From positions 62,001 to 126,000 of the forward strand of contig NZ_JACRUI010000006.1 in NCBI RefSeq assembly GCF_014305095.1: DNA of 64,000 nucleotides, read 5' to 3'. Positions within the stretch are counted from its first letter, which is position 1; every line of letters starts with the position of its first letter. Positions 1 to 64,000 of this stretch are shown here, one piece after another. The position numbers and the translations under genes were made by a program. The DNA comes from Flavobacterium kayseriense. Its GTDB lineage: Bacteria > Bacteroidota > Bacteroidia > Flavobacteriales > Flavobacteriaceae. Under the pieces are notes generated by a model. It ran no database searches and was not told the DNA's origin. It saw nothing but the letters and a program-made list of their open reading frames with translations.

Positions 1-158
1 TGTTCATCCCACAATTCCTTTTGCACAAATCCAGAGATACCTGTTTCTGTTTCAGTAAAGCTTTCAAATGCGGTTTCCCCTAATTCTGCAATCAATATTT
101 CAGAACCTAATTCTTTTGGTTCAATGGTAAAGTGGTAACCAATGTATATATTTGACAT
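1..158 (-). CDS. prmA: Ribosomal protein L11 methyltransferase PrmA, N-terminal part (cut by window edge)
   Basis: Only the first 52 codons are present; the gene runs off the left edge. The translated start (MSNIYIGYHFTIEPKEL, then an acidic stretch ending near ELWDE) resembles the N-terminal domain of PrmA, the AdoMet-dependent enzyme that methylates ribosomal protein L11, as I remember it from flavobacteria. The AdoMet-binding motif lies outside the window, so the call rests on N-terminal resemblance and on the position near tpiA, a pairing I recall in related genomes. The ATG is at 156-158 and a TACCTTTG box lies 13 bases upstream at 172-179. It is divergent from the porin gene. Confidence 0.7.
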   Translation of the reverse strand, partial: MSNIYIGYHFTIEPKELGSEILIAELGETAFESFTETETGISGFVQKELWDE

Positions 159-171
159 GACCTTTTTTTTG

Positions 172-179
172 CAAAGGTA
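172..179 (-). promoter_or_regulatory. Candidate -7 box (TACCTTTG) of prmA
   Basis: The minus-strand sequence TACCTTTG matches the Bacteroidota TAnnTTTG consensus and lies 13 bases before the prmA ATG. I see no convincing TTG at -33, so this is a partial match. Confidence 0.45.
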
Positions 180-201
180 ACAATCACCATCGAAATCGCA
201 T

Positions 202-229
202 TTGTAATTTAAATTTTATTTTACATTTG
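202..229 (+). promoter_or_regulatory. Bacteroidota-type promoter of the porin gene
   Basis: TTG at 202-204 and TACATTTG at 222-229 are separated by 17 bases, close to the flavobacterial consensus TTG-N(17-23)-TAnnTTTG. Transcription would begin near 235, which places the 13-base tandem repeat (234-285) inside the 5' untranslated leader. Confidence 0.65.
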
Positions 230-233
230 CAAT

Positions 234-285
234 ACTAACATACTACACTAATATACTACACTAACATACTACACCAACACACATC
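234..285 (+). repeat. 13-bp tandem repeat in the porin 5' leader
   Basis: Three near-identical units ACTAAYATACTAC (234-246, 247-259, 260-272) are followed by a diverged fourth (273-285). The array ends six bases before the ATG at 292 and would be almost the whole untranslated leader. It contains no G, so it should be unstructured RNA. Confidence 0.85.
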
Positions 286-291
286 AACTAC

Positions 292-1515
292 ATGAAAAAG
301 ATTTATCTATTTCTTTTATCTCTGCTTTGTACAACAGGATTTGCGCAAGTAACGATTAAACCAAGTAAGCATGATAATGATTTAAAGTTATCAGCCTTGC
401 CTTATTACAGCTTTGGGAAAGGTATTGGTATAACCTCCCCTGATAGTTTATACCAACTAAACATTCGTTTTAGAATGCAAAATAGGGTTACCTATCTTCA
501 AAATGAAGGGGACCAAGCAGCATATGACGCTCAAATACGCCGACTGCGTCTAAGGCTAGATGGATATGTAGGAAGTCCTAAATTTCTTTACGCCATACAA
601 CTGTCTTTTGCCCCAGGAGATGTTGGCGAAATTAGAGAGGGAGAAAATATTAATATTATTAGAGATGCCGTCGTTTTTTATAGACCAAATAAACATTGGA
701 ACATGAGTTTTGGTCAAACAAAGTTACCAGGAAACCGTCAACGTGTAAATTCCTCAGGAGCATTGCAGTTAACAGATCGCTCCATCAATAATGCGAAATT
801 TACAATAGATAGAGATTTTGGTTTTCAAGTCCATAATTTAAACGAATTTAAAGATTCGTTCTCTTACAATTTTAAGGGAGCGGTATCTACAGGTGAGGGA
901 CGTAATGTTACAAGTAACCCAGATGCAGGGGTTGCAGTTACAGGTAAAGTCGAGTTAATGCCGTTAGGTGCTTTTACTAAGGATGGTACTTACTTTGAAG
1001 GGGATATTGTAAGAGAAGCAAAGCCTAAGTTACTACTTTCAGGTGCTTTTCAACAAAATAATCAAGCCAAAAGAGCTCAAGGACAGTTAGGAAATGATTT
1101 ATTTGAATCGCGAACTATGAAATCACTAATGCTGGATGCGATGCTAAAATACAATGGTTGGGCAGCAATGTCAAGCTATATGTCTAGAAGCACCACTAAA
1201 AATGCAATTACCATCGACCCGAATGACAATACACAATCTAATTTTGTATATGTTGGTTCTGGTTTTGATCATCAGTTAAGTTATATTTTCCCTTCTAACT
1301 ATGAAATTATTGGTAGGTATTCCACGCAAACAGTTGGGGACGACATCAAAGCTTTGGCACCAAATACAAAACAGTACTCTTTTGGTGTTACGAAATACAT
1401 TTGGGAACACACCTTTAAAATTCAAAGTGAGCTAACCTTTGATACTTTAAGTTATTTTAATGGTACTACAAAAAATAATTTTTATGTTCGCTTTCAAGTA
1501 GAAATAGGGATTTAA
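292..1515 (+). CDS. OprO/OprP-type phosphate-selective porin family protein
   Basis: A 407-residue protein with an N-terminal signal peptide (MKKIYLFLLSLLCTTGFAQ) and alternating aromatic/polar beta-strand texture throughout, ending in the strand VRFQVEIGI as expected for an outer-membrane barrel. The section around residues 55-150, with RFRMQNR, a run of RRLRLRLDGYVG and SFGQTKLPGNRQR, is characteristic of the porin O/P family, which forms anion-selective (often phosphate or polyphosphate) channels. The substrate cannot be deduced from sequence. The gene stands alone, is preceded by a good promoter and a tandem-repeat leader, and ends at a bidirectional terminator shared with tpiA. Confidence 0.8.
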   Translation: MKKIYLFLLSLLCTTGFAQVTIKPSKHDNDLKLSALPYYSFGKGIGITSPDSLYQLNIRFRMQNRVTYLQNEGDQAAYDAQIRRLRLRLDGYVGSPKFLYAIQLSFAPGDVGEIREGENINIIRDAVVFYRPNKHWNMSFGQTKLPGNRQRVNSSGALQLTDRSINNAKFTIDRDFGFQVHNLNEFKDSFSYNFKGAVSTGEGRNVTSNPDAGVAVTGKVELMPLGAFTKDGTYFEGDIVREAKPKLLLSGAFQQNNQAKRAQGQLGNDLFESRTMKSLMLDAMLKYNGWAAMSSYMSRSTTKNAITIDPNDNTQSNFVYVGSGFDHQLSYIFPSNYEIIGRYSTQTVGDDIKALAPNTKQYSFGVTKYIWEHTFKIQSELTFDTLSYFNGTTKNNFYVRFQVEIGI

Positions 1516-1520
1516 AAAAA

Positions 1521-1551
1521 AAGCAGTGATTTATTACAATCACCGCTTTTC
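1521..1551. terminator. Bidirectional hairpin terminator between porin gene and tpiA
   Basis: GCAGTGAT pairs with ATCACCGC (one mismatch) across a short AT loop. An A-run precedes and a T-rich tract follows, so it can serve both convergent genes. Confidence 0.65.
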
Positions 1552-1570
1552 TTATCAATTATAAGTCCTT

Positions 1571-2323
1571 TTAAATTGCATTTACTATAGCCGCAAAATC
1601 ATCTGCTTTTAGTGCAGCTCCTCCAATTAATCCTCCATCAACATCTGGTTTAGAGAAAATCTCTTTCGCATTTTCAGGCTTAACACTACCACCGTAAAGG
1701 ATAGAAACGTTTTCAGCAATTTCTTTCCCAAAAGCTTTTAAAACGACTTCTCTAATAAACTCATGCATTTCTTGTGCTTGTTCTGGAGAAGCAGTTTCTC
1801 CAGTACCAATGGCCCAAACAGGTTCGTATGCTAATACAACATTCCCCCAGTCAGATTCTTTTATGTGTAGTAAACCATCTTTAAGTTGATTTTCGACAAC
1901 ATTAAAATGATTTTTAGATTGACGGTCTTTTAACTCCTCTCCAAAACAAAAAATTACAGTCATATCATGCTCCAATGCTGTGTCTACTTTATTAGCAATA
2001 ATAGCATCAGTTTCATGGAAAATAGCTCTTCGCTCTGAATGTCCTAGAATAACAGTTTGAACGCCTACACTTTGAAGCATATCTGCTGAGATTTCTCCAG
2101 TAAAAGCCCCACCTTCAGCTTGATGCATATTTTGTGCCGCTACAGTTAAATTAGTAAACTCTAAATGTGCTACTGCCGATGCTAAATTTACAAAAGTAGG
2201 AGCGACAATTACTTGAACTGCTGTCTCTGTTGGTAATTTAGCAATCAAGTCGTTTAATAAATCTTCAGTTTGTTCTGCATTTTTATGCATTTTCCAGTTT
2301 CCTGCAACTATCTTTTTCCTCAT
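1571..2323 (-). CDS. tpiA: Triosephosphate isomerase
   Basis: Interconverts dihydroxyacetone phosphate and glyceraldehyde 3-phosphate in glycolysis and gluconeogenesis, in the cytoplasm. The 250-residue length is standard. All signature residues are present: N9-W-K11 in GNWKMH, electrophile H95 in ILGHSERR, catalytic base E167 in AYEPVWAIGTG, and the phosphate-binding YGGSVKP and GGLIGGAAL loops. It is transcribed towards the porin gene. The thiol-redox lipoprotein gene lies 38 bases upstream on the same strand, so the two may be cotranscribed; no separate promoter is evident in the gap. Confidence 0.97.
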   Translation of the reverse strand: MRKKIVAGNWKMHKNAEQTEDLLNDLIAKLPTETAVQVIVAPTFVNLASAVAHLEFTNLTVAAQNMHQAEGGAFTGEISADMLQSVGVQTVILGHSERRAIFHETDAIIANKVDTALEHDMTVIFCFGEELKDRQSKNHFNVVENQLKDGLLHIKESDWGNVVLAYEPVWAIGTGETASPEQAQEMHEFIREVVLKAFGKEIAENVSILYGGSVKPENAKEIFSKPDVDGGLIGGAALKADDFAAIVNAI

Positions 2324-2361
2324 TTTAGTTGTTGTTTTTAGTTTTTTTAAATGTTGTTTTT

Positions 2362-2871
2362 TTATTTTAAATCATTTAAGGTCTCATTAATGAGATCAAA
2401 ATCAGTTTCAATAGCTCTGTAAAGCACTACTTTTCCTGTTTTGTCAAGTATGATGTATCTTGGAATCCAGTCTAGGTCTATTGCTTTTGCAAAAACACCT
2501 TCCATCTGGTCGTTAGCCATATAATGGTCACCCATTAAGGCATGCTTTTCGATACCTGTTTTCCACTTATCAGCAGCTTTATCCATCGATATAAAAACAT
2601 AATCCACATCAGGATTATTTGCTTGTAGCTCTTTTAATTTTGGCATTGCCTTGATACAATCTGCGCACCACGATGCCCACACTTCGATTACCACCGTTTT
2701 TCCCTTGTGTTGCTCGATAATATTTTGGAATGCAACTTGAGATCCGTCTGGAGCTAATAGTGTTTCAGCTAATGCTTTTTCAGAAAATTCAGTCTTTTGA
2801 TCTTTAGTCTTAGAGCAAGAAATGCCTAAAACGGCAAGTAAGAGAATTATTGTTTTTTTCATTTTTTTCAT
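2362..2871 (-). CDS. TlpA/ResA-like thioredoxin-fold lipoprotein
   Basis: A 169-residue protein with a lipoprotein signal (lipobox LGISC, Cys19), so it should be anchored in a membrane facing the periplasm. The thioredoxin fold begins near residue 45 and carries the redox motif WASWCADC (Cys69 and Cys72) followed by a cis-proline region (DWIPRYIILD). Such proteins usually reduce or oxidise thiols of exported proteins or cytochromes; the partner is unknown. Two in-frame ATGs exist (2871 and 2862). A TAACTTTG box at 2877-2884 lies five bases before the first, which favours the upstream start. It lies just downstream of a DoxX-type redox membrane protein, suggesting a shared role in envelope redox chemistry. 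Confidence 0.85.
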   Translation of the reverse strand: MKKMKKTIILLLAVLGISCSKTKDQKTEFSEKALAETLLAPDGSQVAFQNIIEQHKGKTVVIEVWASWCADCIKAMPKLKELQANNPDVDYVFISMDKAADKWKTGIEKHALMGDHYMANDQMEGVFAKAIDLDWIPRYIILDKTGKVVLYRAIETDFDLINETLNDLK

Positions 2872-2876
2872 TTTAA

Positions 2877-2884
2877 CAAAGTTA
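2877..2884 (-). promoter_or_regulatory. Candidate -7 box (TAACTTTG) of the TlpA-like gene
   Basis: A consensus TAnnTTTG box on the minus strand lies five bases before the ATG at 2871, implying a leaderless or nearly leaderless transcript. No clear -33 TTG is seen. Confidence 0.45.
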
Positions 2885-2938
2885 GGGAAACAATTTGAAT
2901 CGGCTCGAAAGATTAAAGCTTTTTGACTGTCCTAGTTA

Positions 2939-2978
2939 TTTTTACAAAATAAGCAATTATTATCTCATTTTGTAAAAA
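2939..2978. promoter_or_regulatory. Perfect 12-bp inverted repeat upstream of the TlpA-like gene
   Basis: TTTTTACAAAAT (2939-2950) and ATTTTGTAAAAA (2967-2978) are exact reverse complements with a 16-base spacer. It lies in the 289-base stretch between the TlpA-like and DoxX genes. It could be an operator or an RNA hairpin; no gene is seen in this stretch, and its other recognisable element is the terminator at 3103-3142. Confidence 0.5.
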
Positions 2979-3102
2979 TGAAAACGTAATAGTTTTTGCA
3001 CTTCTTGCGCCTTTTCTATCTTTTTGACGTGTTTTTAACACAAATTACAAATGAGGCAATTTAATGTTTGAAAAAAAATCCTAAAGAATGCATTTAATTT
3101 GG

Positions 3103-3142
3103 ACAAAAAAAAAGTCTCACTTGTTTTCACAGGTGAGACTTT
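3103..3142 (-). terminator. Terminator of the DUF1599-DoxX operon
   Basis: AAAGTCTCAC-CTGT pairs with ACAAGTGAGACTTT (one mismatch), followed on the minus strand by a run of T. It sits 19 bases beyond the DoxX stop codon. Confidence 0.85.
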
Positions 3143-3160
3143 GGGCTAAAATTGTTTTTT

Positions 3161-4261
3161 TTAAAGATTTAAGTCCTCTATATCATTGTGATGTACTTTT
3201 TGTTTAATAGTACCTTTATCAAGAATTACAATACTTGGATTTGCTCTTTCAATTGTTTTTAAGGCAATAGCGTCACAAGTATAATAGTCAAACGTAAGCC
3301 CGTATTTTTTTTGTGCTTTCTGTATTTCATCTAAAGAGGAATTAGTCATACCAATCACTTTATAGCCTTTTGCTTTGGCATCTTGGTTAAGTTTTTCCAT
3401 TTTTTCCATTCCGCCTACTTCAGCAATAGTTAGATCGTAAGAAATTATCATAAGTAATTTTGGCTCCAGCAATAACTCATCTTTATAGTCAGAATCATCT
3501 TTCATCATGGTGAAATCATGAATAGGTGGTATGTAGCCTTCCGTTATTACTTTGTCTTTTCTATCAACAAATTCTGCACCATCAGGAAGATTCATTAAGT
3601 CGTCTTCAGAAAACTCAGTATCTACGCCGTTAACTTTGTAAATAAAAGTCATTGCCACTACTGATTTAGGTGCTCCTTCAGGAATTTCCATTCCTTTTTG
3701 TATATTATTACCTACTTTAAAAGGTCTGAAATCAATTATTGGCAAATGGTTTAATACCCAAACAGCCATAAACATACACAGTACTATACTAGCATAAGTA
3801 ATTACATTTTGAACTGATTTTTCAAATAGGGGCTGAATTAGTTTTTTGTTTAAAAATAGTATAACGATTAAGACCAACAGTACTACGTCTTTGGTAAATG
3901 ATTCCCATGGGGTCAGTTTCAATGCGTCTCCAAAGCAACCACAATCCTTTACCACGTCGAAGTAAGCAGAATAAAAGGTAAGGAATGTAAAAAATACAAT
4001 CATTAGCAGTAGACTCCAAATAGTAAATGTGGATTTATAGCCGATTAATAGCATTACTCCTAGAATGACTTCTGCAATTACTAAAAACAAAGCTAATGAC
4101 AATGCAGCTGGTACTAAAAACGGAATATTAAAAACAGGTTCACCAAAATACTCTGCTAATTTATAAGAGAAACCTATGGGGTCATTTAATTTTATTAATC
4201 CAGAAATAATGAATAGAATTCCAACAAAAATTCTAGAAAATTGAGTAATGATATTTTTCAT
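3161..4261 (-). CDS. DoxX-family membrane protein with C-terminal thioredoxin-like domain (BT_3928 type)
   Basis: A 366-residue protein. Residues 1-170 hold several transmembrane helices of the DoxX/MauE superfamily (GILFIISGLIKLNDP near the start, and KDCGCFGD around residue 105, whose two cysteines are typical). A long extracytoplasmic section follows, and residues about 265-366 resemble a thioredoxin fold (VIGMTNSSLDEIQ, IVILDKG) in which the usual CxxC pair is absent. The architecture matches the BT_3928 family of Bacteroidota. By analogy with MauE/DoxX it may pass reducing equivalents across the membrane, but no substrate is established. It follows the DUF1599 gene after three bases, so the two form an operon. 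Confidence 0.8.
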   Translation of the reverse strand: MKNIITQFSRIFVGILFIISGLIKLNDPIGFSYKLAEYFGEPVFNIPFLVPAALSLALFLVIAEVILGVMLLIGYKSTFTIWSLLLMIVFFTFLTFYSAYFDVVKDCGCFGDALKLTPWESFTKDVVLLVLIVILFLNKKLIQPLFEKSVQNVITYASIVLCMFMAVWVLNHLPIIDFRPFKVGNNIQKGMEIPEGAPKSVVAMTFIYKVNGVDTEFSEDDLMNLPDGAEFVDRKDKVITEGYIPPIHDFTMMKDDSDYKDELLLEPKLLMIISYDLTIAEVGGMEKMEKLNQDAKAKGYKVIGMTNSSLDEIQKAQKKYGLTFDYYTCDAIALKTIERANPSIVILDKGTIKQKVHHNDIEDLNL

Positions 4262-4264
4262 TTA

Positions 4265-4816
4265 TTATTTATTTTGAAGCCCGAAGCCCATTAAGATTAA
4301 TGCAAAAATTGAATAGTTTATCATGTCTTGATAATTAGCATCGATACCTTCTGATACAATTGTTTTTCCTTTATTATCTTCGATTTGCTTTACGCGAAGT
4401 AGTTTTTGTAAAATTAAGTCGGTTAATGAACTTACGCGCATTTCCCTCCAAGCTTCACCATAGTCATGGTTTTTATCCTCCATTAGTTCCTTGGTAAGTT
4501 GAATTTTAGCGTCATATAGGGCAGTTGCTTTCGTTACCTCTAAGTCAGGTTGATCAACAACTCCAAGCTCTAATTGTATCAAAGCCATGATTGAATAATT
4601 GATAATACCAATAAACTCCCCTGATTCATCTTCATCTATTTTACGAATCTCGTTTTCTTGTAAGCTACGAATTCGTTGTGCCTTGATGTAAATTTGGTCT
4701 GTAAGCGACGGTAAACGTAAAATTCGCCAAGCACTGCCATAATCAGTCATTTTATTAATAAATAGGGAACGACAAATCGCCACTACGGTATCATATTCTT
4801 GAGAAGTATTCTTCAT
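4265..4816 (-). CDS. DUF1599 protein made of two tandem domains
   Basis: A 183-residue, probably cytoplasmic protein without signal peptide. It consists of two copies of the same unit: DYGSAWR at 25-31 matches DYGEAWR at 118-124, SLTDQI matches SLTDLI, and INYSI occurs at 72-76 and 166-170. This is the DUF1599 family, which has been linked by comparative genomics to nucleotide modification; that link is a prediction and no activity is known for this protein. It heads an operon with the DoxX-type gene and is divergent from folP. A TATTTTTG box on the minus strand at 4846-4853 could drive it. Confidence 0.8.
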   Translation of the reverse strand: MKNTSQEYDTVVAICRSLFINKMTDYGSAWRILRLPSLTDQIYIKAQRIRSLQENEIRKIDEDESGEFIGIINYSIMALIQLELGVVDQPDLEVTKATALYDAKIQLTKELMEDKNHDYGEAWREMRVSSLTDLILQKLLRVKQIEDNKGKTIVSEGIDANYQDMINYSIFALILMGFGLQNK

Positions 4817-4918
4817 TATTGATGTATATTTGTCTAAAATTTGCTCAAAAATAGGGATAAATTTTAAAAAAGTTTAATGTTTAAAGTTTAAAGTTTCTTC
4901 AAAATAATTACTAGACTT

Positions 4919-4951
4919 TTGAAATAGCTAAGAATTAAAAAACTAAAATTG
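4919..4951 (+). promoter_or_regulatory. Possible promoter of folP
   Basis: TTG at 4919-4921 and TAAAATTG (one mismatch to TAnnTTTG) at 4944-4951 are 22 bases apart, in front of the folP ATG at 4966. The match is imperfect. Confidence 0.35.
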
Positions 4952-4965
4952 TAAGTAAAGAAGTT

Positions 4966-5790
4966 ATGACTATTAATTGCAAAGGACAACTTATTGATTT
5001 ATCACAACCCAAAGTAATGGGGATTTTAAATATTACACCCAACTCTTTTTTCGATGGAGGCAAGTTTACAAACGATGATGAAATACTATCTCAAGTAAAA
5101 AAAATGTTAAATGATGGAGCCACTTTCATAGATGTAGGTGCCTATTCTAGTAAACCAGGTGCTGATTTTGTTTCGGAGGAGGAGGAAATAAATCGGCTTG
5201 TCCCAGTAATTCGATTAATTTTAAAGCATTATCCAGATACCTTACTTTCTATCGATACTTTTAGGAGCGCTGTCGCAAAAGAAGCACTCGATAACGGTGC
5301 TGCGATCATTAATGATATTTCAGGAGGGAATCTAGATGAAGGAATGCTTACTGTTATTGCACAGTATAACGTGCCTTACATTGTCATGCACATGAGAGGC
5401 ACACCACAAACCATGCAAAGTTTAACTAAGTACGATGATATTATAAAAGAAATGCTTTTTTATTTTTCGAGTATCATTGCAAAGGCTCGTACTTTAGGAA
5501 TAAATGATTTGATTATCGATCCTGGTTTTGGTTTTGCAAAAACATTAGACCAAAATTATGAAGTTTTACGAAATTTAGAATTATTTCAGATTTTAGATTT
5601 ACCTATTTTAGCAGGGATTTCAAGAAAATCTATGATCTATAAAGTATTAGATTCTAATGCAAAGGAGGCGCTTAACGGTACTACTTTTTTAAATGGATTT
5701 GCGCTTTCAAAAGGAGCCTCTATTTTGAGAGTGCACGATGTAAGAGAAGCAGTTGAAGCAGTAAAATTATATGAAAAATTAAAAAACTAA
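4966..5790 (+). CDS. folP: Dihydropteroate synthase
   Basis: Condenses p-aminobenzoate with 6-hydroxymethyl-dihydropterin diphosphate in folate synthesis, and is the target of sulfonamides. The 274 residues show the full set of family signatures: GILNITPNSFFDGG near residue 19, IDVGAYSSKPGA, SIDTFRSAVA, INDISGG, the pterin-binding DPGFGFAKT, GISRKSM and the C-terminal RVHDVREA. Nothing is missing. The next gene, a lipoprotein, begins one base after the stop codon, so the two are cotranscribed although no functional link is evident. Confidence 0.97.
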   Translation: MTINCKGQLIDLSQPKVMGILNITPNSFFDGGKFTNDDEILSQVKKMLNDGATFIDVGAYSSKPGADFVSEEEEINRLVPVIRLILKHYPDTLLSIDTFRSAVAKEALDNGAAIINDISGGNLDEGMLTVIAQYNVPYIVMHMRGTPQTMQSLTKYDDIIKEMLFYFSSIIAKARTLGINDLIIDPGFGFAKTLDQNYEVLRNLELFQILDLPILAGISRKSMIYKVLDSNAKEALNGTTFLNGFALSKGASILRVHDVREAVEAVKLYEKLKN

Positions 5791-5791
5791 G

Positions 5792-6421
5792 ATGAAATAT
5801 TACAGTCTAATTACCTTATTTATTTTGCTATCTTGTGGAAAAAAAGAAACTGTTTTGTTGCCAAAATCAAACACTACTGTTGTTTCTGATGTTGTTGATC
5901 ACTCACCGATTTACATTTTTTTTAGAACTGAAGGAAAAGATACTATAGCCGATGTTAATCGTAAAAACAGTATTATTTCGACTAATTGGATTTTAAATAT
6001 TGACAGGCGTTTGCCTTTGCGATTGGTGATTCCGGAGGTAATGAAATTGCAACAAAAAAAGCGCGAAGAGAAAGCACATAAAAATGAAAATGCCGAGAAT
6101 TATTACGCTTACGCTGATAGCATTGGCAAAAATATGGCTTTTATCGCATTTACAGACGTATTTTACAGCATGCAAAAGCCTTTAAGCGGAAGTCTAATTT
6201 TACATTTCAAAAAAAACTCAGATGCAGTTGTAATACACAATCAAGAAATAGCAAAGGACAGAGTAGTGGCTTACATTGAGAGTATTAATTATGCGATACA
6301 GCCAAAAATTATATTACTTTTTGATAAAAACATGAGCTTTGATGAGTATTTACAAACTAAGATAATTGTAAAAGACTTAGATACGTTTACTGAAGAAGTT
6401 CCTTTAGAATGTATTTATTAA
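5792..6421 (+). CDS. Conserved hypothetical lipoprotein
   Basis: A 209-residue protein with a short lipoprotein signal (lipobox LLSC, Cys15), so it is probably membrane-anchored on the periplasmic side. The rest is soluble, mixed alpha/beta, with a charged helical stretch around residues 90-110. I do not recognise the family. It is translationally close to folP (one-base gap) and convergent with rlmH, 19 bases from its end. Confidence 0.75.
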   Translation: MKYYSLITLFILLSCGKKETVLLPKSNTTVVSDVVDHSPIYIFFRTEGKDTIADVNRKNSIISTNWILNIDRRLPLRLVIPEVMKLQQKKREEKAHKNENAENYYAYADSIGKNMAFIAFTDVFYSMQKPLSGSLILHFKKNSDAVVIHNQEIAKDRVVAYIESINYAIQPKIILLFDKNMSFDEYLQTKIIVKDLDTFTEEVPLECIY

Positions 6422-6440
6422 TCAGACTATTTTTAACATT

Positions 6441-6914
6441 TTACTGATGATGATAAGGTTCGTTTCTTAATATGGTAAAGCCTCGATACAATTGCTCAAT
6501 AAAAAATAGACGCACCATTTGATGAGAAAACGTCATCAGCGAAAGAGATATTTTGCCTTGCGCTTTAGAGTAAACCGTATCTGAAAATCCGTAAGGGCCA
6601 CCAATTACAAATACGAGTGTTTTGATGCCCGAGTTCATCTTTTTTTGTAATTCGTCTGAAAACCCTACACTCGAAAAGTTTTTTCCGTTTTCGTCTAATA
6701 AAATAAGTTGATCTGTTGCAGTGACTTTTGCTAGAATCAGTTCGCCTTCTTTTTCTTTTTGTTGACTTTCGGATAAGTTTTTGACGTTCTTAATATCAGG
6801 AATTATCTCTAAATCAAATTTGATGTAGAATGACAAACGTTTCGTGTAATCATCTATTAACGTTTGTAGTGCTTTATTATCGGTTTTGCCAATGGCAATT
6901 AGTTTGATGTTCAT
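6441..6914 (-). CDS. rlmH: 23S rRNA pseudouridine-1915 N3-methyltransferase
   Basis: A SPOUT-class methyltransferase that modifies pseudouridine 1915 of 23S rRNA in assembled ribosomes. The 157 residues match the usual length. Visible hallmarks are the start MNIKLIAIGKT, LDENGKNFSS, the knot segment FVIGGPYGFS with the AdoMet-binding glycines, SLSLMTFSHQMVR and the C-terminal NEPYHHQ that ends nearly all members. It begins five bases after the adenosine deaminase stop codon on the same strand, so it is likely cotranscribed. Confidence 0.96.
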   Translation of the reverse strand: MNIKLIAIGKTDNKALQTLIDDYTKRLSFYIKFDLEIIPDIKNVKNLSESQQKEKEGELILAKVTATDQLILLDENGKNFSSVGFSDELQKKMNSGIKTLVFVIGGPYGFSDTVYSKAQGKISLSLMTFSHQMVRLFFIEQLYRGFTILRNEPYHHQ

Positions 6915-6919
6915 TTAGT

Positions 6920-8338
6920 CTACTTTATGGGAAAATTTGCTTCAAACTTAGCGAACCTTTGGTCTAAATCTTTCAGTAGTTGTTGCTTCACTTTTACCTC
7001 TTTGATAAAGCTATAATTAATACTGTTGTACACATACTGCTTAATATTTGCGTAGCTTACATCAGGATATCTTTTGGCTAACAAAACATACTGCTCCGTC
7101 ATATTTGTTCGCAATATTCCGGCGTCATCAGTACTAATAACAATAGGAACATTGAATTCTTTGTATAATGTGATAGGATGACGATTTTCTTTAACCTTTA
7201 AAATAAACTCATTGCTAACTAAATTTATTTCAATCGGGATATCTTGTTTAGCCATATATTTCAGTAGTGAATACGCGCTTTTTTCATAAGCCATATCTAC
7301 ACCGTGACCTATTCGGTTTGCTCCCGCAATATATACAGCGTCGTTGATGTGCGTAGTTAAATCTTCCGGTTGAACTAAACCTAAAGTAAGTTCTCCAGCG
7401 TGTAGTGTGTATTTTACTTTTGGAAAAATGCTGTGGCAGTATTTAAACATGACCATATGTAACCAATAATCTTTCATGGAGGTTTCACCGTCTTCAGGCG
7501 AAACAATGTTAACTCCCGCCATTAAATTACTTGAGTCAGCTGACATAAAAGCGATTACAAGATTCTTAAATAAATCAACAGGTTCCATAAAACGTAAAAC
7601 AAAATTTTGATAACGCATGGTGAAATTAGCGTCGTCAATTTTTAAATCGTTATGCATTTTTGCAACAAAGTTGGTGTTAAAATCTTGAACATCTTTCTTG
7701 GCATTGCTTTTTTGGAACGTCTTGTAAAGTGTTTCTAGAAATGCTTCAACTGCTTTTTCATCCTTATTTCCTGCTGCTTTTCTCAATTGTGAATTAAAAG
7801 GGACTAACTCGGTAGTGCTTATATTAGATGGGATTGTAGATAATTGTGTTTCAATATAACTCAAGTTCTCAGATATAGCTCTATTTTTTAGTTCTAATAA
7901 ACCTTCTCCAAAATGACCGGGTAGCGTTGGACTAAACTTCCCGAATGATTCAAAAAATAGTTTATCAGAGGGATAACTAACACCATTATAGTCCTTTGCA
8001 GACCATTTTTCCATTATCTTTTGTTTGTATGCATATAGTTCTCCACGCTTGGCAATTTCTGATAAAAGTTCCCAGTTTCCTGAGCTAGGTTTTTCTTTGA
8101 GCACTTCCATTGTAGTCGTGTTTAAATAAAAATCTTCGTTTATAGCGTCCTCTAACATAGGCTCAGCATAGACAGAACCACTAAAGTGATGGTGCAAATC
8201 GCCTCCTTTGGGCATTTGACTAAAAAATGCGGTTAAAGCAGCTTCGTTGTTTCTTATTTTTTCAAAATAGGTAGTAGTTGTTTGTCCAAAGCTTAAATTT
8301 ATTGTAGCCGAAAGAAGCAGAACGATATATAATTTCAT
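6920..8338 (-). CDS. Secreted adenosine deaminase family protein
   Basis: A 472-residue member of the metal-dependent adenosine deaminase family with an N-terminal signal peptide (ends near FGQ, residue 19), so it acts outside the cytoplasm. Zinc ligands and catalytic residues are visible: H49-x-H51 in GGDLHHHFSG, YTLHAGE with the catalytic glutamate, NRIGHGVDM and STDDAG. It is longer than cytosolic Add because of an insertion of about 130 residues after the first metal motif, as in growth-factor-type secreted deaminases. It probably deaminates extracellular adenosine for purine salvage; the exact substrate is inferred. A TATCTTTG box lies at 8430-8437. Confidence 0.88.
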   Translation of the reverse strand: MKLYIVLLLSATINLSFGQTTTTYFEKIRNNEAALTAFFSQMPKGGDLHHHFSGSVYAEPMLEDAINEDFYLNTTTMEVLKEKPSSGNWELLSEIAKRGELYAYKQKIMEKWSAKDYNGVSYPSDKLFFESFGKFSPTLPGHFGEGLLELKNRAISENLSYIETQLSTIPSNISTTELVPFNSQLRKAAGNKDEKAVEAFLETLYKTFQKSNAKKDVQDFNTNFVAKMHNDLKIDDANFTMRYQNFVLRFMEPVDLFKNLVIAFMSADSSNLMAGVNIVSPEDGETSMKDYWLHMVMFKYCHSIFPKVKYTLHAGELTLGLVQPEDLTTHINDAVYIAGANRIGHGVDMAYEKSAYSLLKYMAKQDIPIEINLVSNEFILKVKENRHPITLYKEFNVPIVISTDDAGILRTNMTEQYVLLAKRYPDVSYANIKQYVYNSINYSFIKEVKVKQQLLKDLDQRFAKFEANFPIK

Positions 8339-8792
8339 AAAGTGGTTTTAGAAAGGTAAATAGTATTGTCTATGAAGTTCAATTTTGACGTCTTTTGTGA
8401 GATAGACGAACGATAACTTTAAAACGCGACAAAGATAAGAGTTTCTGAGTTAATAAAAAACAGGTAAAATTCACAGTTAATTAATAAGTAAGCTTGATGA
8501 ATTGGCAAGCTGAAATTGACGTCTTGCTGTTCAATTTGCCTCAATTTTTATCAGCATCATACTTTTAGACATTTTTAAAGGTGTACTTATCAATGTGTTT
8601 TAACCTACTTAAAGCGTTATTGAAAGGCTTGCGAAGATTGTAGTTGCCGACTTTGAAGGTTTGAAGCTAGATTTTACGTTTGTTAAAGTATTTTCAATAA
8701 GTAATTTTGATCATTAGTTAGACCATGTCGCTTACATTCCCTACTAATTAAAATCTTTTAGATTTAAATATCTTACTAATGTCAACATTTCG
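8339..8792. other. 454-base intergenic region without a recognisable gene
   Basis: No open frame or RNA gene is evident. It holds a candidate -7 box for the adenosine deaminase (8430-8437), a short hairpin AGCTTG-N9-CAAGCT (8491-8511) and two copies of TTGACGTCTT (8385-8394 and 8516-8525). The remainder looks like unassigned spacer between a gene start and a convergent-side gene end. Confidence 0.6.
8430..8437 (-). promoter_or_regulatory. Candidate -7 box (TATCTTTG) of the adenosine deaminase gene
   Basis: Full TAnnTTTG match on the minus strand, about 90 bases before the ATG at 8338. No clear TTG about 20 bases further upstream. Confidence 0.4.
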
Positions 8793-10058
8793 CTATGGCT
8801 CTGTATTAAACAGGCTTTCTTTTTTTAATTCAATAACATCTTGGTTATGCGTTAGCGCATTTTCAGCACGAGAACAAGCTTGCATTGAGTGTTTCAAAGC
8901 AACTTGTTTCATATCGCAATGTTTAAAATTAGCAAGAGACTTAAGAGCTTTTTGCAATCGGATCATCACCTCGATGTTACCTGCACCATCTCTAGCAATA
9001 GGTCTAAAAGCATCTTCAAATAAATCGTCGATAGTTATTTCAGGTACTGCAATTCTATTGTAAATTTCTTCTCGTTGATTTTCTGTTTTTTGAATTTGGT
9101 CGAATAATGAAAATAATCGGACATGACTATTTATAATTTGAATTGCCGTTCCTGGATCATTTATAGCAGGTGATAACGCTCTGCTAGCTATTTCGCTTAG
9201 AGTGATACTACCAAAGCGCGGGTCATCGTCAAACGATCTAGTGTCTCCCATATTAAAGGACTTTCTAATAGCCTCTTGGTCAATTTCTCGATTTTCTTCT
9301 ATTTTATTAAATTGGATAAATAGTAAAGGTATATCCAATGAAACAAATTTACCGGGCAATGCATTTATAGTAAAAATGGCATCTAAACTTTCAGCGATTT
9401 CTTGGAGTTTATCTCTGTTAATTGTTAGAATGTAACCTATGTCCTCACTAAAGACCTTTAAGTCTTTTCTATTGTTGGGATCAACTTTAATGCCTCCCAT
9501 AATAGGTGCGCTTAATCTTTTTGTAATTGCTATTTGCGTGGCGTTCTCAATTAGTTTTATGGTATGCCCCATTCGACCTAATCTAGATATTCTTTCTACC
9601 CATCTTAAAAAGGTTAGAATAACCAATGTGAAAAATAGTAAAGTTAAAATAAACAAGGTAAATAGCCCTGCCTTTCCATAGTACCCATTTTTAACAGCAA
9701 TCAAGGCTACAATACTAAATATGAATGATCCGATAAATGCTGATAGTGAGTTCCTAGAAACGTCATCTGTGATTATCAGGTTAAAAGAGCGTGGTGTTGC
9801 CGTGGTACTAGCTGCTGCAAAAGCTGAAATCATCGAACCAACAGTAAAAGTTGCGATCACCAACATGCTCGAAGAAATGATATTTAGTAACTCAGTAATT
9901 GATTCTGTTTTCAAATCAGGAACTATCTCATGTAAAGTAGTTGTGTCAGCAACATGTGCTAACAGTGCTCCTAAAATCGAAATTAAACAAAATATAACGG
10001 GCCTAAACCATAGTTTTTCTTGTATCCGATGAAATATATGCGTTATGTTTTCTTTCAT
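8793..10058 (-). CDS. DUF2254 family membrane protein
   Basis: A 421-residue protein with about four transmembrane helices in the first 160 residues (PVIFCLISILGALLAHVADT, then helices near 60-80, 105-125 and 130-150), followed by a soluble cytoplasmic region. The segment MVIATFTVGSMISAFAAAS and TPRSFNLIITDDVSRNSLS, and later SEIASRALSPAINDPGTA, are typical of DUF2254, a widespread family of unknown function. It is monocistronic, with long spacers on both sides, and divergent from nadC. Confidence 0.85.
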   Translation of the reverse strand: MKENITHIFHRIQEKLWFRPVIFCLISILGALLAHVADTTTLHEIVPDLKTESITELLNIISSSMLVIATFTVGSMISAFAAASTTATPRSFNLIITDDVSRNSLSAFIGSFIFSIVALIAVKNGYYGKAGLFTLFILTLLFFTLVILTFLRWVERISRLGRMGHTIKLIENATQIAITKRLSAPIMGGIKVDPNNRKDLKVFSEDIGYILTINRDKLQEIAESLDAIFTINALPGKFVSLDIPLLFIQFNKIEENREIDQEAIRKSFNMGDTRSFDDDPRFGSITLSEIASRALSPAINDPGTAIQIINSHVRLFSLFDQIQKTENQREEIYNRIAVPEITIDDLFEDAFRPIARDGAGNIEVMIRLQKALKSLANFKHCDMKQVALKHSMQACSRAENALTHNQDVIELKKESLFNTEP

Positions 10059-10302
10059 AAAATTAGCTTTGGTACTAAATTAGTTCATTTTATTGGAAAT
10101 TACTATCGTTTTAATTAGTGATAAAATTTAGGAGAAGCATATTCTAAACAATATTCATCATTAGATTAATTTAAATTTTTGTGCCACTAGTAGGCAGTAA
10201 AGTAGTACATGTGACCTTTAGTTGTAGAGCGGGAAGGACAAAACAAATTTTCAATTCCACAAAATATATTCTACTTTAGCATTATATAAAATTCCCATAA
10301 TA

Positions 10303-11160
10303 ATGATTAGTGAAAAACAATTTAAAAACGAGTTAAATATATTAGTTGAAAATGCTATCAGAGAGGATGTAGGCGACGGAGATCATAGTTCCCTTGCATG
10401 TATACCCAAAACTGCTTCTGGTATAGCAAAGCTTTTAGTTAAAGATGAAGGGATTATTGCAGGTGTTGAATTCGCTAAATTGATTTTTCATTATGTAGAT
10501 CCTTCATTAGTTATTGAAACATTTATCAACGATGGTGATTTTGTAAAGTATGGAGATGTAGTATTTCATGTAGCGGGTAGTTCTCAATCTATTTTGAAAG
10601 CGGAACGTATGGTTTTAAATTCGATGCAGCGAATGTCAGCAATTGCAACAAAAACCAATAAGTACGTACATCTGTTGTCAGGAACAAAGACTAAAATATT
10701 AGATACCCGCAAAACAACACCTGGTTTTCGGGTTGCAGAAAAATGGGCGGTAAAAATTGGAGGAGGTGAGAATCACCGTTTCGCGCTGTATGATATGATT
10801 ATGTTAAAGGACAATCATATTGATTTCGCAGGAGGTATATCATTAGCGATTGCTAAAACTAAAAACTATTTGAAGGACAATAATAAAGATTTACAAATAA
10901 TTGTTGAAGCAAGAAATCTAGCAGAAGTGAAAGAGATAGTTGCCGCAGGAGATGTTTACCGTATATTGCTAGATAATTTTGATTTTGATACGACTCGTGA
11001 AGCAGTTGCTTACATTGGTAACTCTTGCCTAACGGAATCATCAGGAAATATTAATGAGGAAACAATAAGGCAATATGCTGAATGTGGTGTTGATTATATT
11101 TCTTCTGGAGCATTGACACATTCCGTTTATAATATGGATCTTAGCTTGAAAGCGATTTAA
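10303..11160 (+). CDS. nadC: Nicotinate-nucleotide pyrophosphorylase (quinolinate phosphoribosyltransferase)
   Basis: Converts quinolinate and PRPP to nicotinate mononucleotide in de novo NAD synthesis. The 285 residues contain the expected motifs: REDVGDGDHSS at the N-terminus, NSMQRMSAIAT, DTRKTTPGFR, GGGENHRFALYDMIMLKDNH, VEARNL, LLDNF, ESSGNI and ISSGALTHS. It is followed after 70 bases by the YihY-type gene on the same strand. The other NAD genes (nadA, nadB) are not in the window. Confidence 0.97.
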   Translation: MISEKQFKNELNILVENAIREDVGDGDHSSLACIPKTASGIAKLLVKDEGIIAGVEFAKLIFHYVDPSLVIETFINDGDFVKYGDVVFHVAGSSQSILKAERMVLNSMQRMSAIATKTNKYVHLLSGTKTKILDTRKTTPGFRVAEKWAVKIGGGENHRFALYDMIMLKDNHIDFAGGISLAIAKTKNYLKDNNKDLQIIVEARNLAEVKEIVAAGDVYRILLDNFDFDTTREAVAYIGNSCLTESSGNINEETIRQYAECGVDYISSGALTHSVYNMDLSLKAI

Positions 11161-11230
11161 AACCTTGAGAATAGGTACCAATATTTTAAAATATTATATG
11201 TACAATTGGCGATAGCAAATAATGTAATTA

Positions 11231-12163
11231 ATGTCAGTAGAAATTGAAAATAAGATAGATAAAATTCCTGTCATTAGAAACCTAGCTCGATCTCTAAAAA
11301 AAGTGGAGTTACCGTGGTTAGAGGGATTAACTTTGTACGACTTGCTCGAACTGTACGGTATTGGTATAGCTGAAGGCGCTCTATCTAACAGGGCAGGAGC
11401 AATTGCGTTCAGCTTTTTTATGGCCTTGTTTCCTTTCGCATTATTTATTCTCAATTTAATCCCATATATCCCAATAGCGGGTTTTCAAGGTGATTTTTTA
11501 AAATTTGTCGAGGAGGGTGTTCCGCCAAATACCTTTTATGCCATCGAAAATATCATAAATGATATTCTACATAATAGTGATTCAGGCTTATTATCTACCG
11601 GTTTTCTTCTTTCCATATTTTTAATGGCAAATGGATTAAATGCTATTTTAGGAGGTTTTCAAAATTCAAAACATGTATTGATTAAACGAGGTTTTTTTAG
11701 TCAATACTTAGTAGCGATAGGAATATCAGTAGTTTTGGCACTGTTATTACTAGTGACTGTAGCGACAATAGTTACTTTTGAGATATTTATTCAAAAATTA
11801 AATGCGAATGAAGTATTAAGTGATAAGATTCCGCTCATAGTTTTTGGTCGTTATAGCTTTCTAATTTTAATGATTTTAATTACTACTTCTATTTTGTTTA
11901 AATTTGGAACTAAGCATGATAAAAGCAGGTCTTTTATATCGATAAGTTCTGTTTTTACGACGATATTAACCATTATAATTTCATATTTTTTCGGAATTTG
12001 GGTAATTCGATTTTCGAGTTACAATCAACTATATGGTTCAATTGGAACGTTGTTAATAGTTATGTTTTATATCTGGATAAACTGTATGATTTTGTTGCTT
12101 GGTTTTGAGTTGAATGCACTAATTCATAAACTTAAAAAGAAAAAAAATATTGAAATAGGTTAA
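11231..12163 (+). CDS. YihY/BrkB-type integral membrane protein
   Basis: A 310-residue inner-membrane protein with about six transmembrane helices. The sequence AGAIAFSFFMALFPFALF around residue 55 and the C-terminal block GSIGTLLIVMFYIWINCMI followed by LGFELNA are hallmarks of the YihY family (formerly annotated as ribonuclease BN or BrkB), whose function is not settled. The tail is strongly basic (KLKKKKN). It follows nadC and precedes DUF2147 and priA, all on the plus strand. Confidence 0.9.
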   Translation: MSVEIENKIDKIPVIRNLARSLKKVELPWLEGLTLYDLLELYGIGIAEGALSNRAGAIAFSFFMALFPFALFILNLIPYIPIAGFQGDFLKFVEEGVPPNTFYAIENIINDILHNSDSGLLSTGFLLSIFLMANGLNAILGGFQNSKHVLIKRGFFSQYLVAIGISVVLALLLLVTVATIVTFEIFIQKLNANEVLSDKIPLIVFGRYSFLILMILITTSILFKFGTKHDKSRSFISISSVFTTILTIIISYFFGIWVIRFSSYNQLYGSIGTLLIVMFYIWINCMILLLGFELNALIHKLKKKKNIEIG

Positions 12164-12234
12164 TTATTATTGCAGTCTTAGTGTAGTCTTCGTAGATTAG
12201 CAACAAATTAGTTATTAATATAAAATTATTAGAT

Positions 12235-12666
12235 ATGAGAAATACAATAACAGTTGCTTTGCTTTTTATGACTACGGTGTTCTTTGCTCAGAGTCAAGGC
12301 GTTTTAGGAAAATGGAAAACGATTGATGATCAAACTGGCGAGGCAAAATCGATTATTGAGATTTACGAAAAATCAGGTAAAGTTTATGGAAAGGTAGTTG
12401 AGATTTTAAATCCAGCCCGTAAAAAGGATTTATGTCAAAACTGCGAAGGTGAGGATAAAGGTAAAGCTATTTTAAACCTTGTGATTTTAAAAGGTCTTGA
12501 AAAAGATGGAGATGAGTATAATGGAGGTAAAATTACTGATCCACAAACAGGTAAGGTATACAAATGCTTAATGACCTTGGAAGAGAAAGACAAACTAAAA
12601 GTTAGAGGATATATTGGTTTTTCTTTAATAGGCCGCACACAATATTGGTACAGAGTTAAAAGTTAG
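12235..12666 (+). CDS. DUF2147 family exported protein
   Basis: A 143-residue protein with a signal peptide ending near FFAQS (residue 19-20). The mature part starts GVLGKWKTIDDQTGEAKS and contains CQNCEG, GGKITDPQTGKVY and RGYIGFSLIGRTQYW, which is the standard layout of DUF2147, a small beta-barrel-like family of unknown function found in many Gram-negative envelopes. The two cysteines of CQNC are likely disulfide-bonded in the periplasm. A hairpin terminator follows at 12692-12742. Confidence 0.9.
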   Translation: MRNTITVALLFMTTVFFAQSQGVLGKWKTIDDQTGEAKSIIEIYEKSGKVYGKVVEILNPARKKDLCQNCEGEDKGKAILNLVILKGLEKDGDEYNGGKITDPQTGKVYKCLMTLEEKDKLKVRGYIGFSLIGRTQYWYRVKS

Positions 12667-12691
12667 TTTACTACTAATTTATTATTTTAGG

Positions 12692-12742
12692 ATATGGACA
12701 TGGGTTTGATTTGCTAATCATTCTAATGTCCATATTTATATT
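12692..12742 (+). terminator. Inverted repeat/terminator after the DUF2147 gene
   Basis: ATATGGACAT (12692-12701) pairs exactly with ATGTCCATAT (12726-12735) over a 24-base loop and is followed by a T-rich tract. It lies only about 15 bases before the priA ATG. Confidence 0.6.
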
Positions 12743-12757
12743 TCTAAATTTATTCAA

Positions 12758-15208
12758 ATGCACTTTGTTGAAGTAATTTTACCGCTTTCTCTGGCTAAAA
12801 CTTTCACTTATAAAGTTTCGGAGGCAGAATACAATTATATTAAAATTGGGATGCGTCTTGCGGTACCTTTTGGTAAAAGCAAAGTGTACACTGCATTAGC
12901 ATTAAATCTGCATCAGAATAAACCAAGCTTGTATGATGCAAAGGAAATTAATCAAATTCTGGACGAGAAGCCTGTTGTGACACAAATGCAACTCAAACAT
13001 TGGCAATGGATCGCATCCTACTACATGTGCGCTATTGGTGATGTATATCGAGGCGCAATGCCTTCAGCTCTTTTGCTAGAAAGTGAAACAATTATAACCC
13101 AAAAAACAAATGCTTTTATTGTTGAAAGTGATTTATCTGATGACGAATTTCTGATTTATCAAGCCCTGCAGCAACAATCCTCTCTTAAAATTCAAGATAT
13201 AATAAATATTTTGAACAAAAAAAATATTTTTCCCGTCATTCAAAACTTGATAGACAAAAATATTTTAGTATTACAAGAGGAGATGCAGGAGAGTTACAAA
13301 CCAAAATTGGTTCGATACATACGACTTCATCAGCAATACGATTCAAATGAAGGTTTGGGATTACTACTAGAAACATTGAAAAATGCCCAGAAGCAGAAAG
13401 AAATAGTTTTAACATACTTTCAATTACGTGCTTCTGAAAAGACCCCGATTGCTGTTAAAAGATTAATAGAAAAAGCAAATAGCAGCTCAACAGTTGTTAA
13501 GGCATTAATAGATAAAGAAATTTTTGAGGATTACCATATTCAACAAGATAGAGTTACTTTCTCTGGAATAATAAATGAAAATGAACTCCTATTAAGTGAA
13601 GTGCAAGAAAAGGCATATCTAGACATCAAAACTAGTTTAGTTCAAAAGGAAGTTTGCTTATTACATGGTGTGACTTCTAGTGGTAAAACAGAAATTTATA
13701 TTAAACTAATTGAAGATTATTTATCTGCAGAGAAGCAAGTGCTTTACTTACTTCCTGAAATTGCGCTGACTACTCAATTAGTAGGTAGGTTACGTACTTA
13801 TTTTGGCAATAAAGTAGCTGTCTTTCATTCTAAATACAGTAATAATGAACGAGTAGAGGTCTGGAATCAGGTTTTAAACAATAGTGATAAAGCTCAGATA
13901 GTAATAGGAGCGAGGTCGGCCTTGTTTTTGCCATTTGCAAATCTAGGATGTATTATTGTTGATGAGGAGCATGAGCAAACCTTTAAACAAATAGATCCAG
14001 CACCACGTTATCATGCTCGAGATGCAGCGATTGTTTTGGCTAGTTTTCATAACGCTAAAGTTTTGTTGGGATCAGCAACGCCCAGTATAGAAACTTTTTT
14101 TAACGCGACATCTGGAAAATTTGGATTAGTATCTATTCAAGAGCGCTATGGGAAAGTATTAATGCCTGAGATAGAATTAGTAGATTTAAAGGATAAGTAC
14201 TTTCGCAAGCGAATGAATGGACATTTTAGTGATACACTAATTGAAGCTATTACAAATGCAGTTACCTTAGGAGAGCAAGTAATTTTGTTTCAAAATAGAA
14301 GAGGTTATTCGCCATTACTAGAGTGCTTGACTTGCGGCCATGTTCCACAGTGTCAGCAATGCGATGTAAGTTTAACTTATCATAAGCACAAAAATCAATT
14401 GCGTTGTCATTATTGTGGCTACTCAGTAGCTAAACCTACGCATTGTCACAGCTGCTCTAGTTTACAGCTTACCACAAAAGGGTTTGGGACAGAGCAAATT
14501 CAGCAAGAATTGACAATACTTTTTCCAGATTACAAAATTGGTAGGATGGATCAAGATACTACAAGAGGTAAATTTGGTTTTGAGAAAATAATTGATAGTT
14601 TCAAAAATAGAGAAGTTTCAATATTAGTGGGAACTCAAATGTTAGCTAAAGGACTCGACTTTGATAATGTTAGTTTGGTAGGAATAATGAATGCTGATAA
14701 TATGTTGTATCATCCTGATTTTAGAGCTTTTGAAAGAAGTTTTCAAATGATGACTCAAGTTGCGGGGCGTTCTGGTAGATCAGAAAAGCAAGGAAAAGTA
14801 ATTGTACAAACCTATAATCCTGAGCATAATACCATTCAGCAAGTTGCCCATGCAGATTACGCCGGAATGTATAAGGAACAATTATACGATAGACAAATCT
14901 ATAAGTACCCACCTTATTTTAGAATCATAAAATTAACCTTGAAGCATAGAGATTATGATAAACTAAAGGAAGGATCAATGTGGTTGTACCAAGTAATGCA
15001 GCAAAATTTGAACATTCCAGTTTTGGGTCCTGAAGAACCCGCAATTAGCAGAATTAGAAATGAGTATATCCGTACAATAATTATCAAAATCCCAGTAACC
15101 ATTTCAGTTGTAAATACAAAAAAAACTATCCAGAAAATGCTGAATAGTTTTGATGCAGTTGCTCAATATAGAGCTATTAAAGTTTCAGTAAACGTAGATT
15201 TTTACTAA
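12758..15208 (+). CDS. priA: Primosomal protein N' (replication restart helicase PriA)
   Basis: A 3'-to-5' superfamily-2 helicase that reloads the replisome at stalled forks. The 816-residue protein shows an N-terminal DNA-binding domain (MHFVEVILPLSLAKTFTYKV), Walker A GVTSSGKTE near residue 303, a DEEH Walker B motif near 402, GSATPS, and a zinc-binding insertion with eight cysteines (CLTCGHVPQCQQCD, CHYC, CHSC, roughly 525-570), followed by helicase motifs MLAKGLDFDNV and QVAGRSGRS. All catalytic features are intact. It is convergent with the LytTR regulator, five bases away. Confidence 0.97.
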   Translation: MHFVEVILPLSLAKTFTYKVSEAEYNYIKIGMRLAVPFGKSKVYTALALNLHQNKPSLYDAKEINQILDEKPVVTQMQLKHWQWIASYYMCAIGDVYRGAMPSALLLESETIITQKTNAFIVESDLSDDEFLIYQALQQQSSLKIQDIINILNKKNIFPVIQNLIDKNILVLQEEMQESYKPKLVRYIRLHQQYDSNEGLGLLLETLKNAQKQKEIVLTYFQLRASEKTPIAVKRLIEKANSSSTVVKALIDKEIFEDYHIQQDRVTFSGIINENELLLSEVQEKAYLDIKTSLVQKEVCLLHGVTSSGKTEIYIKLIEDYLSAEKQVLYLLPEIALTTQLVGRLRTYFGNKVAVFHSKYSNNERVEVWNQVLNNSDKAQIVIGARSALFLPFANLGCIIVDEEHEQTFKQIDPAPRYHARDAAIVLASFHNAKVLLGSATPSIETFFNATSGKFGLVSIQERYGKVLMPEIELVDLKDKYFRKRMNGHFSDTLIEAITNAVTLGEQVILFQNRRGYSPLLECLTCGHVPQCQQCDVSLTYHKHKNQLRCHYCGYSVAKPTHCHSCSSLQLTTKGFGTEQIQQELTILFPDYKIGRMDQDTTRGKFGFEKIIDSFKNREVSILVGTQMLAKGLDFDNVSLVGIMNADNMLYHPDFRAFERSFQMMTQVAGRSGRSEKQGKVIVQTYNPEHNTIQQVAHADYAGMYKEQLYDRQIYKYPPYFRIIKLTLKHRDYDKLKEGSMWLYQVMQQNLNIPVLGPEEPAISRIRNEYIRTIIIKIPVTISVVNTKKTIQKMLNSFDAVAQYRAIKVSVNVDFY

Positions 15209-15213
15209 AATAT

Positions 15214-15909
15214 TTATGCGAATGATAATGCCTTTACAAGATCTTCTTTTTTATTACGGCTTAGAGGAATTTTAGTTGGACCTATTTCAGCAAATTTACT
15301 ATTGAAGCGTTCTACCTTATCTATGTTAATGATGTATGATTTATGGACTCTAACAAATTTTTTCTTAGATAGATCATTCTCAAAAGCTTTCATGGTCGAA
15401 AGAACTAAATTGCTGTCTTCCTCTGTAACTACTCTTACATAGTCCCCAAAAGCTTCGATCCATTTAATTCTAGCAGTATAAATCTTTAATTTTTTCAAAT
15501 TACTTTTAATGAAAATGTGCTCACCCTCTTCTTCTTTTGAATCTGTTTTAAGCAAGTGTAGGTCAAGCGCTCTTTTTACAGAAGAATTAAAACGATCAAT
15601 TGCAATAGGTTTTTGCAAATAATCAGTGGCATCATAATCAAAAGCTTTCATAGCATACTCTGCTTTTGATGTAATGAAAACAATTTGTGGCTTCGTTTTT
15701 AATCCATCTAAAAAATCGAACCCACTTATAACTGGCATTTCGATATCTAGGAAAATTAAATCTACTGTATGCACAGACATGCAGCTTCTCGCTTCAATTG
15801 CATTCGAAAAATCTCCAATTAAGTGTAAATTGGGATGATTATTGACTAACTTTGCGATGATCATTCTTTGTATAGAACTATCGTCTACTACTACACAATT
15901 CAATTTCAT
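15214..15909 (-). CDS. LytTR-type response regulator, no adjacent kinase
   Basis: A 231-residue regulator. Residues 1-120 form a CheY-like receiver with acidic D9-D10, phosphoacceptor D55 in FLDIEMP and K100 in DYLQKP. Residues about 135-231 form a LytTR DNA-binding domain (IKWIEAFGDYVRVVTEE, then KKFVRVHKSYIIN and IPLSRNKKEDL). The typical partner, a 5TM or HisKA_7-type kinase, is not next to it, so its input is unknown. It is convergent with priA and divergent from the ribosomal operon. Confidence 0.93.
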   Translation of the reverse strand: MKLNCVVVDDSSIQRMIIAKLVNNHPNLHLIGDFSNAIEARSCMSVHTVDLIFLDIEMPVISGFDFLDGLKTKPQIVFITSKAEYAMKAFDYDATDYLQKPIAIDRFNSSVKRALDLHLLKTDSKEEEGEHIFIKSNLKKLKIYTARIKWIEAFGDYVRVVTEEDSNLVLSTMKAFENDLSKKKFVRVHKSYIINIDKVERFNSKFAEIGPTKIPLSRNKKEDLVKALSFA

Positions 15910-16015
15910 AATTAAGTATTTAAAGATTTGGAGTAGTAAAAATACACTATATTTTTGGTTAGACCTAATGTTAATCGGCTTTTTTTACCTTACAACGAAT
16001 AAACATGCTTTTTTA

Positions 16016-16045
16016 TTGTTTGTTAAAAAATAATGATTACTTTCG
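16016..16045 (+). promoter_or_regulatory. Promoter of the rpsF-rpsR-rplI operon
   Basis: TTG at 16016-16018 is followed after 19 bases by TACTTTCG (16038-16045; one mismatch to TAnnTTTG). Transcription from about 16051 fits the rpsF start at 16075. Confidence 0.6.
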
Positions 16046-16074
16046 CAGCCAAAATAACAAATAAATATATATTT

Positions 16075-16416
16075 ATGAATCATTATGAAACTGTTTTCAT
16101 TTTAAATCCCGTTTTATCTGATGTTCAGGTAAAGGAAACAGTAAGCAAATTTGAAGATTTTCTTACTAGTAGAGGAGCAGTAATGGTATCTAAAGAAGAC
16201 TGGGGTCTTAAAAAGATGGCATACGAAATCCAAAACAAAAAATCTGGTTTTTACCATTTGTTCGAATACACTGTACCAGGTGAAGTTCTTATCGCTTTTG
16301 AAACTGAATTTAGACGTGACGAAAGAGTTATGCGTTTCTTAACTGTAAGTCTTGACAAACATGCTATCTCTTGGGCTGAAAGAAGAAGAGCAAAACTTAA
16401 ATCTCAAAAAGCATAA
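16075..16416 (+). CDS. rpsF: 30S ribosomal protein S6
   Basis: Binds 16S rRNA together with S18 in the platform of the small subunit. The start was set at the ATG at 16075 ([16 protein letters not shown], 113 residues), because homologues begin here and because an upstream in-frame ATG at 16033 would lie within the promoter. Family motifs [11 protein letters not shown] and GFYHLFEY are present. It is the first gene of the classical S6-S18-L9 operon. Confidence 0.97.
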
Positions 16417-16421
16417 TTATC

Positions 16422-16718
16422 ATGGCAACATTACAACAATCTGCTTCAGGAAAAAAAGACGGAGATATCAGATATCTTACTCCTTTAAATATAGAAACTA
16501 ACAAACAAAAAAAATACTGTCGTTTCAAAAAATCTGGAATCAAATACATCGATTATAAAGATGGTGATTTCTTATTAAAATTTGTAAATGAGCAAGGAAA
16601 AATTCTTCCTCGTCGTTTAACTGGAACTTCATTGAAATACCAAAGAAAAGTTTCTGTAGCTGTAAAAAGAGCACGTCACTTGGCTTTAATGCCTTACGTA
16701 GCTGATTTACTTAAATAA
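16422..16718 (+). CDS. rpsR: 30S ribosomal protein S18
   Basis: A 98-residue protein, partner of S6 in the 30S platform. It contains [18 protein letters not shown] and the conserved basic block [17 protein letters not shown] followed by [14 protein letters not shown]. It starts five bases after rpsF. The cysteine in YCRFKK is the lone zinc-ligand remnant seen in many S18 proteins. Confidence 0.97.
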
Positions 16719-16785
16719 TTAAAAAAATAACAGTTGTTGGTTTTCTGAAAAATGAAACCTAACTTCTATAACAAAGGACAACAAC

Positions 16786-17223
16786 ATGGAATTGATATTA
16801 AAACAAGACGTTCAAAACTTAGGATTTAAAGATGATGTAGTATCTGTAAAAAACGGATATGGTCGTAACTTCTTAATCCCTCAAGGTTTTGCTCAATTAG
16901 CTACGGTTTCTGCAAAGAAAGTATTAGCTGAGAACTTAAAGCAAAGAGCGCACAAAGAAGCTAAAGTTGTTGCAGATGCTCAGGCATTAGCAGAAGCTTT
17001 AAAAGCTATCGAAATTAAAATCACTGCAAAAGCAGGAGGAGAAAAATTATTTGGTTCAATTACTAATATTGATATTGCTGATGCTTTAGCTAAAGGTGGT
17101 CAATCAATTGACAGAAAATTTATCACTTCTGGAATCGTAAAACGTACAGGTAAGTATACTGCAAATGTAAGACTTCACAGAGATGTGATTGTTGAATTAC
17201 CTTACGAAATCGTAGCTGAATAA
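16786..17223 (+). CDS. rplI: 50S ribosomal protein L9
   Basis: A 145-residue two-domain protein at the base of the L1 stalk. The N-terminal domain MELILKQDVQNLGFKDD with NGYGRNFLIPQGFA is followed by a long connecting helix and the C-terminal domain beginning at LFGSITNIDIADAL. Third gene of the operon after a 67-base gap, and followed by a strong terminator. Confidence 0.97.
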   Translation: MELILKQDVQNLGFKDDVVSVKNGYGRNFLIPQGFAQLATVSAKKVLAENLKQRAHKEAKVVADAQALAEALKAIEIKITAKAGGEKLFGSITNIDIADALAKGGQSIDRKFITSGIVKRTGKYTANVRLHRDVIVELPYEIVAE

Positions 17224-17258
17224 TACAGTATTATTAGCTCACAAGTTAATGACGCTTT

Positions 17259-17290
17259 TAAAATCACTCTTCGGAGTGATTTTTTTTTAT
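17259..17290 (+). terminator. Strong UUCG-loop terminator of the ribosomal operon
   Basis: AAATCACTC-TTCG-GAGTGATTT followed by an uninterrupted T-run: a stable C(UUCG)G tetraloop hairpin directly after rplI. Confidence 0.95.
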
Positions 17291-17435
17291 TTAATATAAT
17301 CCTTTTTATATTTGTCTATGGGTAGTTAAGTTTTTTACTAATAGTAAGTTTTTAGCGACGTAATAGATGAATTTAACTGTAATTATAATTATGAGTGATG
17401 TAAATGCTTATGCATTTTAATCAAAAACTATTAAG

Positions 17436-17909
17436 ATGAAATATACAAGATTAACTAAAGAGCAATTCGAAGAATTAACGCAAGAGTTCACCAATTTTTT
17501 AGCAACTCAAGCAATAGATAAAGCCGAGTGGGATAGTATTAAAGCAAACAAACCAGAAGTGGCTGAGCAAGAATTAGATGTTTTTTCTGATTTAGTTTGG
17601 GAAGGTGTTTTGTCAAAAGCTGAATACCTAGAGCATTTCTCTAAAAACCATATTTTTCTTTTCCGTTGTTTCGACACTTATGTTAATTCGATTGTGCTTA
17701 AGTCGGTAGTTCCCGAAGTGGATTTTTTGACTAAAGATGGGTTACAGTGGTTAAGTGATAATATGTTCACAGATAATATAGAAATGAAGACCGGTAAAAA
17801 AGAGTTTACAGAAGAGCGTAACAGCTCACTTTTTGCCTTGATTCAGCAAGGTGCTTTCTTAAGTGATGGTCAACTATATACTCAAATAAATACAATCATC
17901 GAGTCGTAA
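17436..17909 (+). CDS. Conserved Bacteroidota protein, probably DUF6495
   Basis: A 157-residue, acidic, soluble protein without signal peptide. From memory, proteins of this sequence (MKYTRLTKEQFEELTQEF, later DVFSDLVWEGVLSKAEYLEH and LFRCFDTYVNSIVLK) are annotated as DUF6495 and are conserved in Flavobacteriia; no function is known. The likely -7 box TATATTTG (17307-17314) would give a leader of about 115 bases that includes a small hairpin, AAATGC-TTAT-GCATTT (17402-17417). A perfect 15-bp terminator follows. Confidence 0.75.
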   Translation: MKYTRLTKEQFEELTQEFTNFLATQAIDKAEWDSIKANKPEVAEQELDVFSDLVWEGVLSKAEYLEHFSKNHIFLFRCFDTYVNSIVLKSVVPEVDFLTKDGLQWLSDNMFTDNIEMKTGKKEFTEERNSSLFALIQQGAFLSDGQLYTQINTIIES

Positions 17910-17928
17910 CCGACTAGTGATAGGTTTT

Positions 17929-17982
17929 AAATGGTTGTTTCAGTGCATTTATTTTGACTGCTGAAACAACCATTTTTATTTT
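17929..17982 (+). terminator. Long perfect-stem terminator
   Basis: AAATGGTTGTTTCAG (17929-17943) pairs perfectly with CTGAAACAACCATTT (17961-17975) and is followed by a T-rich tract. It ends the DUF6495-type transcript. Confidence 0.92.
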
Positions 17983-18122
17983 TTCAATGGGGGTCTTTTA
18001 GGGGTAAAATGATGAAATAGCAAGGAATAAAAAAAAGCTATTTTTTTAAACAAAAACTATTGAATTACCTGTGATTTTAACTTTTTATCAACTATTTTTA
18101 AGGCTAAAATAATATCTGTTAA

Positions 18123-20853
<2,731 letters not shown>

Positions 20854-21727
20854 ATAAAAATCAATCCTTCCTAGGTTAATACCATAGCAGCCCACCTGAT
20901 TTACGAGTACCTCTTTGCCTTCTAGATTTTTAACGACAGTAGGCCTGTCTAAGAAAGTATGTGTATGACCACCTATAATCAAATCAATGTCCTTGGTTAG
21001 AGCAGCCAATTTTAAGTCACAAATTTTATTTGGTTCATTTCTATAGCTATATCCCAAATGAGACAAACAAATCACAACATCACACTGTTGTTCTTTCTTT
21101 AATATTCGGATCATTTCTTGTGAGGCTTCCACTGGATCACTGTAGACCGTTTCTTGATACATTTTTTTATCAACTAGTCCGTCTAGTTCAATTCCTATAC
21201 CAAAAACTCCAACTTTGATTCCATTTTTATTGAAAATTTTATAGGGTTTAACTAAACCATCCATTGCTGTGTTTTTGAAATCGTAGTTAGCCGATATGAA
21301 TTCAAACTTTGCATGAGGCATCTGTGCATATAATCCTTGAATTCCATTGTCAAAATCATGGTTTCCTATCGTAGATAGATCGTATTGCATCATACTCATT
21401 AATTTGAATTCTAGCTCTCCTCCATAGTAATTGAAATAGGGCGTACCCTGAAAAATATCTCCTGCGTCCAGTAAAAGTACGTTTGGGTTTTCTTTTCTAA
21501 TGTTTTCAATCAAAGCAGCTCTTCGAGATACTCCTCCCATGTTTGCATTACGTGGATCATCTGCAGGGAAAGGATCAATGTGACTATGAACGTCATTCGT
21601 GTGCAATATTGTTAAGTGCTTAATAGTGGTGGTCTGAAAACCAGTTAATGAACCACCAATAGTAACCAAAGCAGCGCTAGCAGCCGTCTTTTCTATAAAA
21701 TCTCTTCTTTTCATGTGTGTGTTATTT

Positions 21728-21808
21728 GGAGCTATTTCCCGCTATTCGTTACAATCTTATTTATCTTAAAAAAGATAAATAAGGATTTTCACTGCTATCG
21801 GGGCTATA
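21728..21808. repeat. Flavobacterial intergenic hairpin element, copy 1
   Basis: GGAGCTATTTCCCGCTATTCG at the left and CTGCTATCGGGGCTATAG at the right flank a perfect 12-bp stem CTTATTTATCTT-AAAA-AAGATAAATAAG (21756-21783). I recognise this layout (GGAGCTATTTCCCGCT ... hairpin ... TATCGGGGCTA) from intergenic regions of many Flavobacterium genomes, though I cannot verify it here. It occupies the gap between the two halves of the split 5'-nucleotidase. A diverged copy in the other orientation is at 36335-36473. Confidence 0.65.
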
Positions 21809-21835
21809 GTATTGCTTTTTGTGAGCTATAAATTT

Positions 21836-22621
21836 TTATTCAACAATAATCCTGCTGTCTTGCTTAGCAGTCACAGTGGTAACGTTTTTAAAATAGTCTA
21901 TTAGAATATTTCTAAGTTTGTAATCTAAGTCATAGGTATGCTCCCCTTTACTAAAAAAACTCATATTGTCACCTCCGTTGGCTAAATAATCGTTAGTTCC
22001 TACGTAGTAAAGGCTATCATCTTGTAGTTGATTTCCTTGTACTAAAATGTTTTTAGCTACATTATTTTTATCAATTGTAAAGGTTAAGCCGGCGAGTGGG
22101 TGCGCTTGTCTTTCTTTTACAAAATAAGCGATTAACTCTCGAATTTCTCTTCCTCTTAAAGCGATTACAACTAAACTGTTTTCAAAGGGCATGATTTCAA
22201 ATCCATTGCGTGCCGTTACATTCCCTTTGGGTAGAATGGCTCTAATTCCGCCATTGTTTAAAATACATATAGAGATACTTTTGTTTTCTCTCTTTTCAAA
22301 AACTTTGTTACCATACTCCAATACTACATCAGCCATCATGTTACCTATGGTCGATTGCAAGTTTATCGCTTTTTTATCAAGCGTCACTGGGCAGAAAGCA
22401 AGTACGCTGTCAAGATCTTTATTAATGCGTGATCTATAAGGTGATATATAGTTTTCGATAGTGTTATCATTCTCATCGGCATTAGCTGCTGTGATAGGAA
22501 GTTGCTTTCCTTCAATTCTTGTTACTGTGTAAGTACGGTTTGAACAAGAAACAATTGTAGAAAATGTTAAGAATATAACAAAAAGTTTGAAAACGTCGTT
22601 ATACTTTTTTAGATTTACCAT
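21836..22621 (-). CDS. 5'-nucleotidase C-terminal-domain lipoprotein
   Basis: A 261-residue protein with a lipoprotein signal (lipobox IVSC, Cys26). The mature part matches the substrate-binding domain of UshA-type 5'-nucleotidases: STIGNMMADV, ILNNGGIRAILPKG, NGFEIMPFENSLV and GTNDYLANGGDNM. This domain normally binds the nucleotide base and is covalently joined to the metallophosphatase; here it is a separate lipid-anchored chain encoded just upstream of that enzyme. It is divergent from the DUF6913-type gene. Confidence 0.9.
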   Translation of the reverse strand: MVNLKKYNDVFKLFVIFLTFSTIVSCSNRTYTVTRIEGKQLPITAANADENDNTIENYISPYRSRINKDLDSVLAFCPVTLDKKAINLQSTIGNMMADVVLEYGNKVFEKRENKSISICILNNGGIRAILPKGNVTARNGFEIMPFENSLVVIALRGREIRELIAYFVKERQAHPLAGLTFTIDKNNVAKNILVQGNQLQDDSLYYVGTNDYLANGGDNMSFFSKGEHTYDLDYKLRNILIDYFKNVTTVTAKQDSRIIVE

Positions 22622-22642
22622 TTATAATATGACTTAAATAAT

Positions 22643-22650
22643 TAATTTTG
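22643..22650 (+). promoter_or_regulatory. Candidate -7 box (TAATTTTG) of the DUF6913-type gene
   Basis: Full TAnnTTTG match, 18 bases before the ATG at 22669, located in the short divergent spacer. The -33 element is not clear. Confidence 0.5.
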
Positions 22651-22668
22651 CAAGCAAGTAAAAATACT

Positions 22669-23187
22669 ATGTTTTTAAATTATATAAAAGCCTTTTCTGT
22701 AAAAAGAATATTAAAAAATAGTTTGCAAAACGATAGGAGAAATCCAGATTCTAGCACTGTCAGAACCATTGGTGTTGTTGTAGAGGAAAGTAGTTTAGAG
22801 ATAGTGGAGCAGCTTATTAAACGTTTTAGAGAACAGGGTATTGCAAATCAAGACATAGTAGTCATTGTATATCGAGATAAAGTAAAAAAAGGTAGCGCTG
22901 TAAGTTACCCATTATTCAGTGCAAGGGATTTAAATTGGAATGCTACATTTAGTTCAACAAATGTCAATGATTTTATAGTGACTGACTTCGATCTTTTAAT
23001 AAGTTATTATGATGTAGAGAAAGCAGGACTATTATTGCTTACTAATCAATCAAATGCGAAATTTAAAGTTGGTTTAGCGTCAGTTGACAAGCGCTTAAAC
23101 GATCTTATAATCAATACTACAGTTGATAATCATGTTGTTTTTACTCAGGAAATAGTCAAGTATTTAAAAATATTAAACAAATTATAA
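22669..23187 (+). CDS. Conserved Bacteroidota protein, probably DUF6913
   Basis: A 172-residue soluble protein. The ATG at 22669 (MFLNYIKAFSVKRILKN) was chosen over a TTG at 22648 that overlaps the -7 box. After a basic N-terminal helix it has an alpha/beta domain (TIGVVVEESSLEIVEQL, DFIVTDFDLLISYYD, KFKVGLASVDKR, DNHVVFTQEIVKYL). From memory, flavobacterial proteins with this start encoded next to dapA are annotated DUF6913; function unknown. It lies 11 bases before dapA and is likely cotranscribed with it. Confidence 0.72.
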   Translation: MFLNYIKAFSVKRILKNSLQNDRRNPDSSTVRTIGVVVEESSLEIVEQLIKRFREQGIANQDIVVIVYRDKVKKGSAVSYPLFSARDLNWNATFSSTNVNDFIVTDFDLLISYYDVEKAGLLLLTNQSNAKFKVGLASVDKRLNDLIINTTVDNHVVFTQEIVKYLKILNKL

Positions 23188-23198
23188 TTTAATTAATC

Positions 23199-24080
23199 AT
23201 GCAATCAATAATTGGTACCGGTGTTGCTCTTGTAACTCCATTTAGAGAAGATTTTTCAGTTGATACTGAAGCTTTACGTAGAATAGTTAATTTTTCTGTG
23301 GATGGAGGAATCGAATACCTTGTCATTTTGGGAACCACAGCAGAAAACGCTACGCTGACTGAAGAGGAAAAAGAGTTAGTGATTACTACCGTTGTAGAGT
23401 GCAATAACGGAAGATTGCCCTTAGTTTTAGGTGTAGGTGGTAATAATACTATGAAGGTGGTAGAAGAACTTCAATCAAGAGATTTCTCTCCCTTTGTGGC
23501 CATTTTGTCTGTTTCTCCTTTTTATAACAAACCAACGCAAGAAGGTATTTATCAGCATTTTAAAAGAGTTGCTGAGGCTTCTCCAGTTCCTGTAATAATC
23601 TATAATGTTCCAGGTAGGACGTCTAGTAATATGTTGCCTAAAACTGTTATGCGATTGGCTAATGATTTTGAAAATATTGTTGCTATCAAAGAAGCAGCTG
23701 GGGATATGGTACAAGCAATGCAGATTTTAAAAGATAAGCCTGAAGATTTCTTAGTAATATCGGGTGATGATATGATTGCTTTACCAATGGTTTTAGCTGG
23801 TGGTGCCGGTGTGATTTCTGTTATTGGTCAGGGTTTTCCAAAGGAATTTTCTGAGATGATACGTCTAGGATTGAATCGCAAGGTAGACGAGGCTTTCAAG
23901 AAACAATACCTTTTATCGGACTGTATTGATATGATTTTTGAACAAGGAAACCCAGCAGGTATCAAGCAAGTGTTTCAATCACTTGGTATTGCTGATAATA
24001 CGGTTCGTTTACCATTAGTTTCTGTTGATGAGTCACTGTCAGAGAGAATTGATAATTTTGTTAAAAAAGTTGACAAATAG
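23199..24080 (+). CDS. dapA: 4-hydroxy-tetrahydrodipicolinate synthase
   Basis: Condenses pyruvate with aspartate semialdehyde in the first committed step of lysine and meso-diaminopimelate synthesis. The 293-residue TIM barrel contains GTTAEN (45-50), catalytic Y135 in [10 protein letters not shown], Schiff-base K164 in VAIKEAAGD, and ISGDD. Everything needed for activity is present. Second gene after the DUF6913-type gene; bamD follows from its own promoter. Confidence 0.97.
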
Positions 24081-24119
24081 TAGCTAAATCGGGCACTTTT
24101 TTTTAACTAAAGAAATATT

Positions 24120-24149
24120 TTGTAGTAGCTAAATTAATAACTAAATTTG
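24120..24149 (+). promoter_or_regulatory. Consensus promoter of the bamD-recN gene cluster
   Basis: TTG at 24120-24122 and TAAATTTG at 24142-24149 are 19 bases apart, a full consensus match. Transcription would start near 24155, within a small hairpin ACCGAA-AC-TTCGGT (24152-24165). Confidence 0.75.
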
Positions 24150-24217
24150 CCACCGAAACTTCGGTATGATTTTTTGTGGGTTATCATTAATCTATAAGAT
24201 TAAAAAAAAATAAATAA

Positions 24218-25012
24218 ATGAAAAAAATTGTATCTCTATTAGTTCTAATTGCTTTATTCACTTCTTGTAATGAGTATCAAAAAGCGTTGAAAAAAGAGGA
24301 TATCGCTGCCAAGTTCGAAATAGGTACACAAATGTACGATGCAGGAAAGTATTCTAAGGCGATTCGATTGTTTGAACAAATTGCACCACAATATAGAGGG
24401 AAGCCTCAAGCGGAGAAATTATTTTATATGTTTTCGCAATCTTATTATAAAACAAAACAATATACTTTATCAGGATATCAGTTCGAAAGTTTTGTTTCAG
24501 GTTATCCTAAAAGTGAGAAAGTACAAGAAGCTGCTTACCTAGGTGCTAAAAGCTATTCTATGTTGTCACCAGAATATAGTTTAGATCAAACGGACACATT
24601 TAAGGCTATAGATAAATTACAAAATTTTATAGATACATATCCTAACTCAGAGTATATAGGTGAAGCAAATGAAAGCTTAAGGCTTTTGTCTGAAAAAATT
24701 GAGAAAAAAGTTTACGAAAATGCAAAAGGTTACAATACAATTTCAGATTTTAAATCTGCAATCGTAGCCTTAGATAATTTTATCATTGATTTTCCAGGAA
24801 CACGTTTTAAAGAAGATGCATTGTTTTTAAAATTTGATTCAGCTTACCAATTAGGAATTAATAGTGTTCCTGCTAAAATGGAAGAGCGTTTAAATGTTGC
24901 TAAAACAGCATATTCAGGTTTAATAAAATACAAAGCAGATACAAAATATAAAGAGCAAGCAAATGAAATGATTGCTCGAGTTGAAAAAGATTTACAAAAA
25001 TTTACTAAATAA
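24218..25012 (+). CDS. bamD: Outer membrane protein assembly factor BamD
   Basis: A 264-residue lipoprotein (lipobox FTSC, Cys17) composed of TPR repeats: YDAGKYSKAIRLFEQI, YKTKQYTLSGYQFESF with GYPKSEKVQEAAYL, and SDFKSAIVALDNFIIDFPGT. BamD is the essential partner of BamA in beta-barrel insertion in the outer membrane and sits on its periplasmic face. It heads a cluster with the omega-like subunit, coaBC, DUF4835 and recN, with spacings of at most about 60 bases, under a consensus promoter. Confidence 0.93.
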   Translation: MKKIVSLLVLIALFTSCNEYQKALKKEDIAAKFEIGTQMYDAGKYSKAIRLFEQIAPQYRGKPQAEKLFYMFSQSYYKTKQYTLSGYQFESFVSGYPKSEKVQEAAYLGAKSYSMLSPEYSLDQTDTFKAIDKLQNFIDTYPNSEYIGEANESLRLLSEKIEKKVYENAKGYNTISDFKSAIVALDNFIIDFPGTRFKEDALFLKFDSAYQLGINSVPAKMEERLNVAKTAYSGLIKYKADTKYKEQANEMIARVEKDLQKFTK

Positions 25013-25020
25013 TTAAAGTG

Positions 25021-25338
25021 ATGGATTTAAAAAAGACGAATGCTCCAGTAAACACAATAACATATAATAAAACTGTTATTGAAGAGCCTACTGGTAACGT
25101 GTATGAGGCAATAACCATTATGGCCAAAAGAGCTAATCAAATCAACTCTGAAATTAAAAAAGAATTGACAGAGAAATTAGAAGAGTTTGCTACTTACAAT
25201 GATAGTCTTGAAGAAGTTTTTGAAAACAAAGAACAAATTGAGGTTTCTAAATTTTACGAAAAACTACCTAAGCCACACGCTTTAGCAGTTCAAGAATGGT
25301 TAGACGGTAAAATTTATCACAGAGATTCAAATAAATAA
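25021..25338 (+). CDS. rpoZ: RNA polymerase omega-subunit-like protein
   Basis: A 105-residue protein; the ATG at 25021 was chosen over a GTG one codon earlier. The segment GNVYEAITIMAKRANQINSE carries the R-A-x-Q-I pattern of omega subunits, and in Bacteroidota the omega homologue is encoded exactly here, between bamD and coaBC. The C-terminal half (KFYEKLPKPHALAVQEWLDG) is lineage-specific. Omega stabilises the beta' subunit. Identification relies on the short motif plus gene order. Confidence 0.8.
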   Translation: MDLKKTNAPVNTITYNKTVIEEPTGNVYEAITIMAKRANQINSEIKKELTEKLEEFATYNDSLEEVFENKEQIEVSKFYEKLPKPHALAVQEWLDGKIYHRDSNK

Positions 25339-25345
25339 TACTACA

Positions 25346-26557
25346 ATGTCAGTTTTAAGCGGAAAAAATGTTTTACTGGGAATATCTGGTGGAATTGCCG
25401 CTTATAAAACGGCATCGTTAGTACGACTTTTTATAAAAGCAGGTGCACATGTCCAAGTGATAATGACACCTGCTTCTAAGGATTTTGTCACTCCACTTAC
25501 TTTATCTACATTATCTAAAAATCCAGTCTATTCTAGTTTCTACAATGATGAGGAACAAGAAGCAGAGTGGAACAATCATGTGGATTTAGGGTTATGGGCA
25601 GATCTAATGGTAATAGCTCCTGCTACAGCTAATACTTTATCTAAGATGGTAAATGGTAATTGTGATAATTTAGTAATTGCCACTTATTTATCTGCTAAAT
25701 GTCCGGTTTATTTTGCGCCTGCCATGGATTTAGATATGTACATTCATCCTTCAACGGTACAAAATTTTACTGCGCTAAAATCCTTCGGCAATTTTATTAT
25801 CCCTGCTGAAACGGGTGATTTAGCAAGTGGTTTGTCAGGTCAAGGTCGAATGGCGGAACCGGAAAATATAATTTCTTTTATTGAAACGGATATAGAAAAC
25901 AAATTGCCACTTAAAGGTAAAACAATTTTAATTACTGCTGGTCCTACCTACGAAGCAATAGATCCAGTTCGGTTTATTGGGAATCACTCTTCTGGGAAAA
26001 TGGGTTTTGATATTGCTAAAAGCGCCGCTCACCTAGGTGCATCAGTTATTTTAGTAACAGGGCCTACAAATTTAGAGGTTAATAATATTTTTATTACGGT
26101 AATTAACGTAGTCTCATCTCAAGATATGTATGATGCTTGTCATCGATATTACAATGATGTTGATGTAGCGATTGCTGCTGCTGCTGTAGCCGATTACAGA
26201 CCCAAAACAATTGCGTCACAAAAAATTAAAAAAGCTGCGGATAATTTTGTCATTGAGTTAGAAAAAACGCAAGACATCTTGTATTCCTTTGGTTTGCAAA
26301 AAAAACAACAGTTTTTGATAGGCTTCGCTTTAGAAACAGAGAATGAAATTGAAAATGCAAAGGCTAAAATTCAGAAAAAAAACTTAGATTTGATTGTTTT
26401 GAATTCATTGCAAGATGAAGGTGCTGGTTTTAGAAAAGAAACAAACAAAGTGACCTTTATTGATAAGAATTTTAAAATAGAACCAATGCTACTAAAATCC
26501 AAGGAAGCGGTAGCAGATGATATTATTAACAAAGTAAGAGCCTATTTTGATGTATAA
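25346..26557 (+). CDS. coaBC: Bifunctional phosphopantothenoylcysteine decarboxylase/phosphopantothenate-cysteine ligase
   Basis: Carries out two successive steps of coenzyme A synthesis. Residues 1-185 form the FMN-dependent CoaC decarboxylase (GISGGIAAYKT, active-site H78 in NNHVDLG, APATANT, PAMDLDMY). Residues about 190-403 form the CoaB ligase (ITAGPTYEAIDPVRFIGNHS, SSGKMG, AAAVADYRP, K in KIKK). Eight bases overlap with the next gene. CoaE, the last enzyme of the pathway, is encoded 5 kb downstream. Confidence 0.97.
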   Translation: MSVLSGKNVLLGISGGIAAYKTASLVRLFIKAGAHVQVIMTPASKDFVTPLTLSTLSKNPVYSSFYNDEEQEAEWNNHVDLGLWADLMVIAPATANTLSKMVNGNCDNLVIATYLSAKCPVYFAPAMDLDMYIHPSTVQNFTALKSFGNFIIPAETGDLASGLSGQGRMAEPENIISFIETDIENKLPLKGKTILITAGPTYEAIDPVRFIGNHSSGKMGFDIAKSAAHLGASVILVTGPTNLEVNNIFITVINVVSSQDMYDACHRYYNDVDVAIAAAAVADYRPKTIASQKIKKAADNFVIELEKTQDILYSFGLQKKQQFLIGFALETENEIENAKAKIQKKNLDLIVLNSLQDEGAGFRKETNKVTFIDKNFKIEPMLLKSKEAVADDIINKVRAYFDV

Positions 26558-27434
26558 ATTTTTTATCGTTTTATTCCTTTTGTTTTTTGGTCAGTCACAA
26601 GCACAACAATTGAATTGTACAGTGTCAGTAAATGCACAAAGCTTAACAAATTCAAATCAGCAAGTATTTAAAACTTTAGAAACATCCCTAAACGAATTTA
26701 TAAACAAAACAGACTGGACCGGTCAAGCCTACAAGCAGAGTGAAAAAATTAATTGCTCCATGTTTATAACCATTTTGTCTAATGGTGGTGACCAATTTAC
26801 TGCTAGCATCCAGGTACAATCATCTAGACCTATTTACAACTCTTCCTATTCTTCGCCAGTTTTAAACTTTAATGATAAAGACTTTAATTTTAGATATACT
26901 GAATTTGAAAATCTTATTTTCAGTCCAACAGCTTTCGAATCTAATTTAGTGTCCGTGCTTGCATTTTACAGTTATGTAATTTTAGCTTTGGATGCTGATA
27001 CTTTTGAATTAGAGGCGGGTCGCAACAATTTTGAAATTGCTCAAAATATTGCTAATGTAGCACAACAAAGTGGTTCCAAGGGTTGGAGTCAAAACGACGG
27101 AAATCAAAATAGATATTTTCTAATAAATGATATGCTGTCTCCTACTTATTCAATACTACGTAAATCATCTTTCGAATACCATAAGGGCTTAGATATGATG
27201 ACCACAGATTTAAAATCAGCTAAAGAAAAAGTCAAAACGTCTATACTCGATATTAGTAAATTGAATGCTACAAAGCCAAATGCCTTTTTAACTCGAATTT
27301 TTTTCGATGCTAAATCAGATGAAATCGTATCTATATTTTCTGCAGGACCTAGTATTACAATTTCTGATTTAGTAAGTACTTTAAATACGGTATCGCCATT
27401 AAACTCGGCTAAATGGACTAATATCAAGTATTAA
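26550..27434 (+). CDS. DUF4835 family exported protein (PorD-like)
   Basis: A 294-residue protein with a signal peptide (ends near QSQAQ). The ATG at 26550 was preferred over a TTG one codon before. Features typical of DUF4835 are LNCTVSVNAQ at the mature start, LNEFINKTDWT, and LSPTYSILRKSSFEYHKGLDMM. From memory some databases name this family type IX secretion protein PorD; I cannot verify that and see no direct evidence of a secretion role. It is translationally coupled to coaBC and followed by recN, an order conserved in Bacteroidota. Confidence 0.82.
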   Translation: MYKFFIVLFLLFFGQSQAQQLNCTVSVNAQSLTNSNQQVFKTLETSLNEFINKTDWTGQAYKQSEKINCSMFITILSNGGDQFTASIQVQSSRPIYNSSYSSPVLNFNDKDFNFRYTEFENLIFSPTAFESNLVSVLAFYSYVILALDADTFELEAGRNNFEIAQNIANVAQQSGSKGWSQNDGNQNRYFLINDMLSPTYSILRKSSFEYHKGLDMMTTDLKSAKEKVKTSILDISKLNATKPNAFLTRIFFDAKSDEIVSIFSAGPSITISDLVSTLNTVSPLNSAKWTNIKY

Positions 27435-27490
27435 TTTTCTACTTGAATGGTTCTTTAAAAATCAAATTTTATTATATAAAATCAAAATAA

Positions 27491-29143
27491 ATGATAACTG
27501 CGCTATCAATAAAAAACTATGCCTTAATTGAGAAATTATCAATTGATTTTTCAAAAGGATTTTCTATCATTACAGGAGAAACCGGTGCTGGAAAATCTAT
27601 AATTTTGGGTGCACTGGGTTTGGTGTTAGGAAAAAGGGCAGACTTGAGTTCATTAAAGAACAAAGAAGAAAAATGTATCATTGAAGCACATTTTGAAATT
27701 TCTAAATACAATTTAGCTCCTTTTTTTGAGGAGAATGATTTAGATTATGAAGAGGATACGATTATTCGTAGAGAAATTTTACCCTCTGGAAAATCGAGAG
27801 CTTTCATCAATGATAGCCCAGTTAACCTGCAAGAACTTCAAGAGTTAGGGTTGTTTTTATTAGATATTCATTCGCAACAGCAAACAAGAGAACTTTCAGA
27901 TGAAAATGTTCAATTTGAAATATTAGATGCTATTGTAAACAATCAGGGTTCTGTTTTAGACTTTCAAAACCTTTTAAAAAAGTATAAGGTTGATAAAACG
28001 AAACTAAATAGTCTCTTAAAAAAGCAAGCCGATGCAGTTAAGGAACAAGAGTACAATACTTTCTTACTGAGTGAATTAGTTGATGCAAAGTTAAAAGCGG
28101 GAGAGCAAGAAGAACTAGAAAGCGAATTTGAGCAATTAAATAATGTCGAAGTTATAAAGGAATCTATTGATAAGTCCTTAGCTATTGCTAATGACGAGCA
28201 AGTAGGAGTGGTGCAAAACCTAAAAGAAATTAAAAATTCTATTCAAAAAATAGCCCCTTTTTCTTTAGAATATCAGACGCTTTTGGAACGCTTTGTGAGC
28301 TTGTCGATTGAGCTAGATGATATTTGTCAGGAGTTAAATCGGTCTTCGGAGAAATTAATAAATGACCCAGAAAAATTAGCACTTTACAATCAAAAGTTAC
28401 AATTAATCTATACGCTACAAAAAAAACATCAAGTTGCGACTGTAGAGGAGTTAGTAGAAGTGCAGTCTCGACTACAAAATTCTGTTTTAGAATTAGGAAA
28501 CATGGAGGAGGAAATTTTAACTTTAAATAGTAGTATTCGAGATAAGGAGATAGCTCTAGATGTGCTTGCTCAAGAAATACATGATAATAGGGAAGTTGCA
28601 GTGCCCTTACTTACCAATCAGATGATTGCAATATTAGATACTTTAGGAATGCCTAATGTTCGTTTTGATATTAAGGTTACGCTACGCGACTTTTATGTTG
28701 CTAATGGTAAAGATGAACTCCAATTTTTGTTTTCTGCTAATAAGGGAACTGATTTTGGTTTGCTAAAAAAAGTTGCTTCTGGTGGAGAGATGTCCCGAAT
28801 TATGCTAGCTGTAAAAGCGATACTAGCCCGATATTCAAAGTTGCCTACATTAATTTTTGATGAAATTGATACAGGAGTTTCTGGCGAAATTGCTATTAAA
28901 ATGGGCGAAATTATGAAGGAAATGAGCTCTAATATGCAAATTTTTGCGATAACTCATTTACCACAAATTGCGGCCAAAGGGAATGTACATTTTAAGGTGT
29001 TTAAATATACAGTAGGCGATGATACGCAATCAGAACTAAAGGTTTTAACAGCTGATGAGCGGGTGGTAGAGATTGCTCAGATGCTTTCTGGAACAGTTAT
29101 ATCTGATTCAGCCCTTAATCATGCCAAAGCTTTGCTCAACTAG
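27491..29143 (+). CDS. recN: DNA repair protein RecN
   Basis: An SMC-like ATPase recruited to double-strand breaks. The 550-residue protein has Walker A GETGAGKS at residues 30-37, a central coiled coil (about 150-370), the ABC signature ASGGEMSRIMLAVK and Walker B LIFDEIDTGVSGEIA. Length and motifs are those of a complete RecN. It closes the bamD cluster. The fabV promoter lies within its last codons. Confidence 0.97.
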   Translation: MITALSIKNYALIEKLSIDFSKGFSIITGETGAGKSIILGALGLVLGKRADLSSLKNKEEKCIIEAHFEISKYNLAPFFEENDLDYEEDTIIRREILPSGKSRAFINDSPVNLQELQELGLFLLDIHSQQQTRELSDENVQFEILDAIVNNQGSVLDFQNLLKKYKVDKTKLNSLLKKQADAVKEQEYNTFLLSELVDAKLKAGEQEELESEFEQLNNVEVIKESIDKSLAIANDEQVGVVQNLKEIKNSIQKIAPFSLEYQTLLERFVSLSIELDDICQELNRSSEKLINDPEKLALYNQKLQLIYTLQKKHQVATVEELVEVQSRLQNSVLELGNMEEEILTLNSSIRDKEIALDVLAQEIHDNREVAVPLLTNQMIAILDTLGMPNVRFDIKVTLRDFYVANGKDELQFLFSANKGTDFGLLKKVASGGEMSRIMLAVKAILARYSKLPTLIFDEIDTGVSGEIAIKMGEIMKEMSSNMQIFAITHLPQIAAKGNVHFKVFKYTVGDDTQSELKVLTADERVVEIAQMLSGTVISDSALNHAKALLN

Positions 29144-29161
29144 AATTTTGGATTATATTTG
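29132..29161 (+). promoter_or_regulatory. Consensus promoter of fabV
   Basis: TTG at 29132-29134 (inside the 3' end of recN) and TATATTTG at 29154-29161, 19 bases apart: a full consensus match. Predicted leader about 68 bases. Confidence 0.7.
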
Positions 29162-29234
29162 TTATCATAAATAGAAATAAGAGTTAATCCTATAGTAAAG
29201 TAGGAAAAAAAATAATTGAATAAATACGATAGAA

Positions 29235-30425
29235 ATGATCATAGAACCAAGAATGAGAGGATTTATTTGTTTGACATCACACCCAGATGGATGCGCACAA
29301 AATGTAAAAAATCAAATTGAATACGTAAAGTCAAAAGGAGCAATTGCTGGAGGTAAAAAAGTTTTAGTAATTGGTGCTTCAACTGGTTTTGGTTTAGCTT
29401 CTAGAATTTCAAGTGCATTTGGATCTGATGCTGCAACTATTGGTGTATTTTTTGAAAAGCCACCAACAGAAGGAAGAACTGCTTCACCAGGTTGGTACAA
29501 TTCTGCCGCTTTTGAAAAAGAAGCTAAACAAGCGGGACTCTATGCAAAAAGTGTAAACTGTGATGCTTTCTCTGACGAAGTGAAGAGACAAACCTTAGAT
29601 TTGATTAAAGCAGACTTAGGTCAAGTAGATTTAATAATTTACAGTTTAGCCTCTCCAGTACGCTTAGATCCTAAAACAGGTGTGTTACATCGTTCAGTTT
29701 TAAAACCTATTGGCGATACCTTTACAAATAAAACAGTCGATTTTCATTCAGGAAAAGTATCGGAAGTTTCTATTGAACCAAGTAATGGTGATGATATTGA
29801 AAATACGGTAAAAGTAATGGGCGGTGAAGATTGGGAAATGTGGATCGATGCCTTAAAAGCGGAGAATTTATTAGCTCCAGGAGCGACTACAGTTGCCTAT
29901 TCTTATATTGGGCCATCATTAACAGAGGCGGTTTATAGAAAAGGTACTATTGGTAGAGCAAAAGATCATCTTGAGGCTACTGCTTTTACTATAACGGATA
30001 GTTTAGCATCCATTGGTGGTAAAGCTTATGTATCAGTAAATAAAGCTCTAGTTACGCAAGCAAGTTCAGCTATTCCTGTAATTCCTTTGTATATTTCACT
30101 TTTGTATAAGATCATGAAAGAAGAAGGTATTCATGAAGGATGTATTGAACAAATTCAGCGTCTTTATTCTGAAAGATTATATACTGGTAAAGAGGTAGCT
30201 GTAGATGATAAAGGTAGAATTCGTATTGACGATTGGGAAATGAGACCTGAAGTGCAAGAAAAAGTAGCTAAACTATGGTTAGAAGCTACTACCGAAAATA
30301 TTCCTGAAATTTCAGACCTAGAAGGGTATAGAAGTGATTTTCATAATCTATTTGGTTTTGGTTTTGAAGGTGTAGACTATAAGGCCGAGGCAAATGAGAT
30401 GGTAAATGTAGAAAGTATAGCTTAA
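29235..30425 (+). CDS. fabV: FabV-type trans-2-enoyl-ACP/CoA reductase
   Basis: Reduces the enoyl intermediate in the last step of each fatty-acid elongation cycle; FabV enzymes are generally insensitive to triclosan. The 396 residues show the cofactor-binding VLVIGASTGFGLASR (about 45-59) and the FabV-specific Y-x8-K catalytic pair, Y234 and K243, in VYRKGTIGRAK. The N-terminus MIIEPRMRGFICLTSHPDGC is typical. Monocistronic, from its own consensus promoter to a strong terminator. I see no fabI in the window. Confidence 0.96.
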   Translation: MIIEPRMRGFICLTSHPDGCAQNVKNQIEYVKSKGAIAGGKKVLVIGASTGFGLASRISSAFGSDAATIGVFFEKPPTEGRTASPGWYNSAAFEKEAKQAGLYAKSVNCDAFSDEVKRQTLDLIKADLGQVDLIIYSLASPVRLDPKTGVLHRSVLKPIGDTFTNKTVDFHSGKVSEVSIEPSNGDDIENTVKVMGGEDWEMWIDALKAENLLAPGATTVAYSYIGPSLTEAVYRKGTIGRAKDHLEATAFTITDSLASIGGKAYVSVNKALVTQASSAIPVIPLYISLLYKIMKEEGIHEGCIEQIQRLYSERLYTGKEVAVDDKGRIRIDDWEMRPEVQEKVAKLWLEATTENIPEISDLEGYRSDFHNLFGFGFEGVDYKAEANEMVNVESIA

Positions 30426-30446
30426 TACTCTAAAATTTTATATAGA

Positions 30447-30503
30447 TGCATCCTGATTTTTAAATGTATAAAAGCATTTTAAAATCAGGGTGCATTATTT
30501 ATT
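30447..30503 (+). terminator. Terminator of fabV
   Basis: TGCATCCTGATTTTTAAATG pairs with CATTTTAAAATCAGGGTGCA, a stem of about 20 bp with few mismatches, followed by a T-rich tract. Confidence 0.85.
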
Positions 30504-30510
30504 TATAGTA

Positions 30511-30518
30511 TATCTTTG
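30511..30518 (+). promoter_or_regulatory. Candidate -7 box (TATCTTTG) of the glycosyltransferase-coaE unit
   Basis: Full TAnnTTTG match about 45 bases before the ATG at 30564; no clear -33 TTG. Confidence 0.45.
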
Positions 30519-30563
30519 TCTTTATATCGTTTTAATTTTTTAATTGAAATCCCGTAGAAAACT

Positions 30564-31562
30564 ATGTTTTTTTCTTTAATTATCCCTGTTTATAACCGCC
30601 CAGATGAATTAGCAGAACTACTAGAAAGTTTATCAAAATCAAATTATAAAGAAGATTTTGAAGTCGTTATCGTCGAAGATGGTTCTACATTAAGAGGAGA
30701 TACTGTTGTAGCACAATATACCTCAAAACTTGCTATTTCCTACTTTTACAAACCGAATTCAGGGCCTGGTGATTCTAGAAATTTTGGAATGAAAAATGCC
30801 AAGGGTGATTATTTTATTATTTTCGACTCTGACTGCATCATACCAGCAAATTATTTAGTAGAAGTAGATCAATCCTTAAAACTTAATTATGTTGATTGTT
30901 TTGGAGGTCCAGATAAAGCTTTAGATAGTTTTAGCGACATTCAAAAAGCTATAAATTTTGCGATGACCTCATTTTTGACAACGGGGGGCATTAGAGGAGG
31001 ATCAGAGAAAATTGATAAGTTTCAACCACGAAGCTTTAATATGGGAATCTCTCGTAAAGCATTTGAAGCCTCTAAAGGGTTTGGAAATATTCATCCTGGT
31101 GAAGATCCTGATTTATCCATACGTCTTTGGAATTTAGGATTTGAAACTAAACTTATACCAAATGCGTATGTATATCATAAGAGAAGGATTGATTGGGAAA
31201 GATTCTCAATGCAAGTCAATAAATTTGGAAAAGCAAGGCCTATACTTAATAGTTGGTATCCAGAACATACTAAACTAACATTCTTTTTTCCATCTGTCTT
31301 TATATTGGGATTTGGCTTGGCAATACTGCTGTTAGTTTTGACTTTAGATTATTTATTGAAACTTTATTTTATCTATTTTTTACTAGTGTTTTTAGTGTCT
31401 TCTTTTCAAAATAAAAGTCTAAAAATAGGTTACTTATCAGTGATTGCCGTGTGGAAACAATTTTATGGGTACGGGACTGGTTTTATAGAATCCTTTTTTA
31501 AAATTATTATTTTTAAACAAAAGCCGCAGGAGGCATTTCCGGAATTATTTTTTAAAGTATAA
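30564..31562 (+). CDS. Family 2 glycosyltransferase, membrane-associated
   Basis: A 332-residue GT2 enzyme. The GT-A fold starts at SLIIPVYNRPDELAELLESL, with a DxD-type motif FDSDC near residue 91 for the nucleotide-sugar/metal, and GEDPDLSIRLWN near 180 as the acceptor-side motif. Two or three hydrophobic segments (about 235-285) follow, suggesting membrane attachment. The donor and acceptor cannot be deduced. coaE begins one base after its stop, so they share a transcript, but no functional link is apparent. Confidence 0.88.
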   Translation: MFFSLIIPVYNRPDELAELLESLSKSNYKEDFEVVIVEDGSTLRGDTVVAQYTSKLAISYFYKPNSGPGDSRNFGMKNAKGDYFIIFDSDCIIPANYLVEVDQSLKLNYVDCFGGPDKALDSFSDIQKAINFAMTSFLTTGGIRGGSEKIDKFQPRSFNMGISRKAFEASKGFGNIHPGEDPDLSIRLWNLGFETKLIPNAYVYHKRRIDWERFSMQVNKFGKARPILNSWYPEHTKLTFFFPSVFILGFGLAILLLVLTLDYLLKLYFIYFLLVFLVSSFQNKSLKIGYLSVIAVWKQFYGYGTGFIESFFKIIIFKQKPQEAFPELFFKV

Positions 31563-31563
31563 G

Positions 31564-32157
31564 ATGGCAAAGATAATAGGTTTAACAGGCGGAATAGGAA
31601 GCGGCAAAACCACGATTGCAAAATTCTTTGCATCAGAGGGAGTTCCAATTTACATTGCAGATTTAGAGGCAAAGTCGTTAATGGATAGTAAAGAAATTAA
31701 AAAGGAAATTTTTGAGCTATTTGGCAAAACAGTTTTTAAAAATGAAATGTTAGATAGAGCGAAAATAGCAGAAATTGTTTTTAATGATCCTTCGATGTTG
31801 GTGAAACTTAACTCGATTGTTCACCCTGCGGTAAAAAAGCATTTTAAAGAATGGGTACATGTTCATGAAAGTGAAGACTTGCTGCTTTACGAGTCGGCGA
31901 TTCTTTTTGAAAGCGGTCACTACAAAGAATTCGATTATGTTATTTCAGTGATCGCCCCTCTAGAGTCAAGGATAGCAAGAGTTTTAGCAAGAGATGATTC
32001 AACTCGAGAACAAGTTATGAGTAGAGTCAATGCGCAATGGAATGATGATGAGCGAATTAAAAAAAGTGATTTTATAATAGAAAACATTAATCTCGACGAT
32101 AGTAAATTGAAAGTAATGGATATTCTTAAAATTTTGAAGATTAAACAAAATGAATAG
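31564..32157 (+). CDS. coaE: Dephospho-CoA kinase
   Basis: Phosphorylates the ribose 3'-hydroxyl of dephospho-CoA, the last step of coenzyme A synthesis. The 197-residue P-loop kinase begins IIGLTGGIGSGKTTIAKFF and contains ADLEAKSLM, IVHPAVKKHF, YESAILFESG and the lid arginines RVLARDD. Complete. Confidence 0.95.
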   Translation: MAKIIGLTGGIGSGKTTIAKFFASEGVPIYIADLEAKSLMDSKEIKKEIFELFGKTVFKNEMLDRAKIAEIVFNDPSMLVKLNSIVHPAVKKHFKEWVHVHESEDLLLYESAILFESGHYKEFDYVISVIAPLESRIARVLARDDSTREQVMSRVNAQWNDDERIKKSDFIIENINLDDSKLKVMDILKILKIKQNE

Positions 32158-32206
32158 TAGATGTTAATGTTTGGTTAATATATTATCATTCATACTGTTA
32201 AAATGT

Positions 32207-32214
32207 TAATTTTG
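32207..32214 (+). promoter_or_regulatory. Candidate -7 box (TAATTTTG) of the histidine kinase gene
   Basis: Full TAnnTTTG match ending five bases before the ATG at 32220, so the mRNA would be leaderless or nearly so. No TTG at the expected distance. Confidence 0.5.
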
Positions 32215-32219
32215 AATCG

Positions 32220-33803
32220 ATGAATAAACTTTTTTTTAGATTACTTATTTTATTAATGAGCTTATCGCTCATAGGAATTATACTTGTGCAAGTATATTGG
32301 TTCAACTCGTCGTTTAAAAATAATGATGAGCAATTTAAGTTTCATGTTAAGGCCGTGATAGGAAACGTATCTGAAAAGCTTCAAAAGCAGGAAGCTTATA
32401 GTTTTTATGATAGATACAATCACATAAAGGATAGTACAGGTAAAGTTCCTAAGAAGGAAGATTTAATGGAATTTTACTACGTTCAAAAAAATCCTAGAAC
32501 TAATAAAACAATTGTTTATTCGTCAGGAATTATATCAGAGGAGTATAGTATATCACCAGCGCTTTTTGACAGAAAATTTAGTAGCGAACGATTTAAAAAC
32601 TTCAGTGCTAAACGTGTAACAGAGGTTTATAACAATAATGGGATTGATAAGTCAGCAATCCAACAGAACGTTATACCAGACGTTAAAATTGAGAAATCTG
32701 GTAATTTAGATATTTTAGATAATGCACAGTTTGAAATTTTCTTTAAAGATATAGCTTCTGCAATGCCTTTACAAGAGCGTGTTTCGAATCAGACTTTACA
32801 AAAGCTTATCAAAAAAGAGTTAGAGGAGTATGGAGTTAAAACTAAATTTGAATTTGCGATATACAACAATGGTATTGCCACCAAAGTAAAATCAAATGAA
32901 TTTAAGTATGATAAAGAAGCTACTTATTCCATTCCTGTTTTTACCGACAATGAGGGGAATGAGAAATATAAGCTATTAGTTACTTTTCCGCATAAGAAAA
33001 AGTTCTTATTGTCTGAGCTAGTGAGTATTACAATATTATCTATAGTTTTTACTTTGATTATTATTATTACTTATTCTAGTGCTTTAAATCAATTAATTCG
33101 TCAAAGGCAGATATCAGAGATAAAAACAGATTTTATCAATAATATGACACATGAGTTCAAAACACCTATAGCGACGATAAATCTTGCGTTGGATGCGATT
33201 AAGAACCCTAAGATTATTGAAGACAAGGAAAAGGTGTTTAAATATTTACAGATGATTCGCGACGAAAACAAGCGAATGCATGCGCAAGTCGAAAACGTTT
33301 TACGAATTTCTAAATTAGAAAAGAAAGAGCTTGATATTGAAAAAGAATCAAGCAATATAGAAGATATTATTGAGGAAGCTATTGAGCATGTAAACTTAAT
33401 TCTTGAAGACAGGGAAGGAAAAATTACCACTCATTTTGATGCCTTGCGTAAGACGGTATTGGTTAATGAGGTGCATTTTACCAATGTTTTGGTAAATATT
33501 CTAGAAAACGCTATTAAATATTCACCAGACACACCTGAGATTAACATCTATACGGAGAATATTAAAGATATGATTCTTATTAAGGTTAAAGATAATGGGT
33601 TAGGAATGAGTAAGATTGCTCAGAAAAGAGTTTTTGAGAAATTCTATAGAGAGCATACAGGAGATATACACAACGTTAAAGGGCACGGGTTAGGTTTAGC
33701 GTATGTAAAAAGAATAGTCGAAGACCATAACGGTCAAGTTTATGTAGAAAGTGAAAAAGGAAAAGGAAGTACCTTTATAATAAAAATACCACTAATAAAT
33801 TAG
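32220..33803 (+). CDS. Membrane sensor histidine kinase
   Basis: A 527-residue kinase. One transmembrane helix lies near residues 7-28 and a second near 265-287, enclosing a periplasmic sensor of about 235 residues that I do not recognise. The cytoplasmic part has HisKA with phosphoacceptor H311 in NNMTHEFKTPIA, N-box NVLVNILENAIKYSPD, G1 DNGLGMS and G2 GHGLGLAYVKRIVEDH. Partner regulator starts three bases downstream. The pair resembles RprX/RprY of Bacteroidetes, mainly through the regulator; the stimulus is unknown. Confidence 0.94.
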   Translation: MNKLFFRLLILLMSLSLIGIILVQVYWFNSSFKNNDEQFKFHVKAVIGNVSEKLQKQEAYSFYDRYNHIKDSTGKVPKKEDLMEFYYVQKNPRTNKTIVYSSGIISEEYSISPALFDRKFSSERFKNFSAKRVTEVYNNNGIDKSAIQQNVIPDVKIEKSGNLDILDNAQFEIFFKDIASAMPLQERVSNQTLQKLIKKELEEYGVKTKFEFAIYNNGIATKVKSNEFKYDKEATYSIPVFTDNEGNEKYKLLVTFPHKKKFLLSELVSITILSIVFTLIIIITYSSALNQLIRQRQISEIKTDFINNMTHEFKTPIATINLALDAIKNPKIIEDKEKVFKYLQMIRDENKRMHAQVENVLRISKLEKKELDIEKESSNIEDIIEEAIEHVNLILEDREGKITTHFDALRKTVLVNEVHFTNVLVNILENAIKYSPDTPEINIYTENIKDMILIKVKDNGLGMSKIAQKRVFEKFYREHTGDIHNVKGHGLGLAYVKRIVEDHNGQVYVESEKGKGSTFIIKIPLIN

Positions 33804-33806
33804 TAT

Positions 33807-34517
33807 ATGGAAAATATAAATAAAAAAATTTTACTAGTAGAAGATGATCTTAATTTTGGAGCAGTTCTAAAAGATTACCTAATGCTAAATGATTTTGAAG
33901 TAGTTTTAGCTAAGAACGGAATGGAAGGTTTTGAAAAATTCAAGAAGGACACCTATGACTTGTGTATTCTTGATGTGATGATGCCTTATAAAGATGGATA
34001 TACTTTAGCTAAGGAAATCAGAGAGAAAAATAGCGAAGTGCCTATTATTTTCTTAACTGCTAAATCTATGAAAGAGGATGTTTTAAAAGGATACAAGGCG
34101 GGAGCTGATGATTACTTGAACAAGCCATTTGATTCTGAGGTTTTATTAATGAAAATAAAGGCGATTATTCAAAGAAAATCTTCTGACGTAAAAGCAGAGC
34201 AGGTTCAATTTGAATTTAATATTGGGAAGTTCCATTTAAACTCAAAGTTAAGATTCTTGAGTTTTAATGGTGAAGAGCCTATTAAATTGTCTCCAAAAGA
34301 GAATGAATTACTTAAAATGTTGATCCTTCACGAAAATGATTTAATGCCAAGAGAACTTGCGTTAACAAAAATTTGGAGAGATGATAATTACTTTACGTCA
34401 AGAAGTATGGACGTTTACATCGCTAAATTAAGAAAGTACCTTAAATTAGATGAAGATGTAGAAATTCTGAATATTCATGGTGAAGGTTTTAGATTAGTTG
34501 TAAAAAACAAGTCGTAA
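33807..34517 (+). CDS. OmpR-family response regulator (RprY-like)
   Basis: A 236-residue regulator with receiver residues D13-D14, phosphoacceptor D56 (CILDVMMP) and K106 (DYLNKPF), then a winged-helix DNA-binding domain (about 135-236: LSPKENELLKMLILHEND, FTSRSMDVYIAKLRKYL, IHGEGFRLVV). Similarity of the receiver to RprY of Bacteroides is recalled, not computed. Cotranscribed with the kinase and closed by a strong terminator, so the pair forms a self-contained two-gene unit. Confidence 0.95.
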   Translation: MENINKKILLVEDDLNFGAVLKDYLMLNDFEVVLAKNGMEGFEKFKKDTYDLCILDVMMPYKDGYTLAKEIREKNSEVPIIFLTAKSMKEDVLKGYKAGADDYLNKPFDSEVLLMKIKAIIQRKSSDVKAEQVQFEFNIGKFHLNSKLRFLSFNGEEPIKLSPKENELLKMLILHENDLMPRELALTKIWRDDNYFTSRSMDVYIAKLRKYLKLDEDVEILNIHGEGFRLVVKNKS

Positions 34518-34531
34518 GAACAAATAATACA

Positions 34532-34570
34532 AAAACAGCTTTAGAAATTTCTAAAGCTGTTTTTTTTTTG
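34532..34570. terminator. Terminator after the two-component system
   Basis: AAAACAGCTTTAGAAA and TTTCTAAAGCTGTTTT are perfect complements with essentially no loop spacer and are followed by a T-run. An A-run on the other side makes it usable for the convergent thioesterase gene too. Confidence 0.93.
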
Positions 34571-34617
34571 TGAATTATATAGAGGTTGCTTTTTTGTAAA
34601 TTCATACTTTTTTTTTG

Positions 34618-35355
34618 TTACCAATTTAACTGCAATGCAAAACAAGTATTGTCCTCTTTTGTAATGCTAAAAACGGTTGCTTCTTCTGATTCATTCTCGT
34701 GAATGATTACTTGGTCTTGAATTGAAAGTTCCTTTAAAAAATTCATTTCAAAGCTTTTTATTTTTTGCTTTAAAAGTAGGTCTGTGTCTACTAAATCAAG
34801 GCACCACTCTAGATATTTGACATTATTGACATGATTTACAATATCGAGATCAGATAGATTTACTTTACGATTAAAAAGCATTTCTTTTTCTGAACTGAAT
34901 TTTATTTTTGAAAAACCTTCGGTTGTAGCTCTTAATTCAGGATAAAGTTCAAAATGGTCATAAGGTAGCGCTAAAGCTTCTGGACGCCTTTTTTGCGTAT
35001 TAAAGACTGCCCAGAACGTTTCGCAACCCACTATTTTAACGTCATTGATATACATCTCTAAAGCACGGACGGACCTGGAATTCTCTAAGGTATTGATCCA
35101 AGTTTTTACGGTTATAACATCACGCCATTTAGGAAGAGCTTGAACCTCGACACGCATTCTGCTTAATACCCAAGCTTGATCATACTCCTGCATATCAGAA
35201 AAACTGATGCCACCTACATCAGAGTGTGCTACTGCAGTAAGTTGTAAAATATTACATAGATCAGTATATTTTAAGTAGCCATTGGGTAGGCATTGCGTAA
35301 AATTGATTTCCCATTCTTTACTAAAAACAGAACTGAAGTTTGGACTTATAGGCAT
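34618..35355 (-). CDS. Acyl-ACP thioesterase family protein
   Basis: A 245-residue protein made of two hot-dog folds, as in bacterial and plant Fat-type thioesterases that release fatty acids from acyl carrier protein. Landmarks are WEINFTQCLPNGYLKYTDLC at the N-terminus, AWVLSRMRVEV, KTWINTLENSRSVRALEM and the second-fold motif LDIVNHVNNVKYLEWCLD. Chain-length specificity cannot be read off. It is followed upstream by miaA on the same strand with a 50-base gap. Confidence 0.88.
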   Translation of the reverse strand: MPISPNFSSVFSKEWEINFTQCLPNGYLKYTDLCNILQLTAVAHSDVGGISFSDMQEYDQAWVLSRMRVEVQALPKWRDVITVKTWINTLENSRSVRALEMYINDVKIVGCETFWAVFNTQKRRPEALALPYDHFELYPELRATTEGFSKIKFSSEKEMLFNRKVNLSDLDIVNHVNNVKYLEWCLDLVDTDLLLKQKIKSFEMNFLKELSIQDQVIIHENESEEATVFSITKEDNTCFALQLNW

Positions 35356-35405
35356 TATGTTATTTTTTAAAATAGTACTATGATTGATTAGTAAATAATT
35401 AGTTC

Positions 35406-36326
35406 TTATTTACTTGTTTTATTGATATAATCAATAATTTTAGGGATAGGGGTTTCAAAGTCAAACCATTTTGTTTTTTCATCGCGTTTGAACCATGTTA
35501 GTTGTCGTTTTGCAAATCGGCGTGTATTTTTCTTTATTTCTTCAATGGCAAATTCTAAGCTTATATCTCTATCAAAATAACTAAATAGTTCTCTATATCC
35601 TACGGTTTGTAAAGCATTTAGATCTCTTTGGGTGTATAGTTGTTTTGCTTCTTGCAATAAACCTCCACTCATCATAATGTCAACACGATGATTAATTCGT
35701 TCATACATCAGTTTTCTGTCTGCTTCCAATCCTATGAGAATAGGAGTGAAGTTTCGATCGTTTTTTTTTTGATTTAAAAAGGTAGAGTACGGTTTACCAG
35801 AACCGATACAAACTTCTACAAATCGCATCATTCGTTGCGGATTCATAAGTGTTTGTGCATTTTCGAGCGATATTTTTTCAAAATATTCTGGGTCGAGTGC
35901 TCGCAGCTGATCTTGCAAGTAGGTTATTCCCAGTTTTTCGTACTGCTTTGTTACCTGCTCGCGAACTGAAGTTGGTATTTCAGGGAATTCATCAAAACCC
36001 TGTAATACTGCATTTACATACAGTCCAGAACCTCCTACCAGAATTACGTAATCGTTTGTTTGAAACAATTTGTCAATTGTAGCGATAGCTTCCTTTTCGA
36101 AATCACCAACCGTGTAGGGATCATTAATTGACTTATTTTGAATAAAATGGTGGTTGGCAGCGCTAAGCTCAGCTTTAGAGGGAACCGCAGTTCCTATTGT
36201 CATTTCTCTAAAAAATTGACGGCTATCACATGACACAATTTCGCATTGGTAATGATTTGCTAGGAGAATACTCAGAGTGGTTTTTCCGATAGCTGTAGGT
36301 CCGATAATTGTAATTAGGTATTTCAT
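35406..36326 (-). CDS. miaA: tRNA dimethylallyltransferase
   Basis: Adds an isopentenyl-type group to A37 of tRNAs that read UNN codons. The ATG at 36326 (MKYLITIIGPTAIGKTTLS, 306 residues) was chosen over one 45 bases upstream, which would add a non-conserved extension and overlap the hairpin element. The P-loop GPTAIGKT, SCDSRQFFREMTIGTA, GGSGLYVNAVL and LEADRKLMYERINHRVD are all present. The upstream intergenic space is filled by the flavobacterial hairpin element. Confidence 0.95.
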   Translation of the reverse strand: MKYLITIIGPTAIGKTTLSILLANHYQCEIVSCDSRQFFREMTIGTAVPSKAELSAANHHFIQNKSINDPYTVGDFEKEAIATIDKLFQTNDYVILVGGSGLYVNAVLQGFDEFPEIPTSVREQVTKQYEKLGITYLQDQLRALDPEYFEKISLENAQTLMNPQRMMRFVEVCIGSGKPYSTFLNQKKNDRNFTPILIGLEADRKLMYERINHRVDIMMSGGLLQEAKQLYTQRDLNALQTVGYRELFSYFDRDISLEFAIEEIKKNTRRFAKRQLTWFKRDEKTKWFDFETPIPKIIDYINKTSK

Positions 36327-36334
36327 ATTTATTT

Positions 36335-36473
36335 TAGCCCAGATAAAAGCGTAAACCCCGGACGATTGCAAGTTAGTATTTCTAAGTGTAAAAGAGCGTC
36401 CATTGGAGCTCCTTTTATGCGCTAGAAATACAACTGCAATAGGAGGAGTTGAAGTGGATAGCTGGATTGGCTT
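36335..36473. repeat. Flavobacterial intergenic hairpin element, copy 2, with long imperfect palindrome
   Basis: TAGCCCAGATAAAAGCG at the left and GTTGAAGTGGATAGCTGG followed by ATTGGCTTC at the right correspond, in reverse orientation, to the ends of the element at 21728-21808. Between them lies an imperfect palindrome (36365-36440): arms of about 35 bases centred near 36402, with ATTGCA, TATTTCTA and TAAAAG blocks matching their complements. It runs from the stop codon of the K+ channel gene to just before miaA and probably terminates transcription between them. Confidence 0.6.
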
Positions 36474-37319
36474 CTAATTTTTATTCATTTTTAAAGAGGC
36501 TCCACAATTGGAGCAAAAATTTGCTTTTTCAGGATTAGTAGTTGCGCCGCAGCCCTTACATATTAAGGTGTCTGTACTTTTATCATTATGATGTACACTT
36601 TTAGCAATTTCAGCAGTTACAATACCGGTGGGAACTGCGATGATACCGTAACCTAATATCATTACAAAAGACGCTATGAATTGTCCTAATGGTGTGATAG
36701 GTGAAATATCACCATAGCCCACTGTAGTTAGTGTGACGATAGTCCAGTAGATGCTGGCTGGAATACTTGTAAAACCACTTTGCTCTCCCTCGACTAAGTA
36801 CATAATAGAACCTATAATTATGGTACTGATTAATACAAAATAGATGAAAACCACTATTTTACCTTGACTGGCCTTAATTGCTTTTCGTAGCTGTAATGAT
36901 TGACTTGTGAATTGTGGATTGTTTAAAATTTTAAATAATCGCAATAAACGGAGCGCGCGAACTACTGAGAAAATGCTTGTCCCAATAAAAAAAAATGATA
37001 AATACATTGGCAAAATGGCAAGAAGGTCGATCACGCCATAGAAACTAAAAATATAGCTCCAAGGTTTTTGGATACTAAAAATTCTAAGCAGGTATTCGAT
37101 CGTGAATAAAGCTGTGATAATCCACTCTATGAGTACAAGGGATTCGTGGTATTTGCTGTCAAAACCTTTCACAGTCTCCATCATAACAAGTAAAACACTT
37201 ATTAGAATTAGGCCTAATAAAATTAAATCAAATAAACGTCCTGCTTTAGTATTTGTACCATATATAATGATATGTGTTTTTCGTCTAAAGTTGATATAAT
37301 TCATTTTTATATTACTCAT
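36474..37319 (-). CDS. Voltage-gated-type potassium channel with C-terminal zinc ribbon
   Basis: A 281-residue six-helix channel subunit. Transmembrane helices S1-S3 span about residues 25-110; the voltage-sensor helix S4 is visible as VVRALRLLRLFKIL; the pore loop carries the K+ selectivity filter TVGYGD followed by S6. Unusually, after S6 the short cytoplasmic tail ends in a zinc ribbon with C254-x2-C257 and C269-x2-C272 (ICKGCG and FCSNCG). This tail may bind metal or sense redox state, which is inference. The stop codon abuts the hairpin element at 36335-36473. Confidence 0.9.
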   Translation of the reverse strand: MSNIKMNYINFRRKTHIIIYGTNTKAGRLFDLILLGLILISVLLVMMETVKGFDSKYHESLVLIEWIITALFTIEYLLRIFSIQKPWSYIFSFYGVIDLLAILPMYLSFFFIGTSIFSVVRALRLLRLFKILNNPQFTSQSLQLRKAIKASQGKIVVFIYFVLISTIIIGSIMYLVEGEQSGFTSIPASIYWTIVTLTTVGYGDISPITPLGQFIASFVMILGYGIIAVPTGIVTAEIAKSVHHNDKSTDTLICKGCGATTNPEKANFCSNCGASLKMNKN

Positions 37320-37341
37320 AAGAAGTTAATTTAGATTTGTA

Positions 37342-38703
37342 CTAAAACTTGATAATCTTATGCATTTTATTTCTTCGAAGTTGATTTTGAATGATATTTC
37401 TTGCGTCACGGTTGTTTTGCATGTGAATAATGATGGTTTTCAAAATATCAATTTTATGTACTTGATAGTTTAAATCATAAAAAGTATACCCTTTGTAGAT
37501 TCCGTTTTCGATTAAAACGGCACTTCGTTCATTGATGGTACGTCCTTTATCAACAATAATCATATTTTGATTTTCGAAACTATTTTTAGTGATAAATTCA
37601 TTTACTCTTTGGTTGTATTCTAGTGGTGAAACAGTTCCTACGCAAGCACCATCGCACTCTTTAATGTTGTATTGAAAGCATTCTTTGTTGGTTTGATATA
37701 AACCAGTATACTTTTGACATAAATTGTATTCAGCAGTGATTCTAAATAAAGCATTTTTACCTTCTTGCAAGGTCGAAAACGAAGTTATTTCCTTTTTTCG
37801 TCCATCTGCCTTTTGTAATTTAAGATTCAGATATCCCTTTTTATCTAATTCTGAGTACAATGCCCACTGAAAAATACTTTTTCGTTGTGCTCTGTTTAAT
37901 ATGGGTTTATTGACCTTTATTTCTTCACTTTCTTTAAGTAATGCTATTAATTCACTGCCAGTTTCCTCGTAGGTTACACGAAAGACTTGTGCTTGTATTT
38001 TTTTAGATTTAGCATTTGTTCCAGTAAAATGCTGGTTGAGTCTTTTTTTTATGTTACGGCTTTTGCCAATGTAGATTAGATTTCCTTTTTCGTCATGAAT
38101 ATAGTAGACGCCAGTTCGAGACGGTAAACCAGAAATAATCTCAGTCAATTTTGGAGAAATTCCCTTTTCAATTTCAGTTTTTATATAATCAGAAATGATC
38201 GTTTTTTCGACATCTTTTTCAAGAAGCATTTTAAACAATTTTACGGTCGCAACAGCATCTCCACTAGCGCGATGCCTATCTGCCATGGGGATTCCTAAGG
38301 CGCGAACAAGTTTTCCAAGGCTGTAAGAGGGTTGCTCTGGAATTAATTTTTTAGCAAGTTCAACTGTGCATATTGTTTTAGCTTCAAAATTGTAACCCAA
38401 TCGTCTAAATTCTGTTCGCAGAATTCGGTAATCAAAGGAGGCATTGTGTGCTACAATAATACAGTCACTGGTAATTTCTATGATACGTTTTGCTACTTCA
38501 AAAAATTTAGGAGCAGATACTAGCATAGCATTATTAATACCTGTTAGTTTAACGACAAAAGGTTGAATTGGAATTTCGGGGTTGACCAGACTTATAAATT
38601 GATCGACAATCTCGTGTCCATCAAATTTATAAATGGCGATTTCTGTTATTCCTTCTTCGTTGAACTGACCGCCTGTGGTTTCTATATCTAATATTGCGTA
38701 CAA
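37342..38703 (-). CDS. DnaQ-type 3'-5' exonuclease fused to a GIY-YIG nuclease domain
   Basis: A 453-residue two-nuclease protein. Residues 1-165 are a DEDDh exonuclease: D6 and E8 (LDIETTGG), D91 (HNASFDYR), H144 and D149 (HRASGDA). Residues about 195-275 are a GIY-YIG endonuclease of the UvrC/Cho type (TGVYYIHDEKG, LIYIGKSRNIKKR). The C-terminal 170 residues have CQKYTGL and the CDGACVG-type cysteines seen in UvrC-like N-terminal halves, but no RNase H domain. It probably acts in repair. The only possible start is TTG at 38703, because an in-frame stop lies three codons upstream. Confidence 0.88.
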   Translation of the reverse strand: MYAILDIETTGGQFNEEGITEIAIYKFDGHEIVDQFISLVNPEIPIQPFVVKLTGINNAMLVSAPKFFEVAKRIIEITSDCIIVAHNASFDYRILRTEFRRLGYNFEAKTICTVELAKKLIPEQPSYSLGKLVRALGIPMADRHRASGDAVATVKLFKMLLEKDVEKTIISDYIKTEIEKGISPKLTEIISGLPSRTGVYYIHDEKGNLIYIGKSRNIKKRLNQHFTGTNAKSKKIQAQVFRVTYEETGSELIALLKESEEIKVNKPILNRAQRKSIFQWALYSELDKKGYLNLKLQKADGRKKEITSFSTLQEGKNALFRITAEYNLCQKYTGLYQTNKECFQYNIKECDGACVGTVSPLEYNQRVNEFITKNSFENQNMIIVDKGRTINERSAVLIENGIYKGYTFYDLNYQVHKIDILKTIIIHMQNNRDARNIIQNQLRRNKMHKIIKF

Positions 38704-38784
38704 ATTGTTTTATTTAAAATGGGGTGTAATGGTAGAATTAAATTTTCAAATTAAAGCTTAACTGTTGATGCTTTGCCGCGCTAT

Positions 38785-39447
38785 TTAATTTCTACCACCA
38801 AATATACTGCTTCCAACACGAATCATAGTACTACCGCAATCAATTGCTATGGGATAGTCTCCTGACATTCCCATGGAGAGAATTTCCAAATGGCAGTTAT
38901 TAGTTTGTTGCGTCTTTGCTTGATCAAAAATACTCTTTAGTTGCTGAAATTCCTTTTTTATTTGGTTTTGATTATCAGTGAAAGTCGCCATTCCCATTAC
39001 TCCCACAATTTTAATATTGTGCATTTCTTGCAGATCAGCAGAAGTAAGTATGACAGTTAATTCCTCTTGGTCTAAACCAAACTTCGTTTCCTCTTCGGCA
39101 ATATGTATTTGTAGTAAGCAATCAATCACGCGGTTGTTTTTTGCGGCTTGCTTGTTGATTTCTTTTAAAAGTTTAAGACTGTCAACGCCATGGATCAGTT
39201 GTACAAATGGAGCCATGTATTTCACTTTATTCGTTTGTACATGTCCTATCATATGCCATTGGATATCTTTGGGCATTTCTTCCCACTTATCAGCCATTTC
39301 TTGGATTTTATTCTCGCCAAAAATGCGTTGACCAGTTTCATAAGCTTCCAATAGATCCGAAACAGGTTTCGTTTTTGATACGGCAACAAGTGTCACGTTT
39401 TCAGGAAGTGTTGCTTTTATTGCTTTGATGTTATTTGCTATTGTCAT
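38785..39447 (-). CDS. YggS-family pyridoxal phosphate homeostasis protein
   Basis: A 220-residue single-domain TIM barrel that binds pyridoxal 5'-phosphate but has no known catalytic activity; the family buffers vitamin B6 and amino-acid pools. The PLP lysine is K25 in LVAVSKTKP; GENKIQEM, WHMIGHVQTNKVKY, SMGMSGDYPIAI and the phosphate-binding VGSSIFGGR are all typical. It lies 27 bases downstream of the DUF1015 gene on the same strand. Confidence 0.95.
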   Translation of the reverse strand: MTIANNIKAIKATLPENVTLVAVSKTKPVSDLLEAYETGQRIFGENKIQEMADKWEEMPKDIQWHMIGHVQTNKVKYMAPFVQLIHGVDSLKLLKEINKQAAKNNRVIDCLLQIHIAEEETKFGLDQEELTVILTSADLQEMHNIKIVGVMGMATFTDNQNQIKKEFQQLKSIFDQAKTQQTNNCHLEILSMGMSGDYPIAIDCGSTMIRVGSSIFGGRN

Positions 39448-39474
39448 TTGATGCTGTTTTTAAATGTTTTTAGC

Positions 39475-40689
39475 TTAAAGTTCATATATAACTATTCCGC
39501 TTCTAAACTTAGGTTCAATATACGTACTTTTTGGAGGCATTATCAGATTAGCATCAGCTAATGCTTTTATTTCGTTGATGTTTGAAGGGTAGAGGATAAA
39601 TCCAACTTTAAATTCTCCTTCATCAATTTGCTTTTTTAATTCTAAAATGGACTGTTTACCAGATAGGTACTCGATTCTTTCGTCATTTCGTAAGTCTTCA
39701 ATATTTAAAATAGGAAGTAAAATGGAACTATATAAGATTTGCGTATCTAGGTTTTGTAAAGCATTGTTAGAATTTTCTACACTTTCACGCAGACGTAAGC
39801 GATAGAACTCATTGTCAAGATACATTCCAAATTCATGATTGGTAACAGGTTGGTAAGGCTGTTGATCTTTATTTTCGACAATGAATTTTTCACTTAATTT
39901 GTGAATAAATTCGGTTTTACTCCATCCATTTAAATCCTTAATTAACCGATTAAATTCATATATCTTAATTGTATTTTCGGCGATCAAATAGCTCAATAAA
40001 TGTGCTTTATTCTCATCTTGAGGATTTTCTTCAGATAATAATCGGGCCGCCTCCGAACGATGGTGACCATCTGCGATGTAAAAGGAATCAATTTTCAAAA
40101 AAGTATTTTGCATCCATTTGATTTGTTCAGCATCATCAATTTTCCATAAATAGTTAATTTCTTTTTTAGTGGTCGAAAATTCAAAATCAGCCAATTGCTG
40201 AGTTTGGTTATAAATCCAACTTTCTATTTCTTTATTATCAGGATAGGTCATCAAAACCGGTTCTGTATTGAATTCAGAATGATGCATGTATTCTTTCAAC
40301 AACCGAACCCTAAAAGCAAGCGTTTCTTCATGCTTTTTAATTGTATTGTTGCGGTAATCTTGAATAGATGTTCCAACTATTATACCGGTGTAAGATTGTG
40401 TTTTTGTAACAATTTTATGAATGTAAATTGCTGGTTGATCATCCTTCACCAAGATGTTCTCAGTTTTGAAATCTTGATATTTTTGATGTACTTGGCGGTA
40501 TCTTTTCTCAAAGGTTACCGTTTCTTGATTGTTGTAGGCAGGTTTTATGACATGCAAAAACGACAATGGATTAAAATCCAATTGGGCAGCTAACTCTGCT
40601 GTTACATATTCCTCATAAGAACGGCAGGTTACTAAACAAACTTTATCTCGCGTAGGACGAACTGCTCTAAAAGGAATTATTTTTGCCAT
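39475..40689 (-). CDS. DUF1015 family protein
   Basis: A 404-residue cytoplasmic protein of the DUF1015 family. Diagnostic stretches are IIPFRAVRPTRDKV at the start, RQVHQKYQDF, FYIADGHHRSEAA around residue 205-215 (the most conserved motif, with an adjacent pair of histidines) and the C-terminal MPPKSTYIEPKFRSGIVI. Members are kinase-like/unknown and often occur near serine biosynthesis genes; none are present here. Lies in a run of minus-strand housekeeping genes. Confidence 0.9.
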   Translation of the reverse strand: MAKIIPFRAVRPTRDKVCLVTCRSYEEYVTAELAAQLDFNPLSFLHVIKPAYNNQETVTFEKRYRQVHQKYQDFKTENILVKDDQPAIYIHKIVTKTQSYTGIIVGTSIQDYRNNTIKKHEETLAFRVRLLKEYMHHSEFNTEPVLMTYPDNKEIESWIYNQTQQLADFEFSTTKKEINYLWKIDDAEQIKWMQNTFLKIDSFYIADGHHRSEAARLLSEENPQDENKAHLLSYLIAENTIKIYEFNRLIKDLNGWSKTEFIHKLSEKFIVENKDQQPYQPVTNHEFGMYLDNEFYRLRLRESVENSNNALQNLDTQILYSSILLPILNIEDLRNDERIEYLSGKQSILELKKQIDEGEFKVGFILYPSNINEIKALADANLIMPPKSTYIEPKFRSGIVIYEL

Positions 40690-40707
40690 ATTGGGTTTGG
40701 TTTAAAA

Positions 40708-40752
40708 AACAGAAAAGCAGCAAGAAACATGGTTTTTGTTCTTGCTGCTTTT
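40708..40752 (-). terminator. Terminator of the 3-hydroxybutyryl-CoA dehydrogenase gene
   Basis: AAAAGCAGCAAGAA (40713-40726) and TTCTTGCTGCTTTT (40739-40752) pair perfectly over a 12-base loop, with a T-rich tract following on the minus strand. Confidence 0.9.
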
Positions 40753-40764
40753 AAAGTATTTAAA

Positions 40765-41652
40765 CTAGTTAAATTGTTTCGAAATTTTTTCCGCTTTTTT
40801 ACTTTCGCTATAATCATAAAATCCTTCTCCAGATTTCACGCCTAGTTTACCAGCACGAACCATATTTACTAGTAGAGGACAAGGGGCATATTTTGGGTTT
40901 TTGAAACCATCATACATTACATTCAAAATAGCCAAACACACATCTAAACCAATAAAATCAGCTAATTGTAGCGGTCCCATTGGGTGTCCCATTCCTAATT
41001 TCATCACAGTATCAATTTCATAAACACCAGCTACTTTGTTGTATAAGGTTTCGATCGCTTCATTAATCATTGGCATCAAAATTCTGTTAGCCACAAAACC
41101 AGGATAGTCATTTACTTCCACCGGAGTTTTTCCTAATTTTTCAGATAGGGTCATGATTGTTTTAGTAACTTCATCGCTAGTATTGTACCCGCGAATGATT
41201 TCAACTAATTTCATAATTGGCACTGGATTCATAAAGTGCATACCAATAACACGTTCCGGATAGGATACTACAGCTCCAATTTGTGTAATGGAAATAGAAG
41301 AAGTATTTGTTGCTAAAATAGTTTCGTGAGAACAAGCCTCATTCAACTGCTTGAATATGTTTAGCTTAAGCTCCACGTTCTCAGTTGCAGCTTCAACTAC
41401 TAAATCAGCTCCTACAACACCATCTTTAATATCAGTATAGGTTATTATATTTGTAATTGTTTTTGCTTTGTCCTCGGCAGTAATGGTTCCTTTGGTTATC
41501 ATTCTGTCTAGATTTGCGGCAATCGTAGCCATTCCTTTATCTAATGATTTTTCTGAAACATCTATTAATTTAACGGTAAATCCGCTTTGTGCAAATGTAT
41601 GAGCAATTCCGTTACCCATTGTTCCTGCACCTATTACAGCTATTGTTTTCAT
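40765..41652 (-). CDS. 3-hydroxybutyryl-CoA dehydrogenase
   Basis: A 295-residue NAD(P)-dependent 3-hydroxyacyl-CoA dehydrogenase of the Hbd/PaaH type. The Rossmann motif is GAGTMGNGIAHTFAQSG (7-23); LVVEAATENVELK, ATNTSSISIT, catalytic His in GMHFMNPVP and NRILMPMINEA follow in order, and the C-terminal dimer domain ends with KSGEGFYDY. No enoyl-CoA hydratase domain is fused. No other beta-oxidation gene is adjacent, so its pathway (short-chain acyl-CoA or aromatic degradation) is open. Confidence 0.93.
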   Translation of the reverse strand: MKTIAVIGAGTMGNGIAHTFAQSGFTVKLIDVSEKSLDKGMATIAANLDRMITKGTITAEDKAKTITNIITYTDIKDGVVGADLVVEAATENVELKLNIFKQLNEACSHETILATNTSSISITQIGAVVSYPERVIGMHFMNPVPIMKLVEIIRGYNTSDEVTKTIMTLSEKLGKTPVEVNDYPGFVANRILMPMINEAIETLYNKVAGVYEIDTVMKLGMGHPMGPLQLADFIGLDVCLAILNVMYDGFKNPKYAPCPLLVNMVRAGKLGVKSGEGFYDYSESKKAEKISKQFN

Positions 41653-41710
41653 GTAAAGTATATTTAATTTTAAAGTCTTCTCGTTTAACTTTTAAATTCG
41701 AATTTGATTA

Positions 41711-42676
41711 TTATTTTTTGAAGCAATCAATAATTTGATAAGCGACTTTTAAGGCCTCTGTTGCTTGTTCTAACGTAACTATAGGGGTAGAGTCATTTAT
41801 TATAGCATCAGCAAATGTTTCTAATTCATCTAGGATTGCATTATTTTGCTCCACATCTGGATTCGAGAAATAGATTTGTTTTTTAACACCTTCTGCATTT
41901 TGTAAAATCATATCAAAATCACCAGGAACTTCTGGAGCATCTTTCATTTTTACAACCTCACATCTTTTCTCTAAGAAATCAACAGAGATGTACGCATCCT
42001 TTTGAAAAAAGCGAGTTTTGCGCATATTTTTCATCGAGATTCTGCTGGCAGTAAGATTAGCTACACAGCCATTTTCGAATTCGATTCGAGCATTTGCTAT
42101 ATCAGGTGTATCGCTTATAACGGATACACCGCTTGCACTAACATTTTTAACTTTTGATTTTACCACGCTTAAAATCACATCAATATCGTGTATCATTAAA
42201 TCTAATACTACAGGTACATCGGTACCGCGAGGATTAAACTCAGCCAGTCGATGGGTTTCGATAAACATTGGATTTTCAATCATGTCTTTCGAAGCAATGA
42301 AAGCGGGATTAAAACGCTCCACATGTCCTACCTGGCCTTTTACCTTGTATTCATTTGATAGAGCAATAATTTCTTCGGCTTCCTCAAGCGTATTAGAAAT
42401 CGGTTTTTCGATAAAAACGTGCTTGCCTGACTTGATAGCAACTTTAGCACATTTGTAATGAGAAAGCGTTGGTGTTACAATATCAATAACGTCTACAGCG
42501 TGAATCAAAGTAGCAATCGTACTAAAGTGTTTGTATCCAAATTCTTTTGCTATTTTATCAGCATTCTCTTGATTAGGATCGTAAAATCCAACTAATTCAT
42601 ATTTCTCAGATTGTTGTAATAAACGCAAATGTATTTTTCCTAAGTGACCAGCACCTAATACTCCAATTTTTAGCAT
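41711..42676 (-). CDS. Gfo/Idh/MocA-family oxidoreductase
   Basis: A 321-residue NAD(P)-dependent oxidoreductase. Residues 1-120 form the Rossmann fold (IGVLGAGHLGKIHLRLLQQS; the catalytic-type EKP in FIEKPISNT near residue 92), followed by the alpha/beta C-terminal domain with GHVERFNPAF and IHDIDVIL. The substrate is unknown; relatives act on sugars or inositol. A TATTTTTG box lies at 42693-42700, 16 bases before the ATG. Confidence 0.92.
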   Translation of the reverse strand: MLKIGVLGAGHLGKIHLRLLQQSEKYELVGFYDPNQENADKIAKEFGYKHFSTIATLIHAVDVIDIVTPTLSHYKCAKVAIKSGKHVFIEKPISNTLEEAEEIIALSNEYKVKGQVGHVERFNPAFIASKDMIENPMFIETHRLAEFNPRGTDVPVVLDLMIHDIDVILSVVKSKVKNVSASGVSVISDTPDIANARIEFENGCVANLTASRISMKNMRKTRFFQKDAYISVDFLEKRCEVVKMKDAPEVPGDFDMILQNAEGVKKQIYFSNPDVEQNNAILDELETFADAIINDSTPIVTLEQATEALKVAYQIIDCFKK

Positions 42677-42692
42677 AATAATGTTCTTTCCA

Positions 42693-42700
42693 CAAAAATA
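42693..42700 (-). promoter_or_regulatory. Candidate -7 box (TATTTTTG) of the Gfo/Idh/MocA gene
   Basis: Full TAnnTTTG match on the minus strand, 16 bases before the ATG at 42676; no matching TTG found. Confidence 0.4.
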
Positions 42701-42780
42701 GCAATTAAAATTAAATTTCTGTTTTTTAGAATCCCAAAATCCATTTTAATATGCTAATATGTTCATTTGAATTTTGCAAC

Positions 42781-42811
42781 TTGTTTATTGCCATTTTAAC
42801 TTCTAATTTTA
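42781..42811 (+). promoter_or_regulatory. Probable promoter of pcm
   Basis: TTG at 42781-42783 and TAATTTTA (one mismatch) at 42804-42811, 20 bases apart. It lies downstream of the only upstream in-frame ATG (42751), which supports a later start for pcm. Confidence 0.5.
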
Positions 42812-42831
42812 CAAAAAATAAAATTTTAATT

Positions 42832-43473
42832 TTGAAAGACACATCCAAACATCAAGGCCTTAGAAATCAATTAGTAAGTGTTTTACAGCAGAAGGGAATC
42901 ACTGATGTAAATGTGCTAGCGGCAATAAAAAAGATACCTAGACATCTGTTTTTGAATTCTAGCTTTGAGGATTATGCCTACCAAGATAAAGCTTTTCCTA
43001 TAGGAGCGGGGCAAACTATATCGCAGCCTTATACTGTTGCTTTTCAATCTGAGCTTTTACAAATTAAAAAAGATGATAAAGTTTTAGAAATTGGCACGGG
43101 TTCTGGTTATCAAACCGCTGTTTTATGCTTAATGGGAGCGAAGGTATATAGTGTCGAAAGGCAGAATGAATTATTTAAACAAACTTCAACTTTATTACCC
43201 AAATTAGGAATCCGACCTAAGCATCTCACTTTTGGTGATGGATACAAAGGTTTACCAACCTATGCGCCATTTGATAGTATTATAGTTACTGCGGGTGCAC
43301 CTTTAATTCCGAAGCCTTTGATGGCGCAATTAAAAATAGGAGGTAGGCTCGTTATTCCGTTGGGTGAGGATGTTCAAATTATGACCTTACTTATTCGCAA
43401 GAATGAAACACAATTTGAGAAACATGAACTAGGTGAATTTCGATTTGTTCCTTTACTTGAAGATAAAAATTAA
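42832..43473 (+). CDS. pcm: Protein-L-isoaspartate O-methyltransferase
   Basis: Repairs isoaspartyl residues in aged proteins using AdoMet. Key motifs are GLRNQLV near the start, RHLFL, AFPIGAGQTISQPYTVA and the AdoMet loop LEIGTGSGYQTAVL, and later RLVIPLGE. The open frame extends to an ATG at 42751, but the 27 extra residues are not family-like and precede the probable promoter. The alignment start (KDTSKHQGLRNQ) coincides with a TTG at 42832, so a TTG start giving 214 residues is proposed. Convergent with the Fic gene. Confidence 0.87.
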   Translation: MKDTSKHQGLRNQLVSVLQQKGITDVNVLAAIKKIPRHLFLNSSFEDYAYQDKAFPIGAGQTISQPYTVAFQSELLQIKKDDKVLEIGTGSGYQTAVLCLMGAKVYSVERQNELFKQTSTLLPKLGIRPKHLTFGDGYKGLPTYAPFDSIIVTAGAPLIPKPLMAQLKIGGRLVIPLGEDVQIMTLLIRKNETQFEKHELGEFRFVPLLEDKN

Positions 43474-43500
43474 AACATTACCATTGATCAGAATATTTTT

Positions 43501-44550
43501 TTATTGCGCTATTAGACCAATATAACGCTCTAAACATTCTTTCTCTGTTTGAGCAATAAAGGATATAAATGCTTCTTTATTATCAGTGCTTATTGCTTGA
43601 AATAACAGTTTTTCATAGATAGTTTCATTTTGGTTATCTCCTTTACTATTTACGTTTACGTAGCCATGCTGCAGTAAAATAAAGCTTTGTACTAAGCGCG
43701 CAGTCTTACCATTACTAGTGCCAAACGGTTGAATTCGATACAACTTTAAATGTGTTTCCGCTGCTAAAATGACGGGATGAATTGTGTTTTTATGACTGTC
43801 ATACCAATTAAAAAAGGTGTCCATTTCCTTTATAAGTTGATCAGGATGACATACTGAAGTGGCATTTGTTTCCATTTTAATTTCCGTATTTCTATACTTT
43901 CCTACATCATCTAATTGGATTCCTCTTGCTAAAAGGTGATGAATTGAAAGTAACTCTTTTTCTGTCAAAGCACTGTTTATTTCTACCAATGATCTAACAT
44001 AAGTAATAGCTTCAACGTGGTTAATAACCTCTAAATGCTCTTTCATAGTTTTACCGGCAATAGTCAATCCTTTATTGATAACAAGATCAGTTTCTTGAAA
44101 AGTTAAGGTATTGCCTTCCAGACGATTATTATCAAAAGTGAATTCTAAATCGAGTAGCTGTATGACTTTATTAGATTCAAATTGACGAAATGTATCAAGT
44201 TTTGCTTTGAGTAAGTCGATTTCATCTAAAAGTTTTTGTAATGGCTTTGATATGCTGTTTAAAGAGTTGTTTCTAAGTTTCTTAATTTCCTCTTGTGCTT
44301 CAATTAGAGCTTCTAGAGCTAATTTTTCATCACCTAATTCATGAATGATTTTTTCTTTTAGCCACGTAATCATTATTGTTTCGTAATCTATTTCTAAAAT
44401 AGCTGCTAATTTAATTACCTGTTCTTTGGTAGGTTTACGCGATCCATTTTCAAATTTACTAACTAAGGCTTGATCAATTCCCATTAACTGCGCTAACTCT
44501 CGAGTTTTGAGCCCTTTTTGTTCCCGGCCATTTTTAAGTAAGGTCTTCAT
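43501..44550 (-). CDS. HTH-XRE / Fic-domain protein with degenerate Fic motif
   Basis: A 349-residue protein; the ATG at 44550 was preferred over a TTG 27 bases upstream. Residues about 1-62 form a Cro/C1-type helix-turn-helix (REQKGLKTRELAQLMGID, VSKFENGSRKPT). A charged linker follows (about 80-125), then a Fic fold: inhibitory-helix-like FDNNRLEGN near 141-147, and the active-site loop at 274-282. That loop reads QPFGTSNGK instead of HPFx(D/E)GNGR, so the catalytic histidine, the acidic residue and the arginine are all replaced. It is therefore probably not an AMP transferase and may act as a DNA-binding regulator. Confidence 0.85.
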   Translation of the reverse strand: MKTLLKNGREQKGLKTRELAQLMGIDQALVSKFENGSRKPTKEQVIKLAAILEIDYETIMITWLKEKIIHELGDEKLALEALIEAQEEIKKLRNNSLNSISKPLQKLLDEIDLLKAKLDTFRQFESNKVIQLLDLEFTFDNNRLEGNTLTFQETDLVINKGLTIAGKTMKEHLEVINHVEAITYVRSLVEINSALTEKELLSIHHLLARGIQLDDVGKYRNTEIKMETNATSVCHPDQLIKEMDTFFNWYDSHKNTIHPVILAAETHLKLYRIQPFGTSNGKTARLVQSFILLQHGYVNVNSKGDNQNETIYEKLLFQAISTDNKEAFISFIAQTEKECLERYIGLIAQ

Positions 44551-44636
44551 TAGTGATGCTTTAGTACGTCTTGACAATTTTAGTCATCAGTTGGTGTGAA
44601 AAAAAAGTACTTTAGGAGATAAAGCACTTTGTTATG

Positions 44637-45095
44637 TTAGTTGTTGTACACCTTTTTGATTCTGTCTATATCTCGTTTAGTGTCTTGCTCTTTTAAAGAT
44701 TCCCGTTTGTCATACGTCTTTTTACCACGGCATAGACCAATTTCTAATTTGGCCATTCCTTTTTCATTAGTAAATAATTTTAAAGGAACAATTGTTAACC
44801 CTTTGGCTTGTACACTGCGAGCCAGGCTTTTTAATTCTCGTTTATTTAAAAGTAACTTTCGTTCGCTGCGTGCTTTGTGATTGAATTGATTACCGAAAGC
44901 ATATTCCTCTATATAGGTATTAATGGCAAAAAGTTCATTATTGCTAAATTCACAAAAGCTTTCTGTAATATTTGCTTTTCCTAGACGGATTGATTTGATC
45001 TCAGTACCTGCTAATACTATTCCAGCAGTAAATTTCTCGATTATTTCATAATCAAATCGAGCTCTTTTATTTAATATGTTGATTGTTTTAAGCAT
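44637..45095 (-). CDS. smpB: SsrA-binding protein SmpB
   Basis: Binds tmRNA and delivers it to stalled ribosomes in trans-translation. The 152 residues contain NKRARFDYEI, GIVLAGTEIKSIR, the OB-fold core and LCRGKKTYDKRESLKEQD ending in the basic C-terminal tail that enters the decoding centre. The ATG at 45095 was chosen over one at 45116 because homologues begin here and because a TACATTTG promoter box (45102-45109) lies between them. Confidence 0.96.
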   Translation of the reverse strand: MLKTINILNKRARFDYEIIEKFTAGIVLAGTEIKSIRLGKANITESFCEFSNNELFAINTYIEEYAFGNQFNHKARSERKLLLNKRELKSLARSVQAKGLTIVPLKLFTNEKGMAKLEIGLCRGKKTYDKRESLKEQDTKRDIDRIKKVYNN

Positions 45096-45101
45096 AGGAT
45101 A

Positions 45102-45109
45102 CAAATGTA
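45102..45109 (-). promoter_or_regulatory. -7 box (TACATTTG) of smpB
   Basis: Full TAnnTTTG match ending six bases before the smpB ATG; indicates a leaderless or near-leaderless transcript and decides the start codon. It faces a divergent box at 45153-45160. Confidence 0.55.
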
Positions 45110-45152
45110 GGAACAAATGAATAAATCATCACTATTTTTTGTAAAATTGATT

Positions 45153-45160
45153 TAAATTTG
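45153..45160 (+). promoter_or_regulatory. -7 box (TAAATTTG) of the VF530-type gene
   Basis: Full TAnnTTTG match ending four bases before the ATG at 45165. No TTG at the standard distance. Confidence 0.5.
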
Positions 45161-45164
45161 TGCC

Positions 45165-45395
45165 ATGGAAAATCAAGCTTCAAAAGATCCATTGCATGGA
45201 CTTACTCTTAAATTTATTTTAGAACGATTAGTAGCTCATTATGGTTTTGATACCCTAGGCGAATTAATAAGCATAAAATGTTTTAATGATAACCCTAGTG
45301 TGAAATCGAGTCTCACTTTTTTGCGCAAAACCGATTGGGCTAGAAAAAAGGTAGAAGAATTATATGTTGATTCAATTACCAAATTTCAAGACTAG
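45165..45395 (+). CDS. VF530 family protein (DUF2132), putative DNA-binding
   Basis: A 76-residue protein with the family signature KDPLHGLTLKFILERLVAHYG, followed by IKCFNDNPSVKSSLTFLRKT and WARKKVEELY. The family is small, helical and named after Vibrio fischeri VF530; it has been described as similar to DNA-binding folds but its role is unknown. Divergent from smpB with a 69-base spacer carrying promoter boxes for both. Confidence 0.92.
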   Translation: MENQASKDPLHGLTLKFILERLVAHYGFDTLGELISIKCFNDNPSVKSSLTFLRKTDWARKKVEELYVDSITKFQD

Positions 45396-45466
45396 TTTTT
45401 GTGCGTTCTTTATTTCTAATTAGGATAAAAATTCTTTTTTGATAATTAGAAAATAATTGACTTTTA

Positions 45467-46015
45467 CTACTTTCTTAACAACGAATATACAGCCGAGTCT
45501 AAAAAGCGACCTTCAAAGTATTGATTTTCTTTAAAAAGTCCTTCTTGTACAAAGGCATTTTTCTCTAATACTTTTGCGGAAGCATAATTTTCTGGAGCTA
45601 TTACAGCCTCAATCGAATGTAAATTCATTGTTTTGAAGCCAAATTCGATTAATTTTTTAACAGCTTCTGAGACTAATCCTAAGCCACTATAGGTAGGATG
45701 CAAAATATAACCAATTTCAGCTCTATAATTTTCTGCATTTATTTTATAAAAACCAGCAACACCAATTAAAGTGTTGTTTCCTTTAAGTGTAATTCCCCAG
45801 TTGATTCCTTCTGATGATTCTATTTTCGAATCTATAGAGGCAATGTGATCAAGTGCTTCCTGTAAATTTGTAACAAGTGGTCTTGGAATGTATTTCATTA
45901 TTTCGGTGTCAGAGCGTAGTACAAACATTTCGTTTACGTCAGTAGAAACCACTCGTCTAAGAACTAATCGCTCTGTTTCAAGAATAGGAAATAGTTTAAA
46001 ATTTATATTGATCAT
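45467..46015 (-). CDS. GNAT-family N-acetyltransferase (RimJ/RimL type)
   Basis: A 182-residue acetyltransferase: FPILETERLVLRRVVSTDVN at the N-terminus, EIGYILHPTYSGLGLVSEAV as the acetyl-CoA-binding region with the typical G-x-G-x-x-S arrangement, and NLHSIEAVIAPENYASAKVLEK near the end. The pattern is that of RimJ/RimL-like enzymes that acetylate protein N-termini, amino acids or small molecules. The substrate is unknown. It lies 11 bases downstream of the aldose epimerase gene and is likely cotranscribed. Confidence 0.93.
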   Translation of the reverse strand: MININFKLFPILETERLVLRRVVSTDVNEMFVLRSDTEIMKYIPRPLVTNLQEALDHIASIDSKIESSEGINWGITLKGNNTLIGVAGFYKINAENYRAEIGYILHPTYSGLGLVSEAVKKLIEFGFKTMNLHSIEAVIAPENYASAKVLEKNAFVQEGLFKENQYFEGRFLDSAVYSLLRK

Positions 46016-46026
46016 TTTTAATTGAA

Positions 46027-46881
46027 TTATAGTATTTCTATTGAAAAGGTAGCTTCAAACTGTGCATTTGGTTCCAGCAGTTGAATACCTTCTTTCTCAA
46101 AAAGATTCCCTGTGCTATTTTCTGTATCAGAGTAGCCATACCAAGGTTCAATGCATAGGAAAGGGGCATTTATTTTCGTCCAGATACCTAGATGAGGAAA
46201 ATGAGGGAATTTTATCTTAACATATGGATGCTTGTTTTTTAAAATCGTGATAGATTTCGATTCTAGTTGTTTAAATATTAGGGCATCGTTTTTAAATAGT
46301 TCATAGTTTAACGGAACACTTTTGTCTTGCGAAACTAAAATAGAAGTTTTGTCAACAATTAAATTATTTTCAAGAAGGTTGTATGTCAGTACTTCTTCTC
46401 TTTCAAATGCTAAAGAATAATCCTCAAAATTTCCTGGGAGTGCAACTGCTGGATGAGCTCCAATACTGAAAGGTAAGTTCGAATTCTCCTTATTAATGAC
46501 GATATACTTAAAAGTTAATTCCGAAGCGTTTAGTACGTACTGAATTTGTAACTCGAATTGAAAGGGATAAATCGCTAAAGTTTCTATTGAAGATTGAAGC
46601 GAGAAAGTAACACTATTTTCTATTTTGTGTAGAACTTCAAAAGTAGTGTCCCTTGCAAAACCATGTCTAGGTAAGTTATAATTCAAACCCTTATGCTGGT
46701 AACTATTGTTTTTTAGAGTACCTACAATTGGAAATAATATTGGAGAGTGTTTTGGCCAGAACGCAGTGTCTCCTTCCCAGATATATTCTAAACGGGTCTT
46801 GGTGTTTTTTAATGAAAAAAGTTCTGCTCCTAAATGATTTATAGAGGCGCTAAAATTACCGCTGCTTATTGTTGTTTTCAA
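46027..46881 (-). CDS. Aldose 1-epimerase family protein
   Basis: A 284-residue galactose-mutarotase-like beta-sandwich protein. Landmarks are HLGAELFSLKN, WPKHSPILFPIVG, HGFARDTTFEV with catalytic-type His, FSIGAHPAVALPG (second His) and CIEPWYGYSD with the carboxylate. Likely interconverts sugar anomers; substrate unknown. The only start compatible with the family N-terminus is a TTG at 46881, because no ATG occurs in the first part of the frame. Confidence 0.9.
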   Translation of the reverse strand: MKTTISSGNFSASINHLGAELFSLKNTKTRLEYIWEGDTAFWPKHSPILFPIVGTLKNNSYQHKGLNYNLPRHGFARDTTFEVLHKIENSVTFSLQSSIETLAIYPFQFELQIQYVLNASELTFKYIVINKENSNLPFSIGAHPAVALPGNFEDYSLAFEREEVLTYNLLENNLIVDKTSILVSQDKSVPLNYELFKNDALIFKQLESKSITILKNKHPYVKIKFPHFPHLGIWTKINAPFLCIEPWYGYSDTENSTGNLFEKEGIQLLEPNAQFEATFSIEIL

Positions 46882-47065
46882 AAAGAATGTTTTTAAGTTT
46901 TGTTGATTAAATAAGGTAAAGATATTTTTTAATTTTGTAAATCAATTGCTGTTTCTTGTAACTTTCTAATTGTTCTAGCAACTTATAGCTAGTTGTACTT
47001 CTTTTATAAAATTTAATTTAGTGCTGCATAATTTTTGTTAATTTGCTTTATAAACATTTCTACTT

Positions 47066-49333
47066 ATGAAAAAATTTCGCTTCAAGGCTATTTATCAAAT
47101 GGCTTTATTATTGGGTGTTACTTCCCTGTGGGCGCAGCAAACACCTGCTAGTTCTGTGGTTACACCAATTTCTAATTACAATTATCACGATGCTTTTGCT
47201 CCATTTTTCTACTCTAAAAATGGAACATCAACTCGATCTGCTAGTGGCCAGCCAGGTGCTGAATATTGGCAAAATAGAGCTGATTATGTTTTAACAGCAA
47301 AATTGAATGAGGTTAACAATGAAATTGTTGGTACAGATATTATTACTTACACTAATAATAGTCCGGATCAAATGAAGTTTGTTTGGATGAATGTCGACCA
47401 AAATCTTTTCAGAGACGATTCTCGCGGTAACGCTGTTGTACCTATGACAGGAAGTCGTAATGGAGCGAGAGGAGAGATTTTTGACGGAGGTCACAAAATT
47501 AAGTCGGTTAAAATTTTCTCATCGAATAAAGGAAAAGTAACAGAAAGTGACGCCAAATACGTAATATCTGATACTAGAATGCAAGTTTTTTTACCCGAGG
47601 TTTTAAAAGCTAAAGGTGGATCAGTGAAAATAAAAATTGACTTCTCTTATATCTCTCCAAAAGAAGGTTCAGATAGAACAGGTGTTTTGGATACGAAAAA
47701 TGGAAAAATATTTACAATTGCTCAGTGGTACCCTCGTATGTGTGTGTATGATGATGTACGCGGATGGAATACTAACCCATATTTAGGGGCTTCGGAATTT
47801 TATTTGGAATATGGAGATTTTGATGTAAATATTACAGCACCAGCAAACCATATAGTAGTTTCTTCAGGAGAGTTGGTAAATCCTACAGCTGTATATTCAG
47901 CTGCTGAGCAAACAAGATTAGCACAAGCTAAATTAAGTGATAAAACGGTTCTTATTCGTACTGCGGCAGAGGTTGCAGCCAAAGCGAATATAGCTACTAC
48001 AGCTACAAAAACTTGGCATTATAAATTAAAAAATGCAAGAGATTTATCGTGGGCGTCTTCAGCTGCATTTATATTAGATGGTGCCAAAATTAACCTACCT
48101 AGCGGAAAAAAATCATTGGCATTGTCTGCTTATCCAGTGGAGAGCGACGGAAATGATGCTTGGGGACGTTCGACAGAATATACTAAATATTCTATCGAAA
48201 ACTATTCAAAACGATGGTTAGAGTACTCTTATCCTGCAGCAACAAATGTAGCAGGTAATGAAGGTGGTATGGAGTATCCAGGAATCGTTTTTTGTGGATG
48301 GGAAGCTAAAGGAGAATCTTTGTGGGGAGTTACAGATCATGAATTTGGTCACAATTGGTTCCCAATGATTGTAGGTTCTAACGAACGTTTATTTGCATGG
48401 ATGGACGAAGGGTTTAATACTTTTATCAACTCCCTAAGTTCAAAGGATTTTAATAACGGAGAGTTCAAGGAAGGTCCATCTGATTTACATAGAATGGCCG
48501 AAGTGTACACAAATCCTAAGCTAGAGACAATAATGAGTTCTCCTGATAATATGAAGGAGGCTAATATTGGTTTGTTATGTTATTCTAAACCAAGTGCAGG
48601 ATTGATTATTTTGCGTGAACAAGTCTTAGGAGCAGAGCGCTTTGATTTAGCATTCCGCACTTATGTTGAACGTTGGGCATACAAGCACCCTACACCTGAT
48701 GATTTCTTTAGAACGATGGAAAATGTTGCAGGAGAAGATTTAAGTTGGTTTTGGAGAGGTTGGTTTGAATACAACTGGCGTTTTGACCAAGGAATCAATT
48801 CAATCAAATATGTAAAGAATGATCCAAAACAAGGTGTGGTTATTACTGTAGAGAATTTTGAAAAAATGCCGATGCCAGTGGTTTTAGATATTAAATTAAA
48901 AAGCGGCGGAGTTGAAAGAGTGAAATTACCGGTTGAAATCTGGCAGAGAAACACTTCATGGACTTTCAAGCACAATTCAACAGAGGAAATAGAAAGTATT
49001 ACTCTTGATCCAGATCGTGCATTCCCTGATAGCAATGAAGCAAATAATGTTTGGTCGGCTGCTACTAGTACTCTTGAAAAAGATCTAATATTAGATGGTT
49101 ATTTAGGTGTATTTAGTACAGCGAAGGCACCAATGAAAATCACTTTTTCAGAAAAGAATAGTACTTTAAATGCTGAGATTACTAATTATCCAACATTCAG
49201 CTTAGAGCCAATCGGAAAAGATTTATTCGAATCCAAAAGAGCAGGACTTAAATTTCAATTTAATAATGATAAATCAGGATTTGAAATGATTATTAGTGAT
49301 GGTCAAAAGATACTTTTTACTAAAGAAAAATAG
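47066..49333 (+). CDS. Exported M1-family zinc metallopeptidase
   Basis: A 755-residue aminopeptidase-like protein with a signal peptide (ends near SLWAQ, residue 24). The zinc site is complete: H425-E-F-G-H429 in [10 protein letters not shown] and E448 in MDEGF, matching HExxH-18x-E. The exopeptidase motif GxMEN is here GGMEYP, a variant I recall from Bacteroidota members. There is no obvious type IX secretion C-terminal domain. It probably degrades peptides in the periplasm. Monocistronic, ending at a bidirectional terminator. Confidence 0.93.
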
Positions 49334-49353
49334 TTAAGATCTCATTAAGAAAT

Positions 49354-49385
49354 AAAAAAACCAGCTGTAAAGCTGGTTTTTTTTA
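49354..49385. terminator. Bidirectional terminator between M1 peptidase and symporter genes
   Basis: AAAAACCAGCT-GTA-AAGCTGGTTTTT flanked by A- and T-runs on the two sides, placed between two convergent genes. Confidence 0.9.
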
Positions 49386-49395
49386 TGCCTATAAT

Positions 49396-51120
49396 TTATA
49401 GTATTGATTCCTTTTTAGTTCTAAATATAGTCCATTGAAGTAAGGATGATAAAATGATAGTTAAGGTAGCTCCAATAAAATTGAGCCATAAATAACCTAG
49501 TTTTTCTTCACCACTAGGATAAATGTAGATCGCATAATAATAGATGATAAAAATTGTCATTTGACTCACCAGTGCACTGTAAAAAATGGCCTTAGCTTTC
49601 ACGTATTTTACATAGAAACCAACAAGGAAAATTCCTAGTACTGTACCGTAAAATATAGAACCAATGATATTAACTAATTGGATCAGGTTTTCAAAGAGGG
49701 TACCTATACATGCAAATAAGATTGCTACGACACCCCAAAATAAAGTAAAAAACTTAGTAGCATTGAGATAGTGTTTGTCTGATTTTTCAACCTTCAAATT
49801 TCGTTTATAGATGTCTATCGCTGTAGTCGAAGCTAAAGCATTTAATCCCGACGCTGTAGATGACATTGCTGCCGACATGATAACGGCCAATAATAAACCA
49901 ATTAATCCTTTAGGGAGGTAATTTAAAATAAAGTGAAAGAAAACATAATCTTTGTCATTTGTCTCACTGCCGCTATCTGCTTTTAAAATAATTTCTTTAG
50001 CTCGATCGCGTAAATCTTTTTCTTTTGTGGATAATGCGACTAGCTCCTTTCGTAAAATCGGGTTGTCATAATCTTGATTAAGTTGGTCGATATATAGAAG
50101 ATTAATTACTTTTTTGTCCTCGGATAAAGCGTCTAGCTTTTTCTCTAAAGTATTATACTCGTCTTTATAAGCTGATTTCTCAATAGTAACTTTATTGTTA
50201 GGATTAAAATTTAAGGGAACAGGATTAAATTGAAAAAAAACAAAAACCATAACACCAGTTAGCAAAATAAAGAATTGCATAGGCACTTTTAACAAACCAT
50301 TCATGATCAAACCCATTTGGCTTTCTCGTACTGATTTTCCAGATAAGTAACGTCCTACTTGCGATTGATCTGTACCAAAGTATGCTAAAGCTAAAAAGAA
50401 ACCACCGGTAATACCGCTCCAGAATGTATATTTTTCTTCTGGATCTGTAGAAAAATTAACGATGTTCATTTTATCATTAGCCCCAGCAATATGAAGTGCG
50501 TTACTGAACGTCATGTCATTAGGTAAGTAATGTAGAATTAGAAAAAACGTAATTAGCATTCCTGACATAATCACGAACATTTGCTGCTTTTGAGTTACGT
50601 TTACAGCTTTAGTTCCACCAGAGAAGGTATAAAATATAACCAAAACACCAATCACGATATTCATATAGGTAAGATTCCAACCTAAAATTGCAGATAGAAT
50701 AATTGCTGGTGCATATATTGTAAGTCCAGTTCCTAAACCTCGCTGAAACAAGAAAAGTATCGCAGCAAGTGACCTTGTTTTTAGATCAAATCTTTTCTCC
50801 AAGTATTCATAAGCAGTATAAACTTTATATTTATGGTAAATAGGAATAAAAGTCAAACAAATAACAATCATGGCTATTGGGAGACCAAAATAGAACTGAA
50901 TAAAGCCCATTCCATCATGATAGGCCTGTCCGGGAGTAGATAAAAAAGTAATCGCACTGGCTTGCGTAGCCATGACAGATAAACCAACGGTGTACCATGG
51001 CGTTTCGTTATTTCCTAATATAAAATCTTCTACATTTTTGCTTCCTTTCGTTTTCCAAGAGCCGTAACCTACAATAAATAATAAGGTAACAATAAGTACA
51101 ATCCAATCAAATAGTTGCAT
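49396..51120 (-). CDS. Sodium:solute symporter (SSS family)
   Basis: A 574-residue transporter with about 13 transmembrane helices. SSS hallmarks are the unwound first helix region with SVMATQASAITFLSTPGQAY, a later GTDQSQVGRYLSGKS and MSAAMSSTASGLNALAST, which holds Na+-site serines. An unusual hydrophilic stretch of about 100 residues (about 305-385, charged, predicted helical) interrupts the membrane domain. The solute is unknown. Gene order places it third in an operon after a PIG-L deacetylase and a 35-residue membrane peptide. Confidence 0.93.
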   Translation of the reverse strand: MQLFDWIVLIVTLLFIVGYGSWKTKGSKNVEDFILGNNETPWYTVGLSVMATQASAITFLSTPGQAYHDGMGFIQFYFGLPIAMIVICLTFIPIYHKYKVYTAYEYLEKRFDLKTRSLAAILFLFQRGLGTGLTIYAPAIILSAILGWNLTYMNIVIGVLVIFYTFSGGTKAVNVTQKQQMFVIMSGMLITFFLILHYLPNDMTFSNALHIAGANDKMNIVNFSTDPEEKYTFWSGITGGFFLALAYFGTDQSQVGRYLSGKSVRESQMGLIMNGLLKVPMQFFILLTGVMVFVFFQFNPVPLNFNPNNKVTIEKSAYKDEYNTLEKKLDALSEDKKVINLLYIDQLNQDYDNPILRKELVALSTKEKDLRDRAKEIILKADSGSETNDKDYVFFHFILNYLPKGLIGLLLAVIMSAAMSSTASGLNALASTTAIDIYKRNLKVEKSDKHYLNATKFFTLFWGVVAILFACIGTLFENLIQLVNIIGSIFYGTVLGIFLVGFYVKYVKAKAIFYSALVSQMTIFIIYYYAIYIYPSGEEKLGYLWLNFIGATLTIILSSLLQWTIFRTKKESIL

Positions 51121-51123
51121 AGG

Positions 51124-51231
51124 TTAGGAGTATAGTTTCATAATTAAACAAAAGACCAATATATAAATGGCATTTGCCACTAGAACTAAGGTGTAGTTCT
51201 TTTTCCAAATTTTAGTTTTTTTAATTTCCAT
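51124..51231 (-). CDS. 35-residue single-pass membrane peptide upstream of the Na+ symporter
   Basis: A complete small frame, ATG at 51229-51231 and TAA at 51124-51126, too short for usual gene finders. The peptide has a basic N-terminus (MEIKKTKIWKKNY) followed by one hydrophobic helix (TLVLVANAIYILVFCLIM) and a short KLYS tail, so it should insert with its N-terminus in the cytoplasm. Its stop lies three bases before the symporter ATG and its start 21 bases after the PIG-L stop. This layout suggests an accessory subunit or stabiliser of the transporter, as known for other small membrane proteins; that role is inference. Confidence 0.72.
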   Translation of the reverse strand: MEIKKTKIWKKNYTLVLVANAIYILVFCLIMKLYS

Positions 51232-51252
51232 AATACTATTTTATGTCTTTGT

Positions 51253-53772
51253 TTATTTATTTAGGTTCGTAGCGCTTTTTTGTATTGATATCATATTAGA
51301 TAGTAATCGATACGCACCAGATACGCCTTCGGGTAGTTCTCTAAATAGACTTAGGCCTGTGTAAATGTAAAATCCTTTACCGTATGGAGCTACTAAAAGA
51401 GCTCCGTTTTTAGGGCTTTCTCCTTTGTCATTAGAGGATATAATTGGGGTAAAGGCGCTGTCGAATGTATTTGGGTAATATAAACCTTGCTCTTGAGTCC
51501 AACCTTCAAAATCTTTAGCTGTTATTTTATTCGGATAGTTCAATATAGGGTGATTTGGTGCTAAAAAGCGAACTTCAGCATTTTCTTCTGTTACGCGATC
51601 GCGAGAAATAGTTAGTGGATAAGGTGCTATATTAGCTGTGCTAGCTCCTTCTGGAGTATTGTATTGAACAATCATTGTTTTGCCTTCTTTTATGAAATCA
51701 AAAAGGATTTGTTGTTTTGCTTGTAAATTAGGAAGCACATTGTAAGCTCTGATACCCGTAATAATTACATCTAAAGGTTTAATTTTTTCCGCTGTAATAT
51801 CCTCTGGAGTAAGTATAGTTACTTGGTAACCCATTTGCACCAAGCTTTCTGGCACTTCGTCACCAGCACCCATGATGTAACCTATTTTTTGATCAATAAT
51901 TTTTAGGTCTAATTTTATAAATTTTGCTTCTGCAGATTTTAAAATTTGTTGTTTGGTGATGTGTGGGTAATCAATTATAATTTGTTCTTTGTCAAGGTTG
52001 TTGTTATTAACAGTAGCAATTGCTTTGGCAGTTACTTCAGCATTAGTTTTTGGAGGTGTAACTTCAAAGGAAACAATTTGCTCCATATCTTTCTTTTCAA
52101 AAGAAAAACCAATTGATGCAGGAGTAACAATCCAATTTGGTGGTAGGTCTAATTTTAAATCTCCTGCAACCTTATCTTTACCCGCTTTTACTTTCACTCG
52201 TATAGCTTTGCTATTGTTTGCATTAAAAAAGACAACTTTATTAATGATTCCGGTTGTTACTTCTGGGACAATATCCAGAAAGTTGTACATTTCTCCTTTT
52301 ACATTATCGTTGTATTTGTAGATAACAGTTCGTTCAAAAGGAATCTCAACCCCGTTAATATCAAGAGTAAATTGCACTTTTATATCTCTAATGATATCCG
52401 GAATTCCAATATTTTGTTGATCATTTACCACATACATACCCACAGTTCCCTTATCTTTTAGCCAATAAGGTTGTGTGTAAGAACTGTTATCAGGAATTTG
52501 AATATCTAAATTTATATTCTCTAAGGCATTGTTTTGTAGTGTTTTATTGAATATCGTTGTTTTTTGATTAGGCAATGTAGTAATGTTAACTAGCTTCATT
52601 GGAACTGTAGAGCGGTTAATTGCTTCAAGTTTTATACGGATGCTACTTCCAGGACTTGCTTCTTGAGTAGTCGAAGCTGCCTCAAGATACAAACCTGCGC
52701 AAGATGATATGATTTTTTTAATATCGGAGGTTTTGATGTTTTTCCAATGTTCTTCTTTTAAAGCTTGTATCATTGTGTAGGCTTTTGCCAAATCTGGAAT
52801 ACTAGCTGATGGGTCAGCGAAGTTATATTTTGCTGCTATTTGCGTAATTAGTTCTCCAATAGCTTTTCCTCCAGCAACTCTGTTCCAACTTGTATCGATA
52901 CCTTCAAATATATTTTCTTTATCTTTTAGGGAATCACCATTCAATAATTCAAGATAATCAACATCTTCACCGCGGCTTCCTGTACTACCAAACCCTTGTG
53001 ATTGATGACTTGAGCGACTTAATGCAGCAATTTCTTGGTTTGATTTTCCAAGGTTAGCATAGTATGTTCCAGTTTTAATAGTTGTTAATCTAATTTTGTC
53101 GGCTGCATCAAATTTTTCTTGAGTTCCATAGAACCACCACGAAGTATTGAAAAATTGACGTTTGGGCTGCCACGGTTGTAGGTATTTTAATTGTTCAGGA
53201 AAAGCGGTAGCGTTGTTGGCTAAGTTAAAACTCTCAACACTTAAAATTGCCGAAGCGGTATGGTGTCCGTGTGTTGTTCCTGGGGAACGATGATCAAAAC
53301 GATTGATGATTACATCTGGTTGAAATTTGCGGATAGCCCACACTACATCAGATAGTACTTTTTGTTTATCCCAAATTTCTAAAGTCTCATTTGGATTTTT
53401 AGAAAATCCAAAATCATTGGCTCGGGAAAAAAATTGCTCGCCTCCATCAATTTTTCTAGCTTCAATTAATTCTTGCGTTCTTATCACTCCAAGAAGTTCT
53501 CTTAGCTGCGGTCCAATCAAATTTTGTCCACCATCTCCTCTAGTTAAGGACAAATAGCCTGTCCTTGCTTTATTTTTATTAGCTAAATAGGAAATAAGTC
53601 TGGTGTTTTCATCATCTGGATGAGCAGCGATGTACAGGACAGTTCCTAAAAAATTAAGTTTTTGAATTTGATTATAAATTTCAACAGCGTTTGGTTTTTC
53701 TGGTTTTTGAGCCAAGAGTAGCTGCGATGCGAAAACGAATAGTAAAAAAAACGAAATTTTATTTTTCAACAT
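51253..53772 (-). CDS. Large exported PIG-L/LmbE-family deacetylase
   Basis: An 839-residue protein with signal peptide (MLKNKISFFLLFVFASQLLLAQ); the ATG at 53772 was chosen because the earlier one (53802) overlaps the promoter box. Residues about 40-330 hold the zinc-dependent LmbE-like fold with AAHPDDENTRL (metal-binding HPDDE) and FDHRSPGTTHGHHTAS (further histidine ligand). The rest contains beta-sandwich-like domains and a C-terminal class I glutamine amidotransferase-like segment (VIITGIRAYN, MIVQYNTPEG). Such enzymes remove N-acetyl groups from sugars; substrate unknown. It shares an operon with a Na+ symporter, so the released product may be imported. Confidence 0.9.
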   Translation of the reverse strand: MLKNKISFFLLFVFASQLLLAQKPEKPNAVEIYNQIQKLNFLGTVLYIAAHPDDENTRLISYLANKNKARTGYLSLTRGDGGQNLIGPQLRELLGVIRTQELIEARKIDGGEQFFSRANDFGFSKNPNETLEIWDKQKVLSDVVWAIRKFQPDVIINRFDHRSPGTTHGHHTASAILSVESFNLANNATAFPEQLKYLQPWQPKRQFFNTSWWFYGTQEKFDAADKIRLTTIKTGTYYANLGKSNQEIAALSRSSHQSQGFGSTGSRGEDVDYLELLNGDSLKDKENIFEGIDTSWNRVAGGKAIGELITQIAAKYNFADPSASIPDLAKAYTMIQALKEEHWKNIKTSDIKKIISSCAGLYLEAASTTQEASPGSSIRIKLEAINRSTVPMKLVNITTLPNQKTTIFNKTLQNNALENINLDIQIPDNSSYTQPYWLKDKGTVGMYVVNDQQNIGIPDIIRDIKVQFTLDINGVEIPFERTVIYKYNDNVKGEMYNFLDIVPEVTTGIINKVVFFNANNSKAIRVKVKAGKDKVAGDLKLDLPPNWIVTPASIGFSFEKKDMEQIVSFEVTPPKTNAEVTAKAIATVNNNNLDKEQIIIDYPHITKQQILKSAEAKFIKLDLKIIDQKIGYIMGAGDEVPESLVQMGYQVTILTPEDITAEKIKPLDVIITGIRAYNVLPNLQAKQQILFDFIKEGKTMIVQYNTPEGASTANIAPYPLTISRDRVTEENAEVRFLAPNHPILNYPNKITAKDFEGWTQEQGLYYPNTFDSAFTPIISSNDKGESPKNGALLVAPYGKGFYIYTGLSLFRELPEGVSGAYRLLSNMISIQKSATNLNK

Positions 53773-53799
53773 TATATTAGAATTAAATTGCGGTAGCTT

Positions 53800-53807
53800 C
53801 AAAAGTA
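53800..53807 (-). promoter_or_regulatory. -7 box (TACTTTTG) of the PIG-L operon
   Basis: Full TAnnTTTG match on the minus strand, 27 bases before the ATG at 53772. It overlaps the alternative upstream ATG (53802), supporting the shorter protein. Confidence 0.5.
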
Positions 53808-53871
53808 GTAATTAAAAATTTTTATAAATCTAATAAATAATAATTTAACAAAAGTTCAAGTACTATTAAAC

Positions 53872-53907
53872 AAAAAAGAGAACAACATTTCTGAGTTCCC
53901 TTTTTTA
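53872..53907. terminator. Terminator of the Arg-rich paralog gene
   Basis: Minus strand GGGAAC-loop-GTTCTC (one G-U pair) followed by TTTTTTG; T-run on the other strand as well. Confidence 0.7.
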
Positions 53908-53922
53908 CATTATTGTATGGAA

Positions 53923-54459
53923 TTAATCTCTATTCCGACCTTTGTTTCCATGTCGGTTATCGTGACCTTTTTTATCTTGTTTTTTCGAATACCTTTTATT
54001 ATCAGCATACCTTCGGTTGTCATTGTATCTATTACTGCGCGAGTAGTTAGGCCTTTGAGTGTAACGTTGCTGTACCTGTCTGCTTCCAATATTTCTTTGG
54101 TAATGTCCTCTGTACCCAACTCTATAATCTCTTCTGTGATTTTTGAAATTATTGTAAGGTGTTCGTCCATGGTAATTGTTCAATACCACTTTATAACCAC
54201 TGTACAAGTCATAGTTTCGGTATTGTCTTGGTAAGTACCTAGATCGTACCCATCTGTTATTTCCAAAATAAATAAATTGGGATGCCCTGATATCATAATA
54301 TGCTTGTACATCAGGTAAATAATAGTAATCTATATTTGTATAACCTACAGGTCCCCATGAAGGTTGCGCTCCTATATTTACATTAACGGAAAGCTGTGCA
54401 GTAGTTGTGTTAGCGATTAAAAGTACTATTCCAAAAGCTAATAGTTTTAAAGTTTTCAT
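53923..54459 (-). CDS. Small secreted basic protein, paralog A (Arg/Asn/Tyr-rich tail)
   Basis: A 178-residue exported protein (signal peptide to about residue 21, TTTAQ). The conserved core, residues about 22-115, contains WGPVGYTNIDYYYLPDV, YYDIRASQFIYFGN and NYDLYSGYKVVLNNYHG. The remaining 60 residues are low-complexity and rich in Arg, Asn, Tyr and Lys, probably disordered. I do not recognise a named family. The next gene upstream (54607-55068) is a clear paralog sharing the core; an overlapping frame at 53910-54170 is rejected as a shadow. Confidence 0.82.
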   Translation of the reverse strand: MKTLKLLAFGIVLLIANTTTAQLSVNVNIGAQPSWGPVGYTNIDYYYLPDVQAYYDIRASQFIYFGNNRWVRSRYLPRQYRNYDLYSGYKVVLNNYHGRTPYNNFKNHRRDYRVGYRGHYQRNIGSRQVQQRYTQRPNYSRSNRYNDNRRYADNKRYSKKQDKKGHDNRHGNKGRNRD

Positions 54460-54558
54460 GACTTTTATTTTTTTAAATTATCTTTTCTTCTTTTTACAGA
54501 TTTCCAATTACTGTGCCAAAACATGATAGTGCTGATTTAGATAGTGCTTAACTGGCGC

Positions 54559-54600
54559 AAAAAAAAAAAGAAACGTCCGAGCGTTTTTTTTTTTTTTTTA
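54559..54600 (-). terminator. Terminator of the Lys-rich paralog gene, with long homopolymers
   Basis: AAACG-TCCGAG-CGTTT hairpin flanked by an A-run of about 11 and a T-run of 17; on the minus strand it follows the stop of the 54607-55068 gene by a few bases. Confidence 0.7.
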
Positions 54601-54606
54601 GTATAA

Positions 54607-55068
54607 TTACTTATTTTTAGAATGACCGCTTTTGCCCTTATTATCCTTACTGTTTTTCTTATAACTTTTACCACTGTGTTTAAAATTCTTGGTACCAATT
54701 GTTTTTTGAGGCTTTCCTTTGTACCCTTTATAATATTTTACCTTATGTGTTTTAAAATAAGTATAGGGACTTTTACCGTGATAGTCATTTAAAACAACTT
54801 TGTAGCCATTATAAAGATCGTAGTTTCTGTAAGAACCAGGTAAATATTTGTTTCTATTCCATTTACCATTCCCAAAATAAATAAATTGCGATGCTCTAAT
54901 ATCGTAGTAGGCCTCGACGTCAGGTAAATAATAATAATCAACATTGGAGTAGCCTACAGGTCCCCAAGCAGGTGGTGTGCCTATATTTACATTTACTGCA
55001 ACTTGTGCTTGAGATTGTCCTGCTATTAGAAAAAGCAGGGCAATAAGTATTGATTTTAAATTTTTCAT
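54607..55068 (-). CDS. Small secreted basic protein, paralog B (Lys/Gly-rich tail)
   Basis: A 153-residue exported protein (signal peptide to about QSQAQ, residue 21). The core aligns without large gaps to paralog A: WGPVGYSNVDYYYLPDV, YYDIRASQFIYFGN, NYDLYNGYKVVLNDYHG. Where A has arginines the core of B often has lysines, and the tail (about 115-153) is rich in Lys, Gly and Ser (GKSYKKNSKDNKGKSGHSK). The function is unknown; a basic, flexible tail could bind lipopolysaccharide, DNA or a matrix, but this is conjecture. Tandem duplication with 54459. Confidence 0.82.
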   Translation of the reverse strand: MKNLKSILIALLFLIAGQSQAQVAVNVNIGTPPAWGPVGYSNVDYYYLPDVEAYYDIRASQFIYFGNGKWNRNKYLPGSYRNYDLYNGYKVVLNDYHGKSPYTYFKTHKVKYYKGYKGKPQKTIGTKNFKHSGKSYKKNSKDNKGKSGHSKNK

Positions 55069-55177
55069 ATTTTCTTGATATTATGTTTTGTGAATTTATA
55101 CGCTCGCTACATTTTAGTGTTTTCAACAACTATGCCAATGGAATTAAATTTGAATTGCAGTAGGGTTTGCATCAAAT

Positions 55178-55218
55178 AAAAAGGGAAAGATTATAACTTA
55201 TAATCTTTCCCTTTTTTA
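55178..55218. terminator. Terminator of the coiled-coil membrane protein gene
   Basis: AAGGGAAAGATTATAA and TTATAATCTTTCCCTT are perfect 16-bp complements with a minimal loop, flanked by A and T runs. Confidence 0.93.
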
Positions 55219-55237
55219 CAATTAAGCTGTACTGATA

Positions 55238-55540
55238 TTATAGTAACAGTATCAATAAAAGAACAATAATAATAATTGCGCCAACAGATAAATATACTCC
55301 ATTACCTGTTGATTTCAAATCAGTTTTGATTTCTTTAACCTCTTTTCGAAGTTCTTTTTTTTCAGCACGACTCATATCAGATTTGTCCATTTCTTTGATT
55401 TCCTCTAGACGATCTAATTTAAGTTGTACTGCAGCAGGAACTTCTTTAGCCGCAGGGTTTTTTTCATTTGCCAACATCGTTGTTGGGAATACGCATAATG
55501 ACATTAACATTATCATTAAAAAGAAGTTTAATTTTTTCAT
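55238..55540 (-). CDS. Small exported protein with coiled coil and C-terminal membrane anchor
   Basis: A 100-residue protein: cleavable signal (MKKLNFFLMIMLMSLCVFPT to about LANE), a highly charged alpha-helical stretch (about 38-75, LDRLEEIKEMDKSDMSRAEKK, predicted coiled coil) and a C-terminal transmembrane helix of consecutive Ile/Leu (VGAIIIIVLLLILLL). It would sit with the helix in the periplasm, anchored at its C-terminus. No family recognised. Its neighbours are the paralog pair and a large outer-membrane protein. Confidence 0.8.
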   Translation of the reverse strand: MKKLNFFLMIMLMSLCVFPTTMLANEKNPAAKEVPAAVQLKLDRLEEIKEMDKSDMSRAEKKELRKEVKEIKTDLKSTGNGVYLSVGAIIIIVLLLILLL

Positions 55541-55697
55541 TTGTTATTGGTTTTAATTTAAACGGTTATTTTTATAAAGATACTTACTATTTACGGTTTT
55601 GAATTGTAAAATTTTATTGAAAAATTGTAATATTCTCATATTTGTAAATTAATCGATAATTTTTAAAGTAGGTTGTTAATTAATTGTAGCCATTCAC

Positions 55698-57503
55698 TTA
55701 TTTATATTGAACAATCTTTGGTTTAGCTAGTTCAAATGTTTGAAAACCAAAATCAACTGTTTGAAATGCATTTGTTCTAATTAAATTGTCGCCCACAAAA
55801 GGGATTGTAGGATAGTAGGAAAGGGATAATTGAAAGGAACTAAACACTAAATAATCATTACTGATCAATACCCCAATTCCAATTCTAGAAAAGGCTTTGT
55901 TTGATTTGATATTATTATCATTAGTATTAATCAAGGCAAAAGAATAATTTAGATAAGGATTTAACCTAAAACCAGCGATGTCTTTTGGAGCATACGACTG
56001 TGTTTGAAAAGTTAATATCATTTTATTGGATCCAAAAAGCGCACTGTTGAACCCTTGTATACCGTATTCTCCGTTTATACTAAGCTTGTCTCCAATAGAA
56101 TTTTGTCGATTAATTCCTATTACTACTTGTGGTTTGATAAATTGTCGAATTTTCCAATTCCCAATATGAATAATATTAGTAAAGTAATTTGCCTGGAACG
56201 AAAAGGTCGTTTGCTCCGTTTTACCGTCTCTAAAAAAAGTTCCTATTTCAAAATTAGAACTTAAAAAGCCCCATTTATGGAAGGTTCCAAAGGAAAATTG
56301 AGAACCTATGTAAGGTCTCCAAAGATCATTTTTATACTGATATCCTGCCGTAATTCCGTATACACTTCCAATAGGTACATCTTCTATAATTCCATTTCTA
56401 AATATGTAACGGTCTTGAACAAACTCCCTACTATTTAAACCAATACCAGTGAGAAATAACTTTTCAGAGGAATAAAAATTGATAGGATCCAATTCTTCAA
56501 TAGGACTTTCGTTGTACTGAATGTTTAAATAGCGACCAGAGATAATTAGATTAGTCGTATTGGCGCCCTCATAGTTCCCTTTTATTACATTAAAAGCTTT
56601 GGCAAGCCATAAGTCGTGCGTGCTAAATTTAAAATTTTGCCACTTGTACTCTTTTATAGGATTTTGTAATGAGTCCCTCCTAAAAAATTGACCTATGGTA
56701 ATTCCACCTGCAGTTTTAGTTAAAGGGGAATAAAAAGGACGCTCAATTGCAATGCTTTTACTGTAGTAATTATCAAGATCTATGGCGTATTGAAAAGTAG
56801 TTTTTATAAAGGTATTTTTAATATTAGGGATGACATAGGCGATATCATTTGCGTTTTTTCCGTCAGAAAAACGATTTGTGAACTTGTAATCTAACTGATT
56901 TCCAGAGCCAAAAAAATTTCGATCTCTAAAACCAATTCCTATTCTGCTACTTGAGATCGAAAACTTAGGAATTGAACTCCAAGTGTCTAGCACACGTACG
57001 TATACATCTACTGAATCAGATTTTGGTGAGATTAGCTCTTCTGTAATTGTCACTCTATTCACAAAGTTTTGTGCTCTGATAATACGCTCTGTTTCTGTGA
57101 TCTTAAACTCATCGTAAACACTGTTTTCTTTAAAAAGCAAAAAGTTTCTAATAGCAAATTTTTTGGTTTTAAGGTGAATGAAATTTCCAGTGCGTTCTCC
57201 CCAATTTTTAGGCAGAGCAGTGCTATCTGTATCTGAATATCCAAAAGGATCAAGAGTTATAATTTGTATTTTTCTGATAATTTTCCCCTCAGCATTTAAA
57301 TGTACTTTGGGAGCAATTATTTTTTCGCTTTTGCTCGTTTGTGAAGAGCGAAAAATTAGACCATGTAAGAACTTTGTGTATTTACGTTTTTTTGAATATT
57401 TCTGAATGTTGTTATACATAGAACTAGTATCTTTTTCAGTTTTATTTACTTGAGAAAAAGATAGTTGCATTGCAAAAAGAGCCAGAAAAACGAGAATTTT
57501 CAT
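55698..57503 (-). CDS. BamA/Sam50-superfamily outer-membrane barrel protein
   Basis: A 601-residue protein with signal peptide (MKILVFLALFAMQLSFSQ). Residues about 70-180 look like POTRA-type repeats (IRKIQIITLDPFG, LLFKENSVYDEFKITETER, VDVYVRVLDTWSS), and about 185-600 form repeated amphipathic beta strands (GIGFRDRNFFGSGNQLDYKF), as in barrel domains of the Omp85/Sam50 superfamily. It is shorter than BamA, which has five POTRA domains, so it is more likely a specialised member acting in transport or surface assembly. Substrate unknown. Likely monocistronic. Confidence 0.8.
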   Translation of the reverse strand: MKILVFLALFAMQLSFSQVNKTEKDTSSMYNNIQKYSKKRKYTKFLHGLIFRSSQTSKSEKIIAPKVHLNAEGKIIRKIQIITLDPFGYSDTDSTALPKNWGERTGNFIHLKTKKFAIRNFLLFKENSVYDEFKITETERIIRAQNFVNRVTITEELISPKSDSVDVYVRVLDTWSSIPKFSISSSRIGIGFRDRNFFGSGNQLDYKFTNRFSDGKNANDIAYVIPNIKNTFIKTTFQYAIDLDNYYSKSIAIERPFYSPLTKTAGGITIGQFFRRDSLQNPIKEYKWQNFKFSTHDLWLAKAFNVIKGNYEGANTTNLIISGRYLNIQYNESPIEELDPINFYSSEKLFLTGIGLNSREFVQDRYIFRNGIIEDVPIGSVYGITAGYQYKNDLWRPYIGSQFSFGTFHKWGFLSSNFEIGTFFRDGKTEQTTFSFQANYFTNIIHIGNWKIRQFIKPQVVIGINRQNSIGDKLSINGEYGIQGFNSALFGSNKMILTFQTQSYAPKDIAGFRLNPYLNYSFALINTNDNNIKSNKAFSRIGIGVLISNDYLVFSSFQLSLSYYPTIPFVGDNLIRTNAFQTVDFGFQTFELAKPKIVQYK

Positions 57504-57611
57504 TTCTGCTGAAATTTAAAAAACGATGATTATTTATATCTCAAAGTTTTGTTATGTAGATAATTGAAATAATTCTAAAACAGCAAGTTATTAAAATAAT
57601 TCAGTTACAAA

Positions 57612-58775
57612 TTAATTTGTAGGTGGTTCATTAGAAGTAGAGGCTTCATCCTCACTAATTATAGCAATCTTTTCTTTTTTTGTAATTTGCTTTGATCTAA
57701 TTTTCCAAATAAACGTTTTAGGGACATCATTCCCCATTAAATAACCCCAAGCTTCTAAATTTTCGGTCCTGTCAAATATTATTTTAAGAATAGCTAGTAT
57801 CGGTATTGCCAGAAACATTCCTGCAATTCCTGCAAGTGCTCCTCCTATAATGATACCCACTATTGATACTAAGGCATTTATTTGAACTTTCGAACTGATT
57901 ATTAAAGGAACTAAAATGTTGTTATCAATTAGTTGTACGATTGCATTAACTACAACGATACCAATAATTATCGAAGCATCTGGTGTGCCTGTAAGCGATG
58001 CTATAACTGTTAATACCCCAGCGATTAAAATTCCGATATACGGTATCAGATTTAATATACCCGTGAGAATACCTAGTAAAATAAAATATTTGATTCCGAT
58101 AAAGTATAGACCAGCCCCCGTTAAAATAGAAACAAATATCATTTCTAATAACAATCCTGAAATATAACTTTGTACTGATACTTTGATTTGACCTAAGATC
58201 TCTCTTAATTTGGAATGGTATTCTTTTCTAAAAAGTTTTACTAAAAAAGTGATAAAATGAGTTCGGTATAGTAAAATTAAGAAAGTGTATATAGGAATTA
58301 AAGTTAAATCTATTAAAGTATCAGATACAGATGATAAAGTGGTACCAATAGTTTCTTTTCCTTTTTTTACAGAATCTTCAGCAACATCATTCATGTATTT
58401 ACGCTGTTCCCATAAACTGATATTAAAATTTGTTCTAATATGTTTTTGAACATCCGTGATGAAAATGTTAGCATTTTTGTTGATTTTATCAAAATCACTT
58501 GCAATATCGCTTATTTGGTAGGATAACACAGCTAGTATGGAAACAATAAAACAAATAAAGATTAATACTGTTATGGCAACAGATAAGGTGTGGGGAAAAC
58601 GTAATTTCGAATTTATAAAATGATCGATTGGTAGTAACAATACAGCAAACAAAAAGGAGAGCAGGAGAGGGGTTAATATAGATTGTCCTACCGAAAATAT
58701 GTACGTTATACCAATTAAACTGACTAAAATACAGCTTAATCTAACATAAAATGGATACCTAATTGCGTTACTCAT
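57612..58775 (-). CDS. AI-2E family transporter (PerM-like)
   Basis: A 387-residue membrane protein with about eight transmembrane helices. The family pattern is clear: LTPLLLSFLFAVLLLPIDHF near the N-terminus, a soluble loop (about 95-150), then ILLYRTHFITF, LTGILNLIPYIGILIAGVL and VNAIVQLIDNNILVPLIISS. The name is historical: some members export autoinducer-2, but most are uncharacterised and this one cannot be assigned a solute. The tail (about 360-387) is hydrophilic. Confidence 0.92.
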   Translation of the reverse strand: MSNAIRYPFYVRLSCILVSLIGITYIFSVGQSILTPLLLSFLFAVLLLPIDHFINSKLRFPHTLSVAITVLIFICFIVSILAVLSYQISDIASDFDKINKNANIFITDVQKHIRTNFNISLWEQRKYMNDVAEDSVKKGKETIGTTLSSVSDTLIDLTLIPIYTFLILLYRTHFITFLVKLFRKEYHSKLREILGQIKVSVQSYISGLLLEMIFVSILTGAGLYFIGIKYFILLGILTGILNLIPYIGILIAGVLTVIASLTGTPDASIIIGIVVVNAIVQLIDNNILVPLIISSKVQINALVSIVGIIIGGALAGIAGMFLAIPILAILKIIFDRTENLEAWGYLMGNDVPKTFIWKIRSKQITKKEKIAIISEDEASTSNEPPTN

Positions 58776-58965
58776 AAGATTTTGGTTTAAAGTAGCAATT
58801 TAATGCTTTGGTTAATTATTCTAGAAGCAAAAATGAACTTTTTTAATATGCAAAACGTTACGAGATCGTTTTTATATATTACACTATTATCATTTTAAAT
58901 GATAAAATAATGTATTGCATCGTACCATTATTTTTTTTTATTGTTTAATCCAGCAATCAATTACC
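58776..58965. other. 190-base spacer with palindromes
   Basis: Contains the palindrome TTATCATTT-T-AAATGATAA (58887-58905) and AT-rich runs. It lies downstream of the DUF2520-MscS operon and upstream of the AI-2E gene; it may include the operon's terminator. No gene or RNA is recognised. Confidence 0.5.
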
Positions 58966-59469
58966 TTATTGCTTAATAATAGAAATTCCTTTCTGAAAAA
59001 GCAGATTATTAGGGTAAACGATCATCTCTCCTTCTTCAGTAATGAGTGACACATGAAAGGCTCTTATGTCCTCTATTTCAGCTACTATTGGAAAATCTTT
59101 ATCATGAATTTTAATAGTGTCTCCTATTTTAAACGGAAAAGAAAAAAACAAAATAACACCTGAAGTAATATTGCTTAGGATTGACCACTGCGCAAACATC
59201 GCTACTCCAACAACAGTAGTTATTGACGAAATAGCAATAATTATGTCCTTAGGTTGTACTCCCCAAATAATAATAAAGGCTATCAATGCAAGTATGTTTG
59301 CTAATAAATGAAGATACTTTATGACCAAATTAGTACGGTGTTCTAACCTAGTAGTTGCTACAGCAAAACGTTTTACCAGCTTAGTGGTAATAATACGCAC
59401 TGCAATAAGCAAAACTAGTAAGATACCTGATGCGATTAATTCTTTCGTAAAATCGGTAATAAAGGTCAT
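58966..59469 (-). CDS. Short MscS-type mechanosensitive ion channel
   Basis: A 167-residue protein with two or three transmembrane helices (7-30, 48-70, 72-92) followed by the beta domain (SNITSGVILFFSFPFKIGDT, IHDKDFPIVAEIEDI, VYPNNLLFQKGI). These are the pore helix region and the Sm-like middle domain of MscS; the C-terminal alpha/beta domain is absent, so it is far shorter than E. coli MscS. It is the last gene of a five-gene minus-strand operon with Maf, UbiA, KdsC-like and DUF2520 genes. Confidence 0.88.
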   Translation of the reverse strand: MTFITDFTKELIASGILLVLLIAVRIITTKLVKRFAVATTRLEHRTNLVIKYLHLLANILALIAFIIIWGVQPKDIIIAISSITTVVGVAMFAQWSILSNITSGVILFFSFPFKIGDTIKIHDKDFPIVAEIEDIRAFHVSLITEEGEMIVYPNNLLFQKGISIIKQ

Positions 59470-59481
59470 TTGTGATGGTTT

Positions 59482-60066
59482 TTAGGCTAAGTTACTTAAA
59501 TATTCGTACACTTTATCAACGGGTAAGCCCATAACATTAGGGTAAGAGCCTTCTATTTTAGCTACACCTATAAATCCAATCCATTCCTGGATACCATAAG
59601 CTCCAGCCTTATCAAAAGGTTGGTATTTATCTACATAATAATGAATCGCTTCGTCGCTTAAAGTATGAAAAGTTACTGCCGTTACCCCAAATAGGACGTC
59701 CGTTTTGTACTTGCTTTTAAAACAAACGGAGGTAACTACCTCATGAGTTGCATTCGATAATGACTGTAAAATAGCAACGGCATCTTCTCTATCTTTAGGT
59801 TTGCCTAGGGCTTTATTATTATGCCAAACTATTGTATCACTAGTGATTACTATTTCGTTTTCTTGTAATGACTCTTTAAATGCATCTGATTTTAGAAGAG
59901 CTAAATAATTAGTAATTTCCTCTCGCTTTAGTTCGGTAGGATAGACCTCTTCAACTTCTTTAAGACGAATTTCAAAATCTAAGTCTAAATCTTTAAAGAA
60001 TTGTTGTCTTCTCGGCGAACCGGAAGCTAAGATTAATTTATAGTGTTTTAATTTATCGCGTAACAT
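59482..60066 (-). CDS. maf: Maf-family nucleotide pyrophosphatase
   Basis: A 194-residue enzyme that hydrolyses non-canonical or pyrimidine nucleoside triphosphates to monophosphates. Signature elements are LILASGSPRRQQFF (about 12-25), TSDTIVWHNNKALGKPKDRE, GVTAVTFHTL and the catalytic-loop DKAGAYGIQEW. It overlaps the end of the prenyltransferase gene by 14 bases (its ATG lies within that gene's 3' end), and the MscS gene starts 12 bases after its stop codon. Confidence 0.94.
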   Translation of the reverse strand: MLRDKLKHYKLILASGSPRRQQFFKDLDLDFEIRLKEVEEVYPTELKREEITNYLALLKSDAFKESLQENEIVITSDTIVWHNNKALGKPKDREDAVAILQSLSNATHEVVTSVCFKSKYKTDVLFGVTAVTFHTLSDEAIHYYVDKYQPFDKAGAYGIQEWIGFIGVAKIEGSYPNVMGLPVDKVYEYLSNLA

Positions 60067-60985
60067 TGTAGTTTATATTAAAAGTAATTATGATTATGGA
60101 CAAAATTCCGAAGAACAAAATCCATTTTAAAAGTGAACTTAAGGTATGAAAATCTTCCTTCGTTTTAGCTGAAGCCATCTTTGTTGTAAAATAAAGCAAA
60201 GGTGCTAGAACGAATATAAAAGCATAACCGGTAGCTACATATAAACCATTACCAACAAAGTAATTATTGACATAGACAAGTAATGCAATTATTGGTATAA
60301 AACTTAAAACGAAGATAATTTTAGAAGTTTTATCAATACCAATAATTATTGGTAAAGTTCTCATTTTTGTAATGCCATCTCCTTTAACGTCTTCTAAATC
60401 TTTAATCATTTCTCGCAGTAAGTTGATCATGAATGCAAAGATGGCATAATCGAGAAGGATCGCAAATAAATTTGCCATCAGCCCTTGGTTTTCCTTAAAA
60501 GTAGCAGGATAGATATCAAAAACACCTATGATAATGACACTTAACGATAATACTAGTGCAACTATTATGTTTCCAATAATAGGCATTTGTTTTAGACTTG
60601 TAGCATAAATATATAACGTAGCAGCGATCAAAATAAATACGGTTGCAAAACTAGGTTTCATAATCACATTAGAAAGATAAAAACCAATACAAACTCCCGT
60701 AATATTTAGTCCAACATAGATTGAGTAGGCGCTGTTCTCGCTAATACTTTTACCCACGATTACTTTTTTGGGTCTATTAATAGCATCCGTTTCTTGATCA
60801 AAAATATCATTGATAACGTATCCTGCAGCTGCAATTAAAACAGTGCTTAAAACAAGTAATGCATATTGCCAATTATTTAGAGCTAAAGGGATATGTTGTA
60901 ATTCAACAAAGTCAATTCGGAATATAAGCTGCATAAATGCAAGCATCAATAGGTTCTTGTACCTAATTAGATTTAGAAATTTCAT
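60053..60985 (-). CDS. UbiA-family prenyltransferase (geranylgeranylglycerol-phosphate type)
   Basis: A 310-residue integral membrane enzyme with about eight helices. The ATG at 60985 was chosen over a TTG 9 bases upstream. The first Asp-rich motif is NDIFDQETDAINRPKK (N-D-x-x-D-x-x-x-D), and a second, DLEDVKGDG, follows. From memory, relatives in Flavobacteria are annotated as geranylgeranylglycerol-phosphate geranylgeranyltransferase; the substrate may equally be a quinone precursor, since no menaquinone genes are adjacent. Coupled to the Maf gene by overlap. Confidence 0.85.
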   Translation of the reverse strand: MKFLNLIRYKNLLMLAFMQLIFRIDFVELQHIPLALNNWQYALLVLSTVLIAAAGYVINDIFDQETDAINRPKKVIVGKSISENSAYSIYVGLNITGVCIGFYLSNVIMKPSFATVFILIAATLYIYATSLKQMPIIGNIIVALVLSLSVIIIGVFDIYPATFKENQGLMANLFAILLDYAIFAFMINLLREMIKDLEDVKGDGITKMRTLPIIIGIDKTSKIIFVLSFIPIIALLVYVNNYFVGNGLYVATGYAFIFVLAPLLYFTTKMASAKTKEDFHTLSSLLKWILFFGILSIIIITFNINYNVTR

Positions 60986-61018
60986 AGGGAGCAAAGAATT
61001 AAAAGGTAAAAAAATAAA

Positions 61019-61546
61019 TTAGTCTAATTTTCCATTAAAAGACTCCATCCATTTTCCTTGCACCTTCATGACTTGTTCTACAACATCACGAACAGCACCT
61101 TTACCGCCATTTTTATGAGAAATGTATTTTGAAATGCCTTTTATTTCAGGGCATGCGTCTTGTGGACAAGTAGGTAATCCTACTAGCTTCATCACGTGAT
61201 AATCTGGTATATCGTCACCCATGTACAGTACTTGTTCTGGATTTATACCGTAAACATCCGTGTATTCGTTAAAAGTGGCTACCTTATCAGGTGACCCTAG
61301 ATGAATATTTGTGATTCCAAGATTTCGCAAACGAACCCGAACGCCTTCATTACTACCGCCTGAAATAATACAAACATTATAGCCGTTATCTACTGCTGCT
61401 TTCATAGCATAACCATCTTTGATATTCATGGTTCTGTGCATCTCTCCTTCATTATTGATAAAAACGGAACCATCGGTAAGTACCCCATCCACATCAAAAA
61501 TAAAAGTGGTGATTTCGTTCATTAATTCTTTATAACTCTTTGCCAT
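61019..61546 (-). CDS. HAD-family phosphatase, KdsC-like
   Basis: A 175-residue HAD phosphatase of the KdsC/YrbI type, which lacks a cap domain and acts as a tetramer on 3-deoxy-D-manno-octulosonate 8-phosphate in lipopolysaccharide synthesis. Residues: nucleophile and acid D in FIFDVDGVLTDG, NIKDGYAMKAA, ISGGSNEGV, DKVATFNEY and MGDDIPDYHVM. The C-terminus HKNGGKGAVRDVVE is typical. It overlaps the upstream DUF2520 gene by 17 bases. Confidence 0.92.
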   Translation of the reverse strand: MAKSYKELMNEITTFIFDVDGVLTDGSVFINNEGEMHRTMNIKDGYAMKAAVDNGYNVCIISGGSNEGVRVRLRNLGITNIHLGSPDKVATFNEYTDVYGINPEQVLYMGDDIPDYHVMKLVGLPTCPQDACPEIKGISKYISHKNGGKGAVRDVVEQVMKVQGKWMESFNGKLD

Positions 61547-62303
61547 TATTTTGTATTGATTGTGTTAGAATTTTATATATCGCTATTTGATTTTCATCAG
61601 TAAGGAAAGCTTCGTGTGCGGCAATCGTTTTCTCATCCTTGCGAATTGCAGGTCCTGTTTGCGATTGTGCTGGCGATAAAGTTGCTATCTTTTGAGCTGT
61701 CTCAGTAATTAAAGGTTGTAAAATAGTAAACGGAATTTGGTTTTCATCACAAATTGTTTTTCCTATTTGGTACAAATGATTCGTAAAATTATTAACAAAA
61801 ACGGCAGCGACATGCAATGCTTGACGCTGTTGCGAATTGATAGCGTAAACTTTAGTCGAAATTAATTTAGCTACTGTATCAAGGAGCTGAAAATCAGTTG
61901 CGTTTTCTGCTTCCAGACAAATAGGAATAGTAGAAAAATCGACTTCTTTGTTTTTTGTAAAACTTTGCAACGGATAAAAAACACCTTTTCGGTTGGCATC
62001 AGAAATAACAGCAACGCTAACGCTTCCAGAAGTATGCACGACTAATCGGTTCTTAAAAGCTAATTGTTGCGAAACAGATGCAATAGCATCATCAGAAACA
62101 GCAACAATATAAACGTCGGCTTCGCTCAAATTTTGAATATCTGTAATAATTTGACTGTTATCTAGCAGATGAACTAGAGACTCCTTTTTTCTAGAGTAGG
62201 CTTGTACAAGTTCTATTTTAGAACTTGATTTTTGAATCGCAGTAAAAGCGCTTATTAAGTGCTGTGCTACATTTCCGGAGCCAATAATACTTACTTTAAT
62301 CAT
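61530..62303 (-). CDS. Rossmann-like DUF2520 oxidoreductase
   Basis: A 257-residue protein with an N-terminal Rossmann fold (KVSIIGSGNVAQHLISAFTA) and a C-terminal DUF2520 domain (LQPLITETAQKI, GPAIRKDEKTIAAH). Reactions are unknown; by fold it resembles pyrroline-5-carboxylate reductase and prephenate dehydrogenase. First gene of the operon leading to kdsC-like, UbiA, maf and MscS; a TAATTTTG box lies four bases before its ATG. Confidence 0.9.
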   Translation of the reverse strand: MIKVSIIGSGNVAQHLISAFTAIQKSSSKIELVQAYSRKKESLVHLLDNSQIITDIQNLSEADVYIVAVSDDAIASVSQQLAFKNRLVVHTSGSVSVAVISDANRKGVFYPLQSFTKNKEVDFSTIPICLEAENATDFQLLDTVAKLISTKVYAINSQQRQALHVAAVFVNNFTNHLYQIGKTICDENQIPFTILQPLITETAQKIATLSPAQSQTGPAIRKDEKTIAAHEAFLTDENQIAIYKILTQSIQNNGKEL

Positions 62304-62307
62304 GTCG

Positions 62308-62315
62308 CAAAATTA
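62308..62315 (-). promoter_or_regulatory. -7 box (TAATTTTG) of the DUF2520-kdsC-ubiA-maf-mscS operon
   Basis: Full TAnnTTTG match, four bases upstream of the ATG at 62303, again pointing to a leaderless mRNA. No TTG at the usual distance. Confidence 0.5.
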
Positions 62316-62417
62316 ACAAAAAAAACGGAGTAGCACGGCTAATGTGACAAAGCATAAATTAATTGGTATAGAAACTAATTTTGATTAAAATGGTTCTTCT
62401 ATGAAAGAAATCAGAAT

Positions 62418-62816
62418 TTAATCGAGTAGGTCATTTTGGTGCAAAAAATCAAAAATTATTTTATCGACAGGTGATATCTTATCTTTATCAGCAGATGTGA
62501 GCCAAATCATTTCTTCTATTTCTGAGTTTGCTTTCAAAGTACCCGAATATTTTGCACTATAACAGGTCATTTTAACTGTTGTACTTGCATCGTGGCCATG
62601 AGCATGCGCTTCAAAAACTCCTATATATTCTAGGTTATTTTGGTCAAGATCTACACTTAGCTCTTCCTTGATTTCTCTAACAAGCGCTTGTGCATCTGTT
62701 TCATTTAATTCTCGTTTACCTCCAGGGATATAGTACTTGTCTTTTCCGAAGGTACGTGTGGATAGTATTTTTTTGTCTTGAATTTCGATCCAAGCTATTT
62801 TATCAATTTGCTTCAT
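62418..62816 (-). CDS. NUDIX hydrolase
   Basis: A 132-residue protein with a complete NUDIX box, GGKRELNETDAQALVREIKE followed by EL, giving the G-x5-E-x7-REUxEExG-type metal site. It begins with IDKIAWIEIQDKKIL and carries YYIPGGKR just before the box. The nucleotide or nucleoside-diphosphate substrate is unknown. It overlaps the preceding signal-peptide protein by 14 bases, so both are cotranscribed. Confidence 0.92.
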   Translation of the reverse strand: MKQIDKIAWIEIQDKKILSTRTFGKDKYYIPGGKRELNETDAQALVREIKEELSVDLDQNNLEYIGVFEAHAHGHDASTTVKMTCYSAKYSGTLKANSEIEEMIWLTSADKDKISPVDKIIFDFLHQNDLLD

Positions 62817-63456
62817 TTTGTTTTATACCAAAAGGTTTCGTTGCTAAATCGAGTAACCAAGCATCACCATATTTTTGGGTTAAGTAGTTGGCGATAATTT
62901 GGTTATTTTGGGTTGTTGCTTTAAAAGTTAAAGGGTCGAGTATACAATTTTCTTTCTTTAAGAACACACCATATTTTTTTTGAAAAACAATATATTCATC
63001 AGGAATCTCATTATTGAGCCCGTGCATAATAAAATGTGCTTGTCCAGAGATTATTAATTGTTCAATTTGTTTTTCGGTTAAGTTTCTGTCTATGCTTAAT
63101 GGTTTTGAAAACCCAATTGAAATTGGCGATAGCTCTTTTAACACCACTTTCTCCACTAATTTTATAGTAATCGTGTTTTTATTCTCATTGATAAAGGCAG
63201 GATAAAAAGTATAAGTTTCAAAATCGCTAGTATAAAAAGAGAATTGGTATTTTCCTTTTTCGGGCAGTGCGATTTTAAAACTATCCAAAGTGCTAATTTG
63301 AATTTTTTGGTTTGTGCCGTAACTATAAAACTCGCCAGACTTAAAGGTTTTTCCAGTTGCGTTTTCAAAAACTATTGTTGCAATTATTTTTTTGTCAGAA
63401 GCTTTACAAAAGGTAAAAGGTAATGCAAGCAGGAATAAAAGTGCTAATTTTTTCAT
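62803..63456 (-). CDS. Hypothetical exported protein
   Basis: A 217-residue protein with a clear signal peptide (MKKLALLFLLALPFTFCKAS). A cysteine at residue 17 lies near the cleavage region but no good lipobox follows. The mature first half (about 20-110) has the strand pattern of a beta-sandwich domain (TIVFENATGKTFKSGEFYSY, KYQFSFYTSDFE). The rest contains IPDEYIVFQKKYGVFL and NCILDPLTF. No family recognised. Its 3' end overlaps the NUDIX gene by 14 bases. Confidence 0.75.
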   Translation of the reverse strand: MKKLALLFLLALPFTFCKASDKKIIATIVFENATGKTFKSGEFYSYGTNQKIQISTLDSFKIALPEKGKYQFSFYTSDFETYTFYPAFINENKNTITIKLVEKVVLKELSPISIGFSKPLSIDRNLTEKQIEQLIISGQAHFIMHGLNNEIPDEYIVFQKKYGVFLKKENCILDPLTFKATTQNNQIIANYLTQKYGDAWLLDLATKPFGIKQNEAN

Positions 63457-63562
63457 GTTCTGGTCAATTAAATTTTTTTCTTAGGTGTTGCTAATATAGT
63501 TTTTATAATAATAGTTTGTAAGGAATTAATACTTATTTACATAAAGAATGGGAATAGGTGGA

Positions 63563-63634
63563 AATTTTACATGAAGAAAGGAGCGCCATCTTTTGTACGA
63601 TTATACAAGGTTTGAGTCTTAATTTTACATGAAG
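63563..63634 (+). repeat. 14-bp direct repeat flanking a 44-base segment
   Basis: AATTTTACATGAAG occurs exactly at 63563-63576 and 63621-63634. The enclosed 44 bases, with GGAGCGCCATCTTTTGTA and TATACAAGG, vaguely recall the flavobacterial hairpin element but are too degraded to be certain. Confidence 0.6.
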
Positions 63635-63778
63635 GAATATAGCAGATCACCCGACCTTGTCTCGCTTTTTTTTACTAAACAAGGACATGCCCAAAAAAAC
63701 AGAAATTCAAACTGTTTTGAAGGCTTATTTTTGGTTTAAATTAACAATTGTGGCGCAATTATAGTCAACATTTTTAAG

Positions 63779-63786
63779 TACTTTTG
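63779..63786 (+). promoter_or_regulatory. -7 box (TACTTTTG) of the ccsBA-type gene
   Basis: Full TAnnTTTG match 31 bases before the ATG at 63818. A TTG at 63748-63750 is farther upstream than usual (28-base gap). Confidence 0.45.
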
Positions 63787-63817
63787 TGTCACTTTTAAAA
63801 ATTTTAATTCCTTACAA

Positions 63818-64000
63818 ATGGATAAAAAAATACTGTCCTTTTTATTTTCTACGCGCCTCATGGCTGTTCTTTTTCTAGCTTTTGCAATTGCAATGGGCGT
63901 TGGTACATTCATAGAGAGTAAATACAATACGGACACTGCCAGAATAATGATTTACAATGCATGGTGGTTTGAAGCAATTATGGTTGTATTTGTTATTAAC
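63818..64000 (+). CDS. Cytochrome c biogenesis protein, CcsBA type, N-terminal part (cut by window edge)
   Basis: Only the first 61 codons are present. The start MDKKILSFLFSTRLMAVLFL followed by AMGVGTFIESKYNTDTARIM and YNAWWFEAIMVV is the N-terminal ResB/CcsB-like segment of the fused CcsBA protein that Bacteroidota use for system II cytochrome c maturation (heme delivery and attachment across the membrane). The conserved GTFIES and YNAWWFE motifs support the call; the CcsA-like half with the WWD heme motif lies beyond the window. Confidence 0.8.
   Translation, partial: MDKKILSFLFSTRLMAVLFLAFAIAMGVGTFIESKYNTDTARIMIYNAWWFEAIMVVFVIN

Follow-up and report, generated by a model that had tools for sequence, protein, structure and literature searches.

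Small membrane proteins that act on transporters are familiar from several systems. KdpF occupies an operon position ahead of KdpA; the DUF4212 subunit (TIGR03647, PF13937) of VC_2705-type SSS symporters is a two-TM protein; and MAP17, which is longer than the peptide described here and has a PDZ-related role, has a topology opposite to that predicted for this peptide. One study reports that the single helix of MAP17 (PDZK1IP1) contacts TM13 of human SGLT2 (PMC10803289), and a review describes AcrZ and MgtS as small single-helix peptides acting on transporters (PMC10710835). Within the 64,000-nucleotide stretch of DNA analyzed here (the window), a 35-codon gene directly upstream of an SSS symporter gene suggests a comparable arrangement. 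The nearest in kind is that of MAP17 and SGLT2, one helix beside an SSF-fold transporter, although the MAP17 contact lies at TM13 and the site suggested below for the window peptide is the outer loop between TM5 and TM6. KdpF, AcrZ, and MgtS, at about 30-50 aa, resemble the window peptide in its proposed transporter-acting role but serve other transporter folds. No Pfam or NCBIfam match links the peptide to KdpF, AcrZ, or MgtS, and a search with peptide profile A1 for homology to MAP17 among PDB chain sequences, a set that may include the MAP17 chains, yielded nothing at E up to 10. The likeness to MAP17 or KdpF is one of kind, and not of detected homology.

The DUF4212 system is also represented in the window genome, where a second SSS gene (L088, G000:C1 near 139515) has an 86-aa DUF4212/TIGR03647 subunit encoded 27 nt upstream, matching PF13937 and TIGR03647 both at 1.2e-35. 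This subunit shares with the window peptide its small size, its membrane character, and a gene placed directly ahead of that of the symporter; it has, however, 86 aa and two hydrophobic stretches as against 35 aa and one helix, and its symporter belongs to another subfamily (24% identity over 197 residues with the window SSS). Membership of the window pair in this system was considered and rejected. No Pfam model (E up to 1) or NCBIfam model (E up to 10), DUF4212/TIGR03647 included, matches the window peptide, and with the VC_2705-family model (TIGR03648), whose cut-off is 320.75, the window SSS reaches 65.6 bits.

The window gene runs from ATG to TAA and encodes MEIKKTKIWKKNYTLVLVANAIYILVFCLIMKLYS, in which a basic head is followed by a single hydrophobic stretch (Table 1). 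A preliminary description of this DNA had proposed a 35-residue gene with such a head and one membrane stretch, 3 nt from the symporter start and 21 nt from the PIG-L stop, and had left the strand unstated. The gene, its composition, and both gaps are borne out; the strand is minus, and the plus-strand frame of the same interval is interrupted by stops. The PIG-L, peptide, and symporter genes follow one another in that order on the minus strand, PIG-L being the upstream member of the co-directional cluster, with an N-terminus that appears signal-like by eye. At higher coordinates on the same strand, the neighboring ORFs at 53923-54459 and 54607-55068 (178 and 153 aa) have signal-like N-termini and, by eye, clearly similar sequences, which points to a tandem duplication; Pfam (E up to 1) gives nothing for the first of them.

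Table 1. Coordinates of the peptide gene and its flanking features in the window.
Feature	Position	Strand	Evidence
Single-helix peptide gene, 35 codons	51124..51231	-	ORF, conservation, distant members in profile search
Proposed partner, an SSS/SSF sodium:solute symporter (574 aa)	49396..51120	-	PF00474 E 3.4e-41; TIGR00813 E 8.3e-69; Foldseek
Large protein of the PIG-L family (849 aa counted from TTG)	51253..53802	-	PF02585 E 2.3e-13
3-nt spacer, peptide stop and symporter ATG in same frame	51121..51123	-	Sequence reading; spacing across loci

At E up to 0.01, the peptide finds matches in 34 of 37 congeneric genomes (its own included) among the 60 related genomes searched, and in none of the 23 from other families of the same order. 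In each of the 30 congeneric loci fetched, a gap of 0-6 nt separates the end of the ORF from the symporter start, and PIG-L lies upstream of the peptide in 27 of them. Across the 30 congeneric rows M1, W9, Y13, N20, I24, and M31 are invariant, and the pooled pN/pS of the peptide frame (26 codons, 30 loci) is 0.26; in the remaining five frames it is 0.55-1.79, and stops interrupt 12 to 30 of the 30 sequences. The constant position of its end and this low pN/pS indicate that the window ORF does not occur by chance: it is a conserved protein-coding gene under purifying selection. The preliminary description had named an unconserved frame, with dN/dS about 1, as the outcome that would speak against a gene; the frame is instead kept. 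A short ORF with one TM stretch and protein-level selection is characteristic of single-helix transporter accessory peptides, and that combination is found here.

The argument for a wider association is carried by counts anchored on the symporter. A total of 170 loci, the window locus among them, were chosen by symporter alone, to avoid selection on the peptide. They comprise 80 named loci (the best 80 of 585 relatives, hence close, the nearest being symporters of Flavobacterium at 92% identity, from which Flavobacterium is the most likely source of the window); 30 loci, the window again one of them, from a search of 296 Bacteroidota genomes that detected the symporter in 115 (E up to 1e-60); and 60 from the other 86 matches of that search. 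The 26 loci left out belong nearly all to one or two distant families and include three (G670, G682, G717) with no adjacent peptide. The set represents 167 distinct symporters. Our detector accepted a single-TM ORF of 25-60 aa ending between -12 and +100 nt from the symporter start, and it found one in 163 of the 170 loci, or 164 with a further case (L200) read by eye. By script count, such an ORF is present in 30/30 loci at 85-100% symporter identity (W-Y/F motif in 30), 23/23 at 70-85% (motif in 23), 57/59 at 55-70% (motif in 55), 23/23 at 48-55% (motif in 23), 21/22 at 42-48% (motif in 19), and 9/13 at 35-42% (motif in 6), where homology is less sure. Inspection of the reading frames indicates that L249 and L254 carry the peptide; the peptides of L260, L262, L263, and L266 have a weak motif, and those of L262 and L263 fall short of the profile. 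A PF00474 scan of 30 genomes added four further orthologues with their own loci, three of them with the peptide and one (L287) lacking it. No natural fusion of peptide and symporter occurs among the 170 loci.

The commonest spacings between peptide and symporter are +3 (48 loci), +1 (38), and -4 (37), so that the two genes often overlap by 4 nt. Such tight spacing or overlap at the symporter start is typical of translational coupling, and it is what one would expect of a cis-acting leader ORF whose translation couples or regulates that of the symporter, the peptide itself being inert. The residue-level conservation described above, both in pN/pS and in the invariant positions W9, Y13, N20, I24, and M31, argues against an inert product; the separated copies considered below bear on the same question.

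Searches with the peptide itself are consistent with the symporter-anchored counts. Profile A1 matches 172 of 199 genomes of the family and 83 of 395 in the class (both at E up to 0.1), although many of the latter are probably chance; among 17 weak class loci (L070-L086), nine lie at the orthologous symporter and eight elsewhere. A second profile, A4, was built from 40 of 53 candidate peptides, all outside the window's family, with 13 excluded as duplicates or for odd starts or a weak motif. In a search not anchored on the symporter, A4 matches 72 of 198 genomes (E up to 0.01), and the best match lies directly upstream of SSS in 66 of the 72 and at 14.6-15.3 kb upstream on the same strand in four; the remaining matches are a weak one in a genome with no symporter at E 1e-60 (G712) and one beside a symporter gene that aligns only in part (G662). 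These figures are partly circular, since 30 of the 72 matched genomes had contributed A4 rows, but when contributors are set aside 36 of 42 matches are still directly upstream of the symporter. The window peptide is the only A4 match in its genome (E 1.6e-4), and hhalign aligns A1 with A4 at a probability of 96.5 and E 1e-9, for that single comparison. A4 members have weak and inconsistent matches to Pfam and NCBIfam (best 0.0014 and 0.0028). As a control, SSF genes were taken from the window's own genome and class, with start codons picked by a rule that may be off; of 39 loci, 32 non-orthologous genes were kept once four orthologues, two loci of the window gene (L091 and L094), and L092, which is another piece of L088, had been removed. 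A single-TM ORF precedes four of these, and none has the motif by eye. The peptides form one family found across Bacteroidota, directly upstream of one SSS subfamily. The preliminary description had remarked on the position beside the symporter at this one locus; the association extends across the sampled Bacteroidota, and it ties the peptide to this symporter, not to PIG-L and not to SSF transporters at large. Specific genomic association with one transporter is likewise a property of single-helix transporter accessory peptides.

The same distribution bears on two other readings. Instead of a structural subunit, the peptide could be a turnover factor that, in the manner of MgtR or MgtU, serves as an FtsH adaptor or as a protector, or it could be a general small membrane protein serving several transporters; comparable small proteins are known for other transporters (PMC10710835). 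A genome usually has one match, nearly always at this symporter gene, and the other SSF genes checked lack the peptide, which makes such a role improbable. Alternatively, the peptide might partner the PIG-L enzyme, for example as a membrane anchor, and lie near the symporter only by virtue of a shared operon. A same-strand PIG-L match is present in 144 of the 170 symporter-anchored loci, and in 112 of the 170 the PIG-L stop falls between -60 and +100 nt from the peptide start. Yet in nine of the 80 named loci the peptide and SSS are present although that strand has no PIG-L match, four loci (L205, L256, L258, L259) have PIG-L and SSS but lack the peptide, and the peptide matches track SSS in the proportions given above for A4, with or without its contributors. 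Together with the weaker coupling to PIG-L reported below, these observations leave a PIG-L partnership very improbable.

The cases in which peptide and symporter are not adjacent are informative as to how the peptide acts. In four genomes of one genus (G661, G670, G682, G717), 14.6-15.3 kb lie between the two genes. Compared with a genome in which the pair adjoins (G766), G661 matches to near the peptide end and resumes at the symporter ATG, with approximately 15.3 kb between; in G661, the one genome whose ORFs were listed, the intervening block holds large ORFs, mostly on the opposite strand. By eye this block resembles a SusC/SusD-type utilization locus that includes PIG-L and nagB-like genes. 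In all four separated genomes the peptide is open, with pairwise differences of one to four amino acids; third positions account for 1-8 of 2-13 nucleotide differences, though the numbers are small. The separation may have been a single and recent event. In another locus (L336), a 122-aa ORF stands between peptide and symporter. The intact peptides at 14.6-15.3 kb and the intervening ORF of L336 fit a trans-acting protein better than a leader; we regard an inert leader as highly improbable. Conversely, orthologues with no adjacent upstream peptide (L205, L244, L256, L258, L259, L287), one with no peptide nearby (L264), and the symporters of G670, G682, and G717, which fall outside the 170 and have no peptide adjacent, indicate that some symporters of this type either do without the peptide or have it elsewhere. 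In G662 (L330), PIG-L and an intact peptide remain but only the first 31 residues of SSS align, and a large internal deletion of the symporter is likely from the alignment.

Of 285 distinct peptides, 281 have more K/R residues on the N side of the helix than on the C side and the other four have equal numbers, and because of this excess an N-in/C-out topology is predicted; retention of this charge pattern also argues against an inert leader. In the AlphaFold fusion model, the window SSS has an SSF fold with 13 membrane helices, counting the long helix 187-235 as two, and its best Foldseek matches are SiaT, SMCT1, NIS, and SGLT2, including SGLT2-MAP17 structure entries. The symporter N-terminus is presumably outside, as in the family topology. 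A charged insert of ~85 residues (about 300-385) separates two PF00474 pieces in the window SSS, with predicted outer-side helices between the seventh and eighth core helices.

Two read-through fusions were modeled with AlphaFold, and neither shows confident docking of the peptide (peptide pLDDT about 41-56). The alignments derive from the 80 named loci minus L131 and L144, giving 79 candidate rows with the window included; A3 excludes 14 rows with a 1-nt spacer and six near-duplicates, and A5 excludes six more near-duplicates. Both fusions adopt an SSF fold (mean pLDDT about 77); the peptide pLDDT is about 41-49 in the window pair (2-residue link, A3, 59 rows) and about 43-56 in a Polaribacter pair (longer link, A5, 53 rows).

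Covariation offers a candidate contact. Mean-field DCA was applied to 300 pairs with PIG-L (293 unique), a set that mixes symporter-found and peptide-found loci. The top two of about 15,000 inter-protein pairs join peptide residues 31 and then 30 with symporter residue 220, and the best peptide-SSS pair reaches z 9.1, as against 6.3 for the best peptide-PIG-L pair. The pairs 31-220 and 30-220 also lead in nested subsets, and drop to ranks 223 and 180 among the 70 most divergent pairs. In a parsimony analysis of co-change (289 taxa), residue 220 is the best partner of residue 31, yet ranks 34 of 10,266 overall. In a Pagel test of peptide residue 31, which covered 320 of 335 variable columns, symporter 220 ranks 12 of 320, the first two places being taken by 219 and 221 in that order. 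Loop columns have the higher scores when tested with peptide residues 31 (p 0.0044) and 28 (p 0.016), but not with residues 14 (p 0.41) or 23 (p 0.081; 21 of 60 comparison columns). Peptide residues 14 and 23 nevertheless give scores with symporter residues 219 and 221 as well, and part of the covariation signal is therefore attributable to phylogeny. Residue 220 of the symporter lies in the outer loop between TM5 and TM6, and it may form a contact site with peptide residues 30/31.

We consider it probable, from the sequence comparisons described above, that the peptide is a small accessory subunit of the adjacent SSS symporter, acting as a protein; the accessory role put forward in the preliminary description is thereby supported, by inference from the conserved frame and the association with the symporter. 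The spacing or overlap of the genes (mostly +3, +1, or -4 nt) would fit coupled translation, and the peptide may be translated jointly with the symporter. It would then insert as one helix, with its basic N-terminus cytoplasmic and its C-terminus periplasmic, and might pack on the symporter in trans to stabilize, assemble, or tune it. A more ambitious proposal, which we offer tentatively and regard as doubtful when taken whole, is that an ancient SSS subfamily of Bacteroidota has the peptide as its second subunit almost universally. The peptide would then be a helix that split off and now sits outside the LeuT-fold core of 13 helices, its periplasmic end touching the TM5-TM6 outer loop and so setting gating or folding. 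Bacteria would in that case have arrived independently at a counterpart of SGLT2-MAP17, missed as too short for gene calling.

As to substrate, an ORF resembling a Gfo/Idh/MocA oxidoreductase by eye starts at or overlaps the symporter stop, downstream, in two loci (L132, L156), a hint of a sugar-type substrate. From the PIG-L and nagB-like neighbors, one might guess at an amino sugar or a derivative of one. Titles and abstract openings in the literature, among the matches listed and with few subscription journals represented, hold no description of the peptide.

At 35 residues, the peptide is far below usual gene-finding limits, and it is probable that descriptions of this symporter subfamily in Bacteroidota have lacked a conserved partner. 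The alignments made here could yield a family model with which to annotate it. Should activity depend on the peptide, expression or assay of the symporter alone would fail or mislead. The pair offers a genetically tractable system in bacteria for the study of how a single helix partners an SSF-fold transporter, an arrangement comparable to human SGLT2-MAP17.
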